NCBI RefSeq assembly: GCF_004362805.1
Contig: NZ_SNYF01000008.1
Span: 124,001 to 188,000, forward strand
DNA: 64,000 bases
Origin: Algoriphagus boseongensis
GTDB taxonomy: Bacteria; Bacteroidota; Bacteroidia; Cytophagales; Cyclobacteriaceae
Direction: 5' to 3'
Positions 1 through 64,000 of the stretch are shown here, in pieces. The position numbers and the translations under genes were made by a program. The notes under the pieces are model-generated. The model worked only from the letters and a program-made list of their open reading frames with translations, was not told the DNA's origin and did not search any database. The first letter of the stretch is position 1; each line of letters opens with the position of its first letter.

Positions 1-237
1 AAGAGCCTGTTTAGAATTATCAGGATTAAATTCTTTTTGGAAAGTCTTGTATCTTTTTTCATTCAACTCGGCCAGATTCTCACTGATATGCATCAATTCA
101 GCGAGGTCTTGAGCTTTTTTCTTTTTCATCACCTGTACCAAAGTCTTAATATCATTGGTAAAGTCTGGATGGGTGAATTCTTGATAATGAGGATTGGAAT
201 AGTCTAAAGTTTTTGCGGGGGAAATCAGAATTAACAT
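1..237 (-). CDS. yaaA: Peroxide stress protein YaaA (UPF0246/DUF328), 5' part only
   Basis: The reverse strand from 237 reads MLILISPAKTLDY followed by about 66 more residues, with no stop before the window edge. The opening and the later stretch ISENLAELNEKR match the N-terminal layout of E. coli YaaA, which begins with nearly the same residues. In that family the protein protects against hydrogen peroxide, by limiting free iron and DNA damage. About two thirds of the protein lies outside the window. The ATG follows the TAG stop of the large upstream gene after a single base, so the two are probably on one transcript and may be translationally coupled. The family call is firm; the role is by homology. 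Confidence 0.87.
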   Translation of the reverse strand, partial: MLILISPAKTLDYSNPHYQEFTHPDFTNDIKTLVQVMKKKKAQDLAELMHISENLAELNEKRYKTFQKEFNPDNSKQAL

Positions 238-238
238 G

Positions 239-3200
239 CTATTGAATAATGGTAATCGCTTTGGTTTCTTTTCGAGTTAGATTTTGGTCTCTGGAAGTAA
301 ACTGCACCACTACAGCATATGTTCCATTTGGTACATTTTTTCCATTATAGGTTCCATCCCAAGGGCAGAATGGTTGTTTGGGTTCGAGATTTTCATGCTC
401 GCAATAGAAAATCAACTCACCCCAACGATTAAAAATAAAGACCTCCACCTCATCAATATATTCGTTGGCGTAGAGAATGAAATTCCGATTGGGGTCTCCC
501 AAAACCACACCGCTTGGATAAATTATTTTAAGCTCGCAATCTTCAAATACCGTAAAAGTTGCAGAATATTCGCAGCCTAGATTATCAGAAACCACCAATT
601 CATAATTGCCTGGAAGGGTAGGTGTAAATATTCCTTCAGTGGAAACTTCCACCCCATTCAGTCTCCAAGAATAATTATCATAGGTTCCAGGATTTATACT
701 GGTGGTCACTCCCTCGACGGCACAAATCGTAAACTCTTCGGGAATCACAGGTGGGATAATAGTGGATTTCACAACCAAACCACTGGCTCTTCCAAGTTCG
801 CAACCTTGTACGCTTCTAAGCAGAACTTCATAGGACCCTTCATTGCTTACTTGCACAATTGGTAAATCATCAAAAGCTGGAATTCTTGTTTTTACCCCAC
901 CATTTACCGAAAACCATTCGATTCCATCGACATTGGTTAAATCAGCATTGACTGCTAAAGTTGTGGAGGTTTGGCTAAAGCAGAATGGTGTGACATCCAA
1001 AGTCACAGGAACAGGGCTTGGAAGCGTTTTAGCTGTGAATGGAATTTCCTGACTGGAGCACAATCCACCTGATGCTGGTTGAACTTCCAAAGAATAATTC
1101 CCATCTCTGCTTGGGACAAAAGTCTGCCTCCTTCCGACGATTACTCCCAAATCATCTTTCCATAGGAAAATGACATCTGCAGGCAAAGCATTAACCAATA
1201 CGGCTTCATACCTCACTCCTGTTTGGCAATCTTCAATCGGTCCTGAAAGCGAGAAATTAATAGGCTGGGTCAGATTGACTACCATTGAGATTTCCAAAGG
1301 ACAATCTATTCCAGCAGGATCCTCGCCTCTTACCGTGTAGGTTCCGCTTTGTGTGAAAGTGAAATTACCGTTGGTGTCAGGTGTCAAAATTCCTCCTGAG
1401 GAATTCCTAGCCGTGTAATTCAAAGGTTTTGGTCCAAGTGGAGTAAAGGAATAGGTTTCACATGCCGTGACGGAAGTTGGTACGGAAAATACCACTTCAA
1501 ACTTTTGCCCAATGCTATATACGGTTGGGTCAGGAATTGAACAACCCGATAGGTCACTTACCTCTACCAAATAATCTCCATAAGGTACCTCTACATCAAA
1601 TGAAGCCTGATTTGGCAGGGGACCAGTAAAGACTTGTCCATTACCTTGTCTTACTATTCTATATTCTCCTTGCTGGGCAATTCCCGAGTTAAACGAGATG
1701 GTAATTAATCCCGGATTTACACCTGTTCCTCCACAGACTTCATCTGCTGTAGCTACAGTAAACTCCAATAATGCAGGAGGATTTAGGTTTTCTACTGTCA
1801 CGGAGGCGGAGTAGAAACAACCGGTCGAATTGTCGGCCTCCACAGTATATACTCCCGGCAAAACTCCAGTAACAGGGATTACATCTCCTGCATTTACATT
1901 TGAGAAAACTAGACTCAATTCTGGAACTCGTACTTCCGAGGCATTGCCTTGCATCTGTATTTCAAACGAACCATCAGGCGTGTTGCAGTCTGTTGCTGGG
2001 TTGGTTGCAGTTAAAGTGAATTGGGGAAGTTCGTTGACCAATAAATCCAACTTTTTCTCTACCACACAACCCGCCAAAATAGGATCCTCTGTCACAAAAA
2101 TGATTTCATATTGACCGGGTCCTGGAAGTGTGTTTACAAACAATTCCAATTCAAAGAACTCACCCAAGGAAACTCTTGTCCCACTTTGATTGAGGTCATA
2201 AAACCATTCCCCAGAGATAGGTGTGTCCGGTGCAAAGGAGACAGTGACATCTTCAAAACAAACTTCAGTGGCACTTTGGGTTAATTCAAATTCAAATGCA
2301 GGGCCTACAAAAACCTCCGCTGAAGAAGGACAGGTTTCAAATAAAAGAGCTTCATCTGGAGAAAGCCCGCTAGGAAGTCTATAAGAAACCTGAACAGTAT
2401 AAATGCTCTCTTCATCCACAATGATGGAATTTGAGTTTTCGTCTCCAAATACTTGTCCAGCAGCATTCGTCCATAAGAAATCATAAAGCCCATCCGAAGG
2501 ATCGTACCCGTCAATAGCAGTTAGTGTAACTGGATTTCCAGCACAAAGAGTTACGTCCGATTCCAAGGTTAATTCAGGTGGGGCAACTACTTCAAATTCG
2601 CCCTCAAACTCAGCATAAGCTACTTCAGCACATCGGTCAACCCTGAGTTCAACTGTATAAATTCCAGGTTCATTGAAGACTTGCTCTAGGCTTTGGAACT
2701 CTTCTCCTGGCCCTCCAAATGCATTCAGAATGACTGTTCCATCATCTTTTGTAATAGTCCAAAAATAGCTGTCGATATCTGGTTCTCCAGCTCCCTCAAA
2801 CAATCCACTTGCTCCAGTGGCTGGATCCAAACACAATCTTGTAGGTAAGGAAAGCGCAGGCTCAGGGATTGAACTTCCTGAATTTTGGACAAAGTTGGGT
2901 AAACCGAGATTCGAGGTACCAGGCATAGGTTCTACAGCATCCAAAGTAAAGGTGCTGGTGCCTGTACAGCCACTTCCAACTTGAATTTGGCCGATTCTAT
3001 TGTCTCCAACTACTGCCACATAAACCTGTCCGTCAGAAGCGATTTGAAGAGCTCCAAGGTTTAAATTGGCAGTACCGCTTACTTGTTTTTTGGTAGAAAG
3101 AATACATGCTTCGCGTTGAGCCCTGGTGGTGGCATTTGCAAAGCAAGCTGGACAGGCTGCCGCATTTGGATCGTCATTATCGACTTGCTTGATTATAAAT

Positions 3201-5752
3201 TCCTCAACTCCCGGCCCTCCATTTCTATAGGAAACCAAGACTCTGTCAGATTCATTGCTGAATTCCAGCCCGTAGATATCTCCATTACAACCCAAATTCA
3301 ATCGGGCGTATTCTTTCATTTTCCCGGTCTTTTGATCAAACTCAAAGATTTCTGCACGATTACATCCTCCTTCTGAAATAGTAACCGCGACCTTGGTTCC
3401 ATCCGGGCTGAACTTCATTGTTCCCACCCCGGAATTAAATCCATGATTACTTCCCACTGAGCTCAAAACAGGTTGTCCAATTCCGTTTGTAGTCACTGGA
3501 TAAGCCCGGAAAGTATTGTTTCCTAGTTCATGAAACATCACCCAAGTCGTATCCCCTGAAGTTATGGCAGCGCTTTGCTCTGTAGATGGACTGAAAAGAA
3601 AATTATTTTTAGTGGAGACATTACCCACTCCCGTCAGATTTTCTGACTTGATATCTACCAAAGAGTAGGAAACAGTACTCGTCCCATTGGCTGAGCTTTG
3701 GGTAGTAAATAGGTAGAATAAAGTCGGCTGTGTAGGAACTCCCACCGCGACGACAGATTGACTGGAAGAATTGTCTCCCCCAATATTGTCCCCATTCTGC
3801 ATCAAATCTCCATTCAAATCCCAAACAGAGGATCCGTCGGTAAAGAACAGAACTTGCCCAGCCTGATCTGAAATAGTAGTCGTACCAGCTGGAATATTTT
3901 GAGGATGTCTTTGAGCAATTGGCCTAGGAACTGGTGCATTTTCATCATCAGGATCCGGATTAAAATCCAAGCCCGCTCCGTCTCCAAAATACCAGATGTT
4001 GTTGGTTTGGTCTGGCACATCCCACATTTTTACGCGAATCTCGGCATAGGCATAGCACTGAGACCCTGGCTCTCTTACCAAAACCCAATACAATCCAGGC
4101 TTACAAATCTCATTAGCCTCCTTACCAATCCATCCCCGGTCTCTTTTGTTGGACCAGAAATATTCGTAATTACTTCCTCCTGCCCCAGGTGCTTCTCCGC
4201 CTTGTTCCCCCTCAGCGGATTGAGCTTGAAGTAGAGGCTCAATATCAAAGCAAGACTCGCAAAGAGTTGTATCGGAAGGAGTAAAATTGGCCTCCAGATT
4301 ATTTTCAGTTAGTGGAATGTCCTTGGAGACATTCTTTTTGGTTCCATCAGCAAATTCGACCGTTAGCGTCACTGAAATACTGGTTCCGGTGGTTGCATCT
4401 TGAGGAATCAAGAAATGTTCTTGCTTAAAATCAGCTGGAAGTGGATTTCCATCCGAATCGGTCAACGGAGGATTAAATTCCCAATTGAAAGAAATAGGTT
4501 GGTAATTCTCAGGAGTTATTTCGCTGGTTAATTGAACCGGGTTATTAGAGCAAGGTTCTTCAGGATCCCAGGTGAAATCAACTGTAGGTTCAATGTCAGC
4601 ATTGGGTGCAAAAGTTGGGAAAATCTTCCCGCAAAAGTCTGTTCCGTTAAATGGATCCTCTTCCAAAGTCACCAAACTCAGGTCAGGTTCATTTGGATTG
4701 GTGACTCGTCCGATAAGTTGTGGCCCCCCAGCCACTTCCTCATAGATATAATACAATTGCCCATCAGGTCCGGTCTTTATGTCAAAGATTTGACTTGGTG
4801 CATTGGGAATGGTGATTTCTTCAGGTGTTGCTGACAGATTATTGCTTGGAACTCGGAAAAGCTGATTTCCCCTAGAGAAATAGATAAAATCTCCATCAGG
4901 GGAAAAATCTGCTCCACCGATTTCACCTGCTCCTCCAGAATTGGAAATGGGCTGTGGGGCTCCAAAATTCCCAGTTGAGGTATCAAATGGAATCACCAAA
5001 ATATCATCTCCAGAATTCTCCGAAATCACTAAAAGACGGCTGTTTTCCTCATCGAAAATGATAGCCTTTGGGGTAAACGGAATCCCCCGGGTATCTTTTT
5101 GATTAAATGATCCTTGGGTTGGAAGAAGCTCTCTTGAAATTAAATTCCCACCTGAAAAGCTGATCAAATAAGAAGGTGAAGCAGAAATTTTTACCACTAA
5201 GAGCGCTCCTTGACCAGGCCCAATAGCCTGGTCTTTGGCGATTACTTCTCCCAATGGCCTCTCATTTCCAGTTGCCTGTCCTGGGGCATTCATGTCCACT
5301 ACCGCGTATTGAAGCTGACCTCCAGGGGAAAGGTAGAAAATGTAGAAAAGCTTGTTTCCGTTTGGGTTATATTCTAAAAATCCTGTTGCTACTTTTTGTC
5401 TTCCGTCAATGTCTCCATTTAATCCGGGAGCACTTCCCTCTAAAGGATTTGAGCCGAAATCGTAGACTAATTCGCCATTGGTTAAGAAAAGGGGTTGGCC
5501 AGTAATTGGGTCAATTGCTAGCGCATTATTATTGGCCCCTACCAAAACTGTGGATGGCAAGGTTTGAACATTTGGACTGCCACCCTTCCCAAAAGAAAGG
5601 TAATTATTGTCGCTTCCCGGACAATAACCAAAAATCCATTCGTTCTCATTAAAGCCCTGACCATAAGACGGGGCATTCATTCCTACCAAAATCAAAAAAA
5701 GTGACTTGGTAAAAATTAAAATGAATCTTATGGAAATCGGGATGCTTTTCAT
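239..5752 (-). CDS. Giant secreted protein with beta-propeller and PKD/Ig-like domains and T9SS type B sorting domain
   Basis: A 1837-residue protein starting with a signal peptide (about residues 1-32). Two similar modules (about 33-390 and 580-970) each open with a W-x-FG aromatic motif and contain repeated propeller-like blades. A PKD-like domain lies between them, near 395-490. Several PKD/Ig-like beta-sandwich repeats with paired cysteines fill about 985-1740. The last 95 residues have the gliding-motility CHU_C pattern (FNRWGELIF, then WDG, then NGTY), which marks cargo for the type IX secretion system as a type B C-terminal domain. The product is probably exported across the outer membrane and may be an adhesin or surface protein. 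Its binding target cannot be read from the sequence. The divergent neighbour is a PorP/SprF protein, the usual partner of type B cargo. Confidence 0.88.
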   Translation of the reverse strand: MKSIPISIRFILIFTKSLFLILVGMNAPSYGQGFNENEWIFGYCPGSDNNYLSFGKGGSPNVQTLPSTVLVGANNNALAIDPITGQPLFLTNGELVYDFGSNPLEGSAPGLNGDIDGRQKVATGFLEYNPNGNKLFYIFYLSPGGQLQYAVVDMNAPGQATGNERPLGEVIAKDQAIGPGQGALLVVKISASPSYLISFSGGNLISRELLPTQGSFNQKDTRGIPFTPKAIIFDEENSRLLVISENSGDDILVIPFDTSTGNFGAPQPISNSGGAGEIGGADFSPDGDFIYFSRGNQLFRVPSNNLSATPEEITIPNAPSQIFDIKTGPDGQLYYIYEEVAGGPQLIGRVTNPNEPDLSLVTLEEDPFNGTDFCGKIFPTFAPNADIEPTVDFTWDPEEPCSNNPVQLTSEITPENYQPISFNWEFNPPLTDSDGNPLPADFKQEHFLIPQDATTGTSISVTLTVEFADGTKKNVSKDIPLTENNLEANFTPSDTTLCESCFDIEPLLQAQSAEGEQGGEAPGAGGSNYEYFWSNKRDRGWIGKEANEICKPGLYWVLVREPGSQCYAYAEIRVKMWDVPDQTNNIWYFGDGAGLDFNPDPDDENAPVPRPIAQRHPQNIPAGTTTISDQAGQVLFFTDGSSVWDLNGDLMQNGDNIGGDNSSSQSVVAVGVPTQPTLFYLFTTQSSANGTSTVSYSLVDIKSENLTGVGNVSTKNNFLFSPSTEQSAAITSGDTTWVMFHELGNNTFRAYPVTTNGIGQPVLSSVGSNHGFNSGVGTMKFSPDGTKVAVTISEGGCNRAEIFEFDQKTGKMKEYARLNLGCNGDIYGLEFSNESDRVLVSYRNGGPGVEEFIIKQVDNDDPNAAACPACFANATTRAQREACILSTKKQVSGTANLNLGALQIASDGQVYVAVVGDNRIGQIQVGSGCTGTSTFTLDAVEPMPGTSNLGLPNFVQNSGSSIPEPALSLPTRLCLDPATGASGLFEGAGEPDIDSYFWTITKDDGTVILNAFGGPGEEFQSLEQVFNEPGIYTVELRVDRCAEVAYAEFEGEFEVVAPPELTLESDVTLCAGNPVTLTAIDGYDPSDGLYDFLWTNAAGQVFGDENSNSIIVDEESIYTVQVSYRLPSGLSPDEALLFETCPSSAEVFVGPAFEFELTQSATEVCFEDVTVSFAPDTPISGEWFYDLNQSGTRVSLGEFFELELFVNTLPGPGQYEIIFVTEDPILAGCVVEKKLDLLVNELPQFTLTATNPATDCNTPDGSFEIQMQGNASEVRVPELSLVFSNVNAGDVIPVTGVLPGVYTVEADNSTGCFYSASVTVENLNPPALLEFTVATADEVCGGTGVNPGLITISFNSGIAQQGEYRIVRQGNGQVFTGPLPNQASFDVEVPYGDYLVEVSDLSGCSIPDPTVYSIGQKFEVVFSVPTSVTACETYSFTPLGPKPLNYTARNSSGGILTPDTNGNFTFTQSGTYTVRGEDPAGIDCPLEISMVVNLTQPINFSLSGPIEDCQTGVRYEAVLVNALPADVIFLWKDDLGVIVGRRQTFVPSRDGNYSLEVQPASGGLCSSQEIPFTAKTLPSPVPVTLDVTPFCFSQTSTTLAVNADLTNVDGIEWFSVNGGVKTRIPAFDDLPIVQVSNEGSYEVLLRSVQGCELGRASGLVVKSTIIPPVIPEEFTICAVEGVTTSINPGTYDNYSWRLNGVEVSTEGIFTPTLPGNYELVVSDNLGCEYSATFTVFEDCELKIIYPSGVVLGDPNRNFILYANEYIDEVEVFIFNRWGELIFYCEHENLEPKQPFCPWDGTYNGKNVPNGTYAVVVQFTSRDQNLTRKETKAITIIQ

Positions 5753-5834
5753 ATTTTTCGAACTGCTTTCTAAAACAACCTATCGTCGAAAACGTTCTAG
5801 AAGCTACTTGACATTCAAATAAACGAACAATTCC

Positions 5835-6881
5835 TTGTTACGGTCTCTGCTTCACTTGGTTTTTTTTGCAACACTTACGGCAGCTCTTTCATTTAGAGCT
5901 TTTGCCCAAGATCCGCAATATAGCCAGTATTATGCAGCCCCTCTCTATCTAAACCCAGCCATGGCAGGGGGAGAACTTACCGGTAGGGTTGGTTTCAACT
6001 ACCGAAACCAGTGGCCTTCCATTGATGCTCAATTCACCACTTTCTCGGCCTATTACGATACTTACCTTCCTGACTACAACAGCGGAATAGGCTTTCATGT
6101 TATGCAGGATACTGAAGGGGCAGCAAAATTAAGATCGACTTCCATTTCTGCGATGTATTCTTATGAGTTGAAATTGGGTGAAAACTCCTACTTCAGACCG
6201 GGATTCCAGGCCAGTTATATTCGAAGAGAAATTGGCTTTTATGAAAACTTGGTTTTTGCCAACCAAATCAACCCCAGTGATCCCTTTGGCCCAACCCTAC
6301 CCGGTTCAGATATTCCAGGTTTAGGTGATCCTGTTGGATTACTTTCACTTTCCGTGGGTGGATTATTTTTTACAGAAAATATGTGGGCTGGTGTTTCTGC
6401 TCATCATGTGAATGAACCCAATCAATCTTTTATTGATGGAATTAGCCCGCTTCCGATGAAGTTGTCCTTCCATGCAGGATACAGAATTGATTTGGGAGAG
6501 GGATCTATGAGAGGTGATTTTACCCACATGAGAAAACAAAGATCATTGACTCCTACAGTCAATTACAAAATGCAAGGGCCTTTTGAGCAACTTGACTTAG
6601 GTGCCTATTTGTATTTGGAACCAATTGTTTTCGGTCTTTGGTACCGAGGATTACCATACAAGCCAGTTGAAAACCAAAGTAACCGTGACGCAGTTGTTAT
6701 GATGGTTGGGGTGAATCTACTCTCAGGGCTTAATATCGGATACAGTTTTGACTACACTGTGTCCCAATTGGGAATCCAGTCTGGCGGGGCGCATGAATTG
6801 AGCCTTTCCTGGACCTTGCCTAATAGCTATCAAGGAAAGCCTTCTAGACGGGATACCATCCTTCCTTGTCCAAAATTCTAA
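5835..6881 (+). CDS. PorP/SprF family type IX secretion outer-membrane protein
   Basis: A 348-residue protein with a signal peptide ending near AFAQ, then the family opening DPQYSQYYAAPLYLNPAMAG and a beta-rich body expected to form an outer-membrane barrel. PorP/SprF proteins sit beside genes for type B cargo and are needed in gliding bacteria to secrete or attach that cargo. It lies head to head with the large CHU_C protein, 82 bases away, so the pair probably works together. The best start is TTG at 5835: the frame is closed by a stop at 5820 and no ATG precedes the signal peptide. The family call is strong; pairing with the neighbour is inference from position. Confidence 0.85.
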   Translation: MLRSLLHLVFFATLTAALSFRAFAQDPQYSQYYAAPLYLNPAMAGGELTGRVGFNYRNQWPSIDAQFTTFSAYYDTYLPDYNSGIGFHVMQDTEGAAKLRSTSISAMYSYELKLGENSYFRPGFQASYIRREIGFYENLVFANQINPSDPFGPTLPGSDIPGLGDPVGLLSLSVGGLFFTENMWAGVSAHHVNEPNQSFIDGISPLPMKLSFHAGYRIDLGEGSMRGDFTHMRKQRSLTPTVNYKMQGPFEQLDLGAYLYLEPIVFGLWYRGLPYKPVENQSNRDAVVMMVGVNLLSGLNIGYSFDYTVSQLGIQSGGAHELSLSWTLPNSYQGKPSRRDTILPCPKF

Positions 6882-6890
6882 TCAATTTTT

Positions 6891-8123
6891 ATGGGTGCAG
6901 AAAGTTTGAACTACCTGTTGGTGGGTGTTTTGGTATTTGGGTTTTTGATCAGAAAAACGCTCAAATATCTTAACATCAAAAATCCTGTTCCTAGAATTCC
7001 CGACACACTTGCTGAATATCTCAGCCAAGAAAAATTAGAGGAATCCAAAGCCTATCAAAAGGATAATTTCCGGTTTGGTTTGGTGACTGGAACATTTTCA
7101 TTTCTGTTGACTCTTTTCTTTATTTATCAGGGCTGGTTTGGTTGGATTGATACTTGGCTGGCAGGCTATGGGTGGAATCCTTTAATCAAGTCCCTTGCCT
7201 TCTTTGGATTGATTTTTATCGGTTCGGATATCTTGAGTTTGCCGTTCGATTACTATTCGACTTTTGTGATCGAGGAAAAATACGGATTCAACAAAACTAC
7301 GATAAGTACATTTTTTAAGGATAAGATCAAGGGGTACGTACTCTCAATCCTTGTTGGCGGTGGTTTGTTAATGGTTTTTCTTTGGCTGATTCACCAAATG
7401 GGAAAAGACTTTTGGTGGCAGTTTTGGGTCATTGCTACCGTGTTTATGGTTGTAGTCAACCTGTTTTACACCGCTTGGATTTTGCCTTTGTTCAATAAGT
7501 TGACTCCATTGGAGGAAGGCGAATTGAAAAATAAAATCGTGAGCTATGCCAAGTCCGTGGATTTTCCTTTGGATAATATTTTCATTATTGACGGTAGTAA
7601 GCGTTCGGCAAAAGCAAATGCGTTTTTTTCTGGCTTTGGGAGGAGAAAAAAAGTGGTGCTCTACGATACACTTTTAGAACAGCACCCACCGGAGGAAATT
7701 GTGGCCGTTTTGGCGCATGAAATTGGACATTATAAAAAGAAGCATATCCTATTGGGGATGATTACATCTATTCTTCAGATAGGACTGATGTTGTTTCTTT
7801 TGGCTCAATTTATTTTCTCTGAAACCATGAGTCTTGCTCTTGGAGGTCAAGCCTGGTCTGCCGAGTTGAACATTATTGGCTTTACCATGCTTTTCACCCC
7901 GATTTCGATGATTTTGGGAATTGGAATGAATTGGCTGAGTAGAAAGAATGAATTTGAGGCAGATGCTTTTGCAAAAGAAACGTACAGCGGAGCTCCTTTG
8001 GCAGAGGCTTTGAAAACCCTTTCCGTAAAAAGCCTAAGCAATATCAATCCTCATCCTTGGTTTGTCTTCGTCAATTATTCTCATCCGCCTCTTTTGGAGC
8101 GGTTGGAGAGATTAGAGAATTGA
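6891..8123 (+). CDS. M48 family metallopeptidase, Ste24/CAAX protease type
   Basis: A 410-residue integral membrane zinc protease. It has N-terminal membrane helices, the zinc motif HEIGH at residues 276-280, two further hydrophobic segments, and the third-ligand motif NEFEAD with Glu354 as the probable ligand. Overall length and the order of helices match Ste24p-type CAAX endopeptidases rather than the shorter HtpX. Bacteria lack prenylated proteins, so its likely work is membrane protein quality control. It starts nine bases after the PorP/SprF gene and may share its transcript, although the functions look unrelated. A strong terminator follows. Confidence 0.9.
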   Translation: MGAESLNYLLVGVLVFGFLIRKTLKYLNIKNPVPRIPDTLAEYLSQEKLEESKAYQKDNFRFGLVTGTFSFLLTLFFIYQGWFGWIDTWLAGYGWNPLIKSLAFFGLIFIGSDILSLPFDYYSTFVIEEKYGFNKTTISTFFKDKIKGYVLSILVGGGLLMVFLWLIHQMGKDFWWQFWVIATVFMVVVNLFYTAWILPLFNKLTPLEEGELKNKIVSYAKSVDFPLDNIFIIDGSKRSAKANAFFSGFGRRKKVVLYDTLLEQHPPEEIVAVLAHEIGHYKKKHILLGMITSILQIGLMLFLLAQFIFSETMSLALGGQAWSAELNIIGFTMLFTPISMILGIGMNWLSRKNEFEADAFAKETYSGAPLAEALKTLSVKSLSNINPHPWFVFVNYSHPPLLERLERLEN

Positions 8124-8204
8124 AAGACTAGAAAATTAGAAATCTTATTCAGTCCATTTTTGATCCTAAAAATCAAGGTTTGAGTTTTAGAAGTATTAAA
8201 ATTA

Positions 8205-8233
8205 AAAAACCGCTAGGCACTCCAGCGGTTTTT
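8205..8233. terminator. Bidirectional rho-independent terminator
   Basis: A perfect 10-bp stem (8205-8214 with 8224-8233) encloses a 9-base loop. A-rich and T-rich ends on the two sides let it act in both directions. It sits between the convergent M48 protease gene and the Gfo/Idh gene. Confidence 0.85.
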
Positions 8234-8273
8234 GATTTCTTATGTCTAGTGTCTTAAATCTATTTTCTAAAGG

Positions 8274-9698
8274 CTAAACCCTATAAAACTCTTCCCAGCC
8301 TTTTCTCGGAGGCATTCCTGCTAAAACCTGATTCGCAAGCGGGTTATTGGTAATCTGACGGGTCTCTCTGTCGAATTCCAATTTTACACCCATCTGTTGG
8401 GCCATTACTCCCAAGCAGAATACCTGACTTAATGGTCCTGCGATTTCGAAAGGAGATCTTGTTTTCTCCTCGCCTTTACAAGCTTTAAGGAAATTTGCAA
8501 AGTGATTGGAAGTACTTTCAGGTACTTCCGGAAGTTTAGATTCCCATTCTTTGGCCTTTTCCGTCGGAATGATAGAAAGCGTACTTCCATGTGAGCCACC
8601 CTTAAAGGTTAACTCTTTACTGTAGATAATCTTACCGGGATTGAGTTTGGCAGGCTGGATTTGTCCGTTGCTTGGCGGTGGAATATTCGGGTCTAATTCA
8701 GACACACCGTATCCATCGGGTACAGCAGGAATATTATCCAATCCATCATACCAAGTGATTGTCAAAGGAGGCATTGCTTCCCTTGCCGGGAATTTGAACT
8801 CCAAAGTGGTCGACATCGGATAGAAGAACATGTTATGTCCACTTAGCTTGGTGGGGTTGATTTCGTAAGGCAATCCCAAATCCAAAAATTCATGGGCAGT
8901 ATCGATGATATGAGCTCCCCAGTCTCCTAGGGCACCCATTCCAAAGTCATACCAGCATCTCCACTGCCCGTTGTGGTAATCTTTATTAAATGCATGAGGT
9001 CTTGCCTGACTTGTCCATACGTCCCAATCCAAGGTGGAGGGGATAGGTTCGGCCGCCGGGAAACTTGAAATATTGGGATCCCATCCGTGCCATCTTCTTC
9101 GGCTATTCATATGGGCAGTGATCGCAGTGACATCTTTGATAATTCCTGCTTCTTTCCAGGCCTTAAATTGAAAATAGTTGCCTTCCGAATGTCCCTGATT
9201 ACCCATTTGGGTGACTAGCTTGGGATTCTTTTTTGCGGCAGCCATCATCAGGTCTACTTCCTGAAAAGTTCGAGCCATGGGTTTTTCTACATAGACATGC
9301 TTTCCTTCTGCCAAAGCCATCATAGTCACCGGAAAGTGTGAAAAGTCCGGGGTTGCGATGCTCACAGCTTCAAACTCACCTCCGATTTCATCAAACATTT
9401 TTCGGAAGTCCTGATATTTTTTCGCGTTAGGGAACATATTCATCACTTCAAGCGTCTGCTTGGCTCCCATGTCTACATCGCAAAGGGCTACGATATTGCA
9501 AAGTCCAGTTTTATCTAGGGCCTTGATGATTTCATTTCCTCTATTTCCGATTCCTACACAAGCCAAATTTACTTTGTCGGATGGGGCAACATAGCCCATT
9601 GATTTCCCCAATACTGAAGGTGAAATCACCGAAATTCCTGAAAGCCCCAGAGCTGCTGTGGCTCCGGTTTTTAAAAAGTTTCTTCTATTTGTTTTCAT
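8274..9698 (-). CDS. Gfo/Idh/MocA family oxidoreductase with Tat signal
   Basis: A 474-residue NAD(P)-dependent sugar oxidoreductase. The N-terminus NRRNFLKTGATAALGL is a twin-arginine signal, so it is probably exported folded with its cofactor. The Rossmann fold follows (ACVGIGNRGNEI near 45-56), then VEKPMA near 140, the EKP motif of the family. The C-terminal half is the larger beta-sheet domain. Members oxidise or reduce sugars, inositols or glycoside 3-positions; the substrate is not readable here. It is divergent from a phytanoyl-CoA dioxygenase, ThuA and sugar-isomerase operon, a common neighbourhood for sugar-derivative catabolism in Bacteroidota. The direction of the reaction and the cofactor are unknown. 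Confidence 0.88.
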   Translation of the reverse strand: MKTNRRNFLKTGATAALGLSGISVISPSVLGKSMGYVAPSDKVNLACVGIGNRGNEIIKALDKTGLCNIVALCDVDMGAKQTLEVMNMFPNAKKYQDFRKMFDEIGGEFEAVSIATPDFSHFPVTMMALAEGKHVYVEKPMARTFQEVDLMMAAAKKNPKLVTQMGNQGHSEGNYFQFKAWKEAGIIKDVTAITAHMNSRRRWHGWDPNISSFPAAEPIPSTLDWDVWTSQARPHAFNKDYHNGQWRCWYDFGMGALGDWGAHIIDTAHEFLDLGLPYEINPTKLSGHNMFFYPMSTTLEFKFPAREAMPPLTITWYDGLDNIPAVPDGYGVSELDPNIPPPSNGQIQPAKLNPGKIIYSKELTFKGGSHGSTLSIIPTEKAKEWESKLPEVPESTSNHFANFLKACKGEEKTRSPFEIAGPLSQVFCLGVMAQQMGVKLEFDRETRQITNNPLANQVLAGMPPRKGWEEFYRV

Positions 9699-9802
9699 AA
9701 AGAGGTTAGTGGAATGGGTTAACTCGTTAATGATTAGGGCAATTTTACATTTCTAATCTACTTAGATATCCTCATTTTTTTAAAGGTGAAACAGTTTAAT
9801 AA

Positions 9803-9816
9803 CGGAATCGATACCG
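9803..9816. promoter_or_regulatory. CG-centred palindrome, candidate LacI-type operator
   Basis: A 14-base imperfect palindrome (12 of 14 positions symmetric) with CpG at its exact centre lies in the divergent spacer, 78 bases before the dioxygenase start. LacI-family operators have this form. No LacI gene is in the window, so this is only a candidate site. Confidence 0.3.
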
Positions 9817-9893
9817 AAACCCATTTTGATGAACCATGATAGCACCAAGTCCAAAATTTCTTATCTTTTTACCGCTCAATAAACCCAAGCCTC

Positions 9894-10778
9894 ATGAAAG
9901 ATCTGGCAGACTATCATCACCCCATTACCGAATTATTTCCCCAACCTTTAAAAGCTACCGATTGGGATCAATACCGCATCAGTAAAGAACAGGTTGAGTT
10001 TTTTCATGAAAACGGATACTTGGCGGATATCAAGCTTTTGGACGAAAATCAAATTGAGTCTCTAAAAACTGCTCTGGATGAGGTCATGGATCCCAAACAC
10101 CCATTGCATCATTTATTCCATGAGTTTCATAGCAATGAATCAGGGGATCCGAATAAGGTCCTTTTTCATTCATTGGGTCATTGGAGAATTGCTGAAGCTT
10201 TCCATGATGTGATCTGGAATCCTGCCTTTCGAATAGTAGCCTCACAGTTGCTTGGAGATCGTCCAGTAAGATTTTGGCATGATCAGCTCTTTTGCAAGCC
10301 AGCCCACCATGGGGGAAATGTGGCCTGGCATCAGGATTATTCCTATTGGACTCGAACCATAGAAATGCAGCATTTGACATGCTGGTGTGGGCTGGATGAT
10401 GCTACTGAGGAAAACGGATGCCTGCAATATGTGCCGGGTTCCCATCGCTGGGGTCTTTTGGAAAAACCAGCCCTTGCCGGAGAGATGGATGGGCTGATGG
10501 CAATGATGACGGAAGAGCAAAAAGCGAATTTCAAGCCGGTGGCTATTCCACTCAAAGCAGGTCATGCTGCTTTTCACCATCCGCTTTTGGTGCATGGTAG
10601 CTTTGCCAACTTTTCCCCTCGATCCCGAAAAGCCTTTGTGCTCAATGTTTTTGCCGATGGGACTGTTTCGGATACCAATGAACCTCTTCTGGAGGGAGTT
10701 CCAATAATTCCTAAAGGTCACAAAATGGGAGGTAAGTTTTTCCCTCTGATTTTTGATCCTAAAGAACTTGAAAATTGA
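9894..10778 (+). CDS. Phytanoyl-CoA dioxygenase (PhyH) family protein
   Basis: A 294-residue cytoplasmic Fe(II)/2-oxoglutarate-dependent dioxygenase. The facial triad is visible as H146 and D148 (in WHQDYSYW) and distal H234 (in LLVHGS), with Arg residues at about 243-245 (RSRKAF) placed to bind 2-oxoglutarate. The spacing fits the PhyH fold. Such proteins hydroxylate small acids, lipids or sugar derivatives; the true substrate is unknown and 'phytanoyl-CoA' is only the family name. It leads an operon with ThuA and an isomerase-like TIM barrel, so a sugar-like or ether-linked substrate is likely. Its stop overlaps a possible TTG start of the next reading frame. Confidence 0.87.
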   Translation: MKDLADYHHPITELFPQPLKATDWDQYRISKEQVEFFHENGYLADIKLLDENQIESLKTALDEVMDPKHPLHHLFHEFHSNESGDPNKVLFHSLGHWRIAEAFHDVIWNPAFRIVASQLLGDRPVRFWHDQLFCKPAHHGGNVAWHQDYSYWTRTIEMQHLTCWCGLDDATEENGCLQYVPGSHRWGLLEKPALAGEMDGLMAMMTEEQKANFKPVAIPLKAGHAAFHHPLLVHGSFANFSPRSRKAFVLNVFADGTVSDTNEPLLEGVPIIPKGHKMGGKFFPLIFDPKELEN

Positions 10779-10819
10779 AGTTTCTAAATTATTTCTACCC
10801 CCAAAAAAACCTTCTGAAA

Positions 10820-11839
10820 ATGAGCCAAAACCAATTCAAATCTTTAATTCTATTTATTTTTCTCTTGGGTTTTGCTTCACAAGCTTGTGCTCAAAATGGA
10901 GTTACTTTTCTTCAATTTGAGGGCGGATCGGGCCCAGGAAAAGGGAAACATATTGTTTTGGTGGCTGGAGATGATGAATACCGTTCCGAAGAATCCATGC
11001 CGATGTTGGGAAAAATTCTTTCTGAGCGATATGGCTTCAAAACGACTGTTCTTTTTCCCATCCATCCAGAAACCGGAGATATCGTCCCAAATTATCAAAA
11101 CAATATCCCCGGGCTTGAGCATTTGGAAACGGCCGATCTGATGATCATGTTGATCAGATTTCGGGAATTACCCGATGAGCAATCCAAGCACATCGAGAAT
11201 TTTCTCAAAGTAGGTAAACCGATTATCGGTCTTAGAACATCTACTCATGCCTTTTCCTATCAAAAAAATCTAGAATCCCCTTTTGCTAAATGGCATTGGA
11301 TGAGTAAGGCCGAAGGATGGGAGAGAGGTTTTGGACAGCGGATTTTTGGAGAGACCTGGGTGAACCATCACGGGAACCATGGAAAAGAAGGAACACGTGC
11401 ACTTCCGGATGGGGTAGATCAATTGAATGGACATCCAATCCTGAGAGGGGTTAAGGATATTTGGGGTCCTTCCGATGTGTACGGAATCAAGCATTTGCCT
11501 GCTGAGGCCAATGTTCTTCTATTCGGACAAAGTACAGCAGGAATGACGGCCGATTCGCCGATGATGTATGAAAAATCGGTGATGCCGATTGCTTGGACCA
11601 AGCCCTATCAGATCGAGGGAGGCTCTCCCGGAATGGCATTCGCTTCCACGATGGGTGCATCTTTGGATTTTCAAAGTGCGGATTTGAGAAGATTGGTAAT
11701 CAATGCTTCTTTTTGGCTTTTGGGGATGCCTGAGGCCATAACGCCAGACATGAATGTGGATTATGTAGGAAGTTTTGAACCAACCATGTTTGGATTTGAT
11801 ACTTTCCGAAAAGGGATGAGGGTTTCTGATTTTAAGTAG
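10820..11839 (+). CDS. ThuA domain protein, exported
   Basis: A protein of about 339 residues with a signal peptide ending in QACAQ. The ThuA-like fold (a glutamine-amidotransferase-like flavodoxin layout) follows, with HIVLVAGDDEYRSEE near its start and the long central stretch GNHGKEG. ThuA proteins accompany trehalose or other disaccharide use through 3-keto intermediates and often sit with Gfo/Idh enzymes, as here. The frame is open upstream to a TTG at 10775, which overlaps the previous stop. I prefer ATG 10820 because it begins directly at the signal peptide. The catalytic role of the family is poorly defined. Confidence 0.85.
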   Translation: MSQNQFKSLILFIFLLGFASQACAQNGVTFLQFEGGSGPGKGKHIVLVAGDDEYRSEESMPMLGKILSERYGFKTTVLFPIHPETGDIVPNYQNNIPGLEHLETADLMIMLIRFRELPDEQSKHIENFLKVGKPIIGLRTSTHAFSYQKNLESPFAKWHWMSKAEGWERGFGQRIFGETWVNHHGNHGKEGTRALPDGVDQLNGHPILRGVKDIWGPSDVYGIKHLPAEANVLLFGQSTAGMTADSPMMYEKSVMPIAWTKPYQIEGGSPGMAFASTMGASLDFQSADLRRLVINASFWLLGMPEAITPDMNVDYVGSFEPTMFGFDTFRKGMRVSDFK

Positions 11840-11887
11840 ACCATAGTCAATAGCTCATAGTCCATGGAGTCCAAAATCTATGGTCTA
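11837..11887. repeat. Intergenic inverted repeat between ThuA and TIM-barrel genes
   Basis: A perfect 10-bp inverted repeat (11837-11846 with 11878-11887) encloses 31 bases that hold an 8-base palindrome. Further copies of a CTATGGAC-like word follow to about 11902. The left arm begins on the ThuA stop codon. It may be an RNA stem tuning expression of the next gene, or a dispersed intergenic repeat. Confidence 0.55.
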
Positions 11888-11914
11888 TGGACAATGGACC
11901 ATAAACTAAACACT

Positions 11915-12766
11915 ATGAACAAAATAGGATTTAATGTGCTGGCCTGGTCAGCAGAGATTTCGGAAGCTTTATTGCCAATTTTGGATAGACTAAAGGAAAT
12001 AGGCTATGATGGGGCTGAATTTTTTATCGGAGGTACAGATGAAAAGGCATGCAAACTGGTAGGTAATCATTGTCAAAATATTGGCTTGGAAGTCACTACG
12101 GTGACAGTAATGGGAGCGGATGAAAATCCAATTTCTTCTGATCCTAAGATTCGAGAAAAATCAGTTGAAAAACTCAAATGGATACTTGACCGAGCTGCGG
12201 ATCTTAATTCCCAGGTGCTTTGTGGTCCCTATCATTCTGCATTTGCCACCTTCGCAAGTAGAGCTCCAATCGAAGAGGAATATATTTGGTCAGCCGGAGT
12301 TTTAAATGCTGTTGCTGATCATGCCCAAAAGCTTGGAATTCTAATGACTCCCGAGGCTTTGAACCGGTTTGAATGCTATCTCGCCAATACCATGGAGCAA
12401 TTGGATTACTTGCTTGCCAAGGTCAATCATCCCAATGTCCAAGCAATGTTCGATACTCACCATGCCAATATGGAAGAGAAGAAGTTGGGAAAAGCTATCG
12501 AGTTAATCGCTCCAAGATTGGGTCATTTCCATATTTCAGAAAATGACCGTGGTACTCCTGGTTCGGGGCATGTGCCTTGGGATGAAACTTTTTCAACCCT
12601 CAAGAAAGTAGGGTATTCCGGTTGGTTGACTATTGAAGGATTTACACGAAACGACCCCGCTTTCGCAAATGCAATTGGAGTGTGGAGAAACTTCTCAGAG
12701 CCATGGGATATGGCGGAGAATGGGTATAAACTGATCAAAAGTATGGGTGAAAAGTATGGGCTGTAA
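11915..12766 (+). CDS. Sugar phosphate isomerase/epimerase family TIM barrel, ketose 3-epimerase-like
   Basis: About 283 residues of the xylose-isomerase-like TIM barrel. Four metal and catalytic positions of the D-tagatose/D-psicose 3-epimerase type are visible in order: Glu in MTPEALNRFE, Asp in MFDTHHAN, His in GHFHISEN, and Glu in LTIEGF. No signal peptide is seen, so it is cytoplasmic. I take ATG 11915 as the start; an upstream in-frame ATG at 11864 would put the repeat-rich leader into the protein. It closes the operon with the dioxygenase and ThuA genes and probably isomerises or epimerises a keto-sugar made by the oxidoreductase. Substrate assignment is inference. Confidence 0.87.
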   Translation: MNKIGFNVLAWSAEISEALLPILDRLKEIGYDGAEFFIGGTDEKACKLVGNHCQNIGLEVTTVTVMGADENPISSDPKIREKSVEKLKWILDRAADLNSQVLCGPYHSAFATFASRAPIEEEYIWSAGVLNAVADHAQKLGILMTPEALNRFECYLANTMEQLDYLLAKVNHPNVQAMFDTHHANMEEKKLGKAIELIAPRLGHFHISENDRGTPGSGHVPWDETFSTLKKVGYSGWLTIEGFTRNDPAFANAIGVWRNFSEPWDMAENGYKLIKSMGEKYGL

Positions 12767-12784
12767 GCTCTGGTTTTAATCTCA

Positions 12785-12830
12785 AAAAGAACATCCCCGT
12801 CAATCATCAGATTATCGGGGATGTTCTTTT
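12785..12830. terminator. Bidirectional rho-independent terminator
   Basis: A perfect 15-bp stem (12785-12799 with 12816-12830) with an A/T-rich outer end lies between the converging TIM-barrel and amidohydrolase genes. It is the longest uninterrupted terminator stem in the window. Confidence 0.9.
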
Positions 12831-12838
12831 AGTAAGAA

Positions 12839-14512
12839 TTATTCTTTTGCTCCCGGACCTTTTACCACTCTTCCTGGTAGAGCTCCGGTATGTTCTCCGT
12901 CTTTGAGTACTTGGGTTCCATTGACAAAGACATGAACCATTCCAGTTGCGTATTGCATGGGGTTTTCGAAGGTGGCATGGTCCTGAATTTTGTTAGGATC
13001 AAAAATCGCCAAGTCCCCAAAATACCCTTCTTTCAAAGCTCCCCTTTTCTTGATTTTCAGATTGTTTGCAGGCAAAGTAGTGAGTTTGTATATGGCTTCT
13101 TCCATTGGAATGACCTGCTCATCCCGAACGTATTTTCCTAATAGCCTAGAAAAGTTTCCGAAAGCCCGGGGGTGTGTGCTTGACTTCAAAAATACTCCCT
13201 CATTTGCTAAGGAACCCCCATCCGAACCAAAACTCATATAAGGCAATGCAATTTGCTTTTTCACATTTTCCTCAGACATCAGAAAATAAACTGTCCCAAC
13301 CCGGCTCCCATCCTGCACAACTAAATCCATGGCTGTTTCTTCAGGAGAGGTCTTCCGCATGGCAGCTACTTCTGCCAAGGTTTTTCCTGTCAAGTATTTT
13401 AAACTGTCATTTTTGAACCCGACTAAAATAATCTTCTCAGGCCCTTCAACGGCTTGCATCAGGCTTTCCCATTCTGTGGTAGGGGATCTCATTTCTTCTA
13501 AAACCTTTTTTCGAATCGCAGGATCCTGAAGTCTTTCTGCCCATTTGTCGTAGCCTCCTTCTTGCACCCAAGGGGGCATAGAAGCATCCAGACCTGTAGC
13601 TCCTGCGACGTAATTGTACATGTCTGTAGTGATTTCCAGTCCAGCTGCTCTTGCAGAATCGATTTTGGCAACCACTTGATCATATTTGCTCCAATTGTCC
13701 CTTCCGCTCATTTTGAGGTGATAGACTTCAGCTCGGATCTTGGCTTCAGAAGCGATCCGGATGAGTTCGTCCAAACTTTCTAATAGGCGCACCCCTTCAC
13801 TTCTCATGTGGGAGATGTACATTCCATCGTACTCAGCGGCCACTTTGCAGAGCTCAATCAATTCCTCAGTACTAGCATAAAAAGCAGGAGCATAAATTAA
13901 GGAGGAGCCTACGCCCAATGCTCCTTCTTCCATAGCTTGGCGAACCAAAGCTTTCATCCTTTCCAATTCTTCTGGAGTAGGAGCTCTATCCTCATAGCCC
14001 AGTTCATGGATGCGAACCGTCGTAGCGCCGATAAAGGAAGCGACATTGGTTGATACCCCTTTTTGGGTTAGAAATTCTAAATATTCATTTAAAGTGGTCC
14101 AGGAAATCGGGTATTTAATATCCCCTTGGGATTTAAGCTCGTCGGCTTTCATGGTTTCTGAAAGAGGCCCCATGGAATTTCCTTCTCCAAATACTTCCAA
14201 AGTTACCCCTTGGCGGATATCGCTTTGGGATTTTCCATCTTCGATCAGGGATTCCACAGCCCAGCTGAGCATATTGATGAAGCCCGGAGCCACCACCAAT
14301 CCAGTGGCATCGATTTCCAGTTCGCCGACTGCATTTTCCAAATTTCCGATAGCAGCAATGGTATCAGCATTGATTCCGACATCACCTATGAAAGAGGGAT
14401 TTCCTGAACCATCCATGATCTGTCCATTTTTGATCAGTATATCGAATTTTTGGGGGGATGAACAGGAGAAGATTAAGATTAGACAAGAAATAAGGTAGGC
14501 AAATGATTTCAT
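12839..14512 (-). CDS. Amidohydrolase, D-aminoacylase-like lipoprotein lacking the HxH motif
   Basis: About 557 residues. The start at 14512 gives a lipoprotein signal with lipobox LIFSC; an upstream extension is less likely. The body follows N-acyl-D-amino-acid deacylases: FDILIKNGQIMDGSG, LVVAPGFI, the metal His in MYISHMRSEG, a second His in VYHLKMSG, and the conserved Asp in FGSDGGS. The usual HxH after PGFID is absent: here the sequence is GFINMLSW. The GNCG motif, whose Cys binds zinc, is GEGNSMG. The enzyme may therefore hold a single metal with a different ligand, or be inactive. It is a periplasmic or surface lipoprotein of unknown substrate, though D-amino-acid amides or peptidoglycan-derived compounds are possible. 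Confidence 0.8.
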   Translation of the reverse strand: MKSFAYLISCLILIFSCSSPQKFDILIKNGQIMDGSGNPSFIGDVGINADTIAAIGNLENAVGELEIDATGLVVAPGFINMLSWAVESLIEDGKSQSDIRQGVTLEVFGEGNSMGPLSETMKADELKSQGDIKYPISWTTLNEYLEFLTQKGVSTNVASFIGATTVRIHELGYEDRAPTPEELERMKALVRQAMEEGALGVGSSLIYAPAFYASTEELIELCKVAAEYDGMYISHMRSEGVRLLESLDELIRIASEAKIRAEVYHLKMSGRDNWSKYDQVVAKIDSARAAGLEITTDMYNYVAGATGLDASMPPWVQEGGYDKWAERLQDPAIRKKVLEEMRSPTTEWESLMQAVEGPEKIILVGFKNDSLKYLTGKTLAEVAAMRKTSPEETAMDLVVQDGSRVGTVYFLMSEENVKKQIALPYMSFGSDGGSLANEGVFLKSSTHPRAFGNFSRLLGKYVRDEQVIPMEEAIYKLTTLPANNLKIKKRGALKEGYFGDLAIFDPNKIQDHATFENPMQYATGMVHVFVNGTQVLKDGEHTGALPGRVVKGPGAKE

Positions 14513-14665
14513 AGAAAAGTAGGAAAGTGGTTTAATCAAAAGATAAGAAAACTAATTCATAGTTAGAGCTTTATGGATTATCCATGTCAAAAAACTATTC
14601 AGATTTCAGGGTAAAACAATTGTTGAATCGAATCCTTAAATCTTCAAGTTGGTTAGGTTTTAGTT

Positions 14666-15748
14666 TTACTTTTTCTCCTCCAATATCTTCCCGAAAATCG
14701 GAGCTAAGCTTCCTCTCCAGCCTCCGGAATAATTGGCTGCCATGTATAGATCGAGTTCAGGAATAAAAATCACCTGGGTGCCCCAAAAGCCGGAATGGCA
14801 ATAGGCATCCATTCCATTGACTTTGACTCTATACATTCCCATTTGATAATCCATTCTGGCTTTTTCGGTATAGCTGACAGGTTCTAGCATTTGCCCCAAA
14901 GTTTCTGATTGTTCGAAGATTTTTCCCTGAAAAAGTGCCTGAAAGAAATCCACCAATTCCTGAGTATTCGAGACAATCCCACCTCCTCCAAAATAATCCA
15001 TGGTAGGGCTGAAGGTGTAGGTGTCCCGTCCCTGGAAATATTGATGGATTCTGAGTTGGTCAGTTAGAGGATCGATCCGCTCGAAATCAGTTCTTTCCAA
15101 CCCAAGATTCTCCAATCTTAGCAATTCTTTGATTCCCCCATCCAGACTTTTACCAGTATACTTCTCTATCAATTCGCCTAAAATCACATATCCTGTATCC
15201 GAATAACTAAACTGCTTTCCCGGTGGGCCAATGGGTTCGCCCTTTTCTACACACATGCGTAGCTGTTCCGTTCGGGTCCATTCATGGTCGGGGGTTTGAA
15301 GCACTATCTCAAAGAATTCGGGAGCATTGGTATGGTCAAATATCCCTGCAGAATGCCTCAAAATTTGCCTGATCGTAATTTGATCAAGGTCATAATCCTG
15401 AGAAAGAATTTCAGCATGCATTGGGGAAAGATGCTTGGAGATCGGATCATCTAGGTTCAAAATCCCTATTTCCTTTAATCTGAGAATGCTTGCCGCAACA
15501 TAGGTTTTGGTGACGCTGGCGATTCGAAAAGTCTGATTGGACTTCAGAGAGTCTCCAATTTCCAAATTATTCAAACCGGATGCTCCCGACCAAGAGAAGG
15601 ATCCATCTCCAGATTGGATAGCAAATAAAATTCCCGGATTAGATTCGTTGATCTCAGAATTGAGAATGCTTTGGAAGTCTTGGGCCTCAACCTTTTCTAA
15701 GAAAAAATTGAAAAAGGAAATGCAGAGAAAAGAGAATATGGTTTTCAT
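14666..15748 (-). CDS. Serine hydrolase, beta-lactamase/class C-like
   Basis: About 360 residues with a signal peptide. The penicillin-binding fold motifs are present: SVTK (Ser78, Lys81), YSDTGY as the Tyr motif, and HSGFWG near the end in the KTG-equivalent position (HxG). This set is typical of class C-like esterases, D-aminopeptidases and PBP4*-type peptidases. The enzyme is periplasmic. The start at 15748 gives a clean signal sequence; an upstream in-frame ATG at 15772 adds eight polar residues. The substrate may be a peptide, ester or beta-lactam, and the sequence does not decide. It is in line with the DUF4440 gene upstream, about 50 bases away. Confidence 0.86.
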   Translation of the reverse strand: MKTIFSFLCISFFNFFLEKVEAQDFQSILNSEINESNPGILFAIQSGDGSFSWSGASGLNNLEIGDSLKSNQTFRIASVTKTYVAASILRLKEIGILNLDDPISKHLSPMHAEILSQDYDLDQITIRQILRHSAGIFDHTNAPEFFEIVLQTPDHEWTRTEQLRMCVEKGEPIGPPGKQFSYSDTGYVILGELIEKYTGKSLDGGIKELLRLENLGLERTDFERIDPLTDQLRIHQYFQGRDTYTFSPTMDYFGGGGIVSNTQELVDFFQALFQGKIFEQSETLGQMLEPVSYTEKARMDYQMGMYRVKVNGMDAYCHSGFWGTQVIFIPELDLYMAANYSGGWRGSLAPIFGKILEEKK

Positions 15749-15798
15749 TGGAGCAGAATCAGTTTTGGTCAATCGCTTTTTGAAGATTCAAAAGCCAG

Positions 15799-16248
15799 TC
15801 ATTTAATCTCTTCTTCGGGAATTGCCATGGTATGATTGCCTAGGAGACGGTAGCCAGAATTAGTTTTCACATAAGTTCTCATGAAATTATAAAGGGTTGG
15901 GCTGGGTGCTCTATCCACCAAAGTATAACCCGTAACTATCGCAGTATTTTCCAAAATCACCACTTGATGATCTCGGGAAGTTCTGCTTTTGGTAGTAATG
16001 GCTTGACCTGATTGGATGCGTTTAGCGCTGGCTACTACCTGAGGTTTCCCATCGATTAAACCCGCATGATTATGGACCCAAATGAAGTCATCTGACAATA
16101 GATTTTCCAGAAATTCCACATCAGAATCCAAGAGAGCTTTTTCCCATCCCAAATCCAGTTTTATCAGATTCTCTTTTTCAGAATTCTGGGCGAAACTTAA
16201 GGTGGTCAAGGAAATGGCCAATAAAAAGGATAGGAAGAGGATTTTCAT
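15799..16248 (-). CDS. DUF4440/NTF2-like exported protein
   Basis: 149 residues with a signal peptide ending near SFAQ. The rest fits an NTF2-like cone fold: ALLDSDVEFLENLLSDDFIWVHNHAG, a core beta sheet and a closing strand pattern. Members bind small ligands or act as minor enzymes, and the function is unassigned. It precedes the serine hydrolase gene on the same strand and may be co-expressed with it. Confidence 0.78.
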   Translation of the reverse strand: MKILFLSFLLAISLTTLSFAQNSEKENLIKLDLGWEKALLDSDVEFLENLLSDDFIWVHNHAGLIDGKPQVVASAKRIQSGQAITTKSRTSRDHQVVILENTAIVTGYTLVDRAPSPTLYNFMRTYVKTNSGYRLLGNHTMAIPEEEIK

Positions 16249-16372
16249 GGATAATAGAATTTAGGCTAAATGAAAAGTAGCAGTTTTTTCCTTGATTTCC
16301 AGAAAAGAAAATTCCGATTGGTACAGGATAAAGCAGGTTGGGAAAAGTGGAGAATTAGGTTAAAATTGGTTT

Positions 16373-17740
16373 ATGAGAAAATTATTCGTTTTAGCAATTC
16401 TCTTTTTGGTACTTGTGAAAGGATATGGCCAGAATTCCCGGCCTAATATCATTTTCATCCTCACCGATGATCAGAGATGGGATGCTTTAGGCTTTGCCGG
16501 AAATCCAATTATAAAGACTCCAGAAATGGATAGACTGGCTTCTGAAGGCACCTATTTCGAAAATGCCTTTGTTACCACTCCCATTTGCGCTGCCAGTCGT
16601 GCCAGTATTTTGACTGGACTCTATGAGCGCACCCATGGCTATACCTTTGGTCAGGGAGATATTCAGGACCCCTACATTAGTCAATCCTATCCTGTCAAAC
16701 TGCGGGAGGCTGGTTATCATACCGGCTTCTTTGGCAAATTCGGGGTGAATTATGCCGGGTTTTCTGGACTTTTTAATGAAGGTGAAGACTACGATAGAAA
16801 TGGGCAATTCAAGGATAGAAGGGGCTATTTTTTCAAAACCATTGGAAAAGACACTGTCCATCTGAGTAGGTATACCAGCCAGCAGGCTATTGATTTCATT
16901 AAAGCCGCTCCAAGTGATCAGCCCTTCATGCTTTCCTTGAGTTTTAGTGCGCCTCATGCTCATGATCCCGCCGAACTCCAATATTTCTGGTCACCGGAAT
17001 ATGATGTACTTTATCAGGACATTACCATTCCAGATCCTAAACTCGGAGAAGAGTCATACTTTTTGGCTCAGCCTAGCTATGTTCGGGAAGAGGAGAATCG
17101 AAGAAGGTGGTATTGGAGATTTGATACTCCTGAAAAATACCAGCACAGCGTCAAGGGATATTATCGGATGATTTCAGAGGTAGACGCGGAAATTGGGAAA
17201 ATAAGAAAAGCGCTGGAGTCCAAAGGGCTTGCAGATAACACGGTAATCATCCTTATGGGCGATAACGGGTACTTCCTTGGGGAGCGTCAGTTAGCTGGTA
17301 AATGGTTGATGTATGACAATTCTTTGAGAGTTCCCCTGATAGTTTTTGATCCAAGGGAAAAAGGAGGAAAGCGAGTGAAGGATTTTGCCTTGAACATCGA
17401 CGTTCCTGCTACTATTTTGGATTTTGCAGGAGTAAAATCTCCTGAGGCATGGCAGGGTCTAAGCTTGCGCTCAAAACAATTAGGAAAGCGAAAAGAGTTT
17501 TTGACAGAACACCTTTGGAAAACTCCTATTATTCCTCCAAGTGAGGCGATAAGAACCGAGCGTTGGAAGTATTTTCGGTACATCAATGATCCCCAGCATG
17601 AGGAGCTTTATGACCTAAGCGTTGATCCTTTGGAAATAAACAATCTAGCTTCTAACCCTTCTTATCAGTCTGTTTTGAAGGATTTAAAAAGTAAAATGGA
17701 GAAAAAAATCTCTCAATACACTGAGGATAAAATGAAATAA
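16373..17740 (+). CDS. Sulfatase, formylglycine type
   Basis: A 455-residue type I sulfatase with a signal peptide (YGQ cleavage). The metal Asp pair is in ILTDDQRWD (residues 32-33). The signature CAASR begins at Cys72, the residue oxidised to formylglycine by a sulfatase-maturing enzyme, which is not in this window. [16 protein letters not shown] near 290-305 carries later metal and substrate residues. It is periplasmic and probably removes sulfate from a marine or host glycan. It stands alone on the plus strand, facing a GH3 beta-glucosidase across a terminator. The substrate is unknown; the length fits the sulfatase family. Confidence 0.9.
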
Positions 17741-17782
17741 AAATGGTGCTCGGAGATTAAATTTTATCCCTGAGCACCATTT
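17741..17782. terminator. Bidirectional rho-independent terminator
   Basis: An 11-bp perfect stem (17741-17751 with 17772-17782) begins right after the sulfatase stop codon, with A/T tracts at its base. It separates the converging sulfatase and GH3 genes. Confidence 0.85.
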
Positions 17783-17795
17783 CTTTCATGTAAAT

Positions 17796-20081
17796 CTATT
17801 CTACCGTCAAATCTACATTCATCTCACAAGAGGAATCACCTCCTACAAAGAGTTTGAAATCCCCTGGTTCAACTACCCATTCTCCAGTCGGAGTGTAAAA
17901 GCCAAGGCTTTTCTCATCTATAGTAAACTTCAGCATTTTAGATTCCCCCGGGGCTAGTTCTACTTGTTGAAATCCTTTTAATTCTCTAATCGGACGACTA
18001 GTGGAAGCTACCAGATCTCGGATATAAAGCTGCACAGTTTCTTTTCCTTTAACTCCTCCGGTATTTTTTAAAGTCACGCTCAGTTCCACATTTCCTGCAT
18101 TGCTCATTTGAGGTGCTGAAAGCTTAAGGTCGCTGTATTCAAAGGTGGTATAACTCAAACCATATCCAAAGGGATAAAGTGGCCTGTTTGGGGAATCAAT
18201 GTAATGTGACCAAAAAACCATATCCTGTCCTGGAATATCAGGACGACCAGTACTTTTTTGGTTGTAGTAAATCGGCACTTGTCCTACATTTCTTGGGAAG
18301 GTCATAGGTAACTTACCGCTTGGATTATAGTCACCATACAATACCTTGGCTATGGCATTTCCGCTTTCGCTACCCAATTGCCAAGCTTCCACAATCGCAG
18401 GAATGTTTTTAGCAGCCCAGTCGATGACTAAAGGACGTCCGTTCATCAGTACTAGGACTATATTTGGATTGACTTTGAAGATTTCCTCCAGAAGCTCCTG
18501 CTGAAGTCCGGGAAGTCCTAAATCTGTTCGACTTCTTCCTTCACCTGACTGAAATCCATTTTCGCCAAGAACCATGATCACTACTTCAGCCTGTCTTGCT
18601 GCCCGAATTGCTTCCTGAATTCCTGATCTGTCCTGCTGATTAACTTTCACTTCAGAAGCAAAATTCTGAGTGCCCTCAAAAACTAAGGGCCCTCTTTCGA
18701 AAAGGATTTGATTTTCTCCGTTTGCAGTAAGTCCTTCCAAAACCGAAACTGCAGAATTAGCTTCGACCATCCCTCTCCAACTTCCCAAGGGGCTATCCTT
18801 GTCCGCTGCAAGCTGTCCGATCAAGGCGATTTTGGTTCCACTTTTTTTCAAAGGCAAAATGCTGCCCTCATTCTTCAGCAAGACGATTGACTTTTGGGCC
18901 ATGTCCAAAACCGCATCCCTGATTTCCTTTCTTCCTGTGATTTCCTTTTCCCGCTCAGGATTGCAGTAATTGTAGGGGTCTTCAAAAAGGCCTAATTCAA
19001 ACTTCAATTTTAAAATTCTTCTGACTGCATCATCAATATCGCTTTCCTTGACTTTGCCTTCCTTAACAAGAGATACTAAATGTTCGACATACAAAACGGA
19101 CTCCATGTCCATGTCTGAGCCTGCATTAACTGCAAGTTCTGCGGCATGTTTGCCATCTTTTGCAAAGCCATGAACCATCATTTCACCAATTGAACCCCAA
19201 TCAGAGACGACAAAACCTTCAAATCCCCACTTTCCTTTTAAAATTTCTCGCTGCAAAAAGGAGTTTCCTGTTGCTGGAATACCATTCAGGATATTGAAGG
19301 AATTCATGAAAGTTTTCACGTCAGCATCTATAGCCGCCTGGAAAGGTGGAAAAATATCATTGTAAAGGGTGGAAGTACCTACATCCACCGTATTGTAATC
19401 CCTTCCAGATTCCGAAAATCCATACCCGGCAAAGTGTTTCGCTGTGGCCAGAATCGTATGAGTCTGGGATAAATCGTCCCCCTGAAATCCTTTCACTCGC
19501 TCGTAAGCGATAAGGCTTCCGAGATAAGTGTCTTCACCTGCTCCCTCCATCACTCGACCCCATCGTGCATCTCTGGAAATATCCACCATCGGGGCAAAAG
19601 TCCAGTTTATGCCAGCGGCGCTGGATTCTTTGGCTGCCATTTCAGCAGATTTTCGAATGGCTAGTAGATCCCAACTTGCCGCCTCTGCCAAAGGAATAGG
19701 GCTTAAGGTTTTAAAACCATGAATCACATCGTATCCTATTAGTAGGGGAATCCCCAAACGGGTTTCCTCTACAGCAATCCGCTGGACGGCTCGAACATTT
19801 TCTGAACCCGTAACATTAAGCATGGAACCAACTAGACCTTTCCTAAGATGGTCATACTTTTTGGCTGCATCTCCTTCCTTCGGAGCGGGACCAGTTACTT
19901 CCCAAAAACCGTTGTATTGGTTCATTTGGCCAACTTTTTCTTCCAAAGTCATCAGAGCCATTAAGGAATCAACTCGGGCATCCAAAGTGGAATCTTCAGT
20001 TGAACTGGACTTTGGTCCCTGGCATCCCAGAATTACAAGGAACATGAAGCTTGCGAGAATACTAGTACCTAGGTATTTCAT
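17796..20081 (-). CDS. Glycoside hydrolase family 3 beta-glucosidase (BglX-like) lipoprotein
   Basis: A 761-residue lipoprotein (lipobox LVILGC, Cys20). The GH3 N-terminal TIM barrel holds the nucleophile Asp294 in VVSDWGS. A C-terminal alpha/beta sandwich and an Fn3-like domain (about 660-755) follow, as in E. coli BglX. It hydrolyses terminal beta-linked glucose or xylose from oligosaccharides in the periplasm or at the surface. It shares the minus strand with the metallophosphoesterase gene but is separated from it by 138 bases, so it may have its own promoter. GH3 assignment is firm. Sugar specificity is not readable. Confidence 0.92.
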   Translation of the reverse strand: MKYLGTSILASFMFLVILGCQGPKSSSTEDSTLDARVDSLMALMTLEEKVGQMNQYNGFWEVTGPAPKEGDAAKKYDHLRKGLVGSMLNVTGSENVRAVQRIAVEETRLGIPLLIGYDVIHGFKTLSPIPLAEAASWDLLAIRKSAEMAAKESSAAGINWTFAPMVDISRDARWGRVMEGAGEDTYLGSLIAYERVKGFQGDDLSQTHTILATAKHFAGYGFSESGRDYNTVDVGTSTLYNDIFPPFQAAIDADVKTFMNSFNILNGIPATGNSFLQREILKGKWGFEGFVVSDWGSIGEMMVHGFAKDGKHAAELAVNAGSDMDMESVLYVEHLVSLVKEGKVKESDIDDAVRRILKLKFELGLFEDPYNYCNPEREKEITGRKEIRDAVLDMAQKSIVLLKNEGSILPLKKSGTKIALIGQLAADKDSPLGSWRGMVEANSAVSVLEGLTANGENQILFERGPLVFEGTQNFASEVKVNQQDRSGIQEAIRAARQAEVVIMVLGENGFQSGEGRSRTDLGLPGLQQELLEEIFKVNPNIVLVLMNGRPLVIDWAAKNIPAIVEAWQLGSESGNAIAKVLYGDYNPSGKLPMTFPRNVGQVPIYYNQKSTGRPDIPGQDMVFWSHYIDSPNRPLYPFGYGLSYTTFEYSDLKLSAPQMSNAGNVELSVTLKNTGGVKGKETVQLYIRDLVASTSRPIRELKGFQQVELAPGESKMLKFTIDEKSLGFYTPTGEWVVEPGDFKLFVGGDSSCEMNVDLTVE

Positions 20082-20219
20082 AAGACAGGACGTTTTTTTC
20101 CAAAAGGAAGAATATGGAAAATATGATGCCCTAAGGTACTTCCAGCTTGGTTAATTAGTTCTGGAATTTATTAGCTAAGGAACTGATAAAAGTCAGGTCG
20201 AATATTGGTTTCTCTTAAA

Positions 20220-21188
20220 TCAAGGAGTGTTTCCTGTTTCATCTAAAATACCCTCCATTTTAAGGTGAGTGATGACTGGTTCTTTTGCCATTCTGACAAG
20301 AGAAATATGGTCAAAAGCCATGGAATCATTTTTATTTTGACTTCCTCCGGTAGTTCCCAATATCAGATAATCCCGCCCCTTTCGAATCCTATGGGAAAAA
20401 GAATGAACATGTCCATTGATCAGGGTATAAGGTCTTTGGGCTAGAATTTCCTCTAGTTTACCAAGGCCTTTTTCATCCTCCCGCATCCAAACTGGTTTGT
20501 GCATCAATACAAAGGTCCATCGGACATTAGGGTATTTTTCAAGGACAGATTTGAAGTACTCAAATTGATCAGTTCCCATTGCGCCAAGGCTTCTTTCTGG
20601 CATTTTGAAATAGTCGGATTCTTCATAAATCCCTTCGATTTCCCCACTGATGATTTTTAGTGCTTTGTCTCGGGCTTGGTAGATTTCTTCCATTCGCTGG
20701 TCCTCATAGTCTTCCGAATCCATCATCAGGAAAAGGACATTTTCGTAGACAAAATGATAATAGCGAGGACCATAGCGCTTTTTCCAAAAATCCCGCATTT
20801 TCAGATTGGTCAAATCATGGTTTCCACCTAGGTAGAAAAATGGCATTTGAAGTTTGGCAGTACGCTGGTCAAAAAAGTCCCATTCTTTTTTTAACTGCAA
20901 TGAATCCTCGGTACCCCCATCAATCAAATCTCCGACGCTCAATACAAATGTTGGATCAAGTCGATTGAGTTGATCTACCGCCTGACTGTAAACCCCTTCT
21001 CGCTCTCCTCCATTCAAATCTGAAATAATGGCAAAGGTGAAATCCTGCTCTTCCAATTCAAAATTTTCACTAGTCCAAGGTTTTGGACCTTCGGTAATGT
21101 CATGTTCAAATTTTGGCTGAACCGGAATTGGCTGGGAACAGCCGAATCCCAGGAGGCAAATTAGGGCAACCAAGGCGAGGTTTTTCAT
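20220..21188 (-). CDS. Calcineurin-like metallophosphoesterase lipoprotein
   Basis: 322 residues with lipobox GFGC (Cys17). The five metallophosphoesterase motifs appear in order: SDLNGG (Asp57; N59 in place of the usual His), GDLIDGG (Asp87), GGNHD (Asn123, His124), MHKPVW, and NGHVHSFSH. It is a two-metal phosphoesterase facing the periplasm, possibly on phosphodiesters or sugar phosphates. The replacement of the first-motif His by Asn is unusual and may weaken one metal site. A terminator-like hairpin precedes its start by about 76 bases, which suggests separate transcription from the lipoprotein gene upstream. Confidence 0.86.
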   Translation of the reverse strand: MKNLALVALICLLGFGCSQPIPVQPKFEHDITEGPKPWTSENFELEEQDFTFAIISDLNGGEREGVYSQAVDQLNRLDPTFVLSVGDLIDGGTEDSLQLKKEWDFFDQRTAKLQMPFFYLGGNHDLTNLKMRDFWKKRYGPRYYHFVYENVLFLMMDSEDYEDQRMEEIYQARDKALKIISGEIEGIYEESDYFKMPERSLGAMGTDQFEYFKSVLEKYPNVRWTFVLMHKPVWMREDEKGLGKLEEILAQRPYTLINGHVHSFSHRIRKGRDYLILGTTGGSQNKNDSMAFDHISLVRMAKEPVITHLKMEGILDETGNTP

Positions 21189-21263
21189 GACTGATTGAAT
21201 TAGAATTTGAGGAACTCCAAGATATCCAATTATTGTGGAAAAGGATAGACTGTCCTAAAAACC

Positions 21264-21298
21264 AAAAGAGAGCAGAATCTGGAATTCTGCCCCCTTTT
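21264..21298 (-). terminator. Probable rho-independent terminator (minus strand)
   Basis: A 15-position stem with 13 pairs (21264-21278 with 21284-21298) and a 5-base loop is followed on the minus strand by a short T tract. It would end a transcript from the lipoprotein gene at 21563-22354. Confidence 0.6.
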
Positions 21299-21562
21299 GA
21301 AGATTGAAAAGTTGGTAATCACCCTTACAAAAAATAGCTTTACTTCTAGTGTTAAGTGTACTTCGGCTAAGCCTTTTTTTATCCATTTTGATTGGCAAAA
21401 GATGGTCTTGTAAAAAGCTTTTCGACTGTTTGGTTATTCGAGTATACCAAGTTCAAGCTTCCTGTCCTATGGCTATTTATCCTATGCCTACCTCATTGAT
21501 CAAACGGTTGATCGAGTGGGTCTTTGGAACATTTAAACTTGAATTTTGGGCTTATTCGTAAC
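21299..21562. other. Intergenic stretch without a convincing gene
   Basis: With the hairpin above, this completes a gap of 374 bases between two minus-strand genes. A 70-codon plus-strand frame (21349-21561) has no recognisable domain and no upstream ribosome site, and I do not call it. The stretch holds one copy of a diverged intergenic element (21441-21520). Confidence 0.5.
21441..21520. repeat. Diverged direct repeat, copy A
   Basis: Aligned without gaps to 22381-22460, 45 of 80 bases match, with 31 of 46 in the last part. The core at 21498-21513 is a perfect 6-bp inverted repeat (GATCAA, four bases, TTGATC). The two copies flank the unknown lipoprotein gene. Confidence 0.35.
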
Positions 21563-22354
21563 TCAATCCATTTTGATATTGGCATTTATTCTTGGGTTTT
21601 TGTTTTGAAGTATCGTGGTGATTTTGATTGACAGTGATTTTGAAACTGTTGCCTCTTCACAGATTGGAGTTTCTTCCCAAGTTTCTTCATCCACAATACT
21701 TCCTTTGTAAGAATCTTTAACCGTAGCTCTTAGATTTAAAACATCAGCAGTCTCTGGCTCTAATAAATAAATGATAAATCCAGGCCATAACTCAAGAGGA
21801 ACTAAAGTTGAGGTGACTTTTCCAATTAGAGTTCCGTTTCCACCTTCGCAAATATTGGAATAGAGAGGTTCAAAAATAGGCCATTGGATCCATCCCCAAT
21901 CGTCATAACCTACAACCTTCTTTACATTGGCTATTGCTTTTTTGGAATTAATGGAAAACTGGATTCTTCCGTTTGGAAGATATTTCATATCAAATTCCCC
22001 AGCAGGAACTCCAAAATCATATCCCAAATCGACTAAATTATCCCCATCTAGATCTTGATTAATGATATAATACTGTCCATAGGGCGAGGTCACCACCATA
22101 GCCCCATTTCCCTGTCCATTGATTTTCGAGTTTGGATTAGAATAAATAGTTTCTAATGCCTTTTTGTATTCTGGACTTTGGAGAAACTTTGCCATTTCTG
22201 AATGAAGTGATTTTTCCACCTTGTTTAATTCGGGATCAACTAGGGTTGTGTTCTGATCGATACTACAGCCGAAAGACAGCAAAAGGAGTATTGCGACTAA
22301 AAGGAATGACCTTCCGTTGGCAAAAGGGTTTTGGGTACTAAAAATTCGTTTCAT
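21563..22354 (-). CDS. Hypothetical lipoprotein
   Basis: About 263 residues; I do not recognise the family. The start at 22354 (MKRIFSTQ) gives a lipoprotein signal with lipobox LSFGC. An upstream in-frame ATG at 22432 would bury that signal inside the protein, so it is rejected. The mature part holds a short helical region, a segment with NSKINGQGNG, then an Asp/Gly-rich stretch (NQDLDGDNLVDLGYDFG) that resembles a calcium-binding loop, and a C-terminal beta-rich half ending in a strongly basic, Asn-rich tail. No catalytic motif is seen. It is divergent from the phosphorelay operon, which could control it; that is only a guess from position. Confidence 0.7.
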   Translation of the reverse strand: MKRIFSTQNPFANGRSFLLVAILLLLSFGCSIDQNTTLVDPELNKVEKSLHSEMAKFLQSPEYKKALETIYSNPNSKINGQGNGAMVVTSPYGQYYIINQDLDGDNLVDLGYDFGVPAGEFDMKYLPNGRIQFSINSKKAIANVKKVVGYDDWGWIQWPIFEPLYSNICEGGNGTLIGKVTSTLVPLELWPGFIIYLLEPETADVLNLRATVKDSYKGSIVDEETWEETPICEEATVSKSLSIKITTILQNKNPRINANIKMD

Positions 22355-22380
22355 ATAAAGTTTTGTTTGGTTGATGGCAA

Positions 22381-22460
22381 AGTTTATGAAGTTCGTAACA
22401 TGCTCACAAAGAGAATTTATCCTGCGAATCAAGGCTTGATCAATTGGCTGATCTAGTGGA
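22381..22460. repeat. Diverged direct repeat, copy B
   Basis: Counterpart of 21441-21520, lying just upstream of the lipoprotein start codon. Its core at 22438-22453 has 5-bp inverted arms (GATCA and TGATC). It falls where a promoter or operator for the minus-strand gene would be. Confidence 0.35.
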
Positions 22461-22624
22461 AAAATGACTTGGTTTTGCCGTTGGATTAATCGTTCATTGA
22501 AATTTCTCCCATTTCCCTAACTTTAATTAGAATCGAGAAAGGTGTGCTCTAAGTCCTCGGATTCCATTTTCTCAATTCGTCAATGGTTCATTCATCTTTT
22601 CCCAAATGATGAAGTTATTTCACC

Positions 22625-22984
22625 TTGGATTTTCCTACTTCACATATCGACCTTTCCAATGTGGAAGCCATTTCGAGGGGTGATCCTCAGCGTATGAAAA
22701 AATATATTCTGCAGTTTCAGGAGTTGATCCCGGAGCGTTTGCTCTTGCTCAAGGAAGCTCTTCAAACAAAGAATAGGGTACAGATTCGTCAGATTACCCA
22801 TAAAATGATCCCCCAATTGCAATTTTTTGGTGTGAGAGAAATCAGTGTTCCCATAAGTCGGCTAGAATATGAGTACATGAGCATGTCTATGGAGGAATTA
22901 GAGGGGATTGTATCCCATATTATTTCTACTTTGGAGAGGGCTTTGGATGAAGTTTCAAAAATTCTAAAGGAACGTTTTGACTAG
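22625..22984 (+). CDS. Hpt domain histidine phosphotransfer protein
   Basis: A stand-alone 119-residue, all-helical Hpt protein. The phospho-accepting His59 is in ITHKMIPQLQFFG, matching the HxxKG/S-type helix of the family with Lys60 next to it. It should carry phosphate between the receiver of the hybrid kinase and the LytTR regulator encoded just downstream. A TTG at 22625 is the likely start, since a stop lies 15 bases upstream in frame and the domain begins almost at once. Its end overlaps the next gene by eight bases. A separate Hpt in the same operon as a kinase lacking one supports a multistep phosphorelay. Confidence 0.85.
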   Translation: MDFPTSHIDLSNVEAISRGDPQRMKKYILQFQELIPERLLLLKEALQTKNRVQIRQITHKMIPQLQFFGVREISVPISRLEYEYMSMSMEELEGIVSHIISTLERALDEVSKILKERFD

Positions 22985-23756
22985 TAAGCGAGAAATAGCG
23001 AACCCAATACCTTGCATGATCATTGATGATGATCCATTCATTAGGGACCTTCTCACGGATAAGTTGAATCAATACTTTCCTGAAGTGAAAGTGATTGGGA
23101 CAGCAGAAAATGGAAAAGAAGGAATCAGGATTCTGAATGGGGCTAATCCTCAGCTGGTTTTTCTTGATGTTGAGATGAACGATATGACCGGTTTCGAAAT
23201 GCTGGGAAAGCTTACTCAGATCAACTTCAAGACAATTTTTATCACTTCCTATAGACATTATGCGATTAAAGCTATCCGGTTTAATGCGCTAGACTACCTA
23301 CTTAAACCCATTGATCTGGAGGAGTTGAGAAATGCCATCAGCAGATTTAAAAGCCAGAGCACATCTACCGAGTTTCAGGAATCAATTCAACAAGCTTTGG
23401 TCAATTTTGGTAATCCTAATCCCAAGGATCAAATATTATCTTTAAATACCCAAGATGGTTTATTGAGGATTCCATTAAAGGATATTGTTCACATTCAAGG
23501 TGATCGGAATTACAGCTCAATTTTTCTTAGTAAAGGGAAAAAACATGTAGTTTCAAAAACCCTATCGGATTTGGAGGAAATTTTAGCAGACAAAAACTTT
23601 TTCCGATGTCATAAATCCCACCTTGTAAATAAAACGCATATCCAATCGCAGCCAAATAGCTTTTCTATTCAATTGGCTACGGACCTAATTTTGCCAATAT
23701 CCAGGAGAAAAAGGGATGAATTTACTGTTTGGTTTAACTCACAAACATGGGATTGA
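22977..23756 (+). CDS. LytTR-type response regulator
   Basis: 259 residues. The receiver domain (about 13-130) has the acidic pocket IIDDD (residues 15-19), phospho-acceptor Asp64 in FLDVEM, and Lys in YLLKPID. The LytTR DNA-binding domain (about 155-255) shows the family pattern HIQGDRNYSSIFL and FFRCHKSHLVN. It is the probable output of the phosphorelay. The TTG at 22977 overlaps the Hpt stop; ATG 23016 is an alternative start but would remove 13 residues just before the first strand. LytTR proteins usually bind paired sites upstream of target genes, and none is assigned here. Confidence 0.9.
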   Translation: MTSKREIANPIPCMIIDDDPFIRDLLTDKLNQYFPEVKVIGTAENGKEGIRILNGANPQLVFLDVEMNDMTGFEMLGKLTQINFKTIFITSYRHYAIKAIRFNALDYLLKPIDLEELRNAISRFKSQSTSTEFQESIQQALVNFGNPNPKDQILSLNTQDGLLRIPLKDIVHIQGDRNYSSIFLSKGKKHVVSKTLSDLEEILADKNFFRCHKSHLVNKTHIQSQPNSFSIQLATDLILPISRRKRDEFTVWFNSQTWD

Positions 23757-25972
23757 TGAGGAAATGGATAGTCTTTGGAATCATTTTTTTGTGGAGTCCA
23801 TGGGTATGGGCACAGCAGTCGGGGATCCCTTTTGATGAATATGAAAGTTTGACCTCTCAATTAAATAAAGCTAAAATTCAGAATGATGTCCCCCAAGAAA
23901 TCCAAGTGCTTTGGGAGTTAATCCAACTTAGTTCTGAGACTATCAATTACAATCAGACTTACGCTTATTGTGTCGAACTTGAGAGCTTAATCATTGACCA
24001 TATTAATCTCCCTGTTGTAAAAAAAATTATTCATCCGTTTTATTCTGAAATGGGGAGATTGCTAATTGCCCTAAGTGAATACGAGAGCAGCATGGAATAT
24101 TACAAAAAAGCCATGTTCTGGGCAGAGCAGTTGGGACTTCAAGATGAAAAATACCATGATCTTGGGGCCTTTGCTTTTAATAAATTTCTAGTAGGAAAAA
24201 GGCAAGAAGCAGATTCAATTTTGAGAATCTATCTAAAAGATGCAGAAAATCTTAAAAAGCCTGAATTGATAGCCGATGCCCATTTTCGGTTTTATAATAT
24301 TTACATTGATACTCTTCCTCAGCTAGCAATTTACCATTCCCGAAAAAGTCTTGAAACAAAGGATTTAAAGGATTTTGCGCACAGGACAATTAACCTGGGC
24401 ACTTGCTTTTTCAGACTAGGAGAATCAGATAGTGCTCTTTACTATACAGAAAAAGGATTAACCTTGGCCAAAACCAATGGGTTTAAGACTCAAGAATCCA
24501 ATGCGATCATCCAAATGCGAGAGATTTATCTCATGCTCGGGGATTATAAAAAATCCTTAGAATATTTTGAGGCCTTTTACTGGTTGCAGTATGAGGCCAA
24601 TACTTTTCAGAATGGAATGAAATTGATGGTGGTTAATCAGGAAATTTTGAAAGAAAAATTGCAATTGCAAGAATCCTTGGCAGAGGTCAAAATATCAAAT
24701 CAGAGAACCTTGATTTGGATTTTTGGAATATCTGTCTTGGTGTTGGGGATTGTTTTATTTCTGTTAAACAACCGGATCAGACTAATCAATCACCAGAAAA
24801 AAAGAATTGAGGAAGAGAAAAATAGGGCAGAAGAATCTGAGCGATATGTCGAGCAGTTCCTGACCAATCTTAGCCATGAAATCCGTACACCTATGCATGC
24901 GATCTCAGGAATGATTAATGCCCTTTTGAGAAACCCTGATTCTGAATTTAAGGGAGAGTATTTGGAGGCAATGCGGATTAGCTCTGATAATTTGCTGGTT
25001 TTGCTTAACGACATTCTTGATCTCGCCAAGATTGAATCAGGGAAGATGGAGATTTCTCCAGAGCAAATGAAACCCATGCAGGTAGCTTCAGGGGTAGTTC
25101 ACTTGTTCAAGTTTAAAGCCTCAGAAAAAGGCTTGGATTTGGGTATTGAGGTTTCTGAGAATTTCCCGGAAACCATGCTGAGCGACCCATCCCGACTAAC
25201 CCAAGTCTTGATCAACTTGATTGGGAATGCAATTAAATTTACTGATTCGGGATATATCCGATTGAAATTAAGCAGGGTAGGTGACAAAGCTCGGTTTGAG
25301 GTGATTGACACGGGTATGGGTATCCCGCAGGAAAAGCTAAAAGTGATTTTTGACAGCTTTGAACAAGTAGACCAACTCCAATCCCGAAAACAGGTTGGAA
25401 CTGGTTTGGGATTGAGTATTTCAAAAAAGCTGATTGAACTTCAGGGAGGCGAAATTTGGGTGGAAAGTGAGCTTGGAAAAGGAAGCTCTTTCATTTTTGA
25501 ACTCCCGATAATAGCAGAGAAAAATTCGGCCATAGACGTCTCAAGTAAGGATGACGTTGATTCAACCAGTTTGGGAAAAAAGCTTAAAGGAATTCGAATT
25601 TTGCTCGTGGATGACGATGAGTTCAATATGATGGTAGTCCAGGATGACTTAAGTTATTTCATTCCAGAAGTTGAATTAACCATTGGGAAGAGTGGGGAAG
25701 AAGCCATCGAACTTTTCAAAACGAGACCATTTGATTTGATTTTGATGGATATCCACATGCCTGGAATGGGTGGAATTGAGGCTGCAAAGAGGATTCGTGA
25801 ACTTGAATCTTCTCAAGGCATTGAAAGAAAGATCCCAATCATAGCTTTAACGGCCAATATCGTCCAGTCTGAAATAGATAAATTTTTGGCTTCTGGAATG
25901 GAAGAATATATTCCCAAGCCCTATAAGATAGAGGAGATTCTGGTTAAGCTCAGTAGGTTTTATAAAAAGTGA
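23756..25972 (+). CDS. TPR-containing hybrid sensor histidine kinase/response regulator
   Basis: About 738 residues. A signal sequence (WVWAQ) is followed by a periplasmic TPR region (about 30-310), one membrane helix (near 320-342), a coiled coil, a HisKA domain with NLSHEIRTP (His374 in this numbering), an HATPase domain with the N box NLIGNAIKF and the G boxes DTGMGIP and GTGLGLSISK, and a C-terminal receiver with Asp665 in LILMDIHMPG. No Hpt is present in the protein; the operon supplies one. The start ATG at 23756 shares a base with the previous stop; ATG 23747 is possible. It senses an unknown periplasmic signal. Confidence 0.92.
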   Translation: MRKWIVFGIIFLWSPWVWAQQSGIPFDEYESLTSQLNKAKIQNDVPQEIQVLWELIQLSSETINYNQTYAYCVELESLIIDHINLPVVKKIIHPFYSEMGRLLIALSEYESSMEYYKKAMFWAEQLGLQDEKYHDLGAFAFNKFLVGKRQEADSILRIYLKDAENLKKPELIADAHFRFYNIYIDTLPQLAIYHSRKSLETKDLKDFAHRTINLGTCFFRLGESDSALYYTEKGLTLAKTNGFKTQESNAIIQMREIYLMLGDYKKSLEYFEAFYWLQYEANTFQNGMKLMVVNQEILKEKLQLQESLAEVKISNQRTLIWIFGISVLVLGIVLFLLNNRIRLINHQKKRIEEEKNRAEESERYVEQFLTNLSHEIRTPMHAISGMINALLRNPDSEFKGEYLEAMRISSDNLLVLLNDILDLAKIESGKMEISPEQMKPMQVASGVVHLFKFKASEKGLDLGIEVSENFPETMLSDPSRLTQVLINLIGNAIKFTDSGYIRLKLSRVGDKARFEVIDTGMGIPQEKLKVIFDSFEQVDQLQSRKQVGTGLGLSISKKLIELQGGEIWVESELGKGSSFIFELPIIAEKNSAIDVSSKDDVDSTSLGKKLKGIRILLVDDDEFNMMVVQDDLSYFIPEVELTIGKSGEEAIELFKTRPFDLILMDIHMPGMGGIEAAKRIRELESSQGIERKIPIIALTANIVQSEIDKFLASGMEEYIPKPYKIEEILVKLSRFYKK

Positions 25973-25994
25973 AAAGGAGGCGATTGCCTCCTTT
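25973..25994. terminator. Rho-independent terminator
   Basis: A perfect 9-bp G/C-rich stem (25973-25981 with 25986-25994) with a 4-base loop sits on the stop codon of the kinase gene, between it and the converging XRE gene. Flanking A and T runs allow either direction. Confidence 0.82.
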
Positions 25995-26020
25995 CAAAAT
26001 TCATTGATTTAATCAAATAC

Positions 26021-26230
26021 TCACTCCTCCGTCCTAAATTCCAAAATATCCCCAGGCTGACAATCAAGGGCTGAACAAATGGATTCAAGGGTACTAAATC
26101 GGATAGCTTTAGCTTTTCCTGTCTTTAAAATCGATAAGTTGGAAAGAGTGATGTCTACTTTCTCAGAGAGTTCATTCAATGACATTTTCCGCTTTGCCAT
26201 CATCACATCTAGGTTTACAATGATCGGCAT
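26021..26230 (-). CDS. XRE/Cro-C1 family helix-turn-helix regulator
   Basis: 69 residues, almost entirely one HTH_3 domain: MAKRKMSLNELSEKVDI, then TLSNLSILKTGKAKAIRF with the recognition helix, and LDCQPGDILEF at the end. It is the YozG-like small repressor type that usually travels with DUF2975 membrane proteins. Its start lies three bases after the DUF2975 stop, so the two are one operon. It probably regulates its own operon through the palindrome upstream of DUF2975. Confidence 0.9.
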   Translation of the reverse strand: MPIIVNLDVMMAKRKMSLNELSEKVDITLSNLSILKTGKAKAIRFSTLESICSALDCQPGDILEFRTEE

Positions 26231-26233
26231 GGC

Positions 26234-26770
26234 TTAGACAGTTAGGTCGTTTTCATTTTGTAATTCCAGCCCCTTTTTGAAAATCTGGGCGATGATAAAG
26301 ATGATTCCTGCCATCATAAAAAAGGCCTGATAATCTTCCCAATAGCCGCCTACACTCCCCAATTCATATCCTCGCTTTTCTAACCAGCGGGAGAACTCCC
26401 GGGTAAACCAGCCCAAAATCCCAATGAAAAAAGTGGAATAGCTGATTTTGAGAATTAACTCCGAGACTCCCTCACTGAAAGGCTTGACCAGATTGAGTTT
26501 GCTTTGGATTTGGATAATCAGGTAAAATACATGGGCCTTGGAAATGGAAAGGATGATCAGCAAGCTCAATATGGATTGATAGTAAATCTCATTGGATTGG
26601 TAAAGTGCGGATAGGTCCAGACCATCATATAAATTATGCGTCGCTGCCGGATTGAACCAGGCGAAGATATAATTGAAAATCAAGGCTCCGGCTTTGATGC
26701 TTAATCCGATGAATACTATCCAGGAAAAGACTTTTAGGATTTTGAAAATGGTTTCAGTTTTGGCAGACAT
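26234..26770 (-). CDS. DUF2975 family membrane protein
   Basis: 178 residues with four predicted membrane helices (about 10-35, 55-80, 100-120, 145-165). This matches DUF2975, a family of unknown biochemical role found next to a small XRE regulator, as here. The pair may form a membrane-linked signalling unit in which the membrane protein affects the repressor; that is inference from the recurrent pairing. Confidence 0.85.
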   Translation of the reverse strand: MSAKTETIFKILKVFSWIVFIGLSIKAGALIFNYIFAWFNPAATHNLYDGLDLSALYQSNEIYYQSILSLLIILSISKAHVFYLIIQIQSKLNLVKPFSEGVSELILKISYSTFFIGILGWFTREFSRWLEKRGYELGSVGGYWEDYQAFFMMAGIIFIIAQIFKKGLELQNENDLTV

Positions 26771-26806
26771 AGAGATATCGGTTAGAATTGACTTGTCAAA
26801 AATCGG

Positions 26807-26837
26807 TAATTATTTATTGAAAAACAATAAATAATTA
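26807..26837. promoter_or_regulatory. Perfect 13-bp AT palindrome before DUF2975-XRE operon
   Basis: Arms 26807-26819 and 26825-26837 are perfectly complementary around five A bases, 37 bases upstream of the DUF2975 start. It could be the operator of the XRE repressor, or an AT-only hairpin ending the GDCCxC transcript. The lack of G/C pairs argues against a normal terminator. Confidence 0.45.
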
Positions 26838-26866
26838 TTTTTTAATGAAAAATATTTTCCCTTAAC

Positions 26867-27079
26867 CTAGCAACACTTTTTGTCTTGTTGGATAGGGGGA
26901 CACTTTACATCTCCATAGCTGCAATACACACAACAATCTCCAGACTTGGGCTTGAGAAGAGTGTGGCAATTCTCGCATTCGTAAAAAAACTGACAGGAAT
27001 CCTCGGGCATGGTTTCCTTTTTTTGAAAACCGCAATTGGGGCAGGTGAGGGTAGAGGTGAGGATGATCTTCTTAACCAT
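26867..27079 (-). CDS. GDCCVxC-domain small cysteine-rich protein
   Basis: 70 residues with eleven cysteines. Motifs are CPNCG (zinc-ribbon-like), CENC, and the family signature GDCCVYCSYGDVKCPP, ending in KKCC. Family members are annotated as (seleno)proteins; here the signature position is Cys and no in-frame TGA is seen. Metal binding or a redox role is likely. There is no signal peptide, so it is cytoplasmic. It is not clearly linked to the neighbouring genes. Confidence 0.82.
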   Translation of the reverse strand: MVKKIILTSTLTCPNCGFQKKETMPEDSCQFFYECENCHTLLKPKSGDCCVYCSYGDVKCPPIQQDKKCC

Positions 27080-27113
27080 GAATAATTAGAATTTCAAATG
27101 GTATGCTTTGGAT

Positions 27114-28055
27114 TTACTCCCCTTTGCTTAGAAACTTATTTACATCCAGCCAGTGAATAAATGCGTCAAACCAACGGTTACTGGTTCGGTTGGGATTTCC
27201 AAGTCCGAAGCCATGACCTCCGTTTTGGTAGAGATGAAATTCCACTGGGATACCTGCTTTGAACCAGGAATCAATCACGCCAAACTGGCCGCGGAAAAGA
27301 AAATCATCCGAAGCGATCACGTTAAACATGGGAGGGGCATTTTTTGGAACTTCCACAGGCCCCATGCCTCCATAGATTGGACCGATAAAGGCCAATTTCA
27401 TTTTCTTGGAATTAAGGGTCGAATGCATGGTCAATCCAGCACCTGCTGAGAAGCCAATCATGCCAATTCTTTTGGTATCGACTCCCCATTCTTCAGCTCG
27501 ATCAAGGATCATCTGGTAAGCCGCCTCAGCATCTTCTAATTGGTTGGATAAATCCAAAGGAGGAGGAGGGGCTGTTTGTCCAGTGGATCCATCACCAGAT
27601 GGGGCAGGAGCAGGACGGGGGCGATTCATCCAAGCCGTAAAGTCGTCCAAAGATTCCGGAGTTGGGTGAAGGCGATATTTGAGAACAAATGCAGCGATTC
27701 CTTGCTTTGCCAATGCTTCTGCCACTTCCCATCCTTCATTTCCCATAGAAAGCCATCGGAATCCTCCTCCGGGAGCCACAATCACTGCTGCACCATTTGC
27801 TTTCCCAGGTTCTGGTAAAAAAGGAGTGAGGGTTGCAGTTGAAATATTCCTTGCCATGGGATCTCCCCATTGCCTAAACCAAGTTTCTTTAGCAGGTTGG
27901 TTTTCGACACCTCCCGTTCCTAATAAAATGGCTCTGGGTTCGGCAGGAGCCTCTAGAGGATAGATTGTGCCATCTTGGGCGAGGCTTGATCCTGCGATCA
28001 GGACCAAACATGCTAAAAGGAAATTCTTGGAGAATGAAATAAGTTTGGTGTACAT
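27114..28055 (-). CDS. Exported alpha/beta hydrolase, acetylxylan-esterase-like
   Basis: 313 residues with a signal peptide (SSLAQ). The oxyanion motif is APGGGFRW, the nucleophile elbow is IGFSAGAG, and the catalytic His is in NGGHGFG near the C-terminus; a candidate Asp is in NVIASDDFLF. A Pro-rich insert (about 148-170) sits after the first third. Such enzymes deacetylate xylans or other esterified glycans in the periplasm. It is a single gene, not in an obvious polysaccharide locus. The fold is firm and the substrate is inference. Confidence 0.86.
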   Translation of the reverse strand: MYTKLISFSKNFLLACLVLIAGSSLAQDGTIYPLEAPAEPRAILLGTGGVENQPAKETWFRQWGDPMARNISTATLTPFLPEPGKANGAAVIVAPGGGFRWLSMGNEGWEVAEALAKQGIAAFVLKYRLHPTPESLDDFTAWMNRPRPAPAPSGDGSTGQTAPPPPLDLSNQLEDAEAAYQMILDRAEEWGVDTKRIGMIGFSAGAGLTMHSTLNSKKMKLAFIGPIYGGMGPVEVPKNAPPMFNVIASDDFLFRGQFGVIDSWFKAGIPVEFHLYQNGGHGFGLGNPNRTSNRWFDAFIHWLDVNKFLSKGE

Positions 28056-28238
28056 GGGTTTAGGGTTAAGAGGTTTCTTTAAAAATAGATGGTTTATAGG
28101 GTATTAAAAATCTGCTCATCAAAAAATTGACATTCTATCAATACCTAACATCGCTTAATTAAATAGTATAGGATTGACTCAACCAACAATAAACGAAGAG
28201 TAGATCAAGAGTTATCCTTTCTATAAATCTCAGCTGAA

Positions 28239-30404
28239 TTAAATATTCGTTCGGGATTCAATATTTTCTACCTCAACTCCTAAATGCAGGAATTCCTCCT
28301 TCTTTTCCAATAGCATTTTTGAAAAAATCGGATTTACATCTCCTTCTTCATTTCGGGTTATAAATCCAAATTCGGTTCGTGATAGGAGGTTGACTATCCA
28401 AAGCATTTCAGTGGCACTTTTCAGGTCTGGAGCAATGCTTAAATCTGTTTCCGGAGCTAAAATCCCCTTTTTTTGGTCTCCATATCTTAATCCTACTCCA
28501 TTAAAAAGTAATTCTCCAAGTTCATCGTATTGATGTTCATTGATCCAGGTGTGAAGGTAAGTAGCCACAAAAATGATATACACACAGCAATCCTTGAGGT
28601 TTTTTATGTCTTCTGGAGACACATTTTCTGGGTTGTGGTGTTGGGTAATCGGGCTAACGGCTTTCAGCTCTCCTTTGATAGTTTCCCTTTTTTGATCAGG
28701 GTGAAATCCATATTTGAAACAGTAATAATCATATCGGTTTTGAACATGAGCTTTTAAATCGAGATCTAATTCATTCTTGTTAATATCTGATAAAAAGACT
28801 GGGACACTATGCTCCACCAAATCTTTGGAAAAACAATAAATCTCCAACCAGTATTTTTTTATTTCTTCTAAGTGATTATCTACAAATTGATGGACATATT
28901 TCTCAGTGATTTCCCAAAACATCCAATCTGTTTTAGCCACATCATGCGAAGGGCTAATCGGATCCATAGGTTGAAATCCTTTCCAGTCCTGCATTCCTAA
29001 AATATCTCTGGTTCTATCCTTTAGCCCCTTCTCTGTTAATGCGGTCGAATGAGGTAAAAAATCTTTGAGAAGGATTTTATCCGCACTATGGTTGATCAGC
29101 ACCACTTCTTTCAAATGAGGAAGGAGGAGATTGGCGATTGGGTTTATCCTTAGATTTCGATAGGCCGCTATCGCATACTGTTCTGTATTAAGATGAGTGC
29201 CTGTAAAGTGGTCATCGACTTCCGTACATAAGCTTCCGCTTACTCTGGCTATGCGTTTTGCAAATTCCCATTCCGTTCCGTCCTCAGGAGAAAATGACCT
29301 TTTGATCAAAGGATCTTTTTCAAACTTGTTTAGTGGTCCGGTTAAAATAATCTGGATCGGCAAGGGAAGGCCTTCTTCATCCAGCCGAAATTTAATTTCC
29401 GCATCTGGAAAAGCATAGATACCATTAGTTTCGTATTTGCAACTACCGAAATATTTGACCCAATATTCTCCTGGATGAGAAGAATCTGGGAAAAATGAAG
29501 CCCGGTTCATTCCATTCATCTGCCGGTGTCCAAAGTATTCGTCTGACCGGGTGTAGCCGGGGATTCTTTGTTCTATGCACCGGGATAGGTTGATTGGGTA
29601 ATCCTTTTGGATATAGTCCAAACTGATTTTTTTGGATCCCAGTTTAAGCAATTCCAAATGTTTGGCCTTAGTCAGTTCATAAGGGATGAATTGCTGGGCC
29701 AGTACATCTTGTCTGGCTTGGGAGTAATATTGAGGAGCATCTTTTTCCTTGTCTTTGATGACTACCCTTGGAGCGGGGTAATCATCGCGGTATTCCCAAA
29801 AATCCAATCTGAAATTTTCAAGGAGAAAGGATTCCGTTTTTAAATCATCTTTTCGAACCCACATTTTGTGAAAAATCGAATAATGAGGGACTGCCTTATC
29901 TTCCTTGAAGTAGATGTGAGTTGTCTGGTAGACCTCCATTCGAAGATTAAAGTGAGCAGGAGATTTTGCTAGTTTTCGATCATAGCTAATTTCATATTCT
30001 CCCTGGTCGTTGGTCATGGCTTCTCCCAATTTTCTCCATTGGAACCACCAAGTTTTCGCCCAAAATTCAACCTGCATGTGGTGGATTGGTTTTGCCACAC
30101 CATCTTTCCTGGAAAAAGTTACTTTTCCACTAATCTTACTATCGAAATTCTTCCCGAAAACCCTTGCTCTTCTGGGAAAAAGAAAATCATGAAACCTTTG
30201 CACTTCAGATCGAATCTTCTTGAAGATCACATGGCCAAATTCAGCTAAAATTGTCAGCGGATTGGAAATGATTTTTGACCGACCCACTTCAATGTGATTG
30301 ATGCTTTTAAATCTTGGAGTAAAAAAGCCCCCTCGGTTTGGGTATTCAATTTTTGTTTCTTTCCTGCACTCCCGTATAATTTCTTTAATCTCTTGGTGGG
30401 TCAT
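28239..30404 (-). CDS. Lipoxygenase family protein with full iron-ligand set
   Basis: 721 residues. The C-terminal two thirds match lipoxygenases: WEFAKRIARVSG, then H399-x4-H404 in DDHFTGTHLNTEQY, then RINPIANLLLPHLKEV (the conserved PIxxLLxPH helix), H618-x3-N622 in LHTWINEHQY, and a C-terminal isoleucine (I721). Together these are the five iron ligands of soybean and animal enzymes. The enzyme should oxygenate polyunsaturated fatty acids to hydroperoxides. In place of the PLAT domain the N-terminus has a beta-sandwich of carboxypeptidase-regulatory or transthyretin-like type (about 70-150). There is no signal peptide. It is divergent from the lipoxygenase-like and kinase-cyclase operon. 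Substrate and position specificity are not readable. Confidence 0.85.
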   Translation of the reverse strand: MTHQEIKEIIRECRKETKIEYPNRGGFFTPRFKSINHIEVGRSKIISNPLTILAEFGHVIFKKIRSEVQRFHDFLFPRRARVFGKNFDSKISGKVTFSRKDGVAKPIHHMQVEFWAKTWWFQWRKLGEAMTNDQGEYEISYDRKLAKSPAHFNLRMEVYQTTHIYFKEDKAVPHYSIFHKMWVRKDDLKTESFLLENFRLDFWEYRDDYPAPRVVIKDKEKDAPQYYSQARQDVLAQQFIPYELTKAKHLELLKLGSKKISLDYIQKDYPINLSRCIEQRIPGYTRSDEYFGHRQMNGMNRASFFPDSSHPGEYWVKYFGSCKYETNGIYAFPDAEIKFRLDEEGLPLPIQIILTGPLNKFEKDPLIKRSFSPEDGTEWEFAKRIARVSGSLCTEVDDHFTGTHLNTEQYAIAAYRNLRINPIANLLLPHLKEVVLINHSADKILLKDFLPHSTALTEKGLKDRTRDILGMQDWKGFQPMDPISPSHDVAKTDWMFWEITEKYVHQFVDNHLEEIKKYWLEIYCFSKDLVEHSVPVFLSDINKNELDLDLKAHVQNRYDYYCFKYGFHPDQKRETIKGELKAVSPITQHHNPENVSPEDIKNLKDCCVYIIFVATYLHTWINEHQYDELGELLFNGVGLRYGDQKKGILAPETDLSIAPDLKSATEMLWIVNLLSRTEFGFITRNEEGDVNPIFSKMLLEKKEEFLHLGVEVENIESRTNI

Positions 30405-30713
30405 TTGGATTTGTTGATTTCAAAATTGTCTTTCCCAGATATTTCTGGTTCAAATAAGGTCTTCTTTGGGAATCAAAATGCTTCTTCTGAAAATAGTTCT
30501 TTTGCACTTAATTGAATAACTTCTTTCCTTGATGAATAAATTATTTTTTACTGAGCTTCTCCTGGATCTTTGGAAAAAATTCAAATCCTGAAATTTTTAC
30601 TTATCTTTTTGATCAAATGGAATCTTTAATTTTGATAGTATCCTATCCCAATTGAGTTTTAAATCAAGTACCTTTTTCAAAGAAGTTGTCCATTCATCAC
30701 CCAGTTTATTGTC
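30405..30713. other. Divergent spacer between the two lipoxygenase-like genes
   Basis: A gap of 309 AT-rich bases with no credible gene. A 118-codon minus-strand frame overlapping 30597-30953 is an antisense shadow. Promoters for both directions must lie here. One plus-strand candidate is the separate entry at 30609-30634. Confidence 0.6.
30609..30634 (+). promoter_or_regulatory. Candidate Bacteroidota promoter for the lipoxygenase-like/kinase operon
   Basis: TAATTTTG at 30627-30634 fits the -7 consensus TAnnTTTG. A TTG at 30609-30611, 15 bases upstream, is a slightly close -33 element. The start codon follows about 80 bases later. AT-rich sequence makes chance matches likely. Confidence 0.3.
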
Positions 30714-32132
30714 ATGAATCAACCTAAATATCTTTACGACCGAAAAGGTCCCTGGCCGCAGCCAAGTCCATCTCATCCTTTTGGAGAGGCCCCAGCAGTA
30801 GTTCATATCCCTAAAGATGAGCAGCGCACCTGGTTTTGGAATATCGGGTTTCGTTATATCAGAAATATTCTGTTTTATTGGCCAAAGGCAGTTTGGAAAG
30901 CTTGGCAGAATCCAACTTGGGAAATATTGGATGATGATGTTTTTTGTGATCAAATCTACACCACCCCACTAGCGAAATTTCTCAACCCAACGATTGACCC
31001 AGATCTACAGGAGATATTCGAGGCTCAACTTGCAGAAAAAGACCGCGATTCCACCTATTTCGTTGCAGATTTCAGATGTATGCAAAATGTAGTCCCTTTC
31101 AAGGGAATGTATGTTGCCTCAACTGCGGTATTGATGAGTAAGCATAAAGATGAGTCAAAGCTAAAGATTCATGCTATCTACATTTTTGAAACAAAGCTAC
31201 TGCTCCTACCAACTGATGGCCAAGCTTGGGACCTTGCCAAGAACTTTGCTATGATGGGTGCTACTTATCGGATTCTACTTTCTACACATCCGATTCTTCA
31301 TTTTCCCTTTGATACAGTCAATGCAATTACCAAAACGGCTTTACCCGTGGATAATACTGTTTTCAAATTGCTTTACCCTCATTTTCAGTTTACGTTGACG
31401 CTCAATGATTCGGTTTTGGAAAGTAAAAGCTCCCCGGTGTATAATGATCAAAAATATCCTTTCACAGGTTTTTGCGGTCCTCAAGATGGATTACTTACCC
31501 TCTTAGAATCTGGATACGCGGGGATTGAAGGTAATTCTTCCTATCCCAAGTTTAAATGGGATATTTACCCTACGGAGGTGTTTTCAGATTACAATGTCTA
31601 CCTAATGGAGTATTACCAGGCATTCAAGCGATTTACGGATGGAGTAGTCAAAAATATTCCTTCAGATGAAATTCAGGATATTAAAATATGGGCGGATTAT
31701 ATTTCAGATTGGTTGCCGGGATTTCCCAATGGGGAAAAAATTATGGAAGGGGATTTATTGTCCGGATGTTTGGCAAAAATCATGTGGGATCTTTCTGTAG
31801 CTCATGCTACTGACCATCATTCCTATGGAACGATCCCGATTAATAGGCTACCTTTACGGATGAGAGTACCACCTCCATCTAGCAAAAAAGACACGTTTAA
31901 CGTGAAGGATCAGGCAAAATTTATAGACGTTTTCAAATATGCTCTTGAATGGAAATTGTTTTTCAATGATCATACAGTGACCAAATTGATTGATGTAGAC
32001 TATAAATTCCAAACCCCAGAGCTCCAAAAACTTCAGACTAATTTTCTGCAGGATTTGGAATTGGTAGATCTTCATATGCCGGTCAAAAAATATATGGATT
32101 TGAATGAAATCTCAATAAGTATTCAGTTTTAA
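30714..32132 (+). CDS. Divergent lipoxygenase-like protein with altered metal ligands
   Basis: 472 residues, no signal peptide. The lipoxygenase core is recognisable: KIHAIYIFET, AWDLAKNFAMMGATYR, then STHPILHFPFD, VFKLLYPHFQFTLTLN, and later SVAHATDHHSY. H192 aligns with the second His of the usual H-x4-H pair, but the first position is Ile187; the next His is H196, giving H-x3-H. H364-x3-H368 fits the second pair as in mammalian 15-lipoxygenase. The C-terminus reads SISIQF, two residues beyond the usual terminal Ile. It may bind metal differently or be a non-catalytic lipid sensor. It starts an operon, six bases before the kinase-cyclase gene. Confidence 0.78.
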   Translation: MNQPKYLYDRKGPWPQPSPSHPFGEAPAVVHIPKDEQRTWFWNIGFRYIRNILFYWPKAVWKAWQNPTWEILDDDVFCDQIYTTPLAKFLNPTIDPDLQEIFEAQLAEKDRDSTYFVADFRCMQNVVPFKGMYVASTAVLMSKHKDESKLKIHAIYIFETKLLLLPTDGQAWDLAKNFAMMGATYRILLSTHPILHFPFDTVNAITKTALPVDNTVFKLLYPHFQFTLTLNDSVLESKSSPVYNDQKYPFTGFCGPQDGLLTLLESGYAGIEGNSSYPKFKWDIYPTEVFSDYNVYLMEYYQAFKRFTDGVVKNIPSDEIQDIKIWADYISDWLPGFPNGEKIMEGDLLSGCLAKIMWDLSVAHATDHHSYGTIPINRLPLRMRVPPPSSKKDTFNVKDQAKFIDVFKYALEWKLFFNDHTVTKLIDVDYKFQTPELQKLQTNFLQDLELVDLHMPVKKYMDLNEISISIQF

Positions 32133-32138
32133 CTTTTT

Positions 32139-35100
32139 ATGGTTAGGCTTCCTAATAGTACGTTTAAGGAAAACAAGAATTATCTCTTTTTCAGGGATTT
32201 TGATGTGGAGGCCAATTGTGAGGTGATCTACAAGATTCCTAATGAAGCAAATGGAAGCCTAGAGGAATTAGAAAGACTTAAAAATGAGCTGGATATAAGC
32301 GTTTCTATCCACTCGCCAAGAATAGTCCGGGCAATCCGCATTGATAGAGCTGGTGAAAAACAAGTCCTGGTCAGAACCTTTATCAACGGAGAAGACCTAC
32401 AGGAAAAAACATTCGAGTTTTTTAAGGATTTTTCTCAAATCATTCGTCTATCCATTCAAATTGCTGAAGCTTTAAAGGACCTGCATGACTCGGGAGTTTT
32501 TCATAAGGACATCAAGCCGAGCAATATTATTTTTAATGAAAAAACCGGATTAGCAACGCTAATCGATTTAGGAATCGGCCAAAAAATCGGTGAGGTTCAA
32601 AAATTTCCAGAAAGGGAAGATTTGGATGGGACTTTGGATTTTATTTCTCCAGAGCAAACCGGCAGGGTCAATAGACAAGTGGATTTCCGAACTGATTTTT
32701 ATTCGGCCGGGATTACCCTTTTCTATTTGGCAAGTGGGAAGCTTCCTTATTCCGGAGAAGAAAGCCTTTCCTTAATCCATCAACATATTGCTGCGGAGAT
32801 TCCCTTTTTGCACATTCATTTTCCACATGTTCCGGTTCTCTATTCGAGGATTGTAGCCAAGTTAATGGCTAAAAATCCGGATGACAGATACCAAAGTGCT
32901 TCGGGTTTGCTGTTTGATTTATTCAAATGCGAAGAGCTCTTTGGGATTGAGCTTCCCCCCATCGATGAGGCTACCTATAAGCTTGGACAATTTGATGTCA
33001 GTACGGAATTGAAAATTCCTGAAAAGCTGTATGGAAGGGAGAAAGAAATCCAGATTTTGGAAAGGACGTTTGATCGGTTTCATGATTTCGTTCAACCTCT
33101 CATCCTGATACAGGGCACCTCTGGGTCAGGAAAAACAGCCTTAGCCCTTAGACTCAAAGAAATTGCCTTTCGCCACGGAAGTTTTTTTCTCGAAGGTAAA
33201 TATGATCATTTACAGAAAAGTATTCCCTATTCTGCGATCATCAATGCGCTTCAGGCGCATGTGGAGAATTTGCTCCTGGAGGAAAATGAACGAGTAGAAT
33301 TTTGGACAAAACGGATTCAAAAAGCACTGGGAAGATCCGGAAAGGTAATCACTGATATTCTCCCTAACCTCGAATTATTAATTGGTCAGCAGGAAGAAAT
33401 TCCAGTTTTAAGTGGTACTGAAAGCCAAAACCGATTCAATAACGTCATGGTGAAGTTCATCAGATCCCTTGGGACTGAGGATCATCCTACTGTCCTTTTG
33501 ATAGATGATTTGCAATGGGCTGATTTGGGCTCTATTACGATTTTGCAGATTCTTCTTCAAGAGTCTTCCAATTCAGAAATCCTAATTGTTGGCACTTATA
33601 GGGATAATGAAGTTCATGAAGCGCATCCTTTGACTATCATGTTACGGTCTCTTGCTAATTCGGGTCTGAATCCAGTCGAAATCGTATTAGGAGACTTGGA
33701 ACTGGAATCTGTCATAGAGCTTTGCCAAGATAGCTTTGGAAAGGATAGCCCGGGAGTGGAGGAATTGGCTTCAATCATTTATCAAAAAACCAATGGTAAC
33801 GCCTTTTTTACACGCCAGCTTCTGAAAGGTCTGTATGAGGAAGGTACCATTTCCATCAATCCCAAGACCAGACACTGGAGATGGGATATCCAAAAAATAA
33901 TCCAGACAGAGTCCTCCCAGAATGTGGTGGATTACATGACAGCCAAGTTGTCGAGACTGACCTCGGAAGGAGCTTCCGTTTTAAAATATGCTGCTTGTTT
34001 AGGTAATTCTTTCGACCGAACAGTGTTGGAAAATATCAGCTCTATGTCTTTGGATCTTTTCGACAAAGGGATGGATGAGGTCTTGATCAATGGCCTATTG
34101 ATCAGAATGGTAGGCCTGAAAGAAAAGAGCAATAATTACCTTTTTGCCCACGACAGAATTCAACAGGCAGCATATTCCGGGCTTTCTGAGGAAGAAAAAA
34201 GTAAAATTCACCTCAAAATAGGAAGGTATTTATTAGCAGAACAGGAGGATGAAGAAAGGGTCGAATGGAAGTTTGATATTGTTGACCATCTCAATAACGG
34301 CAGGGATAGTATAGCCGAAGAATCTGAAAAGAGGCTTTTGATTCAGATGAACATTCAGGCTGCTGAAATGGCTAAAAACTCTGCTGCCTATGATTTTGGA
34401 TTGAAATATGCAAAAATCGGCTTATCGCTTTTGCCTTCGAATCACTGGGAATCCGATTATGATCGGGCTCTGGCATTGTACAATGAAATTGCGGAAAATG
34501 CCTTTTTGAAAACCGATTTTGTGGAGGCCCATCAATACATTGATGAGATTTTAAATCATGTTCACTCTTTATTAGAAACAGAGACGGCCTATAAAATCCG
34601 AGTTTTGGCCTACCATGCCCAAAACCAATTGCTCAAAAGTATTTATAGTGGATTGGAGTTTTTGGAAAAACTGGGAATCGACCTTCCCAAAAATCCCGGA
34701 AAGCCTACCATTATCAAATCCTTCCTGGAAGCTAGATGGGTATTAAGAAATGAGACAATTGAGTCGCTATACCATAAGCCACTCATGTCTGATCCGGAAA
34801 AACTTGCTGCCATTCGGATGCTTACCTACCTCAATGGGCCTACCTATGTAGGATTGCCTAATATGAATCCCATTTTAATCTTTGAGCAGGTAAAGCTTTC
34901 TGTCAGATATGGAAATACGCCCGCATCATCCAGTGGCTATGGGGGCTATGGTTTGGTCCTTTGTGGGCTTACTGGAGAAATGCAGCTGGGGGCTAAATTT
35001 GCCCAGCTAGCCCGAGACATAGTAGAGAAGTATGATGCCAGGGAGGAATTTCCAAAGGCTCACCTAATTACTAATGTGTTTGTTAGGCATTGGACAATGC

Positions 35101-37262
35101 CGCTGCTCAAATCACAAGAGACCACTGGTGAAATCTATATAAAGGGGGTAGAGGTAGGGGATTATGTTTTTGCTGCCTATGGGGCCGAAGTGTACTGCTT
35201 TATGCAGTTCTTCGCAGGTACGCCCTTACCCCAATTTTATGAGGAAGTGGAGACGTATGATCATGCGGTACTCAATATTATTCACCAAAGAAATACTGCT
35301 TTAGATGTGTCATCTATCAGGCAGATGATGGCGCACCTACAGGATCCCGACTTTCGTTCTGGCTCAATTCAAGGTAAATATTACGATTACGAAAAAACAT
35401 TTGATTACCAAAAAAGCACAAATGCGCTAAATGGGATTTTTAAATCCTCGGTATATCAAATGATCATGTATTTTCTATTTGAGCGATATGAACGGGCTGC
35501 TGTGATAGCCAGAAGAGCAGATTTTTATAGGGATGCTGGGATAGCCCTGTTTCATATTGGGGCTTTTTATTTTTACAAGGCTTTGATCATTTTAGCCTTA
35601 CTTCCAAAACTCTCGGGAAGAAAAAAACTAAAGGCAGAGGCAGAACTCAAACTATGCATTCAAAAGATCAAATGGTATAAAAAGAATGCCCCATTCTCAT
35701 ACGATAGCAAGTATAATTTGATCCTTGCGGAGATTAATCGAATTAGAGGAAATCATCATGCGGCTAGGGATTTCTATGAAAAATCAATTCAGGAAGCTAA
35801 AACAAACGGGCTGATGCATGAGAGTGCCTTGGCCTGTGAGCTCTATGCTGGGTATCTTAAATCCCTAGATTTGATGGAGTCTCATCGGTTTTTCCTTTCC
35901 AAAGCGATCACTACCTACAAAGCCTATGGTGCAAATTCAAAGGCAAATTTCCTAAGTGAAAAGTATCAGGAATTCGCGCAAACGCATTTCTCTCCGACCA
36001 GTAACTCAATATCTTCGACAAAAGGAACCTCCCTATCACATTTTAATCTCAACATGACTACCATTTACAAAGCCTCCCAGGTGATATCTGGAGAGATTGT
36101 ACTGAATGAATTGTTGAGAAAAATGATGGAGCTGCTATTGGAAAATGCAGGAGCAAATAAAGGATGGTTTTTGATCAAGGAAAAAGGGGAATGGTGGATT
36201 CGTGCTTCAAATGATCTCTCAAAAAAAGAAGGAAATAGTACGGATTTAATCGAATTGGCAAGTTTGCCTAGAGACCAACACCCACTTTCCCTGAAGATTG
36301 TCCAATATGTGGAGCGTACCCAAAAGCCCATGGTGTTGGGAGATGCATCCTCTTTGGGGAAATTTGTTTACAATGAGGATGTTATGCGCTTGGGTAGCAA
36401 GTCGATTTTTTGTACTCCTATCATCAACCAAGGGAAAATTTTGGGGACCATTTACTTGGTAAATGATCTAATTACCAATGCATTTACGGAGGAAAATGTG
36501 GAGTTGCTCAATTTACTTTCTTCTCAGTTGTCCATTTCTCTCCAAAATGCCTTGCTTTATGATAGTCTGGAATCACAGGTAAAGGAGCGGACATATGACC
36601 TAATGAAAGAAAGAGATCTTTCGGAAACCTTGCTAAAAAATATTCTTCCTTCCAAAGTAGCTGAAGAACTCAAAACTCGTGGCGTAGTAGAGCCAAAGCA
36701 TTTCCCAAAAGTAACTGTTCTGTTTACGGATTTTAAAGATTTTACAGAGCTTACAAAACACATCAGTCCTAAAAAATTGGTTGAAGAGTTGGATTATGTG
36801 TTTAGTAAATTTGATGAAATAAGTCTTAAGCATGGGATAGAGAAAATCAAAACTATTGGAGATTCCTATATGGCAGCTGGAGGAGTACCTCTTCCGGGAA
36901 TAAATGACGAAATCCGAGTAATTGAGGCGGCCTTGGAAATGACAGAATTTTTAGATTCCGTAAAAAAACAACGATTGGAGCAAGGAAGTGATTTTTATTT
37001 TCAAGCTAGGATAGGAATTCATACAGGGCCAGTAGTAGCAGGAGTAGTGGGTAAAAATAAGTTTGTCTACGATATCTGGGGAGCAACAGTAAATTTGGCG
37101 TCCCGAATTGAATCCTCGGGGCTTCCCGGAAAAGTGAATATTTCAGGAGATACCTATGAGTTGGTAAAAGATAAGTTTACCTGTGCTCACCGTGGCCAGA
37201 TTGATGTAAAAAGTTACAAGCAGGTAGATATGTATTTTGTCGATGGAAGAAAATTAACCTAA
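32139..37262 (+). CDS. Ser/Thr kinase - AAA ATPase - TPR - GAF - adenylate cyclase fusion
   Basis: 1707 residues, no membrane helix. Order: protein kinase (about 10-270) with catalytic HKDIKPSN (His122-Asp124), DLG in place of DFG, and the GTLDFISPEQTGR activation segment; AAA ATPase with Walker A GTSGSGKT (326-333) and Walker B VLLIDDLQWAD; a helical repeat region (about 700-1280); a GAF domain (about 1320-1480); a coiled coil; and a class III cyclase (about 1510-1700). Cyclase residues are metal Asp1531 and Asp1575, with Lys1571 and Asp1645 as base-selecting pair (adenylate type), plus Asn1652 and Arg1656. It resembles trifunctional kinase/ATPase/histidine kinases with the histidine kinase replaced by a cyclase. 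It should make cAMP under control of the other domains. Confidence 0.88.
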   Translation: MVRLPNSTFKENKNYLFFRDFDVEANCEVIYKIPNEANGSLEELERLKNELDISVSIHSPRIVRAIRIDRAGEKQVLVRTFINGEDLQEKTFEFFKDFSQIIRLSIQIAEALKDLHDSGVFHKDIKPSNIIFNEKTGLATLIDLGIGQKIGEVQKFPEREDLDGTLDFISPEQTGRVNRQVDFRTDFYSAGITLFYLASGKLPYSGEESLSLIHQHIAAEIPFLHIHFPHVPVLYSRIVAKLMAKNPDDRYQSASGLLFDLFKCEELFGIELPPIDEATYKLGQFDVSTELKIPEKLYGREKEIQILERTFDRFHDFVQPLILIQGTSGSGKTALALRLKEIAFRHGSFFLEGKYDHLQKSIPYSAIINALQAHVENLLLEENERVEFWTKRIQKALGRSGKVITDILPNLELLIGQQEEIPVLSGTESQNRFNNVMVKFIRSLGTEDHPTVLLIDDLQWADLGSITILQILLQESSNSEILIVGTYRDNEVHEAHPLTIMLRSLANSGLNPVEIVLGDLELESVIELCQDSFGKDSPGVEELASIIYQKTNGNAFFTRQLLKGLYEEGTISINPKTRHWRWDIQKIIQTESSQNVVDYMTAKLSRLTSEGASVLKYAACLGNSFDRTVLENISSMSLDLFDKGMDEVLINGLLIRMVGLKEKSNNYLFAHDRIQQAAYSGLSEEEKSKIHLKIGRYLLAEQEDEERVEWKFDIVDHLNNGRDSIAEESEKRLLIQMNIQAAEMAKNSAAYDFGLKYAKIGLSLLPSNHWESDYDRALALYNEIAENAFLKTDFVEAHQYIDEILNHVHSLLETETAYKIRVLAYHAQNQLLKSIYSGLEFLEKLGIDLPKNPGKPTIIKSFLEARWVLRNETIESLYHKPLMSDPEKLAAIRMLTYLNGPTYVGLPNMNPILIFEQVKLSVRYGNTPASSSGYGGYGLVLCGLTGEMQLGAKFAQLARDIVEKYDAREEFPKAHLITNVFVRHWTMPLLKSQETTGEIYIKGVEVGDYVFAAYGAEVYCFMQFFAGTPLPQFYEEVETYDHAVLNIIHQRNTALDVSSIRQMMAHLQDPDFRSGSIQGKYYDYEKTFDYQKSTNALNGIFKSSVYQMIMYFLFERYERAAVIARRADFYRDAGIALFHIGAFYFYKALIILALLPKLSGRKKLKAEAELKLCIQKIKWYKKNAPFSYDSKYNLILAEINRIRGNHHAARDFYEKSIQEAKTNGLMHESALACELYAGYLKSLDLMESHRFFLSKAITTYKAYGANSKANFLSEKYQEFAQTHFSPTSNSISSTKGTSLSHFNLNMTTIYKASQVISGEIVLNELLRKMMELLLENAGANKGWFLIKEKGEWWIRASNDLSKKEGNSTDLIELASLPRDQHPLSLKIVQYVERTQKPMVLGDASSLGKFVYNEDVMRLGSKSIFCTPIINQGKILGTIYLVNDLITNAFTEENVELLNLLSSQLSISLQNALLYDSLESQVKERTYDLMKERDLSETLLKNILPSKVAEELKTRGVVEPKHFPKVTVLFTDFKDFTELTKHISPKKLVEELDYVFSKFDEISLKHGIEKIKTIGDSYMAAGGVPLPGINDEIRVIEAALEMTEFLDSVKKQRLEQGSDFYFQARIGIHTGPVVAGVVGKNKFVYDIWGATVNLASRIESSGLPGKVNISGDTYELVKDKFTCAHRGQIDVKSYKQVDMYFVDGRKLT

Positions 37263-37442
37263 CCCTTCTCAAATTGAGCATACTTTAGAATCGATTTTTT
37301 AACCGATCGCTACCTAACAATAAGGAAATATCCACTCCTAGTTTTAATGAAGTAACAATTGATTACATCAAGTTATAAGGGGTGAATTGCAGGTTTTTGG
37401 AATGGAGTTTAGTACATTGATAGTTACCAAACTCTTTTTATC

Positions 37443-38876
37443 ATGCGAAAATCCATTCTTATCCTCTTTAGCTTTTTTCTAATTTCTTCACTTTCAGCCC
37501 AGCAAAAACGAGCGCGTGATCTGGGGATTCCTTTTAGAGGGACTCCCGGTACTTACAATGCAATCACCGATGTTAAAGGCATAGAGGTAGGGCATAGCAC
37601 CATTATCAAGGGTAAGGGAGCCCTGAAAATTGGAGAAGGTCCAGCCCGCACTGGTGTGATTGCAGTATTTCCCAGAGGTAAAAAGTTCAGTCCGGTTTAT
37701 GCCAATTGGTACAGCCTAAATGGGAATGGAGAAATGACCGGAACTACCTGGTTAACTGAATCCGGATTTTTGGAAACACCCATCATGATCACCAATACCA
37801 ATAGTGTTGGGGTAGTTCGGGATGCAGTCTTAAAATGGTATGTCGATACCAATTGGTACGGGGATGAAAAATTCTGGTATACCTATCCTGTCGTGGCAGA
37901 AACCTACGACGGAGAATTGAATGATATTTATGGCTTTCATGTGAAAGAAGAAAATGTCCGTGAAGCTATTGAAGATGCTAAGCCAGGTCCTGTAAAGGAA
38001 GGAAATGTAGGTGGAGGAACAGGTATGAGAACTCTAGGTTTCAAAAGTGGGATTGGTTCCTCATCAAGAATGGTCCACGTTGGAGAAAATAGGTATACCC
38101 TTGGGGTTTTGGTTCAATCGAATTTTGGAACTGCTTCCCATCTGACCCTAGCTGGAGTGCCGATTGGATTGGATCTGATGCATCTTCCACACAATGAATT
38201 TTATGGGGATCCAAACACGGAAGGCGAAGGACGGGACGGATCGATCATTGTAATTGTCGCGACTGATGCTCCTCTTTTACCACATCAACTCAAGCGAATC
38301 GCCCAAAGGATTCCTTTAGGTATCAACCGAACCGGAGGATATGGGACTAATGGATCCGGGGATATTTTTATCGCTTTTTCCACAGCAAATGAAGGAGCTT
38401 TCAACCGAGAGGAAAATGTGCAAGTTGAGACGGTTTCTAATGACATCATCACCCCACTGTTCATAGCTACAACCCATGCAGTAGAAGAGGCTATCATCAA
38501 TTCCATGGTAGCTGCAGAGACTCTGGATGGTATCCATGGCAATGTCATCTTCGAATTACCTGAGCAGGAGGTGGAGAAAGTCATGAAAAAATATAACCGC
38601 TGGTTAAGTCCTGAGGTAAGAGATCCAAGGAATTGGATTCAATACACGGGTATCTATGGAGAGGCTGAAGAGGTTGAAATTACCCTAGAAGAAAACCGAT
38701 TCAAGTTTTCCATGAAAGATGGAGACAATTCGAGGCATTCCTATGCTACGCCAATCGCTGAGGATACCTTCGAAGTAGATTATTTTCCGATTTTGCTCAA
38801 GTTTAAAAGGGAAAGTGGCAAGGTCATATCCATAGAATTGAATGCGAATGGAGTGGAGGAGCTAAGGAAAAATTGA
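37443..38876 (+). CDS. P1 family (DmpA/BapA-type) self-processing aminopeptidase
   Basis: 477 residues with a signal peptide (LSAQ). The N-terminal nucleophile fold shows GNVGGGTGM and a predicted self-cleavage site between Gly266 and Ser267 in GRDGSIIVIVATDAP; Ser267 would become the new N-terminal nucleophile. Family enzymes cleave D-amino-acid amides or beta-peptides. The last about 90 residues after WIQYTG are a beta-rich extension, longer than the usual family length of about 370. It is periplasmic. It follows the kinase gene by 180 bases and ends at a terminator, so it probably has its own promoter. Confidence 0.88.
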   Translation: MRKSILILFSFFLISSLSAQQKRARDLGIPFRGTPGTYNAITDVKGIEVGHSTIIKGKGALKIGEGPARTGVIAVFPRGKKFSPVYANWYSLNGNGEMTGTTWLTESGFLETPIMITNTNSVGVVRDAVLKWYVDTNWYGDEKFWYTYPVVAETYDGELNDIYGFHVKEENVREAIEDAKPGPVKEGNVGGGTGMRTLGFKSGIGSSSRMVHVGENRYTLGVLVQSNFGTASHLTLAGVPIGLDLMHLPHNEFYGDPNTEGEGRDGSIIVIVATDAPLLPHQLKRIAQRIPLGINRTGGYGTNGSGDIFIAFSTANEGAFNREENVQVETVSNDIITPLFIATTHAVEEAIINSMVAAETLDGIHGNVIFELPEQEVEKVMKKYNRWLSPEVRDPRNWIQYTGIYGEAEEVEITLEENRFKFSMKDGDNSRHSYATPIAEDTFEVDYFPILLKFKRESGKVISIELNANGVEELRKN

Positions 38877-38923
38877 TTGTTTTTTTAAGATTGCCAATTT
38901 CCATACAAAAGCATTTTAGAAAT

Positions 38924-38953
38924 AAGGAAGCTTAGAAAAATCTGAGCTTCCTT
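38924..38953 (+). terminator. Rho-independent terminator
   Basis: A 9-bp perfect stem (38924-38932 with 38945-38953), extendable to 11 bp with a wobble pair, is followed by a C/T-rich tract. It ends the P1 peptidase transcript. Confidence 0.78.
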
Positions 38954-39058
38954 CTTTTTGCAATCCAAGTTTCAGAGTTTCCTTTCTTTTTTTAAGTGAC
39001 TGGATAGCCCTTGCAAATAGAAAAGTATGCTAAGATCTAAACTGTTATTTTTTACCTC

Positions 39059-40045
39059 TTAGATATTAATTATTCGCTCAATCACCCAAAATACTGCAAT
39101 AGATCCTATACCATAAGGAATGACCTTTTTCTGCCATGGCTTGACTTGAACATGTCCTTGGATCAATTTCCAGAGACCAATAATTACTCCGACAAATAAG
39201 AGTTGGCCTAATTCTACTCCAAAATTGAAAGTGGCTAGTGCGACTGGGATTTCATTGGAGGGCAAGCCGATTTCTGACAAGGCTCCAGCAAATCCAAATC
39301 CATGCAACAAACCAAAAATAAAGGCTACCAGCCATGGTTTTTCACTAGTGAGCGTAGGTTTTCCACCTTGAAACTTCAAAACTTCCAGAGCCAAAAAGAC
39401 GATACTCAAAGCAATCACCGTTTCCACTGGTGCTCCAGGAAGGGCTGTATACCCTAAAGCGGAAATACTCAAAGTAATGCTGTGAGAAAGCGTAAAGGCA
39501 GTGATGGTTTTGATCAGTTTTTTCCAGGCTGAGGAAATCATGATTAAGGCCAAAACAAAAAGTAAGTGATCGTAACCAAGCAGGATATGCTCGATTCCAA
39601 AAATCAGATAAGTCTTGGCAACTTGAAGTTTGCTGGATTTTTCGGGAATCCAAACAGCATTAGAGGTGGGCTGAAGAAGAAATGTATAATGTCTGCCATC
39701 TAAAAACCGAATGTCCACTAAGGCATCAATTCCTGTTTCTTTGAGGTTTTCAATGCTCAATTCAGAGTTTTCTAAGCTACTTTCTCCCTGTAGTTCATAA
39801 GAATAAAGCATAAATGCTTCCAAAAGCCTGGGTTCCTGAGTTTGATTTAGGGTAAAGTTGGATTCAAACTTGGGTTGGATATCCAAAACCTTGTCCACCG
39901 TTCGTGGAACTTTCCAAAAGACGCCAAACTTCCCAGGGGATTTTTCCTGAATCTGGAGAAAGGCAGGGCGAATTTCATGCCCCCATGCCAATTGGCTGGC
40001 AATCATACATAAGAACACTATCCCCAAAATAAATGAAGATCTCAT
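39059..40045 (-). CDS. HupE/UreJ family membrane protein
   Basis: 328 residues. A signal peptide and a periplasmic domain (about 23-150, starting HEIRPAFLQIQ) precede six membrane helices opening with GIEHILLGYDHLLFVLAL, the HupE/UreJ signature rich in His and Asp, and HGFGFAGAL further on. HupE and UreJ move nickel in hydrogenase and urease clusters, but no such enzymes are here, so another metal or role is likely. Its ATG overlaps the parvulin stop by four bases. It is the last gene of a three-gene operon with DUF3604 and parvulin. Confidence 0.86.
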   Translation of the reverse strand: MRSSFILGIVFLCMIASQLAWGHEIRPAFLQIQEKSPGKFGVFWKVPRTVDKVLDIQPKFESNFTLNQTQEPRLLEAFMLYSYELQGESSLENSELSIENLKETGIDALVDIRFLDGRHYTFLLQPTSNAVWIPEKSSKLQVAKTYLIFGIEHILLGYDHLLFVLALIMISSAWKKLIKTITAFTLSHSITLSISALGYTALPGAPVETVIALSIVFLALEVLKFQGGKPTLTSEKPWLVAFIFGLLHGFGFAGALSEIGLPSNEIPVALATFNFGVELGQLLFVGVIIGLWKLIQGHVQVKPWQKKVIPYGIGSIAVFWVIERIINI

Positions 40046-40890
40046 GAGGCCAATCGGTTGATGATTTCTTGGGGGATTGACTTGGTGGTTATTTTGATCT
40101 CGTACTTTTTAAGCAATTCCTGATAAACCTTTTCTTGGGTTTCTAATTCAGTACGAAATTCAAATTCCTTTTGGATCAAGGCTTTCACTTCTTCAAATTC
40201 GGCTATTCTTTCAGGATTTTTTTTGGAGATAAAAACCAGATGATTTCCAAAGCCTGAAGAAATAGGCCCAACCCATTGGTTTAGGGGAAGGCTTTCTATT
40301 GATTTTGCAAAATCTCCTCCGAAGGCATTATCGATTTCATTTAAGAAAGCATTTTCCCAACTGTTAGAAATTGATAATCTGTTTACCAATTGCCCGGGGA
40401 AAGCAGTTTTCTCATTGAAGTTTTTCAGGCTTGCATGCAATTGGGAAGTTTCATTTTCTAAAAACAAAACCTGACGAAAGGAGAAAGAAGGCTCCAAGGA
40501 AAAGAGCTTTTTGTTTTCATTATAAAAAGCTCTTAACTCGTCTTCTGTCGCAGGAGCGATCATTGCACTCAAGTCATTAGATACTGCCTCCATCTTTTGG
40601 GCAAGTCGGCGTTTGATGATCAGATCATTATGATCCAAATTCATTTCCAATGCCTCTTTGTAAAAGACCTCCTGTCTCAAGTATTGGTCTAAAAAAGCTT
40701 CAATTTCATCGGTGTTGGGCTCACGATTCCATTGTTTTTTCCATGTACTCAGGAGGTAATCATACTCTTCTTGATCGATTAAAATTACGTTGTCACTTTC
40801 TTCTGCCTTATTTTTCCAAGAACTATACGCGAATATCAAACAACCCAAAATCAAAAAATGGATTAAGGGTTCTTTTAGTAATTTCTTCAT
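40042..40890 (-). CDS. Parvulin-type peptidyl-prolyl isomerase
   Basis: About 282 residues anchored by one N-terminal membrane helix (HFLILGCLIFAYSSW). A SurA-like helical region and a PpiC-like rotamase domain (about 110-225) follow; FSFRQVLFL and GNHLVFIS are the strand motifs. It assists folding of exported proteins, probably the HupE or DUF3604 partners. The ATG at 40890 begins at the membrane helix; an upstream in-frame ATG at 40944 adds 18 polar residues within the previous gene and is less likely. The gap to the DUF3604 stop is four bases. Confidence 0.85.
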   Translation of the reverse strand: MKKLLKEPLIHFLILGCLIFAYSSWKNKAEESDNVILIDQEEYDYLLSTWKKQWNREPNTDEIEAFLDQYLRQEVFYKEALEMNLDHNDLIIKRRLAQKMEAVSNDLSAMIAPATEDELRAFYNENKKLFSLEPSFSFRQVLFLENETSQLHASLKNFNEKTAFPGQLVNRLSISNSWENAFLNEIDNAFGGDFAKSIESLPLNQWVGPISSGFGNHLVFISKKNPERIAEFEEVKALIQKEFEFRTELETQEKVYQELLKKYEIKITTKSIPQEIINRLAS

Positions 40891-40894
40891 AAAA

Positions 40895-42763
40895 TCATTT
40901 CGATTTGACAGTCGGTTCGTACCAGATTGGGGATGCCCAGGCACGTTCCACGATTTCTTTTTTGGTGTCTTCAGGGAATTTCAAGCCCGGATTTCTTATT
41001 TCATCGAATAGGTTCCATCGGCCTGTAGGGAGCTGTAAAATACGCACGTAATAGAAGGCTTGTTGGTCAGGATTAAACTGAGGATCTTTCCAAACTCCCA
41101 TCAATTCAGGAGCACCTTTAGTTTTGTCAAACTCACCAGTTTTTAAATTCACAGGAGCATCAATAGGGGTAACTGAACCATCAGGAAGAAGTCGATTGTC
41201 AGAGGCAACCACGTTGAAGATGGTGTCCCTGATTTCATTGTTTTCTACCCATCCTTTGATGATTTGAATTCTATCCAGACCCGGGCCAATTGGATCTTTT
41301 ATAGCCCAAACCAGAAATTCAGGAGCAGAATTTCCTGAATAGTTTCCGCCCATAGGAACTCCTTTTTCATATCCATCTTTTACCAAGGCCTCATAAGATT
41401 CATAGGAACTTTTAAATCCTTGTCCTGCAAAAACTCTCACCTTAATTCTAGGACCAGAAGTAGCGTAGGTCTCTTTGGCATGCATACCGTCCCAGATCGC
41501 CTCTCTCGTATTCGAAGTTGCCCATACCGCAGTCAAGCCTCCTGGATTGGCATCTCTGGCATATAGCTCCCCATCTAATTCATTCTTTACTCGATCCTCG
41601 GCTGTTTTGTCTACCAAGCCATGACTACCTACGGAATAATTATCTTCCTCCACATTACTAGGTGTACCATTGTGGCTATCGGTTCCGCCTACGAATCCAT
41701 ATTTGAATGGGTTGGTGCCAAACTCTTCCCGATATTTTAGACCTCTTCCAAGGCCCCAACGGATGAAATTCCTTTTTTCGAATACTCTTCCATTGTACTG
41801 CTGAATCGAAACAGCGTTTTCAAAGTCGGCAAATTCATCATTTGGCCAAAAGTCTGGAACTACCTCAGAGTTTCCTTTGATTTGCATCATTTCCACCAAA
41901 GGCTCCATGGCAGCCCGGGTTTCTACATATTCTTTGGTGATAGGCTTACCGCTCAGGGTTTCTTCTGCAAATAGATACCCCTTGCTTTCATTTGGATTGT
42001 GAGGCACCGCAAAAACTTTGATTCCTTTATCCTTTTGGATTTTCATCCAAGCCCAAAGTTGTTCTGGATCTGCACCTTCATTGGAAGAAAAAGGAACTTC
42101 GGGTAGATTGGTATCTCTAAAGAAAACATTTCTGTGAAGGTTGGCGGTATTGGGAGCAGAAGTCCATTCGTAGGCATGGATGGTGGTAAATTTGCCCGGC
42201 TTATAATTCTTTTCAGTTGCCTCAAAATTGTTTTTCCAGCTAGAAATAGCCGCTTGAGGACCCTGATAAAATGGAGGGTGTGGATCTCCACCACCCGCTA
42301 AAACGTCAAGTACATATTTTTTATACAGCCCAAGCGCTTCCTTCAAATCCTTCGCCTCTCGCATGGCCGTAGCCACAGGGTGGTCATATCCCGGAGTACC
42401 TTCATTCAATAAGGTGAATGTCTCTCCTAAAAACTCGGAATGGTCTGTTACCGCTGTCCAATCCAAAGGTCTTTTGATTTTGTGCATACTTCCATTGACC
42501 ATGATTTCTTCCCCTTGTGCAAATCGATAGGCATCATCCGGAGTCAGTCTGGTCCCGGCAATAAAGGCATCCATGGAAACTGCGGTATGCATATGCTGCT
42601 CCCCGAAAAAAGCCTCTTTCAAAGGGAAATAAGGAACCTCATAACTTGTCCCTTCATGTACATAAGTTTCTGTTGACTTAGTATCATCAGCTGAAGTTTT
42701 CTCAGATTTATTTCCAGTACAAGCTATTGCAAGACATAGAAGTAGGAGGATGTAATTTTTCAT
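40895..42763 (-). CDS. DUF3604 lipoprotein, PHP-like
   Basis: 622 residues with lipobox AIAC. Conserved metal-like motifs are HMHTAVSMDAF near 58, TDHSEF near 105, and GGTDSHNGTP near 360, resembling PHP phosphoesterase or amidohydrolase metal sites. DUF3604 has no proven reaction. The first gene of a tight operon with parvulin and HupE. The recurrent trio suggests a metal-dependent periplasmic enzyme with its own folding and metal-supply helpers; that is inference. Confidence 0.84.
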   Translation of the reverse strand: MKNYILLLLCLAIACTGNKSEKTSADDTKSTETYVHEGTSYEVPYFPLKEAFFGEQHMHTAVSMDAFIAGTRLTPDDAYRFAQGEEIMVNGSMHKIKRPLDWTAVTDHSEFLGETFTLLNEGTPGYDHPVATAMREAKDLKEALGLYKKYVLDVLAGGGDPHPPFYQGPQAAISSWKNNFEATEKNYKPGKFTTIHAYEWTSAPNTANLHRNVFFRDTNLPEVPFSSNEGADPEQLWAWMKIQKDKGIKVFAVPHNPNESKGYLFAEETLSGKPITKEYVETRAAMEPLVEMMQIKGNSEVVPDFWPNDEFADFENAVSIQQYNGRVFEKRNFIRWGLGRGLKYREEFGTNPFKYGFVGGTDSHNGTPSNVEEDNYSVGSHGLVDKTAEDRVKNELDGELYARDANPGGLTAVWATSNTREAIWDGMHAKETYATSGPRIKVRVFAGQGFKSSYESYEALVKDGYEKGVPMGGNYSGNSAPEFLVWAIKDPIGPGLDRIQIIKGWVENNEIRDTIFNVVASDNRLLPDGSVTPIDAPVNLKTGEFDKTKGAPELMGVWKDPQFNPDQQAFYYVRILQLPTGRWNLFDEIRNPGLKFPEDTKKEIVERAWASPIWYEPTVKSK

Positions 42764-42942
42764 TGATGCAAGAATAAAGTAGAGATAAAGAATTCAAAAA
42801 ATGTTTCTTGAAATACAATTAGAAATATAAAGGTTTAATAGTTGGGATTCAATAGCCTTCCACCGGAGTAATAAATTCCACCTAGTAAGAATTGATTTAT
42901 ACATAACCCTGAAAAGAATTGATGACCCAATGGATCCCCTTT

Positions 42943-44115
42943 TTAATCCTTTTTACCAAAGCTTTCCAGCTTTGTCCGGGCATGTTCATTTTCAGGGTTG
43001 AGCAGGAGAGACTTTTGGTAGTTTTCTAGTGCTTTCTCCTGATTCCCCAACAATTCATAGGCTTCTCCCAAGCTATCAAAGGCGTTATAGGATTTGGGGA
43101 AATTTTCAGTGTTTAGGATGAAAAACTCCAAGGCTTGGGATTTTTCTTCCTCATTTCTGCTTTGCAAAAGGGTATAGCCAATCCTATTTACCAAGTCCTC
43201 TGGTGGATTTATATCCCAAGAAAGGCGATTGGAAATGTTCTCGAAATGCCGATTGAGTTGATCTGTGGATTTGATATCTCGGTAGGAAATTCCATATCCT
43301 TCGAAAATGCTTGAAATCCCTTCATAAAATGCAATCACTGGGACAGACCCATGGTTTTCTTCTTCAAAATAATCCAGCTGAGCTCGCAATTCACCTTCAT
43401 ATTTGCTGTTTAGTGATTCGTAAAATCGCACATGCCGATCCCGATTTCTGATGTTTCGTTTGTCCCAATTGGCTGTCGCGATGTAAAGGAATCTTTCAAA
43501 ACTTTGCGCAGGCATAGCTTCTAGCTTTTTGTCCATAGTTTCTTCATCCCAAGTTCCGAAACTAGGGTCCACAGCAATGAATGCCTGGAAAAGGGTATTT
43601 TCCTTCAAATACGCATGGGTAGCCAAAAGGCCACCTAAAGAATGTCCAAACAGAATCCGAAAAGGGTCTGTTCGATACTTTTGCTCTAATTCAGGAATGA
43701 GTTCACTTTCCAAGAAGCCCAAAAACTTATCTCCACCCCCAGAATTGTTTTCACGGACTGTAATGATTTTATCGGGAGTGAAGTCGCGCCTTCGATCTAC
43801 GTTTTGAATTCCCACTACGATCATCTCTGGAATTCGGTAATTTCCATTGGCACCCGAACTCATGTAGTTGACCATCCCGGTCACTGATCTGAAATGTGCA
43901 CTGCCATCCAAAAGAATCAATACGGGATATCGCTTATAGGAGGCTCCTTCTTCGTTATAGGAATCCGGGAGACTTATCCAGAATTCCCGATTTTCATTTA
44001 GAATATCGGAGTGAATTTGCTGCTTTGTTCCTATTACAATTTGCTCTTGAGCTTGGGATTTTACTTGGTAGAATTGAAAAAGAACTGGAACTAGAAAAAG
44101 GATTTTTTTAAGCAT
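42943..44115 (-). CDS. Exported alpha/beta hydrolase (esterase D/Fes-like) with C-terminal TPRs
   Basis: 390 residues with a signal peptide (KSQAQ). The esterase domain has YPVLILLDGSAHF, the nucleophile Ser in GHSLGGLLA, and a catalytic His candidate in ENHGSVP. About 95 C-terminal residues form two TPR units (SYNAFDSLGEAYELLGNQEKALENYQKS in part). Related enzymes cleave siderophore or other ester bonds; the substrate is unknown. It is a stand-alone periplasmic enzyme, 179 bases from the DUF3604 operon, with its own probable promoter. Confidence 0.85.
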   Translation of the reverse strand: MLKKILFLVPVLFQFYQVKSQAQEQIVIGTKQQIHSDILNENREFWISLPDSYNEEGASYKRYPVLILLDGSAHFRSVTGMVNYMSSGANGNYRIPEMIVVGIQNVDRRRDFTPDKIITVRENNSGGGDKFLGFLESELIPELEQKYRTDPFRILFGHSLGGLLATHAYLKENTLFQAFIAVDPSFGTWDEETMDKKLEAMPAQSFERFLYIATANWDKRNIRNRDRHVRFYESLNSKYEGELRAQLDYFEEENHGSVPVIAFYEGISSIFEGYGISYRDIKSTDQLNRHFENISNRLSWDINPPEDLVNRIGYTLLQSRNEEEKSQALEFFILNTENFPKSYNAFDSLGEAYELLGNQEKALENYQKSLLLNPENEHARTKLESFGKKD

Positions 44116-44243
44116 TTACTTGGTTTTTTTCTCACTTGGTAAGTCAAAATGGGTAATTAATCCCGTTTAAACCCGAGTTTTTTTTAAAAATCCAAGGAAA
44201 GTTGAGTTTTGGCTGGTTTCTGGTTTTTCACTTTTGATAAATT

Positions 44244-44705
44244 TCAGGGACTTAAAACCAACACTTTTTCAAAGCAAACACTCCCTTCTACACCTTCGTA
44301 CTGACCGTAATTGGGTGTGCGTTTGTAGCCGGATTTTTGGTAGAGTCCGATCGCATCGGCCATGTCATCTCCTGTTTCCAAAACACATTTTGCCATTCCC
44401 AATTCTTCGGACCATTTTTCCAATTCTTGTAAAACCGCCCCTGCAATTCCCTTTCCTCGGAATTCCGGAAGAACAAACATGCGTTTGACTTCCATGGAGT
44501 ATTCATCAAATTTCTTAATCGCGCCACAGCCAACGGCCTTGTCATCCAAATAGGCAACGACTACATGTTGGATTAGGTCAATTTTATTGAATTGGGAATA
44601 AAAGTCATTGCTTTCCCCATTTCGGATGGCGAGATACTGATCCAATTTGGAAACCAGCATTTGAAAATCAGGATTTTCGGAAGTGGCGCGGATTGTTTTC
44701 ATCAT
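44244..44705 (-). CDS. GNAT family N-acetyltransferase
   Basis: 153 residues of the GNAT fold. VKRMFVLPEFRGKGIAGAVLQELE holds the acetyl-CoA pyrophosphate loop (R-G-K-G-I-A). The later strand and Tyr region (DAIGLYQKSGY) is typical. It is cytoplasmic, acceptor unknown. Its tandem ATG (44705 or 44702) follows directly on the stop of the small membrane protein gene, so the two form an operon. Confidence 0.9.
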   Translation of the reverse strand: MMKTIRATSENPDFQMLVSKLDQYLAIRNGESNDFYSQFNKIDLIQHVVVAYLDDKAVGCGAIKKFDEYSMEVKRMFVLPEFRGKGIAGAVLQELEKWSEELGMAKCVLETGDDMADAIGLYQKSGYKRTPNYGQYEGVEGSVCFEKVLVLSP

Positions 44706-45083
44706 TTACCAAATACCTTCTTTTTTCATAGCGAGATAGGTCCAAACTCCTCCTGCAAAATCAATCGCTCCAAAAATCAGCATTACAGGTTCCATCATTT
44801 CTAGATAAACAAAAACTGAAAAGAAAATGATGATGGTACAACGGATAAATGCGGTGACCTTGAATATGATTGAGAGTTGGTGTTTTACCGCAACGATATA
44901 GTAAACTGAGAGTGCGATGAGTAATATTCCAGCCAAACGAATCCAAATTTCACTCGTGTTTTCTACCCCGATGAGCGATAGAAACAGATTAGGGATAAAC
45001 AAGAGAGTTAACCCAACTAGAGTAAGGTAGATGCCAAAATAAAATACGGATTTAGCAGAAGGGGTCATGGGGTTCTTTGTCAA
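44706..45083 (-). CDS. Small four-helix membrane protein
   Basis: 125 residues (or 120 from the second ATG) with four hydrophobic helices, starting FYFGIYLTLVGLTLLFIPNLFL. I recognise no family with certainty; similar proteins are annotated as hypothetical membrane proteins. It is directly coupled to the GNAT gene. Confidence 0.72.
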   Translation of the reverse strand: MTKNPMTPSAKSVFYFGIYLTLVGLTLLFIPNLFLSLIGVENTSEIWIRLAGILLIALSVYYIVAVKHQLSIIFKVTAFIRCTIIIFFSVFVYLEMMEPVMLIFGAIDFAGGVWTYLAMKKEGIW

Positions 45084-45314
45084 TGTTTTAAAACCGAATA
45101 AACTAAATGAGATACCTAATCCACTTTTCTCTGATAAACCAATTGCCGCATTTTATCATGAAAATGGGGATCAAATGCCCGATTTGGATCCATTTTGGAG
45201 AATAATCTGATCTATCAAACTAGGAAATAAAGCAAGGTTAACCAAGGATGAGAATTCTATTTAGTAAATAATAGAATAAATCAAGCTCAAATTGTTTTGG
45301 ATTAAAACTAAAAA

Positions 45315-45341
45315 GGCCCGGAAGTCTAAGACTTTCGGGCC
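45315..45341 (-). terminator. Rho-independent terminator (minus strand)
   Basis: A 13-position G/C-rich stem with one mismatch (45315-45327 with 45329-45341) is followed on the minus strand by a T-rich tract. It ends the NTF2-like gene transcript at 45364. Confidence 0.8.
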
Positions 45342-45363
45342 GATTTTATGCTTTTAATGATTT

Positions 45364-45759
45364 CTATAGTTGAGGTTCTGTTTTGTTAAACATATACCTG
45401 GCGATTTTCCAATCCCCATTTACTTTCTCAAATACAAAGAGTTCTCGATTGGCTTCCGCAACTGTATTCCCAGTTGCATGAATTAGGGTGGTTCCTTTGG
45501 AGCTGGTCACTGCAAAAGCCATATTTCCTTCCACCTGGATTTCTTCGATATAGAATTCGATATTCAACTGAATGTTAGAAAATACAAATTCATAAGATCT
45601 CAAAATCGCCTCTGAGCCAATGCCTGAGGGAGCTTCAGAAGGCATGAAAATCCCATCTTTGGTATATAGAGATTGAGCCAATTTCGCATCTGAAGTGTTC
45701 AATGATTTTTTGTATTCACCCAAAAGGGTTTCGATTTTTTCTTTTTCTAGCTTTTCCAT
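45364..45759 (-). CDS. SgcJ/EcaC-type NTF2-like protein (DUF4440)
   Basis: 131 residues of the NTF2 fold: LAQSLYTKDGIFMPSEAPSGIG, then a central sheet and REL/VFEKVNGDWKIARYMF at the end. No signal peptide. Members bind small hydrophobic ligands; no catalytic dyad is confirmed. It is the last of three minus-strand genes with NmrA and Crp/Fnr, gaps of 70 and 94 bases, and may be co-transcribed. Confidence 0.82.
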   Translation of the reverse strand: MEKLEKEKIETLLGEYKKSLNTSDAKLAQSLYTKDGIFMPSEAPSGIGSEAILRSYEFVFSNIQLNIEFYIEEIQVEGNMAFAVTSSKGTTLIHATGNTVAEANRELFVFEKVNGDWKIARYMFNKTEPQL

Positions 45760-45829
45760 GATTGCTGAGGTTTAAGTTGTTTTTGTTTTTCAGAATTCAT
45801 CAGGGTATTTCCAGCCCTGTAGACTCAGA

Positions 45830-46708
45830 TTACTTGTTTTCCTTGATCCAATCTTTCAAGGATTTAAACTCTTCCGTTGCGATTTCATTAGCCAGTTGGA
45901 TCCTTTCTGAAGAATCTGGCCCCATATACTGATAGGAGTCGAAGTAGGAAAACATTTGAGCTATCTCTTCTGCTCCTTCAAAAAAGGTAGAAAAGACTTC
46001 TGCAGGGACTTCATTGAAAGTGTATTCTTTGCCATTCTCTTTAAATGCCAAGATCACATCCTGAAAACTGTTTAATTCTGTCGCCAAGGCTAAGTAGATT
46101 CCCTTTCCTACTTTTTCCGGATTCAAAAAGGCTCCTGCTACTACCTTCCCCAAATCATGAATGTCAGCCATATGGATGACCTTCTTCGAAACATGAATGG
46201 GAAGAGTCCATCCTAGAGATCCATCTTGCTGGGTTTGGGCACCCAACTGACCTGTCAAATTTTGAAAGTAAAATGGAGGTTGAACAAAGGTGTAATTTTC
46301 AAACCCGGCATCGATTACAAGCTGGTCTACTTCAGCCTTGCCTGTGAAGTGGGGAACTTCAAATTTCCCATTGCTTATTTTTTCCACATTGGGCAAAGTG
46401 GACCAGATAAAATGATTCACCTTGGCATTCTTTGCAGCCTGAATGGCGATTTTTCCTTGTGCCTTTTCATCAGCTCCCTCCCAAAAATTGGTGACCACAA
46501 AAACCCCATATGCCCCTTCAAAAGCTTGGGTTAAAGAATCTAAATCTTTCAGGTCACCTTGGACAACTTCGTCTGCGTTGCCTTGATAGTTTGAGGGGTT
46601 TCTGGTTATTGCTCTTACCGTAAATGAACCTTCCTTTTTCAGTGCATCTACAACCCCTTTTCCCTGAAGACCTGTGGCACCTACTACTGCGATTATTTTC
46701 TTTTCCAT
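45830..46708 (-). CDS. NmrA-like NAD(P)-binding protein
   Basis: 292 residues of the atypical SDR fold. The nucleotide loop is VVGATGLQGKGVVDAL at the N-terminus, followed by RAITRNPSN, which reads the phosphate of NADP(H). VVQGDLKDLDSL and FVVTNFWEG are the next two family strands. NmrA-type proteins sense redox cofactors or reduce quinones and small carbonyls. The gene lies in line downstream of the Crp/Fnr regulator, which may control it. Confidence 0.88.
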   Translation of the reverse strand: MEKKIIAVVGATGLQGKGVVDALKKEGSFTVRAITRNPSNYQGNADEVVQGDLKDLDSLTQAFEGAYGVFVVTNFWEGADEKAQGKIAIQAAKNAKVNHFIWSTLPNVEKISNGKFEVPHFTGKAEVDQLVIDAGFENYTFVQPPFYFQNLTGQLGAQTQQDGSLGWTLPIHVSKKVIHMADIHDLGKVVAGAFLNPEKVGKGIYLALATELNSFQDVILAFKENGKEYTFNEVPAEVFSTFFEGAEEIAQMFSYFDSYQYMGPDSSERIQLANEIATEEFKSLKDWIKENK

Positions 46709-46802
46709 TTTGTATTGCTTTTAAGTTTATGAACAATACAAAGTTGAGCAAAGGCCGATTGGCTTACCTATGGAGTAGTTTAAGAAAGAGTCTTAAGGTA
46801 GA

Positions 46803-47384
46803 TTAAGATTCCGAAAGTTTTTTTCGAATGGTGCTGAGGAATTCTGGGGTCACACCGAGATAGGATGCAATTTGGACATTGGAAATACGATTGAAAAAGT
46901 AAGGATAGCGCTTGACAAAATCCAGGTAGCGATCTTCGGCGGTGGAACTGATGTTTTGCAAAATTCTTCGTTGGGCGCTGACCAGGGCATTCTCAGTCAA
47001 TACCCGGAAAATTCGGTCAAATTTGGGATACGCTTCAAATAGTCTCAACTGATCTTCTTTCTTGATCTGAAGAATAACAGAATTCTCCAGAGCCTCTACG
47101 GTAAGCTTGCTTGGCTCCTCGGAATGGAAACTGCCAATGTCCCCAATCCACCAATTTTCAATGGCAAACTGCAGGTTATGCTCTTTTCCATTAGGATCGA
47201 TTAAGTACATTTTGAAGCAGCCTTCCACCACATAAGTGTAGTGCTTGCAGATATCCCCTTCCTGAAGAATAAACTGTCTTCGCTTTATTCTCCTTTCTTG
47301 GTAAACCTCTTCCAAAGCGTTTTTTTCTTCCTCGTTGAGGGGGAGAATTTGGTCGAAGTAGTTTATTAGGGGGGTAATGTTCAT
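46803..47384 (-). CDS. Crp/Fnr family transcriptional regulator
   Basis: 193 residues. A cyclic-nucleotide-binding-like beta barrel (about 20-120) precedes a winged helix-turn-helix (about 145-190: ISNVQIASYLGVTPEFLSTIRKKL). The cAMP-contact Arg of the phosphate cassette is not evident (the region reads GDIGSFHSEEPSKL), so it may answer a different signal. No iron-sulfur cysteines of the FNR type are present. This matches the short Crp-like regulators common in Bacteroidota. Likely targets are the NmrA and NTF2-like genes downstream. Confidence 0.88.
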   Translation of the reverse strand: MNITPLINYFDQILPLNEEEKNALEEVYQERRIKRRQFILQEGDICKHYTYVVEGCFKMYLIDPNGKEHNLQFAIENWWIGDIGSFHSEEPSKLTVEALENSVILQIKKEDQLRLFEAYPKFDRIFRVLTENALVSAQRRILQNISSTAEDRYLDFVKRYPYFFNRISNVQIASYLGVTPEFLSTIRKKLSES

Positions 47385-47673
47385 TTTATCTTAACAAATT
47401 GAGCCTGGATTAAAGAGGGGATGTCGTCATTAAACTTCTTCAGCTATAGCCATCTAAAATTGAAAACGAGGTCTAAGACCCAAAAGCTAAACAATAATTT
47501 ATGCCTTTCCTAAGCATGGATTTGGCTCTAAGGAAAAAAAAAAAGGAAAATTCGGATGATCTGCAGGAAAGCAAGAATTTACCTTGAGTCCAAGCCAAGG
47601 GGCCAAAAGGATTGAAAAATTAATGAATCCTCATTTCATGATTTTCAATTTCAACTAAATTGATTTTGATGCT

Positions 47674-48303
47674 TTACTGAGAATTTGTCTGGGTTTGGGG
47701 TTCAAAGTCCTCGAGACTCGTGAAATATTCTATCCCCAAAACCAAAATGATAAAGACCAGAAATGATACCTTTTGCATGATAGCCAATACTTCCCAGTCC
47801 CCTACACCAAACAAGAATAAGGTAGAATAGAATATCAGCAAACTAACAATACACAAAAACTTAAATCCCAAAAGTCTGCTCCTTAGGACAAAGACAGTGA
47901 TATAAAAAAGTCCTAGCATAGTCAGTGTACTGGAGACAGTCACCATGATATCGTGTAGTTCGGTTGCGATCAGAAAAGTAAAAAGCATATTGAACAAGCC
48001 CACAGACTTCAACACTAAGGCAGCGTGTTTTTGAGGTATTTTTTGGGAGGTGTGAAGAAAAAAAAGTCCATATCCAATGGAATTAAAAATCATGCCGATC
48101 AGGGCCCAGATTCTGGAAGGGTTTGCTGCTCCATTTAGGGCATTTTCTAAAAACAAATTGCTGAAGAAATTCTTGGACCAGTCAAAGCCTTCGGAATTCT
48201 CATCGAGAATTGAGCCTCCTGGATAAAGAAAAGTAGCAATCAGCAAAAAAATAGTCGAAATGAGAATGCAGATTAGCACGGAATACTTTTGAAAAAATGG
48301 CAT
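47674..48303 (-). CDS. DUF998-like membrane protein
   Basis: 209 residues with six hydrophobic helices. The segment FLYPGGSILDENSEGFDWSKNFFSNL near the first loop follows the pattern of DUF998-type proteins. No function is known. It stands between gaps of about 290 and 170 bases; no partner is visible. Confidence 0.7.
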   Translation of the reverse strand: MPFFQKYSVLICILISTIFLLIATFLYPGGSILDENSEGFDWSKNFFSNLFLENALNGAANPSRIWALIGMIFNSIGYGLFFLHTSQKIPQKHAALVLKSVGLFNMLFTFLIATELHDIMVTVSSTLTMLGLFYITVFVLRSRLLGFKFLCIVSLLIFYSTLFLFGVGDWEVLAIMQKVSFLVFIILVLGIEYFTSLEDFEPQTQTNSQ

Positions 48304-48473
48304 CTAATTTTGATAGGTTAGGGGAGTTTCAAAATACTTTTTCTGGACGGGAAACCAACAAAAATAGACTTCCTTCTCCCGAAAATTAACTCAAAATAAA
48401 AGGAGTTATTGTCTAAATCAAGAGATCGAAGACAGACTGAAGCATAGTCCTTGGATTCTATTTCTTGCATTTT

Positions 48474-48851
48474 CTACTTCCAAAAACCAAATACTCTTGT
48501 GAAAATCTTTCTATCCGCCAAAGCTGCTGCACCTGCACCCAAAGCATAAACCAGAATATCTACTGGATCGAAAACACTGGCCAAAGCGTAAATCCCAAAG
48601 TACTGCAGGATTTCGGAGGTCGTACAAAGGATAAACACTGCGCTGGCTTTGACATACCAATTTTGAAGGAGCTCCAGTTGATCCTCCATCAGGATTAGCA
48701 GAAAGTAATAGCCAAAAGGAATGGCAAAATCCGCAAAGTAGCTGTGGTACATTTTTTTTCCCGCATCCCCTAGCCAATCAGAAGGACCGATAATAAAAAT
48801 GCTTGCGATCAGCAGCATGATCAAGAGGACTATTGGTTTTTTACTTTTCAT
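48474..48851 (-). CDS. VanZ-like small membrane protein
   Basis: 125 residues with four hydrophobic helices. TSEILQYFGIYALASVFDPVDILVYALGAG holds the Glu and Asp spacing seen in VanZ-like proteins, and the tail is basic. Function is unknown. The assignment to VanZ-like is tentative because the protein is short. Confidence 0.65.
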   Translation of the reverse strand: MKSKKPIVLLIMLLIASIFIIGPSDWLGDAGKKMYHSYFADFAIPFGYYFLLILMEDQLELLQNWYVKASAVFILCTTSEILQYFGIYALASVFDPVDILVYALGAGAAALADRKIFTRVFGFWK

Positions 48852-48999
48852 TTAATCAATCGGCTGATCAGTTTTGCCTCGAGTTCAGGTACGTTATATT
48901 GAAAATTTTCTGGGAATTCTAGTCCAAGGAATAAAATCCAGAGGATCATAAAGAAGCAAATAATTTTCCGATCTTACAGCAGATCAAATACCTAAACAG

Positions 49000-49755
49000 A
49001 TGTTCAACTTTTTCAGAAAGCTTCGGCAAAGCCTTTTTTCCAATGGATCTGCCTTCAAATACCTCAGCTATGCAATCGGGGAAATTATCCTGGTAGTCAT
49101 TGGGATATTCATTGCAATCCAAGCCAATAATTGGAATGTGGAAAGAAACTCTCAAAAAGAGCTGAAGCAAAGTCTGGAAAAACTGCTTGTAAATTTGAAA
49201 CAGGATTCAGTCACCATTCAGCTTGATATTGCAACCAATAAAGAGATCGTCAATAGTTTAGACTCCAGCCTGATAATTTTAAAGGCACCAGATAGATTCA
49301 CGAAAAAAGAATTTTCCAGCAAGCTTTTTACGGTAAATCAAACTACACATTTGGAAATTGAAAAAAGTACTTTCACCAGCCTTTCCGAAACCGGTAAGCT
49401 AGCTTCGATTTCAAATGGGCAATTATTGGACTTCATCATCAATTACTATAATAGGGAGTATTTTTTGAGTATTGAGGACGCCATTATCAATCATACCCGA
49501 GAGATTATTCGTCCCTATTTAATGGGCTTTGATTTTATCCTGATGGATGCTCCTGATTTGGAAGGCATAGATGAGGTTTCAAAATTTACAATTCCCTCCA
49601 AATCCATTCAAGATTATGCTTCAGATGCACGAATTGTAAATGGGATCCGATTCAAGATTTTTTTGCACACCAGGGTAATGAATGCCTATCGGTATAAATT
49701 GGAAGAGAATAATGCTTTGATCCAGATGGTGAAGGAAGAAATCGGTAAGGAGTAG
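49000..49755 (+). CDS. DUF6090 family protein
   Basis: 251 residues. The N-terminus MFNFFRKLRQSLFSNGSAFKYLSYAIGE leads into one membrane helix (EIILVVIGIFIAIQANNWN), then a long helical domain. This is the DUF6090 pattern common in marine Bacteroidota, function unknown. Most of the protein probably lies outside the cytoplasm. It is a single plus-strand gene converging with the small gene at 49769. Confidence 0.82.
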   Translation: MFNFFRKLRQSLFSNGSAFKYLSYAIGEIILVVIGIFIAIQANNWNVERNSQKELKQSLEKLLVNLKQDSVTIQLDIATNKEIVNSLDSSLIILKAPDRFTKKEFSSKLFTVNQTTHLEIEKSTFTSLSETGKLASISNGQLLDFIINYYNREYFLSIEDAIINHTREIIRPYLMGFDFILMDAPDLEGIDEVSKFTIPSKSIQDYASDARIVNGIRFKIFLHTRVMNAYRYKLEENNALIQMVKEEIGKE

Positions 49756-49768
49756 CTATTGATTCTCC

Positions 49769-50020
49769 CTATATGAATTTCCTTTTCTTTAATTCCTCAT
49801 TGACATCTTTGGAGCGATAGCCCGGACCCTTGATCAACTTATAGGCAAGGAATAAGGGGATGAGGGTCAAAAAACCAAGGGCATTATTTATCGCACTGTA
49901 GATTACAATTCCAATTAGAAATCCAATCAGGACTGCATGATAAATGGAACTTGATTTCACCTTTTTTGCCAAGTCCAGCAATTCCTGCTCAGTTAATTCG
50001 GATAGTTGTTTTTGTTCCAT
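49769..50020 (-). CDS. Small two-helix membrane protein
   Basis: 83 residues: a polar helix (SELTEQELLDLAKKVK), two hydrophobic helices, and a basic tail. The family is not recognised. It is called as a gene because the frame is membrane-protein-like, and its composition fits the neighbours. Confidence 0.62.
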   Translation of the reverse strand: MEQKQLSELTEQELLDLAKKVKSSSIYHAVLIGFLIGIVIYSAINNALGFLTLIPLFLAYKLIKGPGYRSKDVNEELKKRKFI

Positions 50021-50171
50021 GGTTTGAAAAGTAGGTTAAAGAAAATGGCAGACTTGCGAGTTGACCACCTGTTCAGAAATTTAGTAATTATTGGGTTAAG
50101 GTTTTGGATTCGAGATTTCCAATGGTTTTTCCTTTCCTTTTTCTAATTTGAAACCTGCAAACCCAAAACCT

Positions 50172-51698
50172 ATGAAAAACCTATATGCCTTCTTGGCTTT
50201 GATCCTCCTTTTTTCCTGCCAGCCTAAGACCGAAACCCAAACGGAACCTATTCACGAGCCCTCCAAGCCCAGAACAATAGTCACCACCGATGGAGAGATT
50301 GACGATGTGGATTCCTTTATCCGGATGTTGCTTTACGCAAATGAGTTTCGGATCGAGGGTTTGATTTATTCTTCTTCCATGTGGCATTACAAAGGAGATG
50401 GAAAGGGAACCCTTTTCACTTCCGAGATGGAAATGACCAAAAATATGTACGGGGCAAAGACTGACTTGCGTTGGCCGGGAGTGGAATGGATGAATCCCCT
50501 TCTGGATGCTTATGCTGAAGTGTATCCCAAACTAAGTCAGCATGCAGAAGGATTTCCAACTGCAGATTACCTGCGCTCTATAGTTCGGGTGGGAAATATT
50601 GATTTTGAAGGGGAAATGGAAGTGGATACCGATGGTTCGGACTTTATCAAAACCAAACTTCTGGATGAGGATATGGAGCCAATTTATCTCCAGGTTTGGG
50701 GTGGGACGAACACCATTGCCAGAGCTTTGAAATCCATAGAAGATCAATACAAGAATACTCCGGAATGGCAATCCATTTACCAAAAGGTAGTGGACAAGGC
50801 GATCATCTATGCGATTTTGGATCAGGATGCTACCTATAGAAAATATATCGCTCCTAACTGGCCAGACTTGAAGATCTATTACAATTCCAGCCAATTTTGG
50901 TGCTTTGCCTATGCTTGGAAAAGGGCAGTTCCTGAATCCCAGCATTACCTATTTGAAGGGAAGTTTATGGGAGAGGAAATTATCAATAACCACGGACCTC
51001 TGCTCAAGCAATATTATAGCTATGGAGATGGACAAAAGCAGGAAGGAGATGATGAGCATATCCACGGAGATCCGACCAAATTGGTCAATGCCCAATGGGG
51101 TACTTTTGGGGTCTATGATTTTATCTCCGAGGGAGACTCTCCTGCCTATTTGCACTTGATTAATGTCGGACTGGATAATTTGGATCATCCCGAGTGGGGA
51201 GGATGGGGTGGACGGTTGGTGCAGTCCACTGAGCAACCTAACCGTTGGGAAGATGGAAAAGGAGTTTTGGACTACAGCCCATTCAAAGATACCCTGGATG
51301 CTACCTATCCACAGGTTCGCTGGCTGGAGGCTGTCCAACAAGACTTTGCAGCCCGAGCCGATTGGTGTGTGAAAGATTTTGCTGAGGCAAATCATCCTCC
51401 GGTGGTCAAAGCCCTTGGCACTTCAAGACTTTTAGCCAAGCCGGGAGAAAACTTGACTTTAGAAATTGAAACCTCCGATCCGGATGGGGATACTTTGGAA
51501 ACCAAATTTTGGATTTACAAAGAGGTGGGTACTTATTCAGGAGAGGCAAATATTGCGGTCGAAGGGAACCAAGCCAAGGTTCAATTAGATGCTCAGTCCA
51601 CTGGAACTTTGCATGTGATCGCCGAAGTAAAGGACAATGGTATTCACCCGATGACTAGGTATGTGCGATTTGTGGTGGATGTGAAGTCTTCCAATTAA
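50172..51698 (+). CDS. DUF1593 nucleoside-hydrolase-like lipoprotein
   Basis: About 508 residues with lipobox LLFSC. The Asp-rich N-terminal motif TTDGEIDDVDSF (near 37) resembles the calcium site of nucleoside hydrolases, and the N-terminal about 330 residues follow that fold. A C-terminal beta-sandwich (about 410-505) is the DUF1593 tail, sometimes called cellulose-binding. An upstream in-frame ATG at 50148 lacks the signal and is rejected. It is periplasmic or surface-exposed, and the substrate is probably a glycoside. The sulfatase gene starts 21 bases downstream, so they are likely one operon. Confidence 0.86.
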   Translation: MKNLYAFLALILLFSCQPKTETQTEPIHEPSKPRTIVTTDGEIDDVDSFIRMLLYANEFRIEGLIYSSSMWHYKGDGKGTLFTSEMEMTKNMYGAKTDLRWPGVEWMNPLLDAYAEVYPKLSQHAEGFPTADYLRSIVRVGNIDFEGEMEVDTDGSDFIKTKLLDEDMEPIYLQVWGGTNTIARALKSIEDQYKNTPEWQSIYQKVVDKAIIYAILDQDATYRKYIAPNWPDLKIYYNSSQFWCFAYAWKRAVPESQHYLFEGKFMGEEIINNHGPLLKQYYSYGDGQKQEGDDEHIHGDPTKLVNAQWGTFGVYDFISEGDSPAYLHLINVGLDNLDHPEWGGWGGRLVQSTEQPNRWEDGKGVLDYSPFKDTLDATYPQVRWLEAVQQDFAARADWCVKDFAEANHPPVVKALGTSRLLAKPGENLTLEIETSDPDGDTLETKFWIYKEVGTYSGEANIAVEGNQAKVQLDAQSTGTLHVIAEVKDNGIHPMTRYVRFVVDVKSSN

Positions 51699-51719
51699 GC
51701 TATCCGAATTTTTGGCACC

Positions 51720-53288
51720 ATGAAAAAATCAATCTTCTTTTCCTCTTTCCTAGTTCTTTTGTTTTCGCTTGTGCTGCAGGCAAATGGACAAGAGAAAAAG
51801 CCCAATATTCTGTTCATTTTAGTGGATGATCTGGGGTATCATGACTTAGGAATCACAGGAAGTAAATTTTATCTGACTCCCAATATTGACCGACTTGGAA
51901 ATGCCTCTTACAGATTTACTCAAGGCTATACCAATTCTCCGGTTTGCAGCCCTGCAAGAGCAAGTCTCATGACAGGAGTCACTCCGGCTATCCATCATAT
52001 CACGGATTGGATAGGAGCTGCTGAAGGAGAGGAATGGAGAAAAGCAGGTCGATTTACCAAACTCCTTCCACCAAGCTACGAACATCACTTGGATCATGCG
52101 GCTTTGACTTTGCCTGAGGCCTTAAAAGCGGCTGGGTATGAGACTTTTTTTGCCGGGAAATGGCATTTGGGTTCTGAGGGTTCTTATCCTGAAGATCATG
52201 GGTTCGATACCAATATTGGTGGATATGAGTCAGGAAGCCCAATGGGTGGGTATTTTGCCCCATACCAAAATCCTAAACTAGTCCAAGGTCCAGATGGGGA
52301 AAATCTCAGCATGCGCCTTGGTAATGAGACTGCCAGATTTATTGAAGGAAAGCACGACAAACCCTTTTTCGCCATGCTTTCCTTTTATGCAGTCCATAGT
52401 CCAATTCAGACTACAGAAGAAAAGTGGAAAAAATATAGAGACCGAGCCGAGGCCGCTGGCTTGACTGATCAGGGCTATGAAATGGAAAGAAGATTGCCGA
52501 TTCGGGTGGTTCAAGATAATCCCGTGTATGCAGGATTGGTGGAGGTCATGGATGAGGCAGTCGGTCGGGTTTTGGAGGCTTTGGAGAAAAGTGGAGAATT
52601 AGAAAACACGCTGATCGTATTCACTTCTGATCATGGTGGAGTAGCCTCTGGGGATAATTATTCCACCTCCAATCTTCCCCTTCGAGGCGGAAAAGGCTAC
52701 CAATGGGAGGGAGGACTTCGGGTTCCTTTTTTTATTAAAATGCCAGGTCAAACTTCAGGAAAGGAAATGGCCACACTTGCACAAGGGATGGATCTTTACC
52801 CGACTTTATTGGATGCTGTGGGAGTGAAAATTCCAGAAGGATTGGAAGGAATTAGCATGATCCCAGCAATTAATCAAAAGCAAGTAATTTCTAGAAATCT
52901 CTATTGGCATTATCCGCATTATGGCAATCAGGGAGGGGACCCAAGTTCTATAATTCGTCAAGGAGACTGGAAGCTGATTTATTACTGGGAGGATGGACAT
53001 CAAGAGCTTTACAATTTGAAAAGTGATCCTCAGGAGCAGGTGGATTTAGCATCTAAAGAGCCTGCGGTGGTTCAGAAGCTATCTGGTGAGTTGATGACAT
53101 ACCTGGAAAAGACTAATGCAAATAAACCTCAGGTGGATCCGGAATACGATCCAGTAAAGGAAAAGGCGTATCTGGAAAAGGTTAAGAATGAGCGCTGGCC
53201 AGAACTGGAAAAAGCAAGAAAAGAAATCCTTCAGCCGGGCTGGCAGCCTGATCCTACTTGGTGGGGAAGTAAGGTGACTAAGGACTAA
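51720..53288 (+). CDS. Sulfatase, formylglycine type
   Basis: 522 residues with a signal peptide (QANGQ). The metal motif is ILVDDLGY (Asp36, Asp37). The signature CSPAR starts at Cys76, which is converted to formylglycine. TSDHGG near 302 and the C-terminal domain with DPQEQVDLA are typical. It removes sulfate from a glycan in the periplasm, in an operon with the DUF1593 protein. It is not closely similar in motif to the other sulfatase (CAASR), so the two probably act on different linkages. Confidence 0.9.
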   Translation: MKKSIFFSSFLVLLFSLVLQANGQEKKPNILFILVDDLGYHDLGITGSKFYLTPNIDRLGNASYRFTQGYTNSPVCSPARASLMTGVTPAIHHITDWIGAAEGEEWRKAGRFTKLLPPSYEHHLDHAALTLPEALKAAGYETFFAGKWHLGSEGSYPEDHGFDTNIGGYESGSPMGGYFAPYQNPKLVQGPDGENLSMRLGNETARFIEGKHDKPFFAMLSFYAVHSPIQTTEEKWKKYRDRAEAAGLTDQGYEMERRLPIRVVQDNPVYAGLVEVMDEAVGRVLEALEKSGELENTLIVFTSDHGGVASGDNYSTSNLPLRGGKGYQWEGGLRVPFFIKMPGQTSGKEMATLAQGMDLYPTLLDAVGVKIPEGLEGISMIPAINQKQVISRNLYWHYPHYGNQGGDPSSIIRQGDWKLIYYWEDGHQELYNLKSDPQEQVDLASKEPAVVQKLSGELMTYLEKTNANKPQVDPEYDPVKEKAYLEKVKNERWPELEKARKEILQPGWQPDPTWWGSKVTKD

Positions 53289-53326
53289 AAAAAAGGCTGC
53301 TTCAAGTATTTAAGCAGCCTTTTTTT
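53288..53326. terminator. Bidirectional rho-independent terminator
   Basis: A perfect 15-bp stem (53288-53302 with 53312-53326), with runs of A and T at the base, sits on the sulfatase stop and before the converging HopJ gene. Confidence 0.9.
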
Positions 53327-53339
53327 ATGCATTTTAAAA

Positions 53340-53675
53340 TTATTTGGCAGTCAGGGCATTTTGGTCAAAGTGGATTCCTTCCCAACCAAACTGGATAAAG
53401 TTTCTGATATTTTGGTGGTCTGTTCCTTGGGGATTTTCCAGTACATCCTTTCGGTAGTAATCTCCAAAAAGTACCAGAGTTTGTTCTTTGGTCAAGCCTT
53501 GAAGCTTTGCAAAGGAGAAGATTTTGCAACTCCCGTTGTTTTGCCCTGCCTCATTTACCGTATTTCCATTAGTAAATCGGGTAGGAGTAAAGTCATAATG
53601 GGAATCGATAAATGCGATTACTTCTGCGAATTGAACGCTTTGAGGGTCTTTTTCTAGTTGATCGAGGATATTCAT
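53340..53675 (-). CDS. HopJ-family protein
   Basis: 111 residues that match the HopJ family throughout: FIDSHYDFTPTRFTNG, then AGQNNGSCKIFSFAKL and LFGDYYR. The name comes from a plant-pathogen effector, but the family is widespread in free-living bacteria, with no secretion system implied. The function is unknown, probably cytoplasmic. Confidence 0.88.
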   Translation of the reverse strand: MNILDQLEKDPQSVQFAEVIAFIDSHYDFTPTRFTNGNTVNEAGQNNGSCKIFSFAKLQGLTKEQTLVLFGDYYRKDVLENPQGTDHQNIRNFIQFGWEGIHFDQNALTAK

Positions 53676-53768
53676 AGGCTGCGAAGATAGGTTTTCCTTA
53701 CCTCCTCTTCCAAAATCAACTTCCTCATTTAAACTTTAAAATTTAAAGGATAGCTGAGCTTGCCTATT

Positions 53769-54398
53769 CTAGTCCATCATGCCCTTACCCTGAAAAATCT
53801 TTTCCACACACTTTTCGATTCTGGAAAGTCGGGTTTCGGCTTGCTTAGCCCCGGTGAAATGAATCAAATATCCTCTTTGTCTTCCGGGGGTTAGTGCAAA
53901 AAATGCCTTTTCCAGCCCCTCATGTTCTTCGAATTTTTGGGCTAATTCATCGGGAATTTCAGTTCCACTTTTTCGCGTAGCTTCAACTTTTTTACCCTGT
54001 TTCTCGATTTGAATTGTCTGTGAGACAAAATCCCGAATCTCCTTTTCCCAGCGATGGAATTGTTCCAAGTCGGTAAAACGAAAAACCTTTGCCTGCTGGG
54101 AATTTGGACCAGGAAATTCTAAAAGTCCCTGTTTGTCTTCAAGTAAAATTCCTTTCAAAAAACTCAGTACACAGGACTCGTTGAATACACCAAGCATCAG
54201 GACATTTTTTCCATTCAAAGTATAAGTCGGAACTCCCCATTTTCGCTCTTCCACCAATTCAGTTTCCAGAAGGATTTGGCGTAGGTTTTCCAAAATGGAA
54301 GTCCATTGATGAACCTTACAGGCTGGAGTTCCTCCTTTGGAACAACGCATGCATCCTTCGATTAGAAACTGATCTACTTGTGGATTGGGTTGGGACAT
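53769..54398 (-). CDS. YdeI/OmpD-associated (DUF1801) family protein
   Basis: 209 residues. An N-terminal DUF1801-like domain (about 40-125, EERKWGVPTYTLNGKNVLML) is followed by the YdeI C-terminal region EIPDELAQKFEEHEGLEKAF and TPGRQRGYLIHFTGAKQAETRLSRI in shortened form. A Cys cluster (GCMRCSKGG) lies near residue 15. The role of YdeI proteins is uncertain. It is cytoplasmic, separated from the SDR gene by about 60 bases on the same strand. Confidence 0.85.
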   Translation of the reverse strand: MSQPNPQVDQFLIEGCMRCSKGGTPACKVHQWTSILENLRQILLETELVEERKWGVPTYTLNGKNVLMLGVFNESCVLSFLKGILLEDKQGLLEFPGPNSQQAKVFRFTDLEQFHRWEKEIRDFVSQTIQIEKQGKKVEATRKSGTEIPDELAQKFEEHEGLEKAFFALTPGRQRGYLIHFTGAKQAETRLSRIEKCVEKIFQGKGMMD

Positions 54399-54461
54399 GG
54401 CCTGCTCTATTTTTTCGTGATTCTGAAATCTATTGATTTTTCTCGTTTAGAAGGTTAGAAA

Positions 54462-55178
54462 TCAAAGCCCTGATAGCTCTTCACACCATTGAATCAAACG
54501 GTTTTGATAAGCTTCATCCAAAACCGCTGGATGTGGACTTTTTACTTGCTTGTGCCGGAAATACTTTCCAGAAACATTGGCTTCCTTTTCTTCGCTTGTC
54601 GCCAGCCAAATCTGAGTTTCCACGCCTTTTTGCAAGTCATCGGGAGCGTTTTTGCCACCCATTTTGGTGGGAACCCATCCCGGGTCCACAGCATTGCAGC
54701 GTACTTCTGGATAAAGTATTGCAAAAGCAGCTGTCAAGGCAGTAATCATCAGTTTGGAGTCGGAATAGGTGGTTTTTTCCAATTGGCCTTTTTCAGAAAA
54801 TTCCTTTCCTCCCAAATGCATGCTTGAGCTGAGGTAGATCAGCCTATTGGGTTTTTCCATTAAGGCTGTCAGTACATAAGGAGCAAGAACATTGACCTGG
54901 AAAATGGTTTTGGAATCTGCATGAAGGACTCCAGCATTGTGAATTACCGCATCAAACTTGCCAAGGTCATTTGCTGCCTTGGTAAGTTTTTTTGTTTCCT
55001 CCAGATTGGATAAATCGGCGATTAGAATGGGATAAGAGCTTGTTAATTGACTTTTCAGAAAATCTGCTCGCTCTTTATTTCGGGCGTGAAGGACCACTTG
55101 ATGGCCTGCTGCAATCAATTTCTCAGCGGCCAATTTGCCTAGTCCATCAGTTGATCCAGTTATTAAAATTCTTGCCAT
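54462..55178 (-). CDS. Short-chain dehydrogenase/reductase
   Basis: 238 residues of the classical SDR fold. ITGSTDGLGKLAAEKL is the cofactor loop (TGxxxGxG), and NAGVLHADS follows. The catalytic Tyr and Lys are in YSDSK, with Ser in LSSSMH. DPGWVPTKMGG is the later PG motif. It reduces or oxidises a small carbonyl or alcohol; the substrate is unknown. Confidence 0.9.
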   Translation of the reverse strand: MARILITGSTDGLGKLAAEKLIAAGHQVVLHARNKERADFLKSQLTSSYPILIADLSNLEETKKLTKAANDLGKFDAVIHNAGVLHADSKTIFQVNVLAPYVLTALMEKPNRLIYLSSSMHLGGKEFSEKGQLEKTTYSDSKLMITALTAAFAILYPEVRCNAVDPGWVPTKMGGKNAPDDLQKGVETQIWLATSEEKEANVSGKYFRHKQVKSPHPAVLDEAYQNRLIQWCEELSGL

Positions 55179-55277
55179 AAGAAGGAAGTTTGAGTTAGTA
55201 GTAGAAAACTACTCCATTCACTCTAGTCTAGGGTGATTATTTAAGGCTTTGGTTTTGAATCAAACTTTGAAGTAATC

Positions 55278-56387
55278 TTATTTCTGAAAAAATACCGCTA
55301 AGCCATCTTTTCCAGCCACGGCAATATCAGGTTTCCCATCTTTATTAAGATCCTGAACTGAAAAATAAAGACCGGAACCTTTTCCCTCACCAAATGGTCC
55401 ATAGCTGATTACATTTTTCACAAAGGATTTTCCATCCCATTTGAAATAATAAAGGCCCACTTCATCTTTCCCTCCGGGATCTTTTCCATTATGGGCTCGG
55501 AAGCGCTTTCCTGTCACCAATTCATTTTTTCCATCTCCATCCAGGTCCACCCATTCCAAAGTATGGTATTGAGAATGGTAAGGATCTATATCGTGACGAA
55601 TGAATTCTATTTTACCATCCCTATCCACTTGCTCCATCCAATACAATCCATAATCGTGTCCATTTCCAAGGATTAAATCATTTTTTCCATCCCCAGTCAG
55701 GTCAGTAACAATTACCGGAATGCTGAGATCCTTGAATCCATCCATGGGGTGAAAAGTCCATTCCCCGTGCCGTAAATCTGCCGGAGCTTCATACCAGCCC
55801 ATGGAACTGATCAAATCACCCCAGCCATCTCCATTGATGTCTCCGAAGCCTAGACCATGGCCTTGGGTTTCGAAGACCTGATATTTTTCAAACTGATTTG
55901 GCCCCACCCATTTATAAAAAGCCAAGGGCTTTCTGGGGTTATTGGGTACGATTTCAAGTGTTCCATCTCCGTCGATATCCCATGCTCTGGTGGTTTCAAT
56001 ATTGCCGGTTTCAGCAATGAGATGCTCTTTCCACTGGGATCCGTCTCCCGGATTTTCCTTCCAAATTAATTTGCCCTCAAACCATCCTCCTGTCACAAAA
56101 TCCATCTTCCCATCTCCGTTCACATCCATGGGGATGGTGGAAAAATCCTCGTAATACTCCCCGTATCGCTTTACCTGACCAATCAGGAATCGATCAATAA
56201 AGGCTGGTCCTTTGTACCAATAACTTCCCGATACCAAATCAGGGTTTCCGTCCTGATCCACATCCATTATCCCCACTGATTCAAAGCTTTCAAAAGCAAT
56301 CAGCTGCTTCTCAAACCGGAGATTTTTGGATTGAGCGAATGAAACCGATGAGATGGAGAATAATGCTAGAATTAGAAGGGGTTTCAT
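55278..56387 (-). CDS. Secreted FG-GAP/VCBS repeat protein
   Basis: About 369 residues with a signal peptide (VSFAQ). Seven blades carry DxDxDG-type calcium loops (for example DVDQDGNPD, DVNGDGKMD, DINGDGWGD, DLNKDGKPD), as in integrin-like propellers. Such proteins bind glycans or partner proteins outside the cell. The ATG at 56387 starts the signal peptide; upstream in-frame codons to 56468 are not signal-like. It is in line with the cytochrome fusion gene upstream and 109 bases away, so it may be co-transcribed. Confidence 0.87.
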   Translation of the reverse strand: MKPLLILALFSISSVSFAQSKNLRFEKQLIAFESFESVGIMDVDQDGNPDLVSGSYWYKGPAFIDRFLIGQVKRYGEYYEDFSTIPMDVNGDGKMDFVTGGWFEGKLIWKENPGDGSQWKEHLIAETGNIETTRAWDIDGDGTLEIVPNNPRKPLAFYKWVGPNQFEKYQVFETQGHGLGFGDINGDGWGDLISSMGWYEAPADLRHGEWTFHPMDGFKDLSIPVIVTDLTGDGKNDLILGNGHDYGLYWMEQVDRDGKIEFIRHDIDPYHSQYHTLEWVDLDGDGKNELVTGKRFRAHNGKDPGGKDEVGLYYFKWDGKSFVKNVISYGPFGEGKGSGLYFSVQDLNKDGKPDIAVAGKDGLAVFFQK

Positions 56388-56496
56388 TGATTTACGATTT
56401 ATGATATTGGATTTACGACCAAAGCAAGGAGTTATGTGTCTGTTCCAAGGTTTCACCCAATTTTTCAATCTTTAAATTTTCAAATTTTTAATCCTT

Positions 56497-59400
56497 TTAC
56501 TTCTCCATCGGATGCATCTTTAACAACTCAGCAGGACTCCAGAAACCTTCCTTGCCCTTCACTTCTTCCCGAACTTGCTTGACTAAATCTGGTGAAATAG
56601 GGGAGGCTTTATTTCCAAATGAATTTCGAACATAGGTAAGCACAGCTGCGATTTCGGTGTCATTGAGCATACCTTCGTAAGGAGTCATAGGAACTTGCCC
56701 TGGATATTCTCTTCCAGCCACTTCAATTGGCCCCATGATTCCTTTCAGGACAATCTTGATCATCCGCTCTGGACTTCCGGTCACCCATGGAGTTCCTCTA
56801 AGTGGAGGGAATTGAGAAGCCGTTAATCCTCCTCCATCAAGTTGGTGGCAGGTTCCGCAGAATCCTTCACGTGCATAAATTTCTTTTCCGAGAATGAAAA
56901 GCTCACGATCCGAACCGCTAAGAGAAGTCTTAATATCCTCCTCTTTTTTCTCTTCCACAGAAAGCCCATTCAAATGGGCCACGGCAGTTTCTAAAGTCCT
57001 AGGAATCCACACGTGATCCTTTTCCAATTTCTCAGCTTCAGCTAAAATCGGAATCCCAACTTCTCTTGGTAACCATGAGGCAGCTGCAATTGCCTCCATT
57101 TTTACCCGACCATTGGAATCCTTCACGGCCTCCATCAATAGGCTGGCCTGATCTTTTACCTGATGTCCAGTGTATCTCAACACCCGAACTGCGGCTGCTC
57201 TAGCGCGGTAATCTTCTGATTTTAAAACCTCTCGAAGAAGATCTTGATTGACCTTATTGATACCCCAGGTTACCCAGAGGGCTTCAAGTCGGTTATGCTC
57301 AAAGTTGGGGTCATTTTTATCCAAACTTGCTACCCAAGTTGCCACGGCATCATAAACTTCTTGGGCATTTCTTCCCCTCAATTCTCTTTTGGTTCTGTAG
57401 CGGGTTCGGTATTCAGGGAGTTTAAGATTTTCCAAAAGTTCCGGAATGCTAGCCCCGTCTATTTTAGCTGGGGTGACCAAAGGACGGGAAGGATAAGTCA
57501 GACGATAAATCCTTCCGTGAACATGGTCTCTAAGCGGATCGCGGGCATTGTGCTGCATGTGACCGATCAAGATATTGTGCCAATCCACCACGTAGAGCGA
57601 CCCGTCAGGCGCTATTTCCATATCCACTGGTCGGAAATTTCTGTCTGTAGAGATCATCAAATCCTGTCTCCATTTAGTAGTAAAGCCAACCGTATCCTCG
57701 AAAACCTGATGTTGTTTGGTACCCAAAAAGCCAATTGTGTTATTGATAATTAGGTCTCCCTGAATGTCATCCGGAAAATGCCTGCTGGAAATAAATTCCA
57801 AGCCAGAAGTAGGTCTGACCATATGGTCTTTTTCAATCAGGTTGGGCCCTTTGAAGTTGCTGTTTCCATAGCGAGGTAAAACTGATCCCGGAAGCATCCA
57901 ATTGACATTAGGTCCGGAAGTCTCGGCGTAGAAGTTTTGTCCCCAATCATTAAAGGCTATTCCCCAAGGATTTGGAATGGATACTTGATTGACTCGTTCG
58001 AGTTTGTGTCTCTTGGGTTCGTATCTATAGAATCCTCCGTTGGTAGCCCGAACCGGGCCATACGAAGTTTCTACATTGGTATGGAGGAAAACCCCTTCTG
58101 CCATGAAAATAGCACCACTTTCATCTGTAGTAAAAGCTGAAATGGCGTGGTGCGTATCGTGATCATCGAAGCCGCTGAGAAGGATAGTCTTTTTATCCGC
58201 TTTATCGTCTCCGTCGGTGTCTTCTAAAAGAATCAAATTAGGAGATTGAGAAACATATACCCCTTCTGCGGCTATTTCAAAGCCAACGGGAATATGGAGG
58301 TTGTCCGCAAAAGTAGTCTGCTTATCTGCCTTGCCATCCCCATTGGTGTCTTCTAAAATGATCAGTTTATCCTTGGGCCTTGGATCTCCTGGTTTGTAGT
58401 GAGGATAGCTTGGCATAGTTGCCACCCAAAGTCTTCCTTTATTGTCAAAGGATAGTTGGACAGGATTGGCCAAATCCGGGAACTCCTGCTCGGAGGCAAA
58501 AAGCTCCAATTTATATCCCTCAGGCACCTTGATAGTTTTCAGGGCCTCCTCTCCATATTTGTATTCCAAACTTCCATTGGCTTCTGGATTATAGTTGGTT
58601 TGCACCTCAGGAAGCGTCCTGGTTTTTGCATCTGCAGCCACAAGATCTTTGATTTTACCTTGATTGGCTTCCCAGATGGCTGTATCCCGAATGGCAGTCA
58701 TCTGCCGTATTTTTTCCAATTCGAAAGGATAGTTGTCTGGACCAAAAGGATCATATCGTCTTCCAAAGACATGGACCCCATTTGGTATTTTATAATCATT
58801 GTGCCAAAGCCAGTTTTTCTCCATCACAGCCTGATGGACGAGATCCAAATTAGCCTCAACTTTCCTGTCCTCTTTCCCGAAAAGTTTATCGGAAAGTAAA
58901 AGTGCTAGCTTTTTGTAACCTTCCTCGGTCAGTTGAGATCCATCAATGGTCAAAGGTTCATCAGAAGACTCATACCATTTCTGGCTGACTGAAAATGCGT
59001 CCACAAACACCAAATCATGCTTTTTTGCTACCTCAGCCATTCCTTCAGTGTAAAGCTTTAAAAGCTCATTTTCTTTTTCCCCATTTGGTACATCAACCAG
59101 ATCAGAAATATCCTCAAAGGCAATGGGAGATACCAAGGCTAATTGAGGAGGGGTGCCGCCATTGTATTTTTGAGCTTTGGAGTGCATGATCCAAGCTTCC
59201 AGTTCATCCTTGAAGTTTTGGAGTTTTTCCTTTCCCTGAAAAGATTCATTAAAACCAAAAAATCCCACTACGATATCTGCTTTCAATCTGGTGAGCCATT
59301 GATCAGGTTTTTCCAAAAATCCCTCGCTGCCTGAACGAGTGGCATATTCATCCTGAAAATCCTCTGCCCCGGGAAAAGCCCAAGGGTCATTGGTTCCTGA

Positions 59401-59652
59401 TCTTGGTCTGAAACCCGGAGTATCCCCCGGATCGCAGAGATTCCTTATTATTAAAGTGCTATCTGGGTACCGGAGATGCATTTCAGTTTCAAACCAGCCG
59501 AATTCCATCATTCTTGAACCAAGGTTATTTCCCACTAAAGCAATGCTAGTGTTTTTCTTTAGGTCAAGGGTTTTTTCTGGAGTACAGCCAATTGAAATTG
59601 CCAGCAGCCCAAAAGCGATAAATCCAAAGAGGTAAGGGTTATTGGGTTTCAT
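56497..59652 (-). CDS. SGNH hydrolase - PVC-type heme-binding cytochrome c fusion lipoprotein
   Basis: 1051 residues with lipobox SIGC. The N-terminal domain (about 30-270) is SGNH/GDSL-like (SIALVGNNLGSRM, later FFGFNES). It is followed by a six-bladed propeller of the PVC-type membrane-bound dehydrogenase family (about 370-730, VPEGYKLELFASE), HEAT-like repeats, and a cytochrome c domain with CGTCH (Cys932, Cys935, His936) and axial Met in VPMTPYEG. It should pass electrons from a bound oxidation site to a heme on the outer face. It lies just upstream of SusC in divergent orientation, so its substrate may be a glycan product; that is inference. Confidence 0.86.
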   Translation of the reverse strand: MKPNNPYLFGFIAFGLLAISIGCTPEKTLDLKKNTSIALVGNNLGSRMMEFGWFETEMHLRYPDSTLIIRNLCDPGDTPGFRPRSGTNDPWAFPGAEDFQDEYATRSGSEGFLEKPDQWLTRLKADIVVGFFGFNESFQGKEKLQNFKDELEAWIMHSKAQKYNGGTPPQLALVSPIAFEDISDLVDVPNGEKENELLKLYTEGMAEVAKKHDLVFVDAFSVSQKWYESSDEPLTIDGSQLTEEGYKKLALLLSDKLFGKEDRKVEANLDLVHQAVMEKNWLWHNDYKIPNGVHVFGRRYDPFGPDNYPFELEKIRQMTAIRDTAIWEANQGKIKDLVAADAKTRTLPEVQTNYNPEANGSLEYKYGEEALKTIKVPEGYKLELFASEQEFPDLANPVQLSFDNKGRLWVATMPSYPHYKPGDPRPKDKLIILEDTNGDGKADKQTTFADNLHIPVGFEIAAEGVYVSQSPNLILLEDTDGDDKADKKTILLSGFDDHDTHHAISAFTTDESGAIFMAEGVFLHTNVETSYGPVRATNGGFYRYEPKRHKLERVNQVSIPNPWGIAFNDWGQNFYAETSGPNVNWMLPGSVLPRYGNSNFKGPNLIEKDHMVRPTSGLEFISSRHFPDDIQGDLIINNTIGFLGTKQHQVFEDTVGFTTKWRQDLMISTDRNFRPVDMEIAPDGSLYVVDWHNILIGHMQHNARDPLRDHVHGRIYRLTYPSRPLVTPAKIDGASIPELLENLKLPEYRTRYRTKRELRGRNAQEVYDAVATWVASLDKNDPNFEHNRLEALWVTWGINKVNQDLLREVLKSEDYRARAAAVRVLRYTGHQVKDQASLLMEAVKDSNGRVKMEAIAAASWLPREVGIPILAEAEKLEKDHVWIPRTLETAVAHLNGLSVEEKKEEDIKTSLSGSDRELFILGKEIYAREGFCGTCHQLDGGGLTASQFPPLRGTPWVTGSPERMIKIVLKGIMGPIEVAGREYPGQVPMTPYEGMLNDTEIAAVLTYVRNSFGNKASPISPDLVKQVREEVKGKEGFWSPAELLKMHPMEK

Positions 59653-59979
59653 AGGGAAGGGATTTAATCTTAAGTATAGGCAGATTGATCAGATTTTTCA
59701 ATTTAAATTATTTAGAGGGAGCATTCTTAAGATTTCATCCTTGACAGTTTTGGTTTTTCATTTTTTAAAAAAGGAATCAGGGAAAATCTTCAGTGCCATT
59801 AATCAAGTCTGAAATCCTTTTATCCTAAAATCCCGAGTTGTTTTCCGGTTAGTGTCCTGTAGTGTCCTGCCTTTTATGTGCTGATTTTCTGGTAATTAGA
59901 CAGGATTCAACAGGATAGAAATAGGATGGATATAATGAATCTTGAAGGAAGTTTTATTTCAATCATTAAACCCACCTGT
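59653..59979. promoter_or_regulatory. Divergent control region with phased repeats before SusC
   Basis: A gap of 327 bases. TAGTGTCCTG is tandemly repeated at 59850-59859 and 59860-59869, and ACAGGAT occurs at 59900-59906 and 59910-59916. The two pairs are roughly inverted (TCCTGT against ACAGGA), each with a 10-base period, giving a symmetric array on one face of the helix, 64-130 bases before the SusC start. Nothing coding is visible. Confidence 0.5.
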
Positions 59980-62900
59980 ATGAATAACCACTATCTATCT
60001 AAAATAAAAACTCGGTTTTTTGGGTTTTTATTAATCATGCTCTGTCTGAGCATAGTGAGTTTCGGGCAGACCCAATCCGTTCGAGGGGTTGTCAAATCTG
60101 GTCCCGATAATGAACCAGTTCCGGGTGCCCTGGTCCTTATTAAAGGAACTCAGAAGGGCACAGTCACAGATATTGATGGCGCATTTACCATCGATGCTTC
60201 TCCAGGGGAGATTTTAGTCATCAGCTTTGTGGGTTACGCCACCAAAGAGGTTGCAGTCGTTGCAGGACAAACCAACGTCAATGTAAGTTTGGATCTTTCC
60301 ACTTCAGATCTGTCCGAAGTCGTAGTTGTTGGTTATGGTAGCCAGATCAAGAAAGAGGTGACTGGTGCTATTCAAACCGTTAACGAGGCTGAGTTAAAAG
60401 ACCTTCCCGTTTCTTCAGTAGCTCAAAAGCTTCAAGGCAGACTTGCTGGTGTTCAAATCAACCAAACTACCGGAAAGCCTGGTCAGGGTATGAGCGTCAG
60501 GATCAGAGGTCAGCTTTCAGTTTCAGGGGGTAGTGATCCTCTTTATGTAGTGGATGGATTCCCCATCACTGGAGACATCAACCAAATCAACCCGGATGAA
60601 ATTGCCGACATTTCAGTATTGAAAGATGCAGCTTCCACTTCACTTTATGGATCCAGAGCTGCCAATGGTGTGGTTTTGATTACTACCAAAAAAGGTAAAG
60701 TAGGTCAAACCAATGTAAACTTAAATGTTTGGACAGGCTTCCAAAATGTCCCTGAGAAAGGGAGATTGGAAATGATGAATGCGGAAGAATTTGCCCAGTT
60801 TAAGAAGGAATATTACGAAGATGCGAAGCAGACAGTTCCTGAGGTTTTTCAAAATCCAGCCCAGTATAGAGATAAAAACAACGATTGGTATGATGCCATG
60901 TTGGTGAATGGAGCTCCAATCACCTCTTATAACCTTACAGTGACTTCAAATAAGGAAAGGGTAAATACAGCCGTAATCGCTGGGGTTTTTGATCAAAAAG
61001 GGGTGGTAGTAAATACAGACTATCAGCGTTATTCTCTCCGTATGAATACAGACTACCAAGTGTCTGATAAAATCAATATCGGAGTGAACATTGCTCCTCA
61101 GTATGTTTATGACAATACTCCAAGAACTGACGGTACCAGAGGTACAGGTATTCTATTCAATGCACTTCATACCTGGCCGGTAATGCCGATTTACGACGAA
61201 CAAGGTGAATTGACTTTCTTTAACCGATTTCCAGCCAATACCGGAAATATCTTCGCCTATCCAAACTGGGTGAGATCAGCACAGGAAATTACCAACGAAA
61301 CCAAAAGAACCAATGTGCTAGCAAATACTTATGCCGAGTGGAGACCAATTAAAGGTCTGTCTTTCAAGTCAACCTTTAACGTGGAAATTTCTAATTCCAG
61401 ATTCTTCTCCTTCAATCCTTCTACTGCAACTTCTGCGATCAACGTAGCAATTCCTACAGTAGCAGTATCCGTTAGAGATGATATTTCAAGTTTGTCTTGG
61501 TTGAATGAAAATATCGCAACCTATCGTAAATCTATCAATGATCACGCTTTTGAGGTCTTATTAGGTTTTTCAAATCAGCAATTCAGAACGGATCGTACCA
61601 GAATACAGGCCGATACCTATGCAGATGACCGCCTTCCCACTATTCAGGGGGCAATTAACGTCAATAGAGGAGGTACCTTTACCGATGTAGGTGAATGGAC
61701 TTTGACCTCTGTGTTCTCAAGATTGAATTACAATTACAAAGGAAAGTATTTGTTGACTGCATCAGTTCGGACAGACGGATCTTCAAGATTCGGATCTGAA
61801 AACCGATGGGGTGTTTTCCCTTCTACCTCCGTGGGATGGGTAATGTCTGACGAAGGCTTCTTACAAAATAATTCTACAATTTCATTTGCAAAAGTAAGAG
61901 CAAGTTTCGGTGTGACCGGTAATAATAACATCGGTAACTACACCCAGTATGCCTTGGTAAATAATACCATAAATGCAGTCTTTGGGAATAATGTAGTTTC
62001 AGGAGCAGGGGTAACCTCCCTTCAAAATACAAACTTGGGATGGGAAACTACTTCGCAGTTTGATTTGGGTTTTGATTTGGGTTTTTTGGATGACAGAATC
62101 CAGTTCACTTACGATTACTACACCAAAAACACTACTAACCTTCTTTATGCTGTTCAGATTCCACAGGAATCAGGATTTACCAACTTCAATGACAACATTG
62201 GGGAGATCAAGTTTTGGGGACATGAATTTGCTATCAATGCAATCCCAGTAACAGGACAATTTAGCTGGACTATCAATGCCAACCTTTCTATCAACCGCAA
62301 CGAGGTACTTTCCTTGGCGGATGGAATCGACAGAGTATATGGATCTTGGCATATTACTCAGGTCGGTCAGCCTTTCGGTCAATTTTATGGATTGCAGAAG
62401 TTAGGAAATTATGCTAATGCGGAAGATTTGGCCAATTCTCCAAAAATCCCAGGTAGATCTACAGTAGGTAGTATCAAGCTTAAAGATGTGAATGGAGATG
62501 GGGTGATTACTTTCGGGGGAGATAATGACGATAGAACTATAATCGGAAACCCATTCCCTGATTTCATTTACGGGCTTGTCAATAATTTCAAGTTCAAGAA
62601 TTTCGATGCCAGTATCACGGCATCAGGATCCCAAGGAAATGAGTTGTACATGAGACATTTGTTCTCTACAGCGAATTTGGACGGGGTATTCAATATGGTT
62701 AGAAGAGCAAAGGATCGATTCCGGTCTCCAGAGAATCCTGGAGAAGGAATTTTCGGGACCACCGTCGGTGGGGGTAATGTAACGGGAATTGAGAGGGATT
62801 GGCCTAACAGTAATTTTGTTTGGGATGCCTCTTATTTCACCATTAGAAACATCACAGTTGGATATACTTTCACCAAGCTACCAAAATCTGTAAAGTCTGC

Positions 62901-63081
62901 TAGACTTTATATGTCCGGCCAAAACATGTGGGTATTTACCAAATATTGGGGAGGTTCCAATCCTGAGGTTAGTATGCAGAACAATGGCCAGGGAGATGGG
63001 GGTAACTTAAGTCCAGGAGTTGACTTGGGACCATATCCAGTGCCAAGAACGATCACCTTTGGTGCCAATATTACTTTCTAA
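59980..63081 (+). CDS. SusC/RagA family TonB-dependent outer-membrane transporter
   Basis: About 1033 residues. A signal peptide (VSFGQ) is followed by a carboxypeptidase-like regulatory domain (about 25-105, with VTDIDGAFTIDA), a TonB-box-like stretch SEVVVVGYG, the plug domain with LKDAASTSLYGSRAANGVVLITTKKG, and a 22-strand barrel ending in a terminal Phe. The ATG at 59980 starts the signal peptide; ATG 59926 would add a non-signal leader. It imports an oligosaccharide or peptide with the SusD protein next door. No sigma/anti-sigma pair is visible in the window, so control may be through the repeats upstream. Confidence 0.95.
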   Translation: MNNHYLSKIKTRFFGFLLIMLCLSIVSFGQTQSVRGVVKSGPDNEPVPGALVLIKGTQKGTVTDIDGAFTIDASPGEILVISFVGYATKEVAVVAGQTNVNVSLDLSTSDLSEVVVVGYGSQIKKEVTGAIQTVNEAELKDLPVSSVAQKLQGRLAGVQINQTTGKPGQGMSVRIRGQLSVSGGSDPLYVVDGFPITGDINQINPDEIADISVLKDAASTSLYGSRAANGVVLITTKKGKVGQTNVNLNVWTGFQNVPEKGRLEMMNAEEFAQFKKEYYEDAKQTVPEVFQNPAQYRDKNNDWYDAMLVNGAPITSYNLTVTSNKERVNTAVIAGVFDQKGVVVNTDYQRYSLRMNTDYQVSDKINIGVNIAPQYVYDNTPRTDGTRGTGILFNALHTWPVMPIYDEQGELTFFNRFPANTGNIFAYPNWVRSAQEITNETKRTNVLANTYAEWRPIKGLSFKSTFNVEISNSRFFSFNPSTATSAINVAIPTVAVSVRDDISSLSWLNENIATYRKSINDHAFEVLLGFSNQQFRTDRTRIQADTYADDRLPTIQGAINVNRGGTFTDVGEWTLTSVFSRLNYNYKGKYLLTASVRTDGSSRFGSENRWGVFPSTSVGWVMSDEGFLQNNSTISFAKVRASFGVTGNNNIGNYTQYALVNNTINAVFGNNVVSGAGVTSLQNTNLGWETTSQFDLGFDLGFLDDRIQFTYDYYTKNTTNLLYAVQIPQESGFTNFNDNIGEIKFWGHEFAINAIPVTGQFSWTINANLSINRNEVLSLADGIDRVYGSWHITQVGQPFGQFYGLQKLGNYANAEDLANSPKIPGRSTVGSIKLKDVNGDGVITFGGDNDDRTIIGNPFPDFIYGLVNNFKFKNFDASITASGSQGNELYMRHLFSTANLDGVFNMVRRAKDRFRSPENPGEGIFGTTVGGGNVTGIERDWPNSNFVWDASYFTIRNITVGYTFTKLPKSVKSARLYMSGQNMWVFTKYWGGSNPEVSMQNNGQGDGGNLSPGVDLGPYPVPRTITFGANITF

Positions 63082-63117
63082 TTGGCTGAAATCTGATCTA
63101 TTCTAATCAACCTAAAC

Positions 63118-64000
63118 ATGACGAAAATGAAAAAATATATCCCAGTCCTTCTCGCAGCTAGTTTGTTTATAAGCAGCTGTGATGATTTTCTGACAGTGGT
63201 GCCCGAGACCCAATTGAGTTCGGCTACTTTCTTCAAAAATCAAAAAGACTTTGAACAAGCAGTCAATGCGGCTTATGTGCCCCTTCGTACCATAGTAAAC
63301 GACCGGGCGTGGTTACTCGGTGAAATGCACTCTGACAATACCTACTATGCGAGAAACGTTCTCTTTGGAGCGACGGATAACCAAGAAGATTTAGCTGATT
63401 TTTCGGTTCCTGAATCTAACGGTACCACTGCCAATGTCCATGTTCTCAATCAATGGAGACAAGATTATTTGATTATAGCCCGCGCCAACCAAATTCTTGC
63501 CTTGATTGATGACGTAGATTTTGATGCAGCAGCAAAAGCCAATGTCAAGGGGCAGGCTCTCTTTTTAAGAGCCTATGCGTATTTCGAATTGGCAAGATAT
63601 TTTGGAAAAGTTCCTTTGCATTTAACTCCAGTGGCATCCAGAGAAGAAGCTGCTCTGCCGCTTTCCGAGGAGGCAGAGATCTATGCTCAAATTATTTCTG
63701 ATCTGAATGCCGCTATTCCGCTTTTGCTGGATAAATCCAAACAGGAACCAGGAAGAGTCACTGAGGGTGCTGCCAGAACCCTACTAGCCAATGTTTATAT
63801 CAATCTCAAGCGTTGGTCGGATGCAGAGCAGGTGTTGACCCCTGTAATTACCTCTGGTAAATATTCGCTGATGTCGTCTTATGCAATGGCTTTTTCTGAT
63901 AACGCTGCCAATAAAAACAATGCAGAATCTGTTTTTGAAGTTCAGTTTCAAGAAGGAGCCGCTGGATTGCAAGGTAATTTCACCTATCAATGGTTACCAA
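63118..64000 (+). CDS. SusD/RagB family nutrient-binding lipoprotein, 5' part
   Basis: Reads about 294 residues to the window edge. The N-terminus MKKYIPVLLAASLFISSCDD is a lipoprotein signal, followed by FLTVVPETQLSSATFFKNQKDFE, the SusD opening. TPR helices follow (KGQALFLRAYAYFELARYFG is the family hallmark, and RVTEGAARTLLANVYI). It binds the substrate and caps the SusC barrel. The start is 36 bases after the SusC stop. The C-terminus lies beyond the window. Confidence 0.93.
   Translation, partial: MTKMKKYIPVLLAASLFISSCDDFLTVVPETQLSSATFFKNQKDFEQAVNAAYVPLRTIVNDRAWLLGEMHSDNTYYARNVLFGATDNQEDLADFSVPESNGTTANVHVLNQWRQDYLIIARANQILALIDDVDFDAAAKANVKGQALFLRAYAYFELARYFGKVPLHLTPVASREEAALPLSEEAEIYAQIISDLNAAIPLLLDKSKQEPGRVTEGAARTLLANVYINLKRWSDAEQVLTPVITSGKYSLMSSYAMAFSDNAANKNNAESVFEVQFQEGAAGLQGNFTYQWLP

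Follow-up and report, generated by a model that had tools for sequence, protein, structure and literature searches.

The principal result of this analysis is a pattern that extends beyond the window, the 64,000-nucleotide stretch of the Algoriphagus boseongensis genome that was analysed: relatives of a large kinase-cyclase gene of the window, KC, repeatedly lie beside oxygenase genes. In 39 of 71 KC loci, an oxygenase gene belongs to the same unbroken, same-strand run as KC, the partner being of the MpaB/Lcp type in 18, carotenoid-oxygenase-like in 12 and a lipoxygenase (LOX) or allene-oxide-synthase-like protein (cAOS) in nine; 15 further loci carry an oxygenase or peroxidase gene within three genes. 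These counts rest on at most two candidates scored per genome, with additional KC-like genes left uncounted. The MpaB, carotenoid oxygenase, DyP and styrene monooxygenase labels come from HMMs built from the same loci, and the Pfam run on these partners covered 6 of 18 for MpaB, 6 of 13 for carotenoid oxygenase, 2 of 12 for DyP and both of two for styrene monooxygenase. We consider the coupling of KC to oxygenase genes well supported. What it may mean is that KC senses the product of the oxygenase and makes cAMP in response, a reading to which we give close to an even chance.

KC (positions 32139..37262, plus strand; 1707 aa) joins a protein kinase, a STAND-type ATPase, a long middle region, a GAF domain and an adenylate cyclase, and the four domains named in a first-pass annotation of this DNA all score above the Pfam cut-off. 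The Pkinase domain (aa 24-252, 32208..32894; PF00069, 96.8 bits) has K32, D124, N129 and D143, and the AAA_16 domain (aa 296-484, 33024..33590; PF13191, 113 bits) has Walker A and B motifs. They are followed on the same strand by the GAF domain (aa 1322-1468, 36102..36542; PF01590, 47.8 bits) and the Guanylate_cyc domain (aa 1518-1702, 36690..37244; PF00211, 176 bits). A residue check of the latter found D1531 and D1575, which we take to bind metal, K1571 and D1645, presumably contacting adenine, and N1652 and R1656, assumed to act on the transition state. With its adenylate-type residues complete, the domain classifies as a class III cyclase and is predicted to synthesize cAMP. Judged by its domain order (Pkinase, AAA_16, GAF, C-terminal output), KC belongs to a family of kinase-STAND-GAF multidomain proteins with a predicted sensor role.

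The two genes beside KC have the positions and strands first assigned to them, as the ORF map confirms. LOX1 (28239..30404, minus strand; 721 aa) scores 44.9 bits with PF00305, above the gathering cut-off of 23.6, and its best PDB match is 5ek8 (entry name Lipoxygenase; 323 bits, residues 90-721). Aligned to 5ek8, LOX1 has all five iron ligands, as had been claimed: H399 and H404 in a first HxxxxH cluster, H618 and N622 in a second, HTWxN, and the C-terminal I721. These five residues are identical across six alignment rows. By Pfam score and ligands LOX1 is thus classed as a lipoxygenase, with predicted dioxygenation of polyunsaturated fatty acids (PUFAs). Its N-terminal region gave a TTR-52 match below threshold and no match to a PLAT domain.

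LOX2 (30714..32132, plus strand; 472 aa) is a short, divergent lipoxygenase-fold protein, recognised by profile homology and conserved histidines. PF00305 scored 14 bits on LOX2 and 17.4 bits on its L022 homologue, both under the gathering cut-off; LOX2 matched rabbit 15-LOX in a phmmer search (E 1e-7), and a four-row LOX2 profile matched human 5-LOX (E 1.5e-5) over residues 107-392, spanning both histidine clusters. In all four rows, one of them a homologue of 47% identity that comes from another family, H192, H196, H364, D367 and H368 are identical and the protein ends in SIQ(F/Y). The first pair in these rows is HxxxH, one residue fewer than HxxxxH, and F or Y replaces the terminal I; LOX2 falls outside the lipoxygenase definition in both spacing and terminal residue. 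The profile alignment places H192/H196 and H364/H368 on the two 5-LOX clusters by means of a single gap. Against 8x8f, with the homologue from genome G487 as query, the second histidine of the first pair aligns and the first is shifted by one, and the exact placement of that one-residue gap is uncertain. These alignments indicate distant homology of LOX2 to lipoxygenases, with a change in the first histidine pair; its candidate ligands are H192, H196, H364 and H368, together with the carboxylate of the C-terminal F472. The first-pass annotation had called LOX2 altered. This holds for spacing and terminus, but not in the sense of a dead lipoxygenase without ligands, an idea that the four histidines retained in the profile alignment with 5-LOX speak against.

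Two results on LOX2 were counted against the proposed module: AlphaFold models of three close LOX2 sequences had a mean pLDDT of 33, and hhalign gave a weak result for LOX2 against LOX1 (probability 15), aligning only around the first cluster with the histidines unmatched. LOX2 might instead be a receptor subunit with no enzymatic activity, which would bind lipid, dock on KC, or on a SpoIIE phosphatase in G487, and signal the presence of free fatty acid or oxylipin. The changed ligand spacing and the non-Ile C-terminus fit this idea, as do the position of LOX2 directly before a signalling gene in all three loci that show the downstream gene, with stop-to-start gaps of 6 nt (window and G004) and 3 nt (G487), and the absence of detected LOX1 or cAOS in G487. 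However, two families share the complete set of four metal-type histidines without change, and a pure binding protein would have no need of them. Moreover, the available part of a report on the active Myxococcus fulvus LOX1 prints its first cluster as His372 and His376, the same short x3 spacing as in LOX2; that enzyme differs in its 676 aa and its second cluster, His549 and Asn553, and no KC partner is mentioned in that part of the source (PMC6612559). We regard a purely receptor-like LOX2 as unlikely.

The stop codon of LOX2 lies 6 nt from the ATG of KC, exactly as first described, and LOX1 and LOX2 diverge from a 309-bp intergenic region (30405..30713), which presumably holds promoters for both directions. 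This region has a mean column identity of 64% among three genomes, and their alignment gave no clear conserved motif for a promoter or cAMP-receptor site. Each gene junction of the triad recurs in one other Algoriphagus genome: G001 shows LOX1-LOX2 on a contig that ends after LOX2, and G004 shows LOX2-KC, also 6 nt apart, on a contig that starts just before LOX2, so the full triad was read in the window only. Compared with these two genomes, synonymous sites are saturated (pS about 0.8) and pN is 0.09-0.18; recurrence of the junctions at such distances argues that the gene order of the window is not due to chance. Identity to the two genomes is 84-86% for LOX2, 76% for KC and 70% for LOX1. Since LOX2 is 86% and LOX1 70% identical within one and the same genome pair, LOX2 is not decaying.

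Lipoxygenases are rare in this order, in line with the rarity that had been stated for clustered lipoxygenase genes in Bacteroidota: PF00305 scored above cut-off in 7 of 390 genomes. A scan of the family found LOX1 in 8 of 295 genomes, with a KC homologue at most two genes away in seven of the eight. A separate genome, G784, has LOX1-cAOS without KC in the 32 kb read, which counts against the module. A profile search found cAOS in seven of the eight LOX1 genomes and in G784, that of G015 being found by this search and a second ORF caller. A further scan of 116 genomes gave five strong cAOS matches, all in LOX1 genomes, and one marginal match. The cAOS proteins of relatives match the coral protein 1u5u with an E-value of 2.6e-67, and at the distal histidine the bacterial SH lines up with TH in the coral protein. 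The proximal heme ligand of coral cAOS is, we assume, a tyrosine; its place seems to be D/E in the bacterial proteins, although this place lies beyond the end of the printed alignment. The three LOX2 genomes of Algoriphagus gave no profile match to cAOS, which suggests that LOX2 may hold the place of the second enzyme there.

LOX2 itself was found in 1 of 395 genomes of the phylum and 1 of 395 of the class, each time the window's own genome, and in 1 of 13 genomes of the family of G487, that being G487. Since neither LOX1 nor cAOS was found in G487, LOX2 can occur without a LOX1 partner, another point against the module. A scan of genome contigs returned LOX2 only from the two Algoriphagus MAGs. 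There was no LOX2 match among 72,556 plasmid records at E 0.01 or, by peptide patterns, among viral contigs, and no LOX1 match in plasmid records.

A conserved pairing of lipoxygenase and kinase-cyclase in several genera had been named as support for the idea, and confinement to this strain as evidence against it; LOX/cAOS genes are tied to KC-type genes in seven genera. The first-pass annotation had also held that KC regularly beside unrelated genes would speak against it. Taken literally this is the case, as 62 of the 71 KC loci are without LOX/cAOS, which we counted against the module; yet in 45 of these loci another kind of oxygenase, or a peroxidase, is encoded no more than three genes away. 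The original proposal is therefore partly supported: KC usually adjoins other enzymes, mostly other oxygenases. Gene order varies among loci (KC-LOX-cAOS, LOX-cAOS-KC, divergent), so that the linkage is not one inherited string. Neighbour gaps in co-oriented LOX1/KC loci are -1 to 40 nt when counted from the last sense codon (the stop-based gap plus 3 nt), apart from one of -29 nt due to an extended start. In plasmid loci of KC relatives outside the family, an oxidase, oxygenase or peroxidase gene was near in 4 of 16; outside Cyclobacteriaceae the habit is patchy.

These neighbourhoods might have arisen by chance or hitch-hiking, with no functional link. The genomes are related and neighbourhoods heritable, and the DyP genes lie two genes from KC with no shared operon. 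Against this, gene order differs between genera, and 15 of 23 PF09995 genes are KC partners in 15 genomes chosen for the KC-MpaB pair. In addition, a KC tree requires at least two label changes for LOX/cAOS, four for MpaB and five for carotenoid oxygenase; it was built with FastTree, has weak deep branches and long-branch warnings, and omits 4 of the 71 rows as shorter than 1500 aa. The two LOX/cAOS changes are compatible with two separate gains as well as with one gain and one loss. We consider chance very improbable.

Neighbourhood gives association, not direction, and KC could regulate the enzymes. It might sense another cue and control the oxygenases by phosphorylation or cAMP-driven expression, lipid oxidation then being the output. 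The checked kinase residues are present in all nine LOX/cAOS-linked KCs, and co-regulation fits tight operons. In genome G1137, cAOS comes immediately after a KC whose cyclase residues are complete, and LOX immediately after a gene that encodes a cNMP-binding domain, as if cAMP linked the two halves; the latter position fits enzyme control as well. However, 11 of 12 DyP-linked KCs have lost kinase residues (D to N, N to H, D to S) while keeping complete cyclase residues, and phosphorylation of the partner therefore cannot be the common function. Nor does control of the enzymes fit the swapping of cyclase and histidine kinase outputs with the same partner type. Such a reversed direction is possible but rather improbable.

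Three LOX-linked KC homologues are without a cyclase: by Pfam, two end in a histidine kinase, and the third, L039, was judged from its length and its missing cyclase residues. In other families, two LOX-fold genes adjoin a SpoIIE phosphatase gene. The output thus need not be cAMP. Across KC-type proteins the outputs swap between cyclase and histidine kinase and the ATPase is kept, which is what one would expect if a receptor could be fitted with different outputs.

STAND ATPases and kinases also occur in defence systems, and the STAND protein might trigger membrane damage through lipid oxidation. PADLOC kinase models do match the KC kinase domain, but the best 25 of 37 PADLOC matches on KC all fall in the generic kinase region, and PADLOC gave no match for LOX1, LOX2, one cAOS, one MpaB or one carotenoid-oxygenase protein. 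Of seven proteins of the window run through Pfam, none resembles a mobile-element gene. A defence or conflict role is highly unlikely.

The observed basis of the oxygenase-coupled module comprises the genes, their conserved coupling, the intact LOX1 and cyclase residues, and LOX2 where cAOS is absent; substrate, product, KC as receptor and signal direction are what we infer from it. LOX1 would form a fatty-acid hydroperoxide, and its substrate would probably be polyunsaturated fat imported by the cell, since no PfaD-type PUFA synthase gene scored above cut-off in 11 LOX1 or LOX2 genomes of the family. A second protein, cAOS in most loci and LOX2 in the window, would convert the hydroperoxide to the effective signal. 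The ATPase, middle region and GAF domain of KC would form the receptor, and detection of the product, or of a LOX2-product complex, would switch on the adenylate cyclase.

KC relatives beside lipid-oxidising enzymes hint at an unrecognised bacterial sensing of oxidised lipids. More generally, and tentatively, with the odds somewhat against us, we suggest a signalling class that has no name yet, in which giant kinase-STAND-GAF receptors are paired repeatedly with enzymes oxidising hydrophobic molecules and translate what these enzymes make into cAMP or a phosphorelay. In this picture LOX2, with its lipoxygenase fold, would either convert hydroperoxides or act as a receptor, and the spacing of its metal site would be new. 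The partners would be lipoxygenases with an allene-oxide-synthase-like or LOX2 partner, carotenoid-cleavage-type oxygenases, MpaB/rubber-oxygenase-type enzymes, DyP peroxidases and flavin monooxygenases. We found no report of lipoxygenase/kinase-cyclase pairing in the open-access literature. Tight, recurrent linkage to a defined receptor-type protein with a measurable output, cAMP, makes the role of bacterial lipoxygenases directly testable.

Several known systems resemble parts of this locus. LOX1 matches the 5ek8 lipoxygenase, presumably Cyanothece CspLOX2, over 632 residues with every ligand aligned; we know of no signalling partner of that enzyme, whereas LOX1 is tied to KC. The LOX1-cAOS pairs beside KC match both halves of the coral cAOS-LOX fusion (1u5u, 3dy5), but the bacterial genes are separate and accompanied by a sensor-type protein, the place of the heme tyrosine seems to differ as above, and the window is without cAOS. 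KC scores 150.4 bits with the TOMM kinase/cyclase fusion model TIGR03903, under its equivalog cut-off of 705.75. It also resembles the trifunctional Ser/Thr kinase/ATP-binding/histidine kinase proteins of cyanobacteria and rhizobia, with about 33% identity over 85% of KC by tblastn in cyanobacterial plasmid records, although the neighbours of those proteins are often response regulator, SDR or transport genes. Oxylipin-dependent quorum sensing through OdsR in Pseudomonas aeruginosa, as described in the available part of the source, likewise uses bacterial oxylipin signals made from exogenous fatty acid and a receptor that controls enzyme genes, but with diol synthases and a LysR-type regulator in place of the window's LOX and STAND kinase-cyclase (PMC6377657).

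Should the wider pattern prove true, Cyclobacteriaceae would commonly use the oxidation of fatty acids, carotenoids and isoprenoids as a sensory input. Relatives of LOX1 and LOX2 in animals make inflammation signals, and the logic would then be comparable to that of eukaryotic eicosanoid, retinoid and strigolactone signalling.

An ORF map bore out the gene layout of the first-pass annotation, in which a lipoxygenase gene (LOX1; 28239-30404, minus strand, 721 aa) faces away from a divergent lipoxygenase homologue (LOX2; 30714-32132, plus strand, 472 aa) that is followed by a kinase-STAND ATPase-GAF-adenylate cyclase gene (KC; 32139-37262, plus strand, 1707 aa). In Pfam searches, Pkinase, AAA_16, GAF and Guanylate_cyc each scored over cut-off in KC. 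LOX1 matched PF00305 at 44.9 bits and LOX2 at only 14 bits (cut-off 23.6); a PF00305 scan of the window's whole genome picked up only LOX1 at E <= 0.001, with LOX2 joining it once the limit was relaxed to 0.05. LOX2 was present in two of 57 other related genomes searched, both of the same genus. In G001, LOX1 and LOX2 are divergent and the contig stops there; in G004, whose contig starts just 5' of LOX2, KC follows LOX2 across an identical 6-nt gap. Because these contigs each show one junction, the complete triad is seen in the window only. An esterase-like gene (Abhydrolase_3; 27114-28055, minus strand), whose start by eye resembles a signal peptide, lies 183 nt past LOX1 on the same strand; another gene occupies its place in G001.

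The closest solved relative of LOX1 in a PDB search was 5ek8 (E 3.2e-95, residues 90-721). H399 and H404 align with its HxxxxH, H618 and N622 with HTWxN, and I721 with the terminal Ile. These iron ligands are kept in 6/6 aligned proteins, and judged by sequence LOX1 should be an active lipoxygenase. A single-sequence search with LOX2 found rabbit 15-LOX (E 1e-7), and a profile of four LOX2 proteins found human 5-LOX (E 1.5e-5, chain residues 291-598), of which we take the cluster residues to be H367, H372, H550 and N554. In the profile alignment, H192 and H196 of LOX2 fall on the two His of the first cluster, and H364 and H368 on the His and Asn of the second. Since one residue is missing between H192 and H196, the first pair of LOX2 reads HxxxH, not HxxxxH; against 8x8f, the second His alone of this pair was aligned. 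In known lipoxygenases HxxxxH includes the extra residue of a helix bulge, and the one-residue deletion would presumably take that residue out. All four LOX2 proteins, one of which belongs to another family and is 47% identical, share H192, H196, H364, D367 and H368; the C-terminus is SIQF (SIQY in the distant homologue), not Ile. The short His spacing need not mean inactivity, because an active Myxococcus fulvus lipoxygenase is printed with His372 and His376 (PMC6612559). Between the window and G001, LOX2 is 86% and LOX1 70% identical, with pN of 0.09 and 0.18 and saturated pS of 0.81 and 0.85, respectively. The low pN against saturated pS argues for purifying selection on both genes, more strongly on LOX2.

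A LOX1-profile match (E <= 1e-10) was found in 8/295 family genomes. KC stood within two genes of LOX1 in seven of the eight, and in the eighth KC adjoins the gene for a catalase-like allene-oxide-synthase-like protein (cAOS). The order is KC-LOX1-cAOS in G015, G686 (where the cAOS copy extends past the contig end) and G692, and LOX1-cAOS-KC in G1158, G1194 and G1344; in the window, LOX1 is divergent from LOX2-KC. In G1137, a distant LOX lies directly 3' of a cNMP-binding and HisKA gene, and cAOS is elsewhere, directly after KC. G784, whose LOX1 came from a separate PF00305 search outside the 8/295, has LOX1-cAOS, and the 32 kb examined there contain no KC. In the LOX locus of G1137 (L040:4271-7647), the cNMP-binding and HisKA gene also has a weak match to the TIR-like FxsC N-terminus.

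One cAOS copy matched the catalase-like allene oxide synthase of a coral fusion protein (1u5u) at E 1.9e-59, and a five-row cAOS profile did so at E 2.6e-67; the two copies submitted to Pfam matched no family. The N-terminal extension of the cAOS-like protein L061:6812-8323 (G1137) matches the LOX1 N-terminal region (30 bits, profile 93-219), a predicted domain common to both. In this protein and in L020:4636-5772 and L021:5243-6331, the coral heme Tyr position, presumably that of the proximal ligand, seems to be D/E. Searching 14 genomes gave cAOS in eight, namely G784 and the seven LOX1-profile genomes other than the window's. No cAOS match was obtained there in the three same-genus LOX2 genomes (the window's, G001, which is 89% complete, and G004) or in G487, G455 and G600 (82% complete). 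A scan of 116 family genomes gave five strong cAOS matches, all in LOX1 genomes, and a marginal sixth at 20.6 bits. That LOX2 occurs where cAOS is absent suggests that it takes the place of cAOS, acting on the LOX1 product; this is a hint and not proof, because three genomes of one genus represent one event.

KC homologues (E <= 1e-100, with no more than two candidates per genome scored) occurred in 62/290 family genomes at 70 places, and the neighbourhoods of all 70 plus G004 were read. An oxygenase/peroxidase-class gene lay within three genes of KC in 54/71 loci: MpaB/Lcp (PF09995) in 18, carotenoid-oxygenase-like (PF03055) in 13, DyP-like in 12, LOX/cAOS in 9 and styrene-monooxygenase-like in 2. 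These partners span 10, 6, 7, 7 and 1 genera, respectively. Unbroken same-strand runs with KC (allowing at most 150 nt between genes, measured from the last sense codon) were seen in 39/71 loci, with MpaB in 18, the carotenoid type in 12 and LOX/cAOS in 9; none of the 71 loci had a DyP or flavin gene in such a run. Among the 17 loci without a labelled class, five have a 500-aa lipoprotein-like gene and three a 599-aa gene (no Pfam or PDB match for the one member of each searched), L062 has an amine-oxidase-like flavoprotein, and eight have other or no close neighbours, including L095 and L098, which have a 238-aa gene in common. The 500-aa type is represented by L074:10328-11830 and relatives; the 599-aa type comes with a 520-aa gene (L063:11497-14852, relatives in L064 and L065). 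L098 (G000:C1:1490000-1494817) holds the second KC homologue of the window's genome; it starts 3 nt past the stop of the 238-aa gene, and a glutathione-synthetase-like gene comes next. MpaB/Lcp partners are accompanied by a DUF6989-type membrane gene (L067, L069-L072, L075, L077, L080, L081, L086-L089, L093 and L097; fused in L072), with an extra Pyr4-like terpene-cyclase-type membrane gene in L067, L069, L071 and L088; Pfam was run on these membrane genes in L075, L072 and L069.

In 15 genomes picked for the KC-MpaB pair there are 23 PF09995 genes, one to three per genome, and 15/23 serve as the partner of KC; no PF09995 gene occurs in the window's genome. Across the fetched loci, 61/62 labelled ORFs lay within three genes of KC and ORFs of all kinds spread much further, a check on spread only, since the HMMs were built from the same loci. 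On a FastTree tree of 67 KCs, all labels together required 14 changes, compared with 43 on average for shuffled labels; LOX/cAOS needed two (forced by starred branches), MpaB four, the carotenoid type five and DyP two. Seven LOX/cAOS-linked KCs group in one main clade, and those of the window and G004 sit outside it on a long branch. A second, separate LOX/cAOS-KC pairing is likely, if not certain because the deep branches are weak and carry long-branch warnings.

Among plasmid records, KC relatives reach cyanobacteria and rhizobia (212/72,556 at E <= 1e-60), and an oxidative enzyme was near the KC relative in 4/16 loci read. These are an amine-oxidase-like protein in Rufibacter (a divergent neighbour) and Nostoc UHCC 0302, a Rieske/VanA-type oxygenase in Leptolyngbya, and in Bradyrhizobium a DyP-like peroxidase three genes from KC, followed by an SRPBCC gene. 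The Bradyrhizobium DyP is 32% identical to that of L106, where the gene between DyP and KC has a Polyketide_cyc2 domain and is, we presume, of SRPBCC type. The remaining 12 loci showed response regulators, SDR, DsbA, transport, chemotaxis or other genes; an annotated antibiotic biosynthesis monooxygenase further off in Gloeocapsopsis and an alkene reductase in Rhizobium ruizarguesonis were left uncounted. Oxygenases beside KC are thus a strong habit in the family and a patchy one elsewhere.

The window KC retains kinase residues K32, D124, N129 and D143, Walker A and Walker B, and the cyclase residues D, K, D, D, N and R, of which we take K and D to set ATP specificity. All six cyclase residues are present in 6/9 LOX/cAOS-linked KCs (window, G004, G015, G686, G692, G1137). 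HisKA and HATPase_c stand in place of the cyclase in G1158 and G1194; the G1344 KC, equal in length to that of G1158, has lost the cyclase residues. In 11/12 DyP-linked KCs (L105-L111, L113-L116), the kinase catalytic residues are gone (HRD D to N, N to H; DFG D to S) and the cyclase residues are complete, which marks these as predicted pseudokinases whose cyclase looks active; L085, the twelfth, lacks kinase residues and two of the cyclase residues as well. In G487, the gene after LOX2 encodes a SpoIIE phosphatase-domain protein, with 3 nt between the LOX2 stop and its start. A different LOX-fold gene in G455, giving no BLASTP alignment with LOX2, precedes a 7TMR-DISM-SpoIIE protein by 15 nt, likewise counted from stop to start, and the two SpoIIE proteins are 38% identical over 349 residues. 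This G455 gene (in L023:4624-8850) and one in G600 (L024:907-2781) represent a third LOX-fold type, with an HVYHWH string and an SVEV or NIET end.

We propose that KC would act as a receptor beside the enzyme producing or clearing its ligand. The LOX1 substrate would probably be taken up by the cell, since PfaD had no match over cut-off in the LOX1/LOX2 family genomes (0/11, a figure for the PfaD route only; G1158 gave a sub-threshold 21.6 bits). G487 has PfaD at 668 bits. The arrangement in G1137 hints that cAMP may link its two halves, cAOS with the cyclase KC and LOX with the cNMP-binding gene. We infer that control runs from product to KC; the reverse direction, with KC controlling the oxygenases, is a serious rival.

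KC-type proteins were already known by annotation in plasmid records, and our search of the open-access literature found no paper tying LOX, cAOS or other oxygenases to KC. We also entertain a bolder reading, as a wider signalling class. A catalase-like allene oxide synthase together with a lipoxygenase is known in coral, where the two form a fusion protein, and the bacterial LOX1-cAOS pairs are alike in enzyme types. Bacterial oxylipin signalling has been recorded in P. aeruginosa (PMC6377657); that system employs other enzymes and a LysR-type receptor, unlike the LOX/KC locus.
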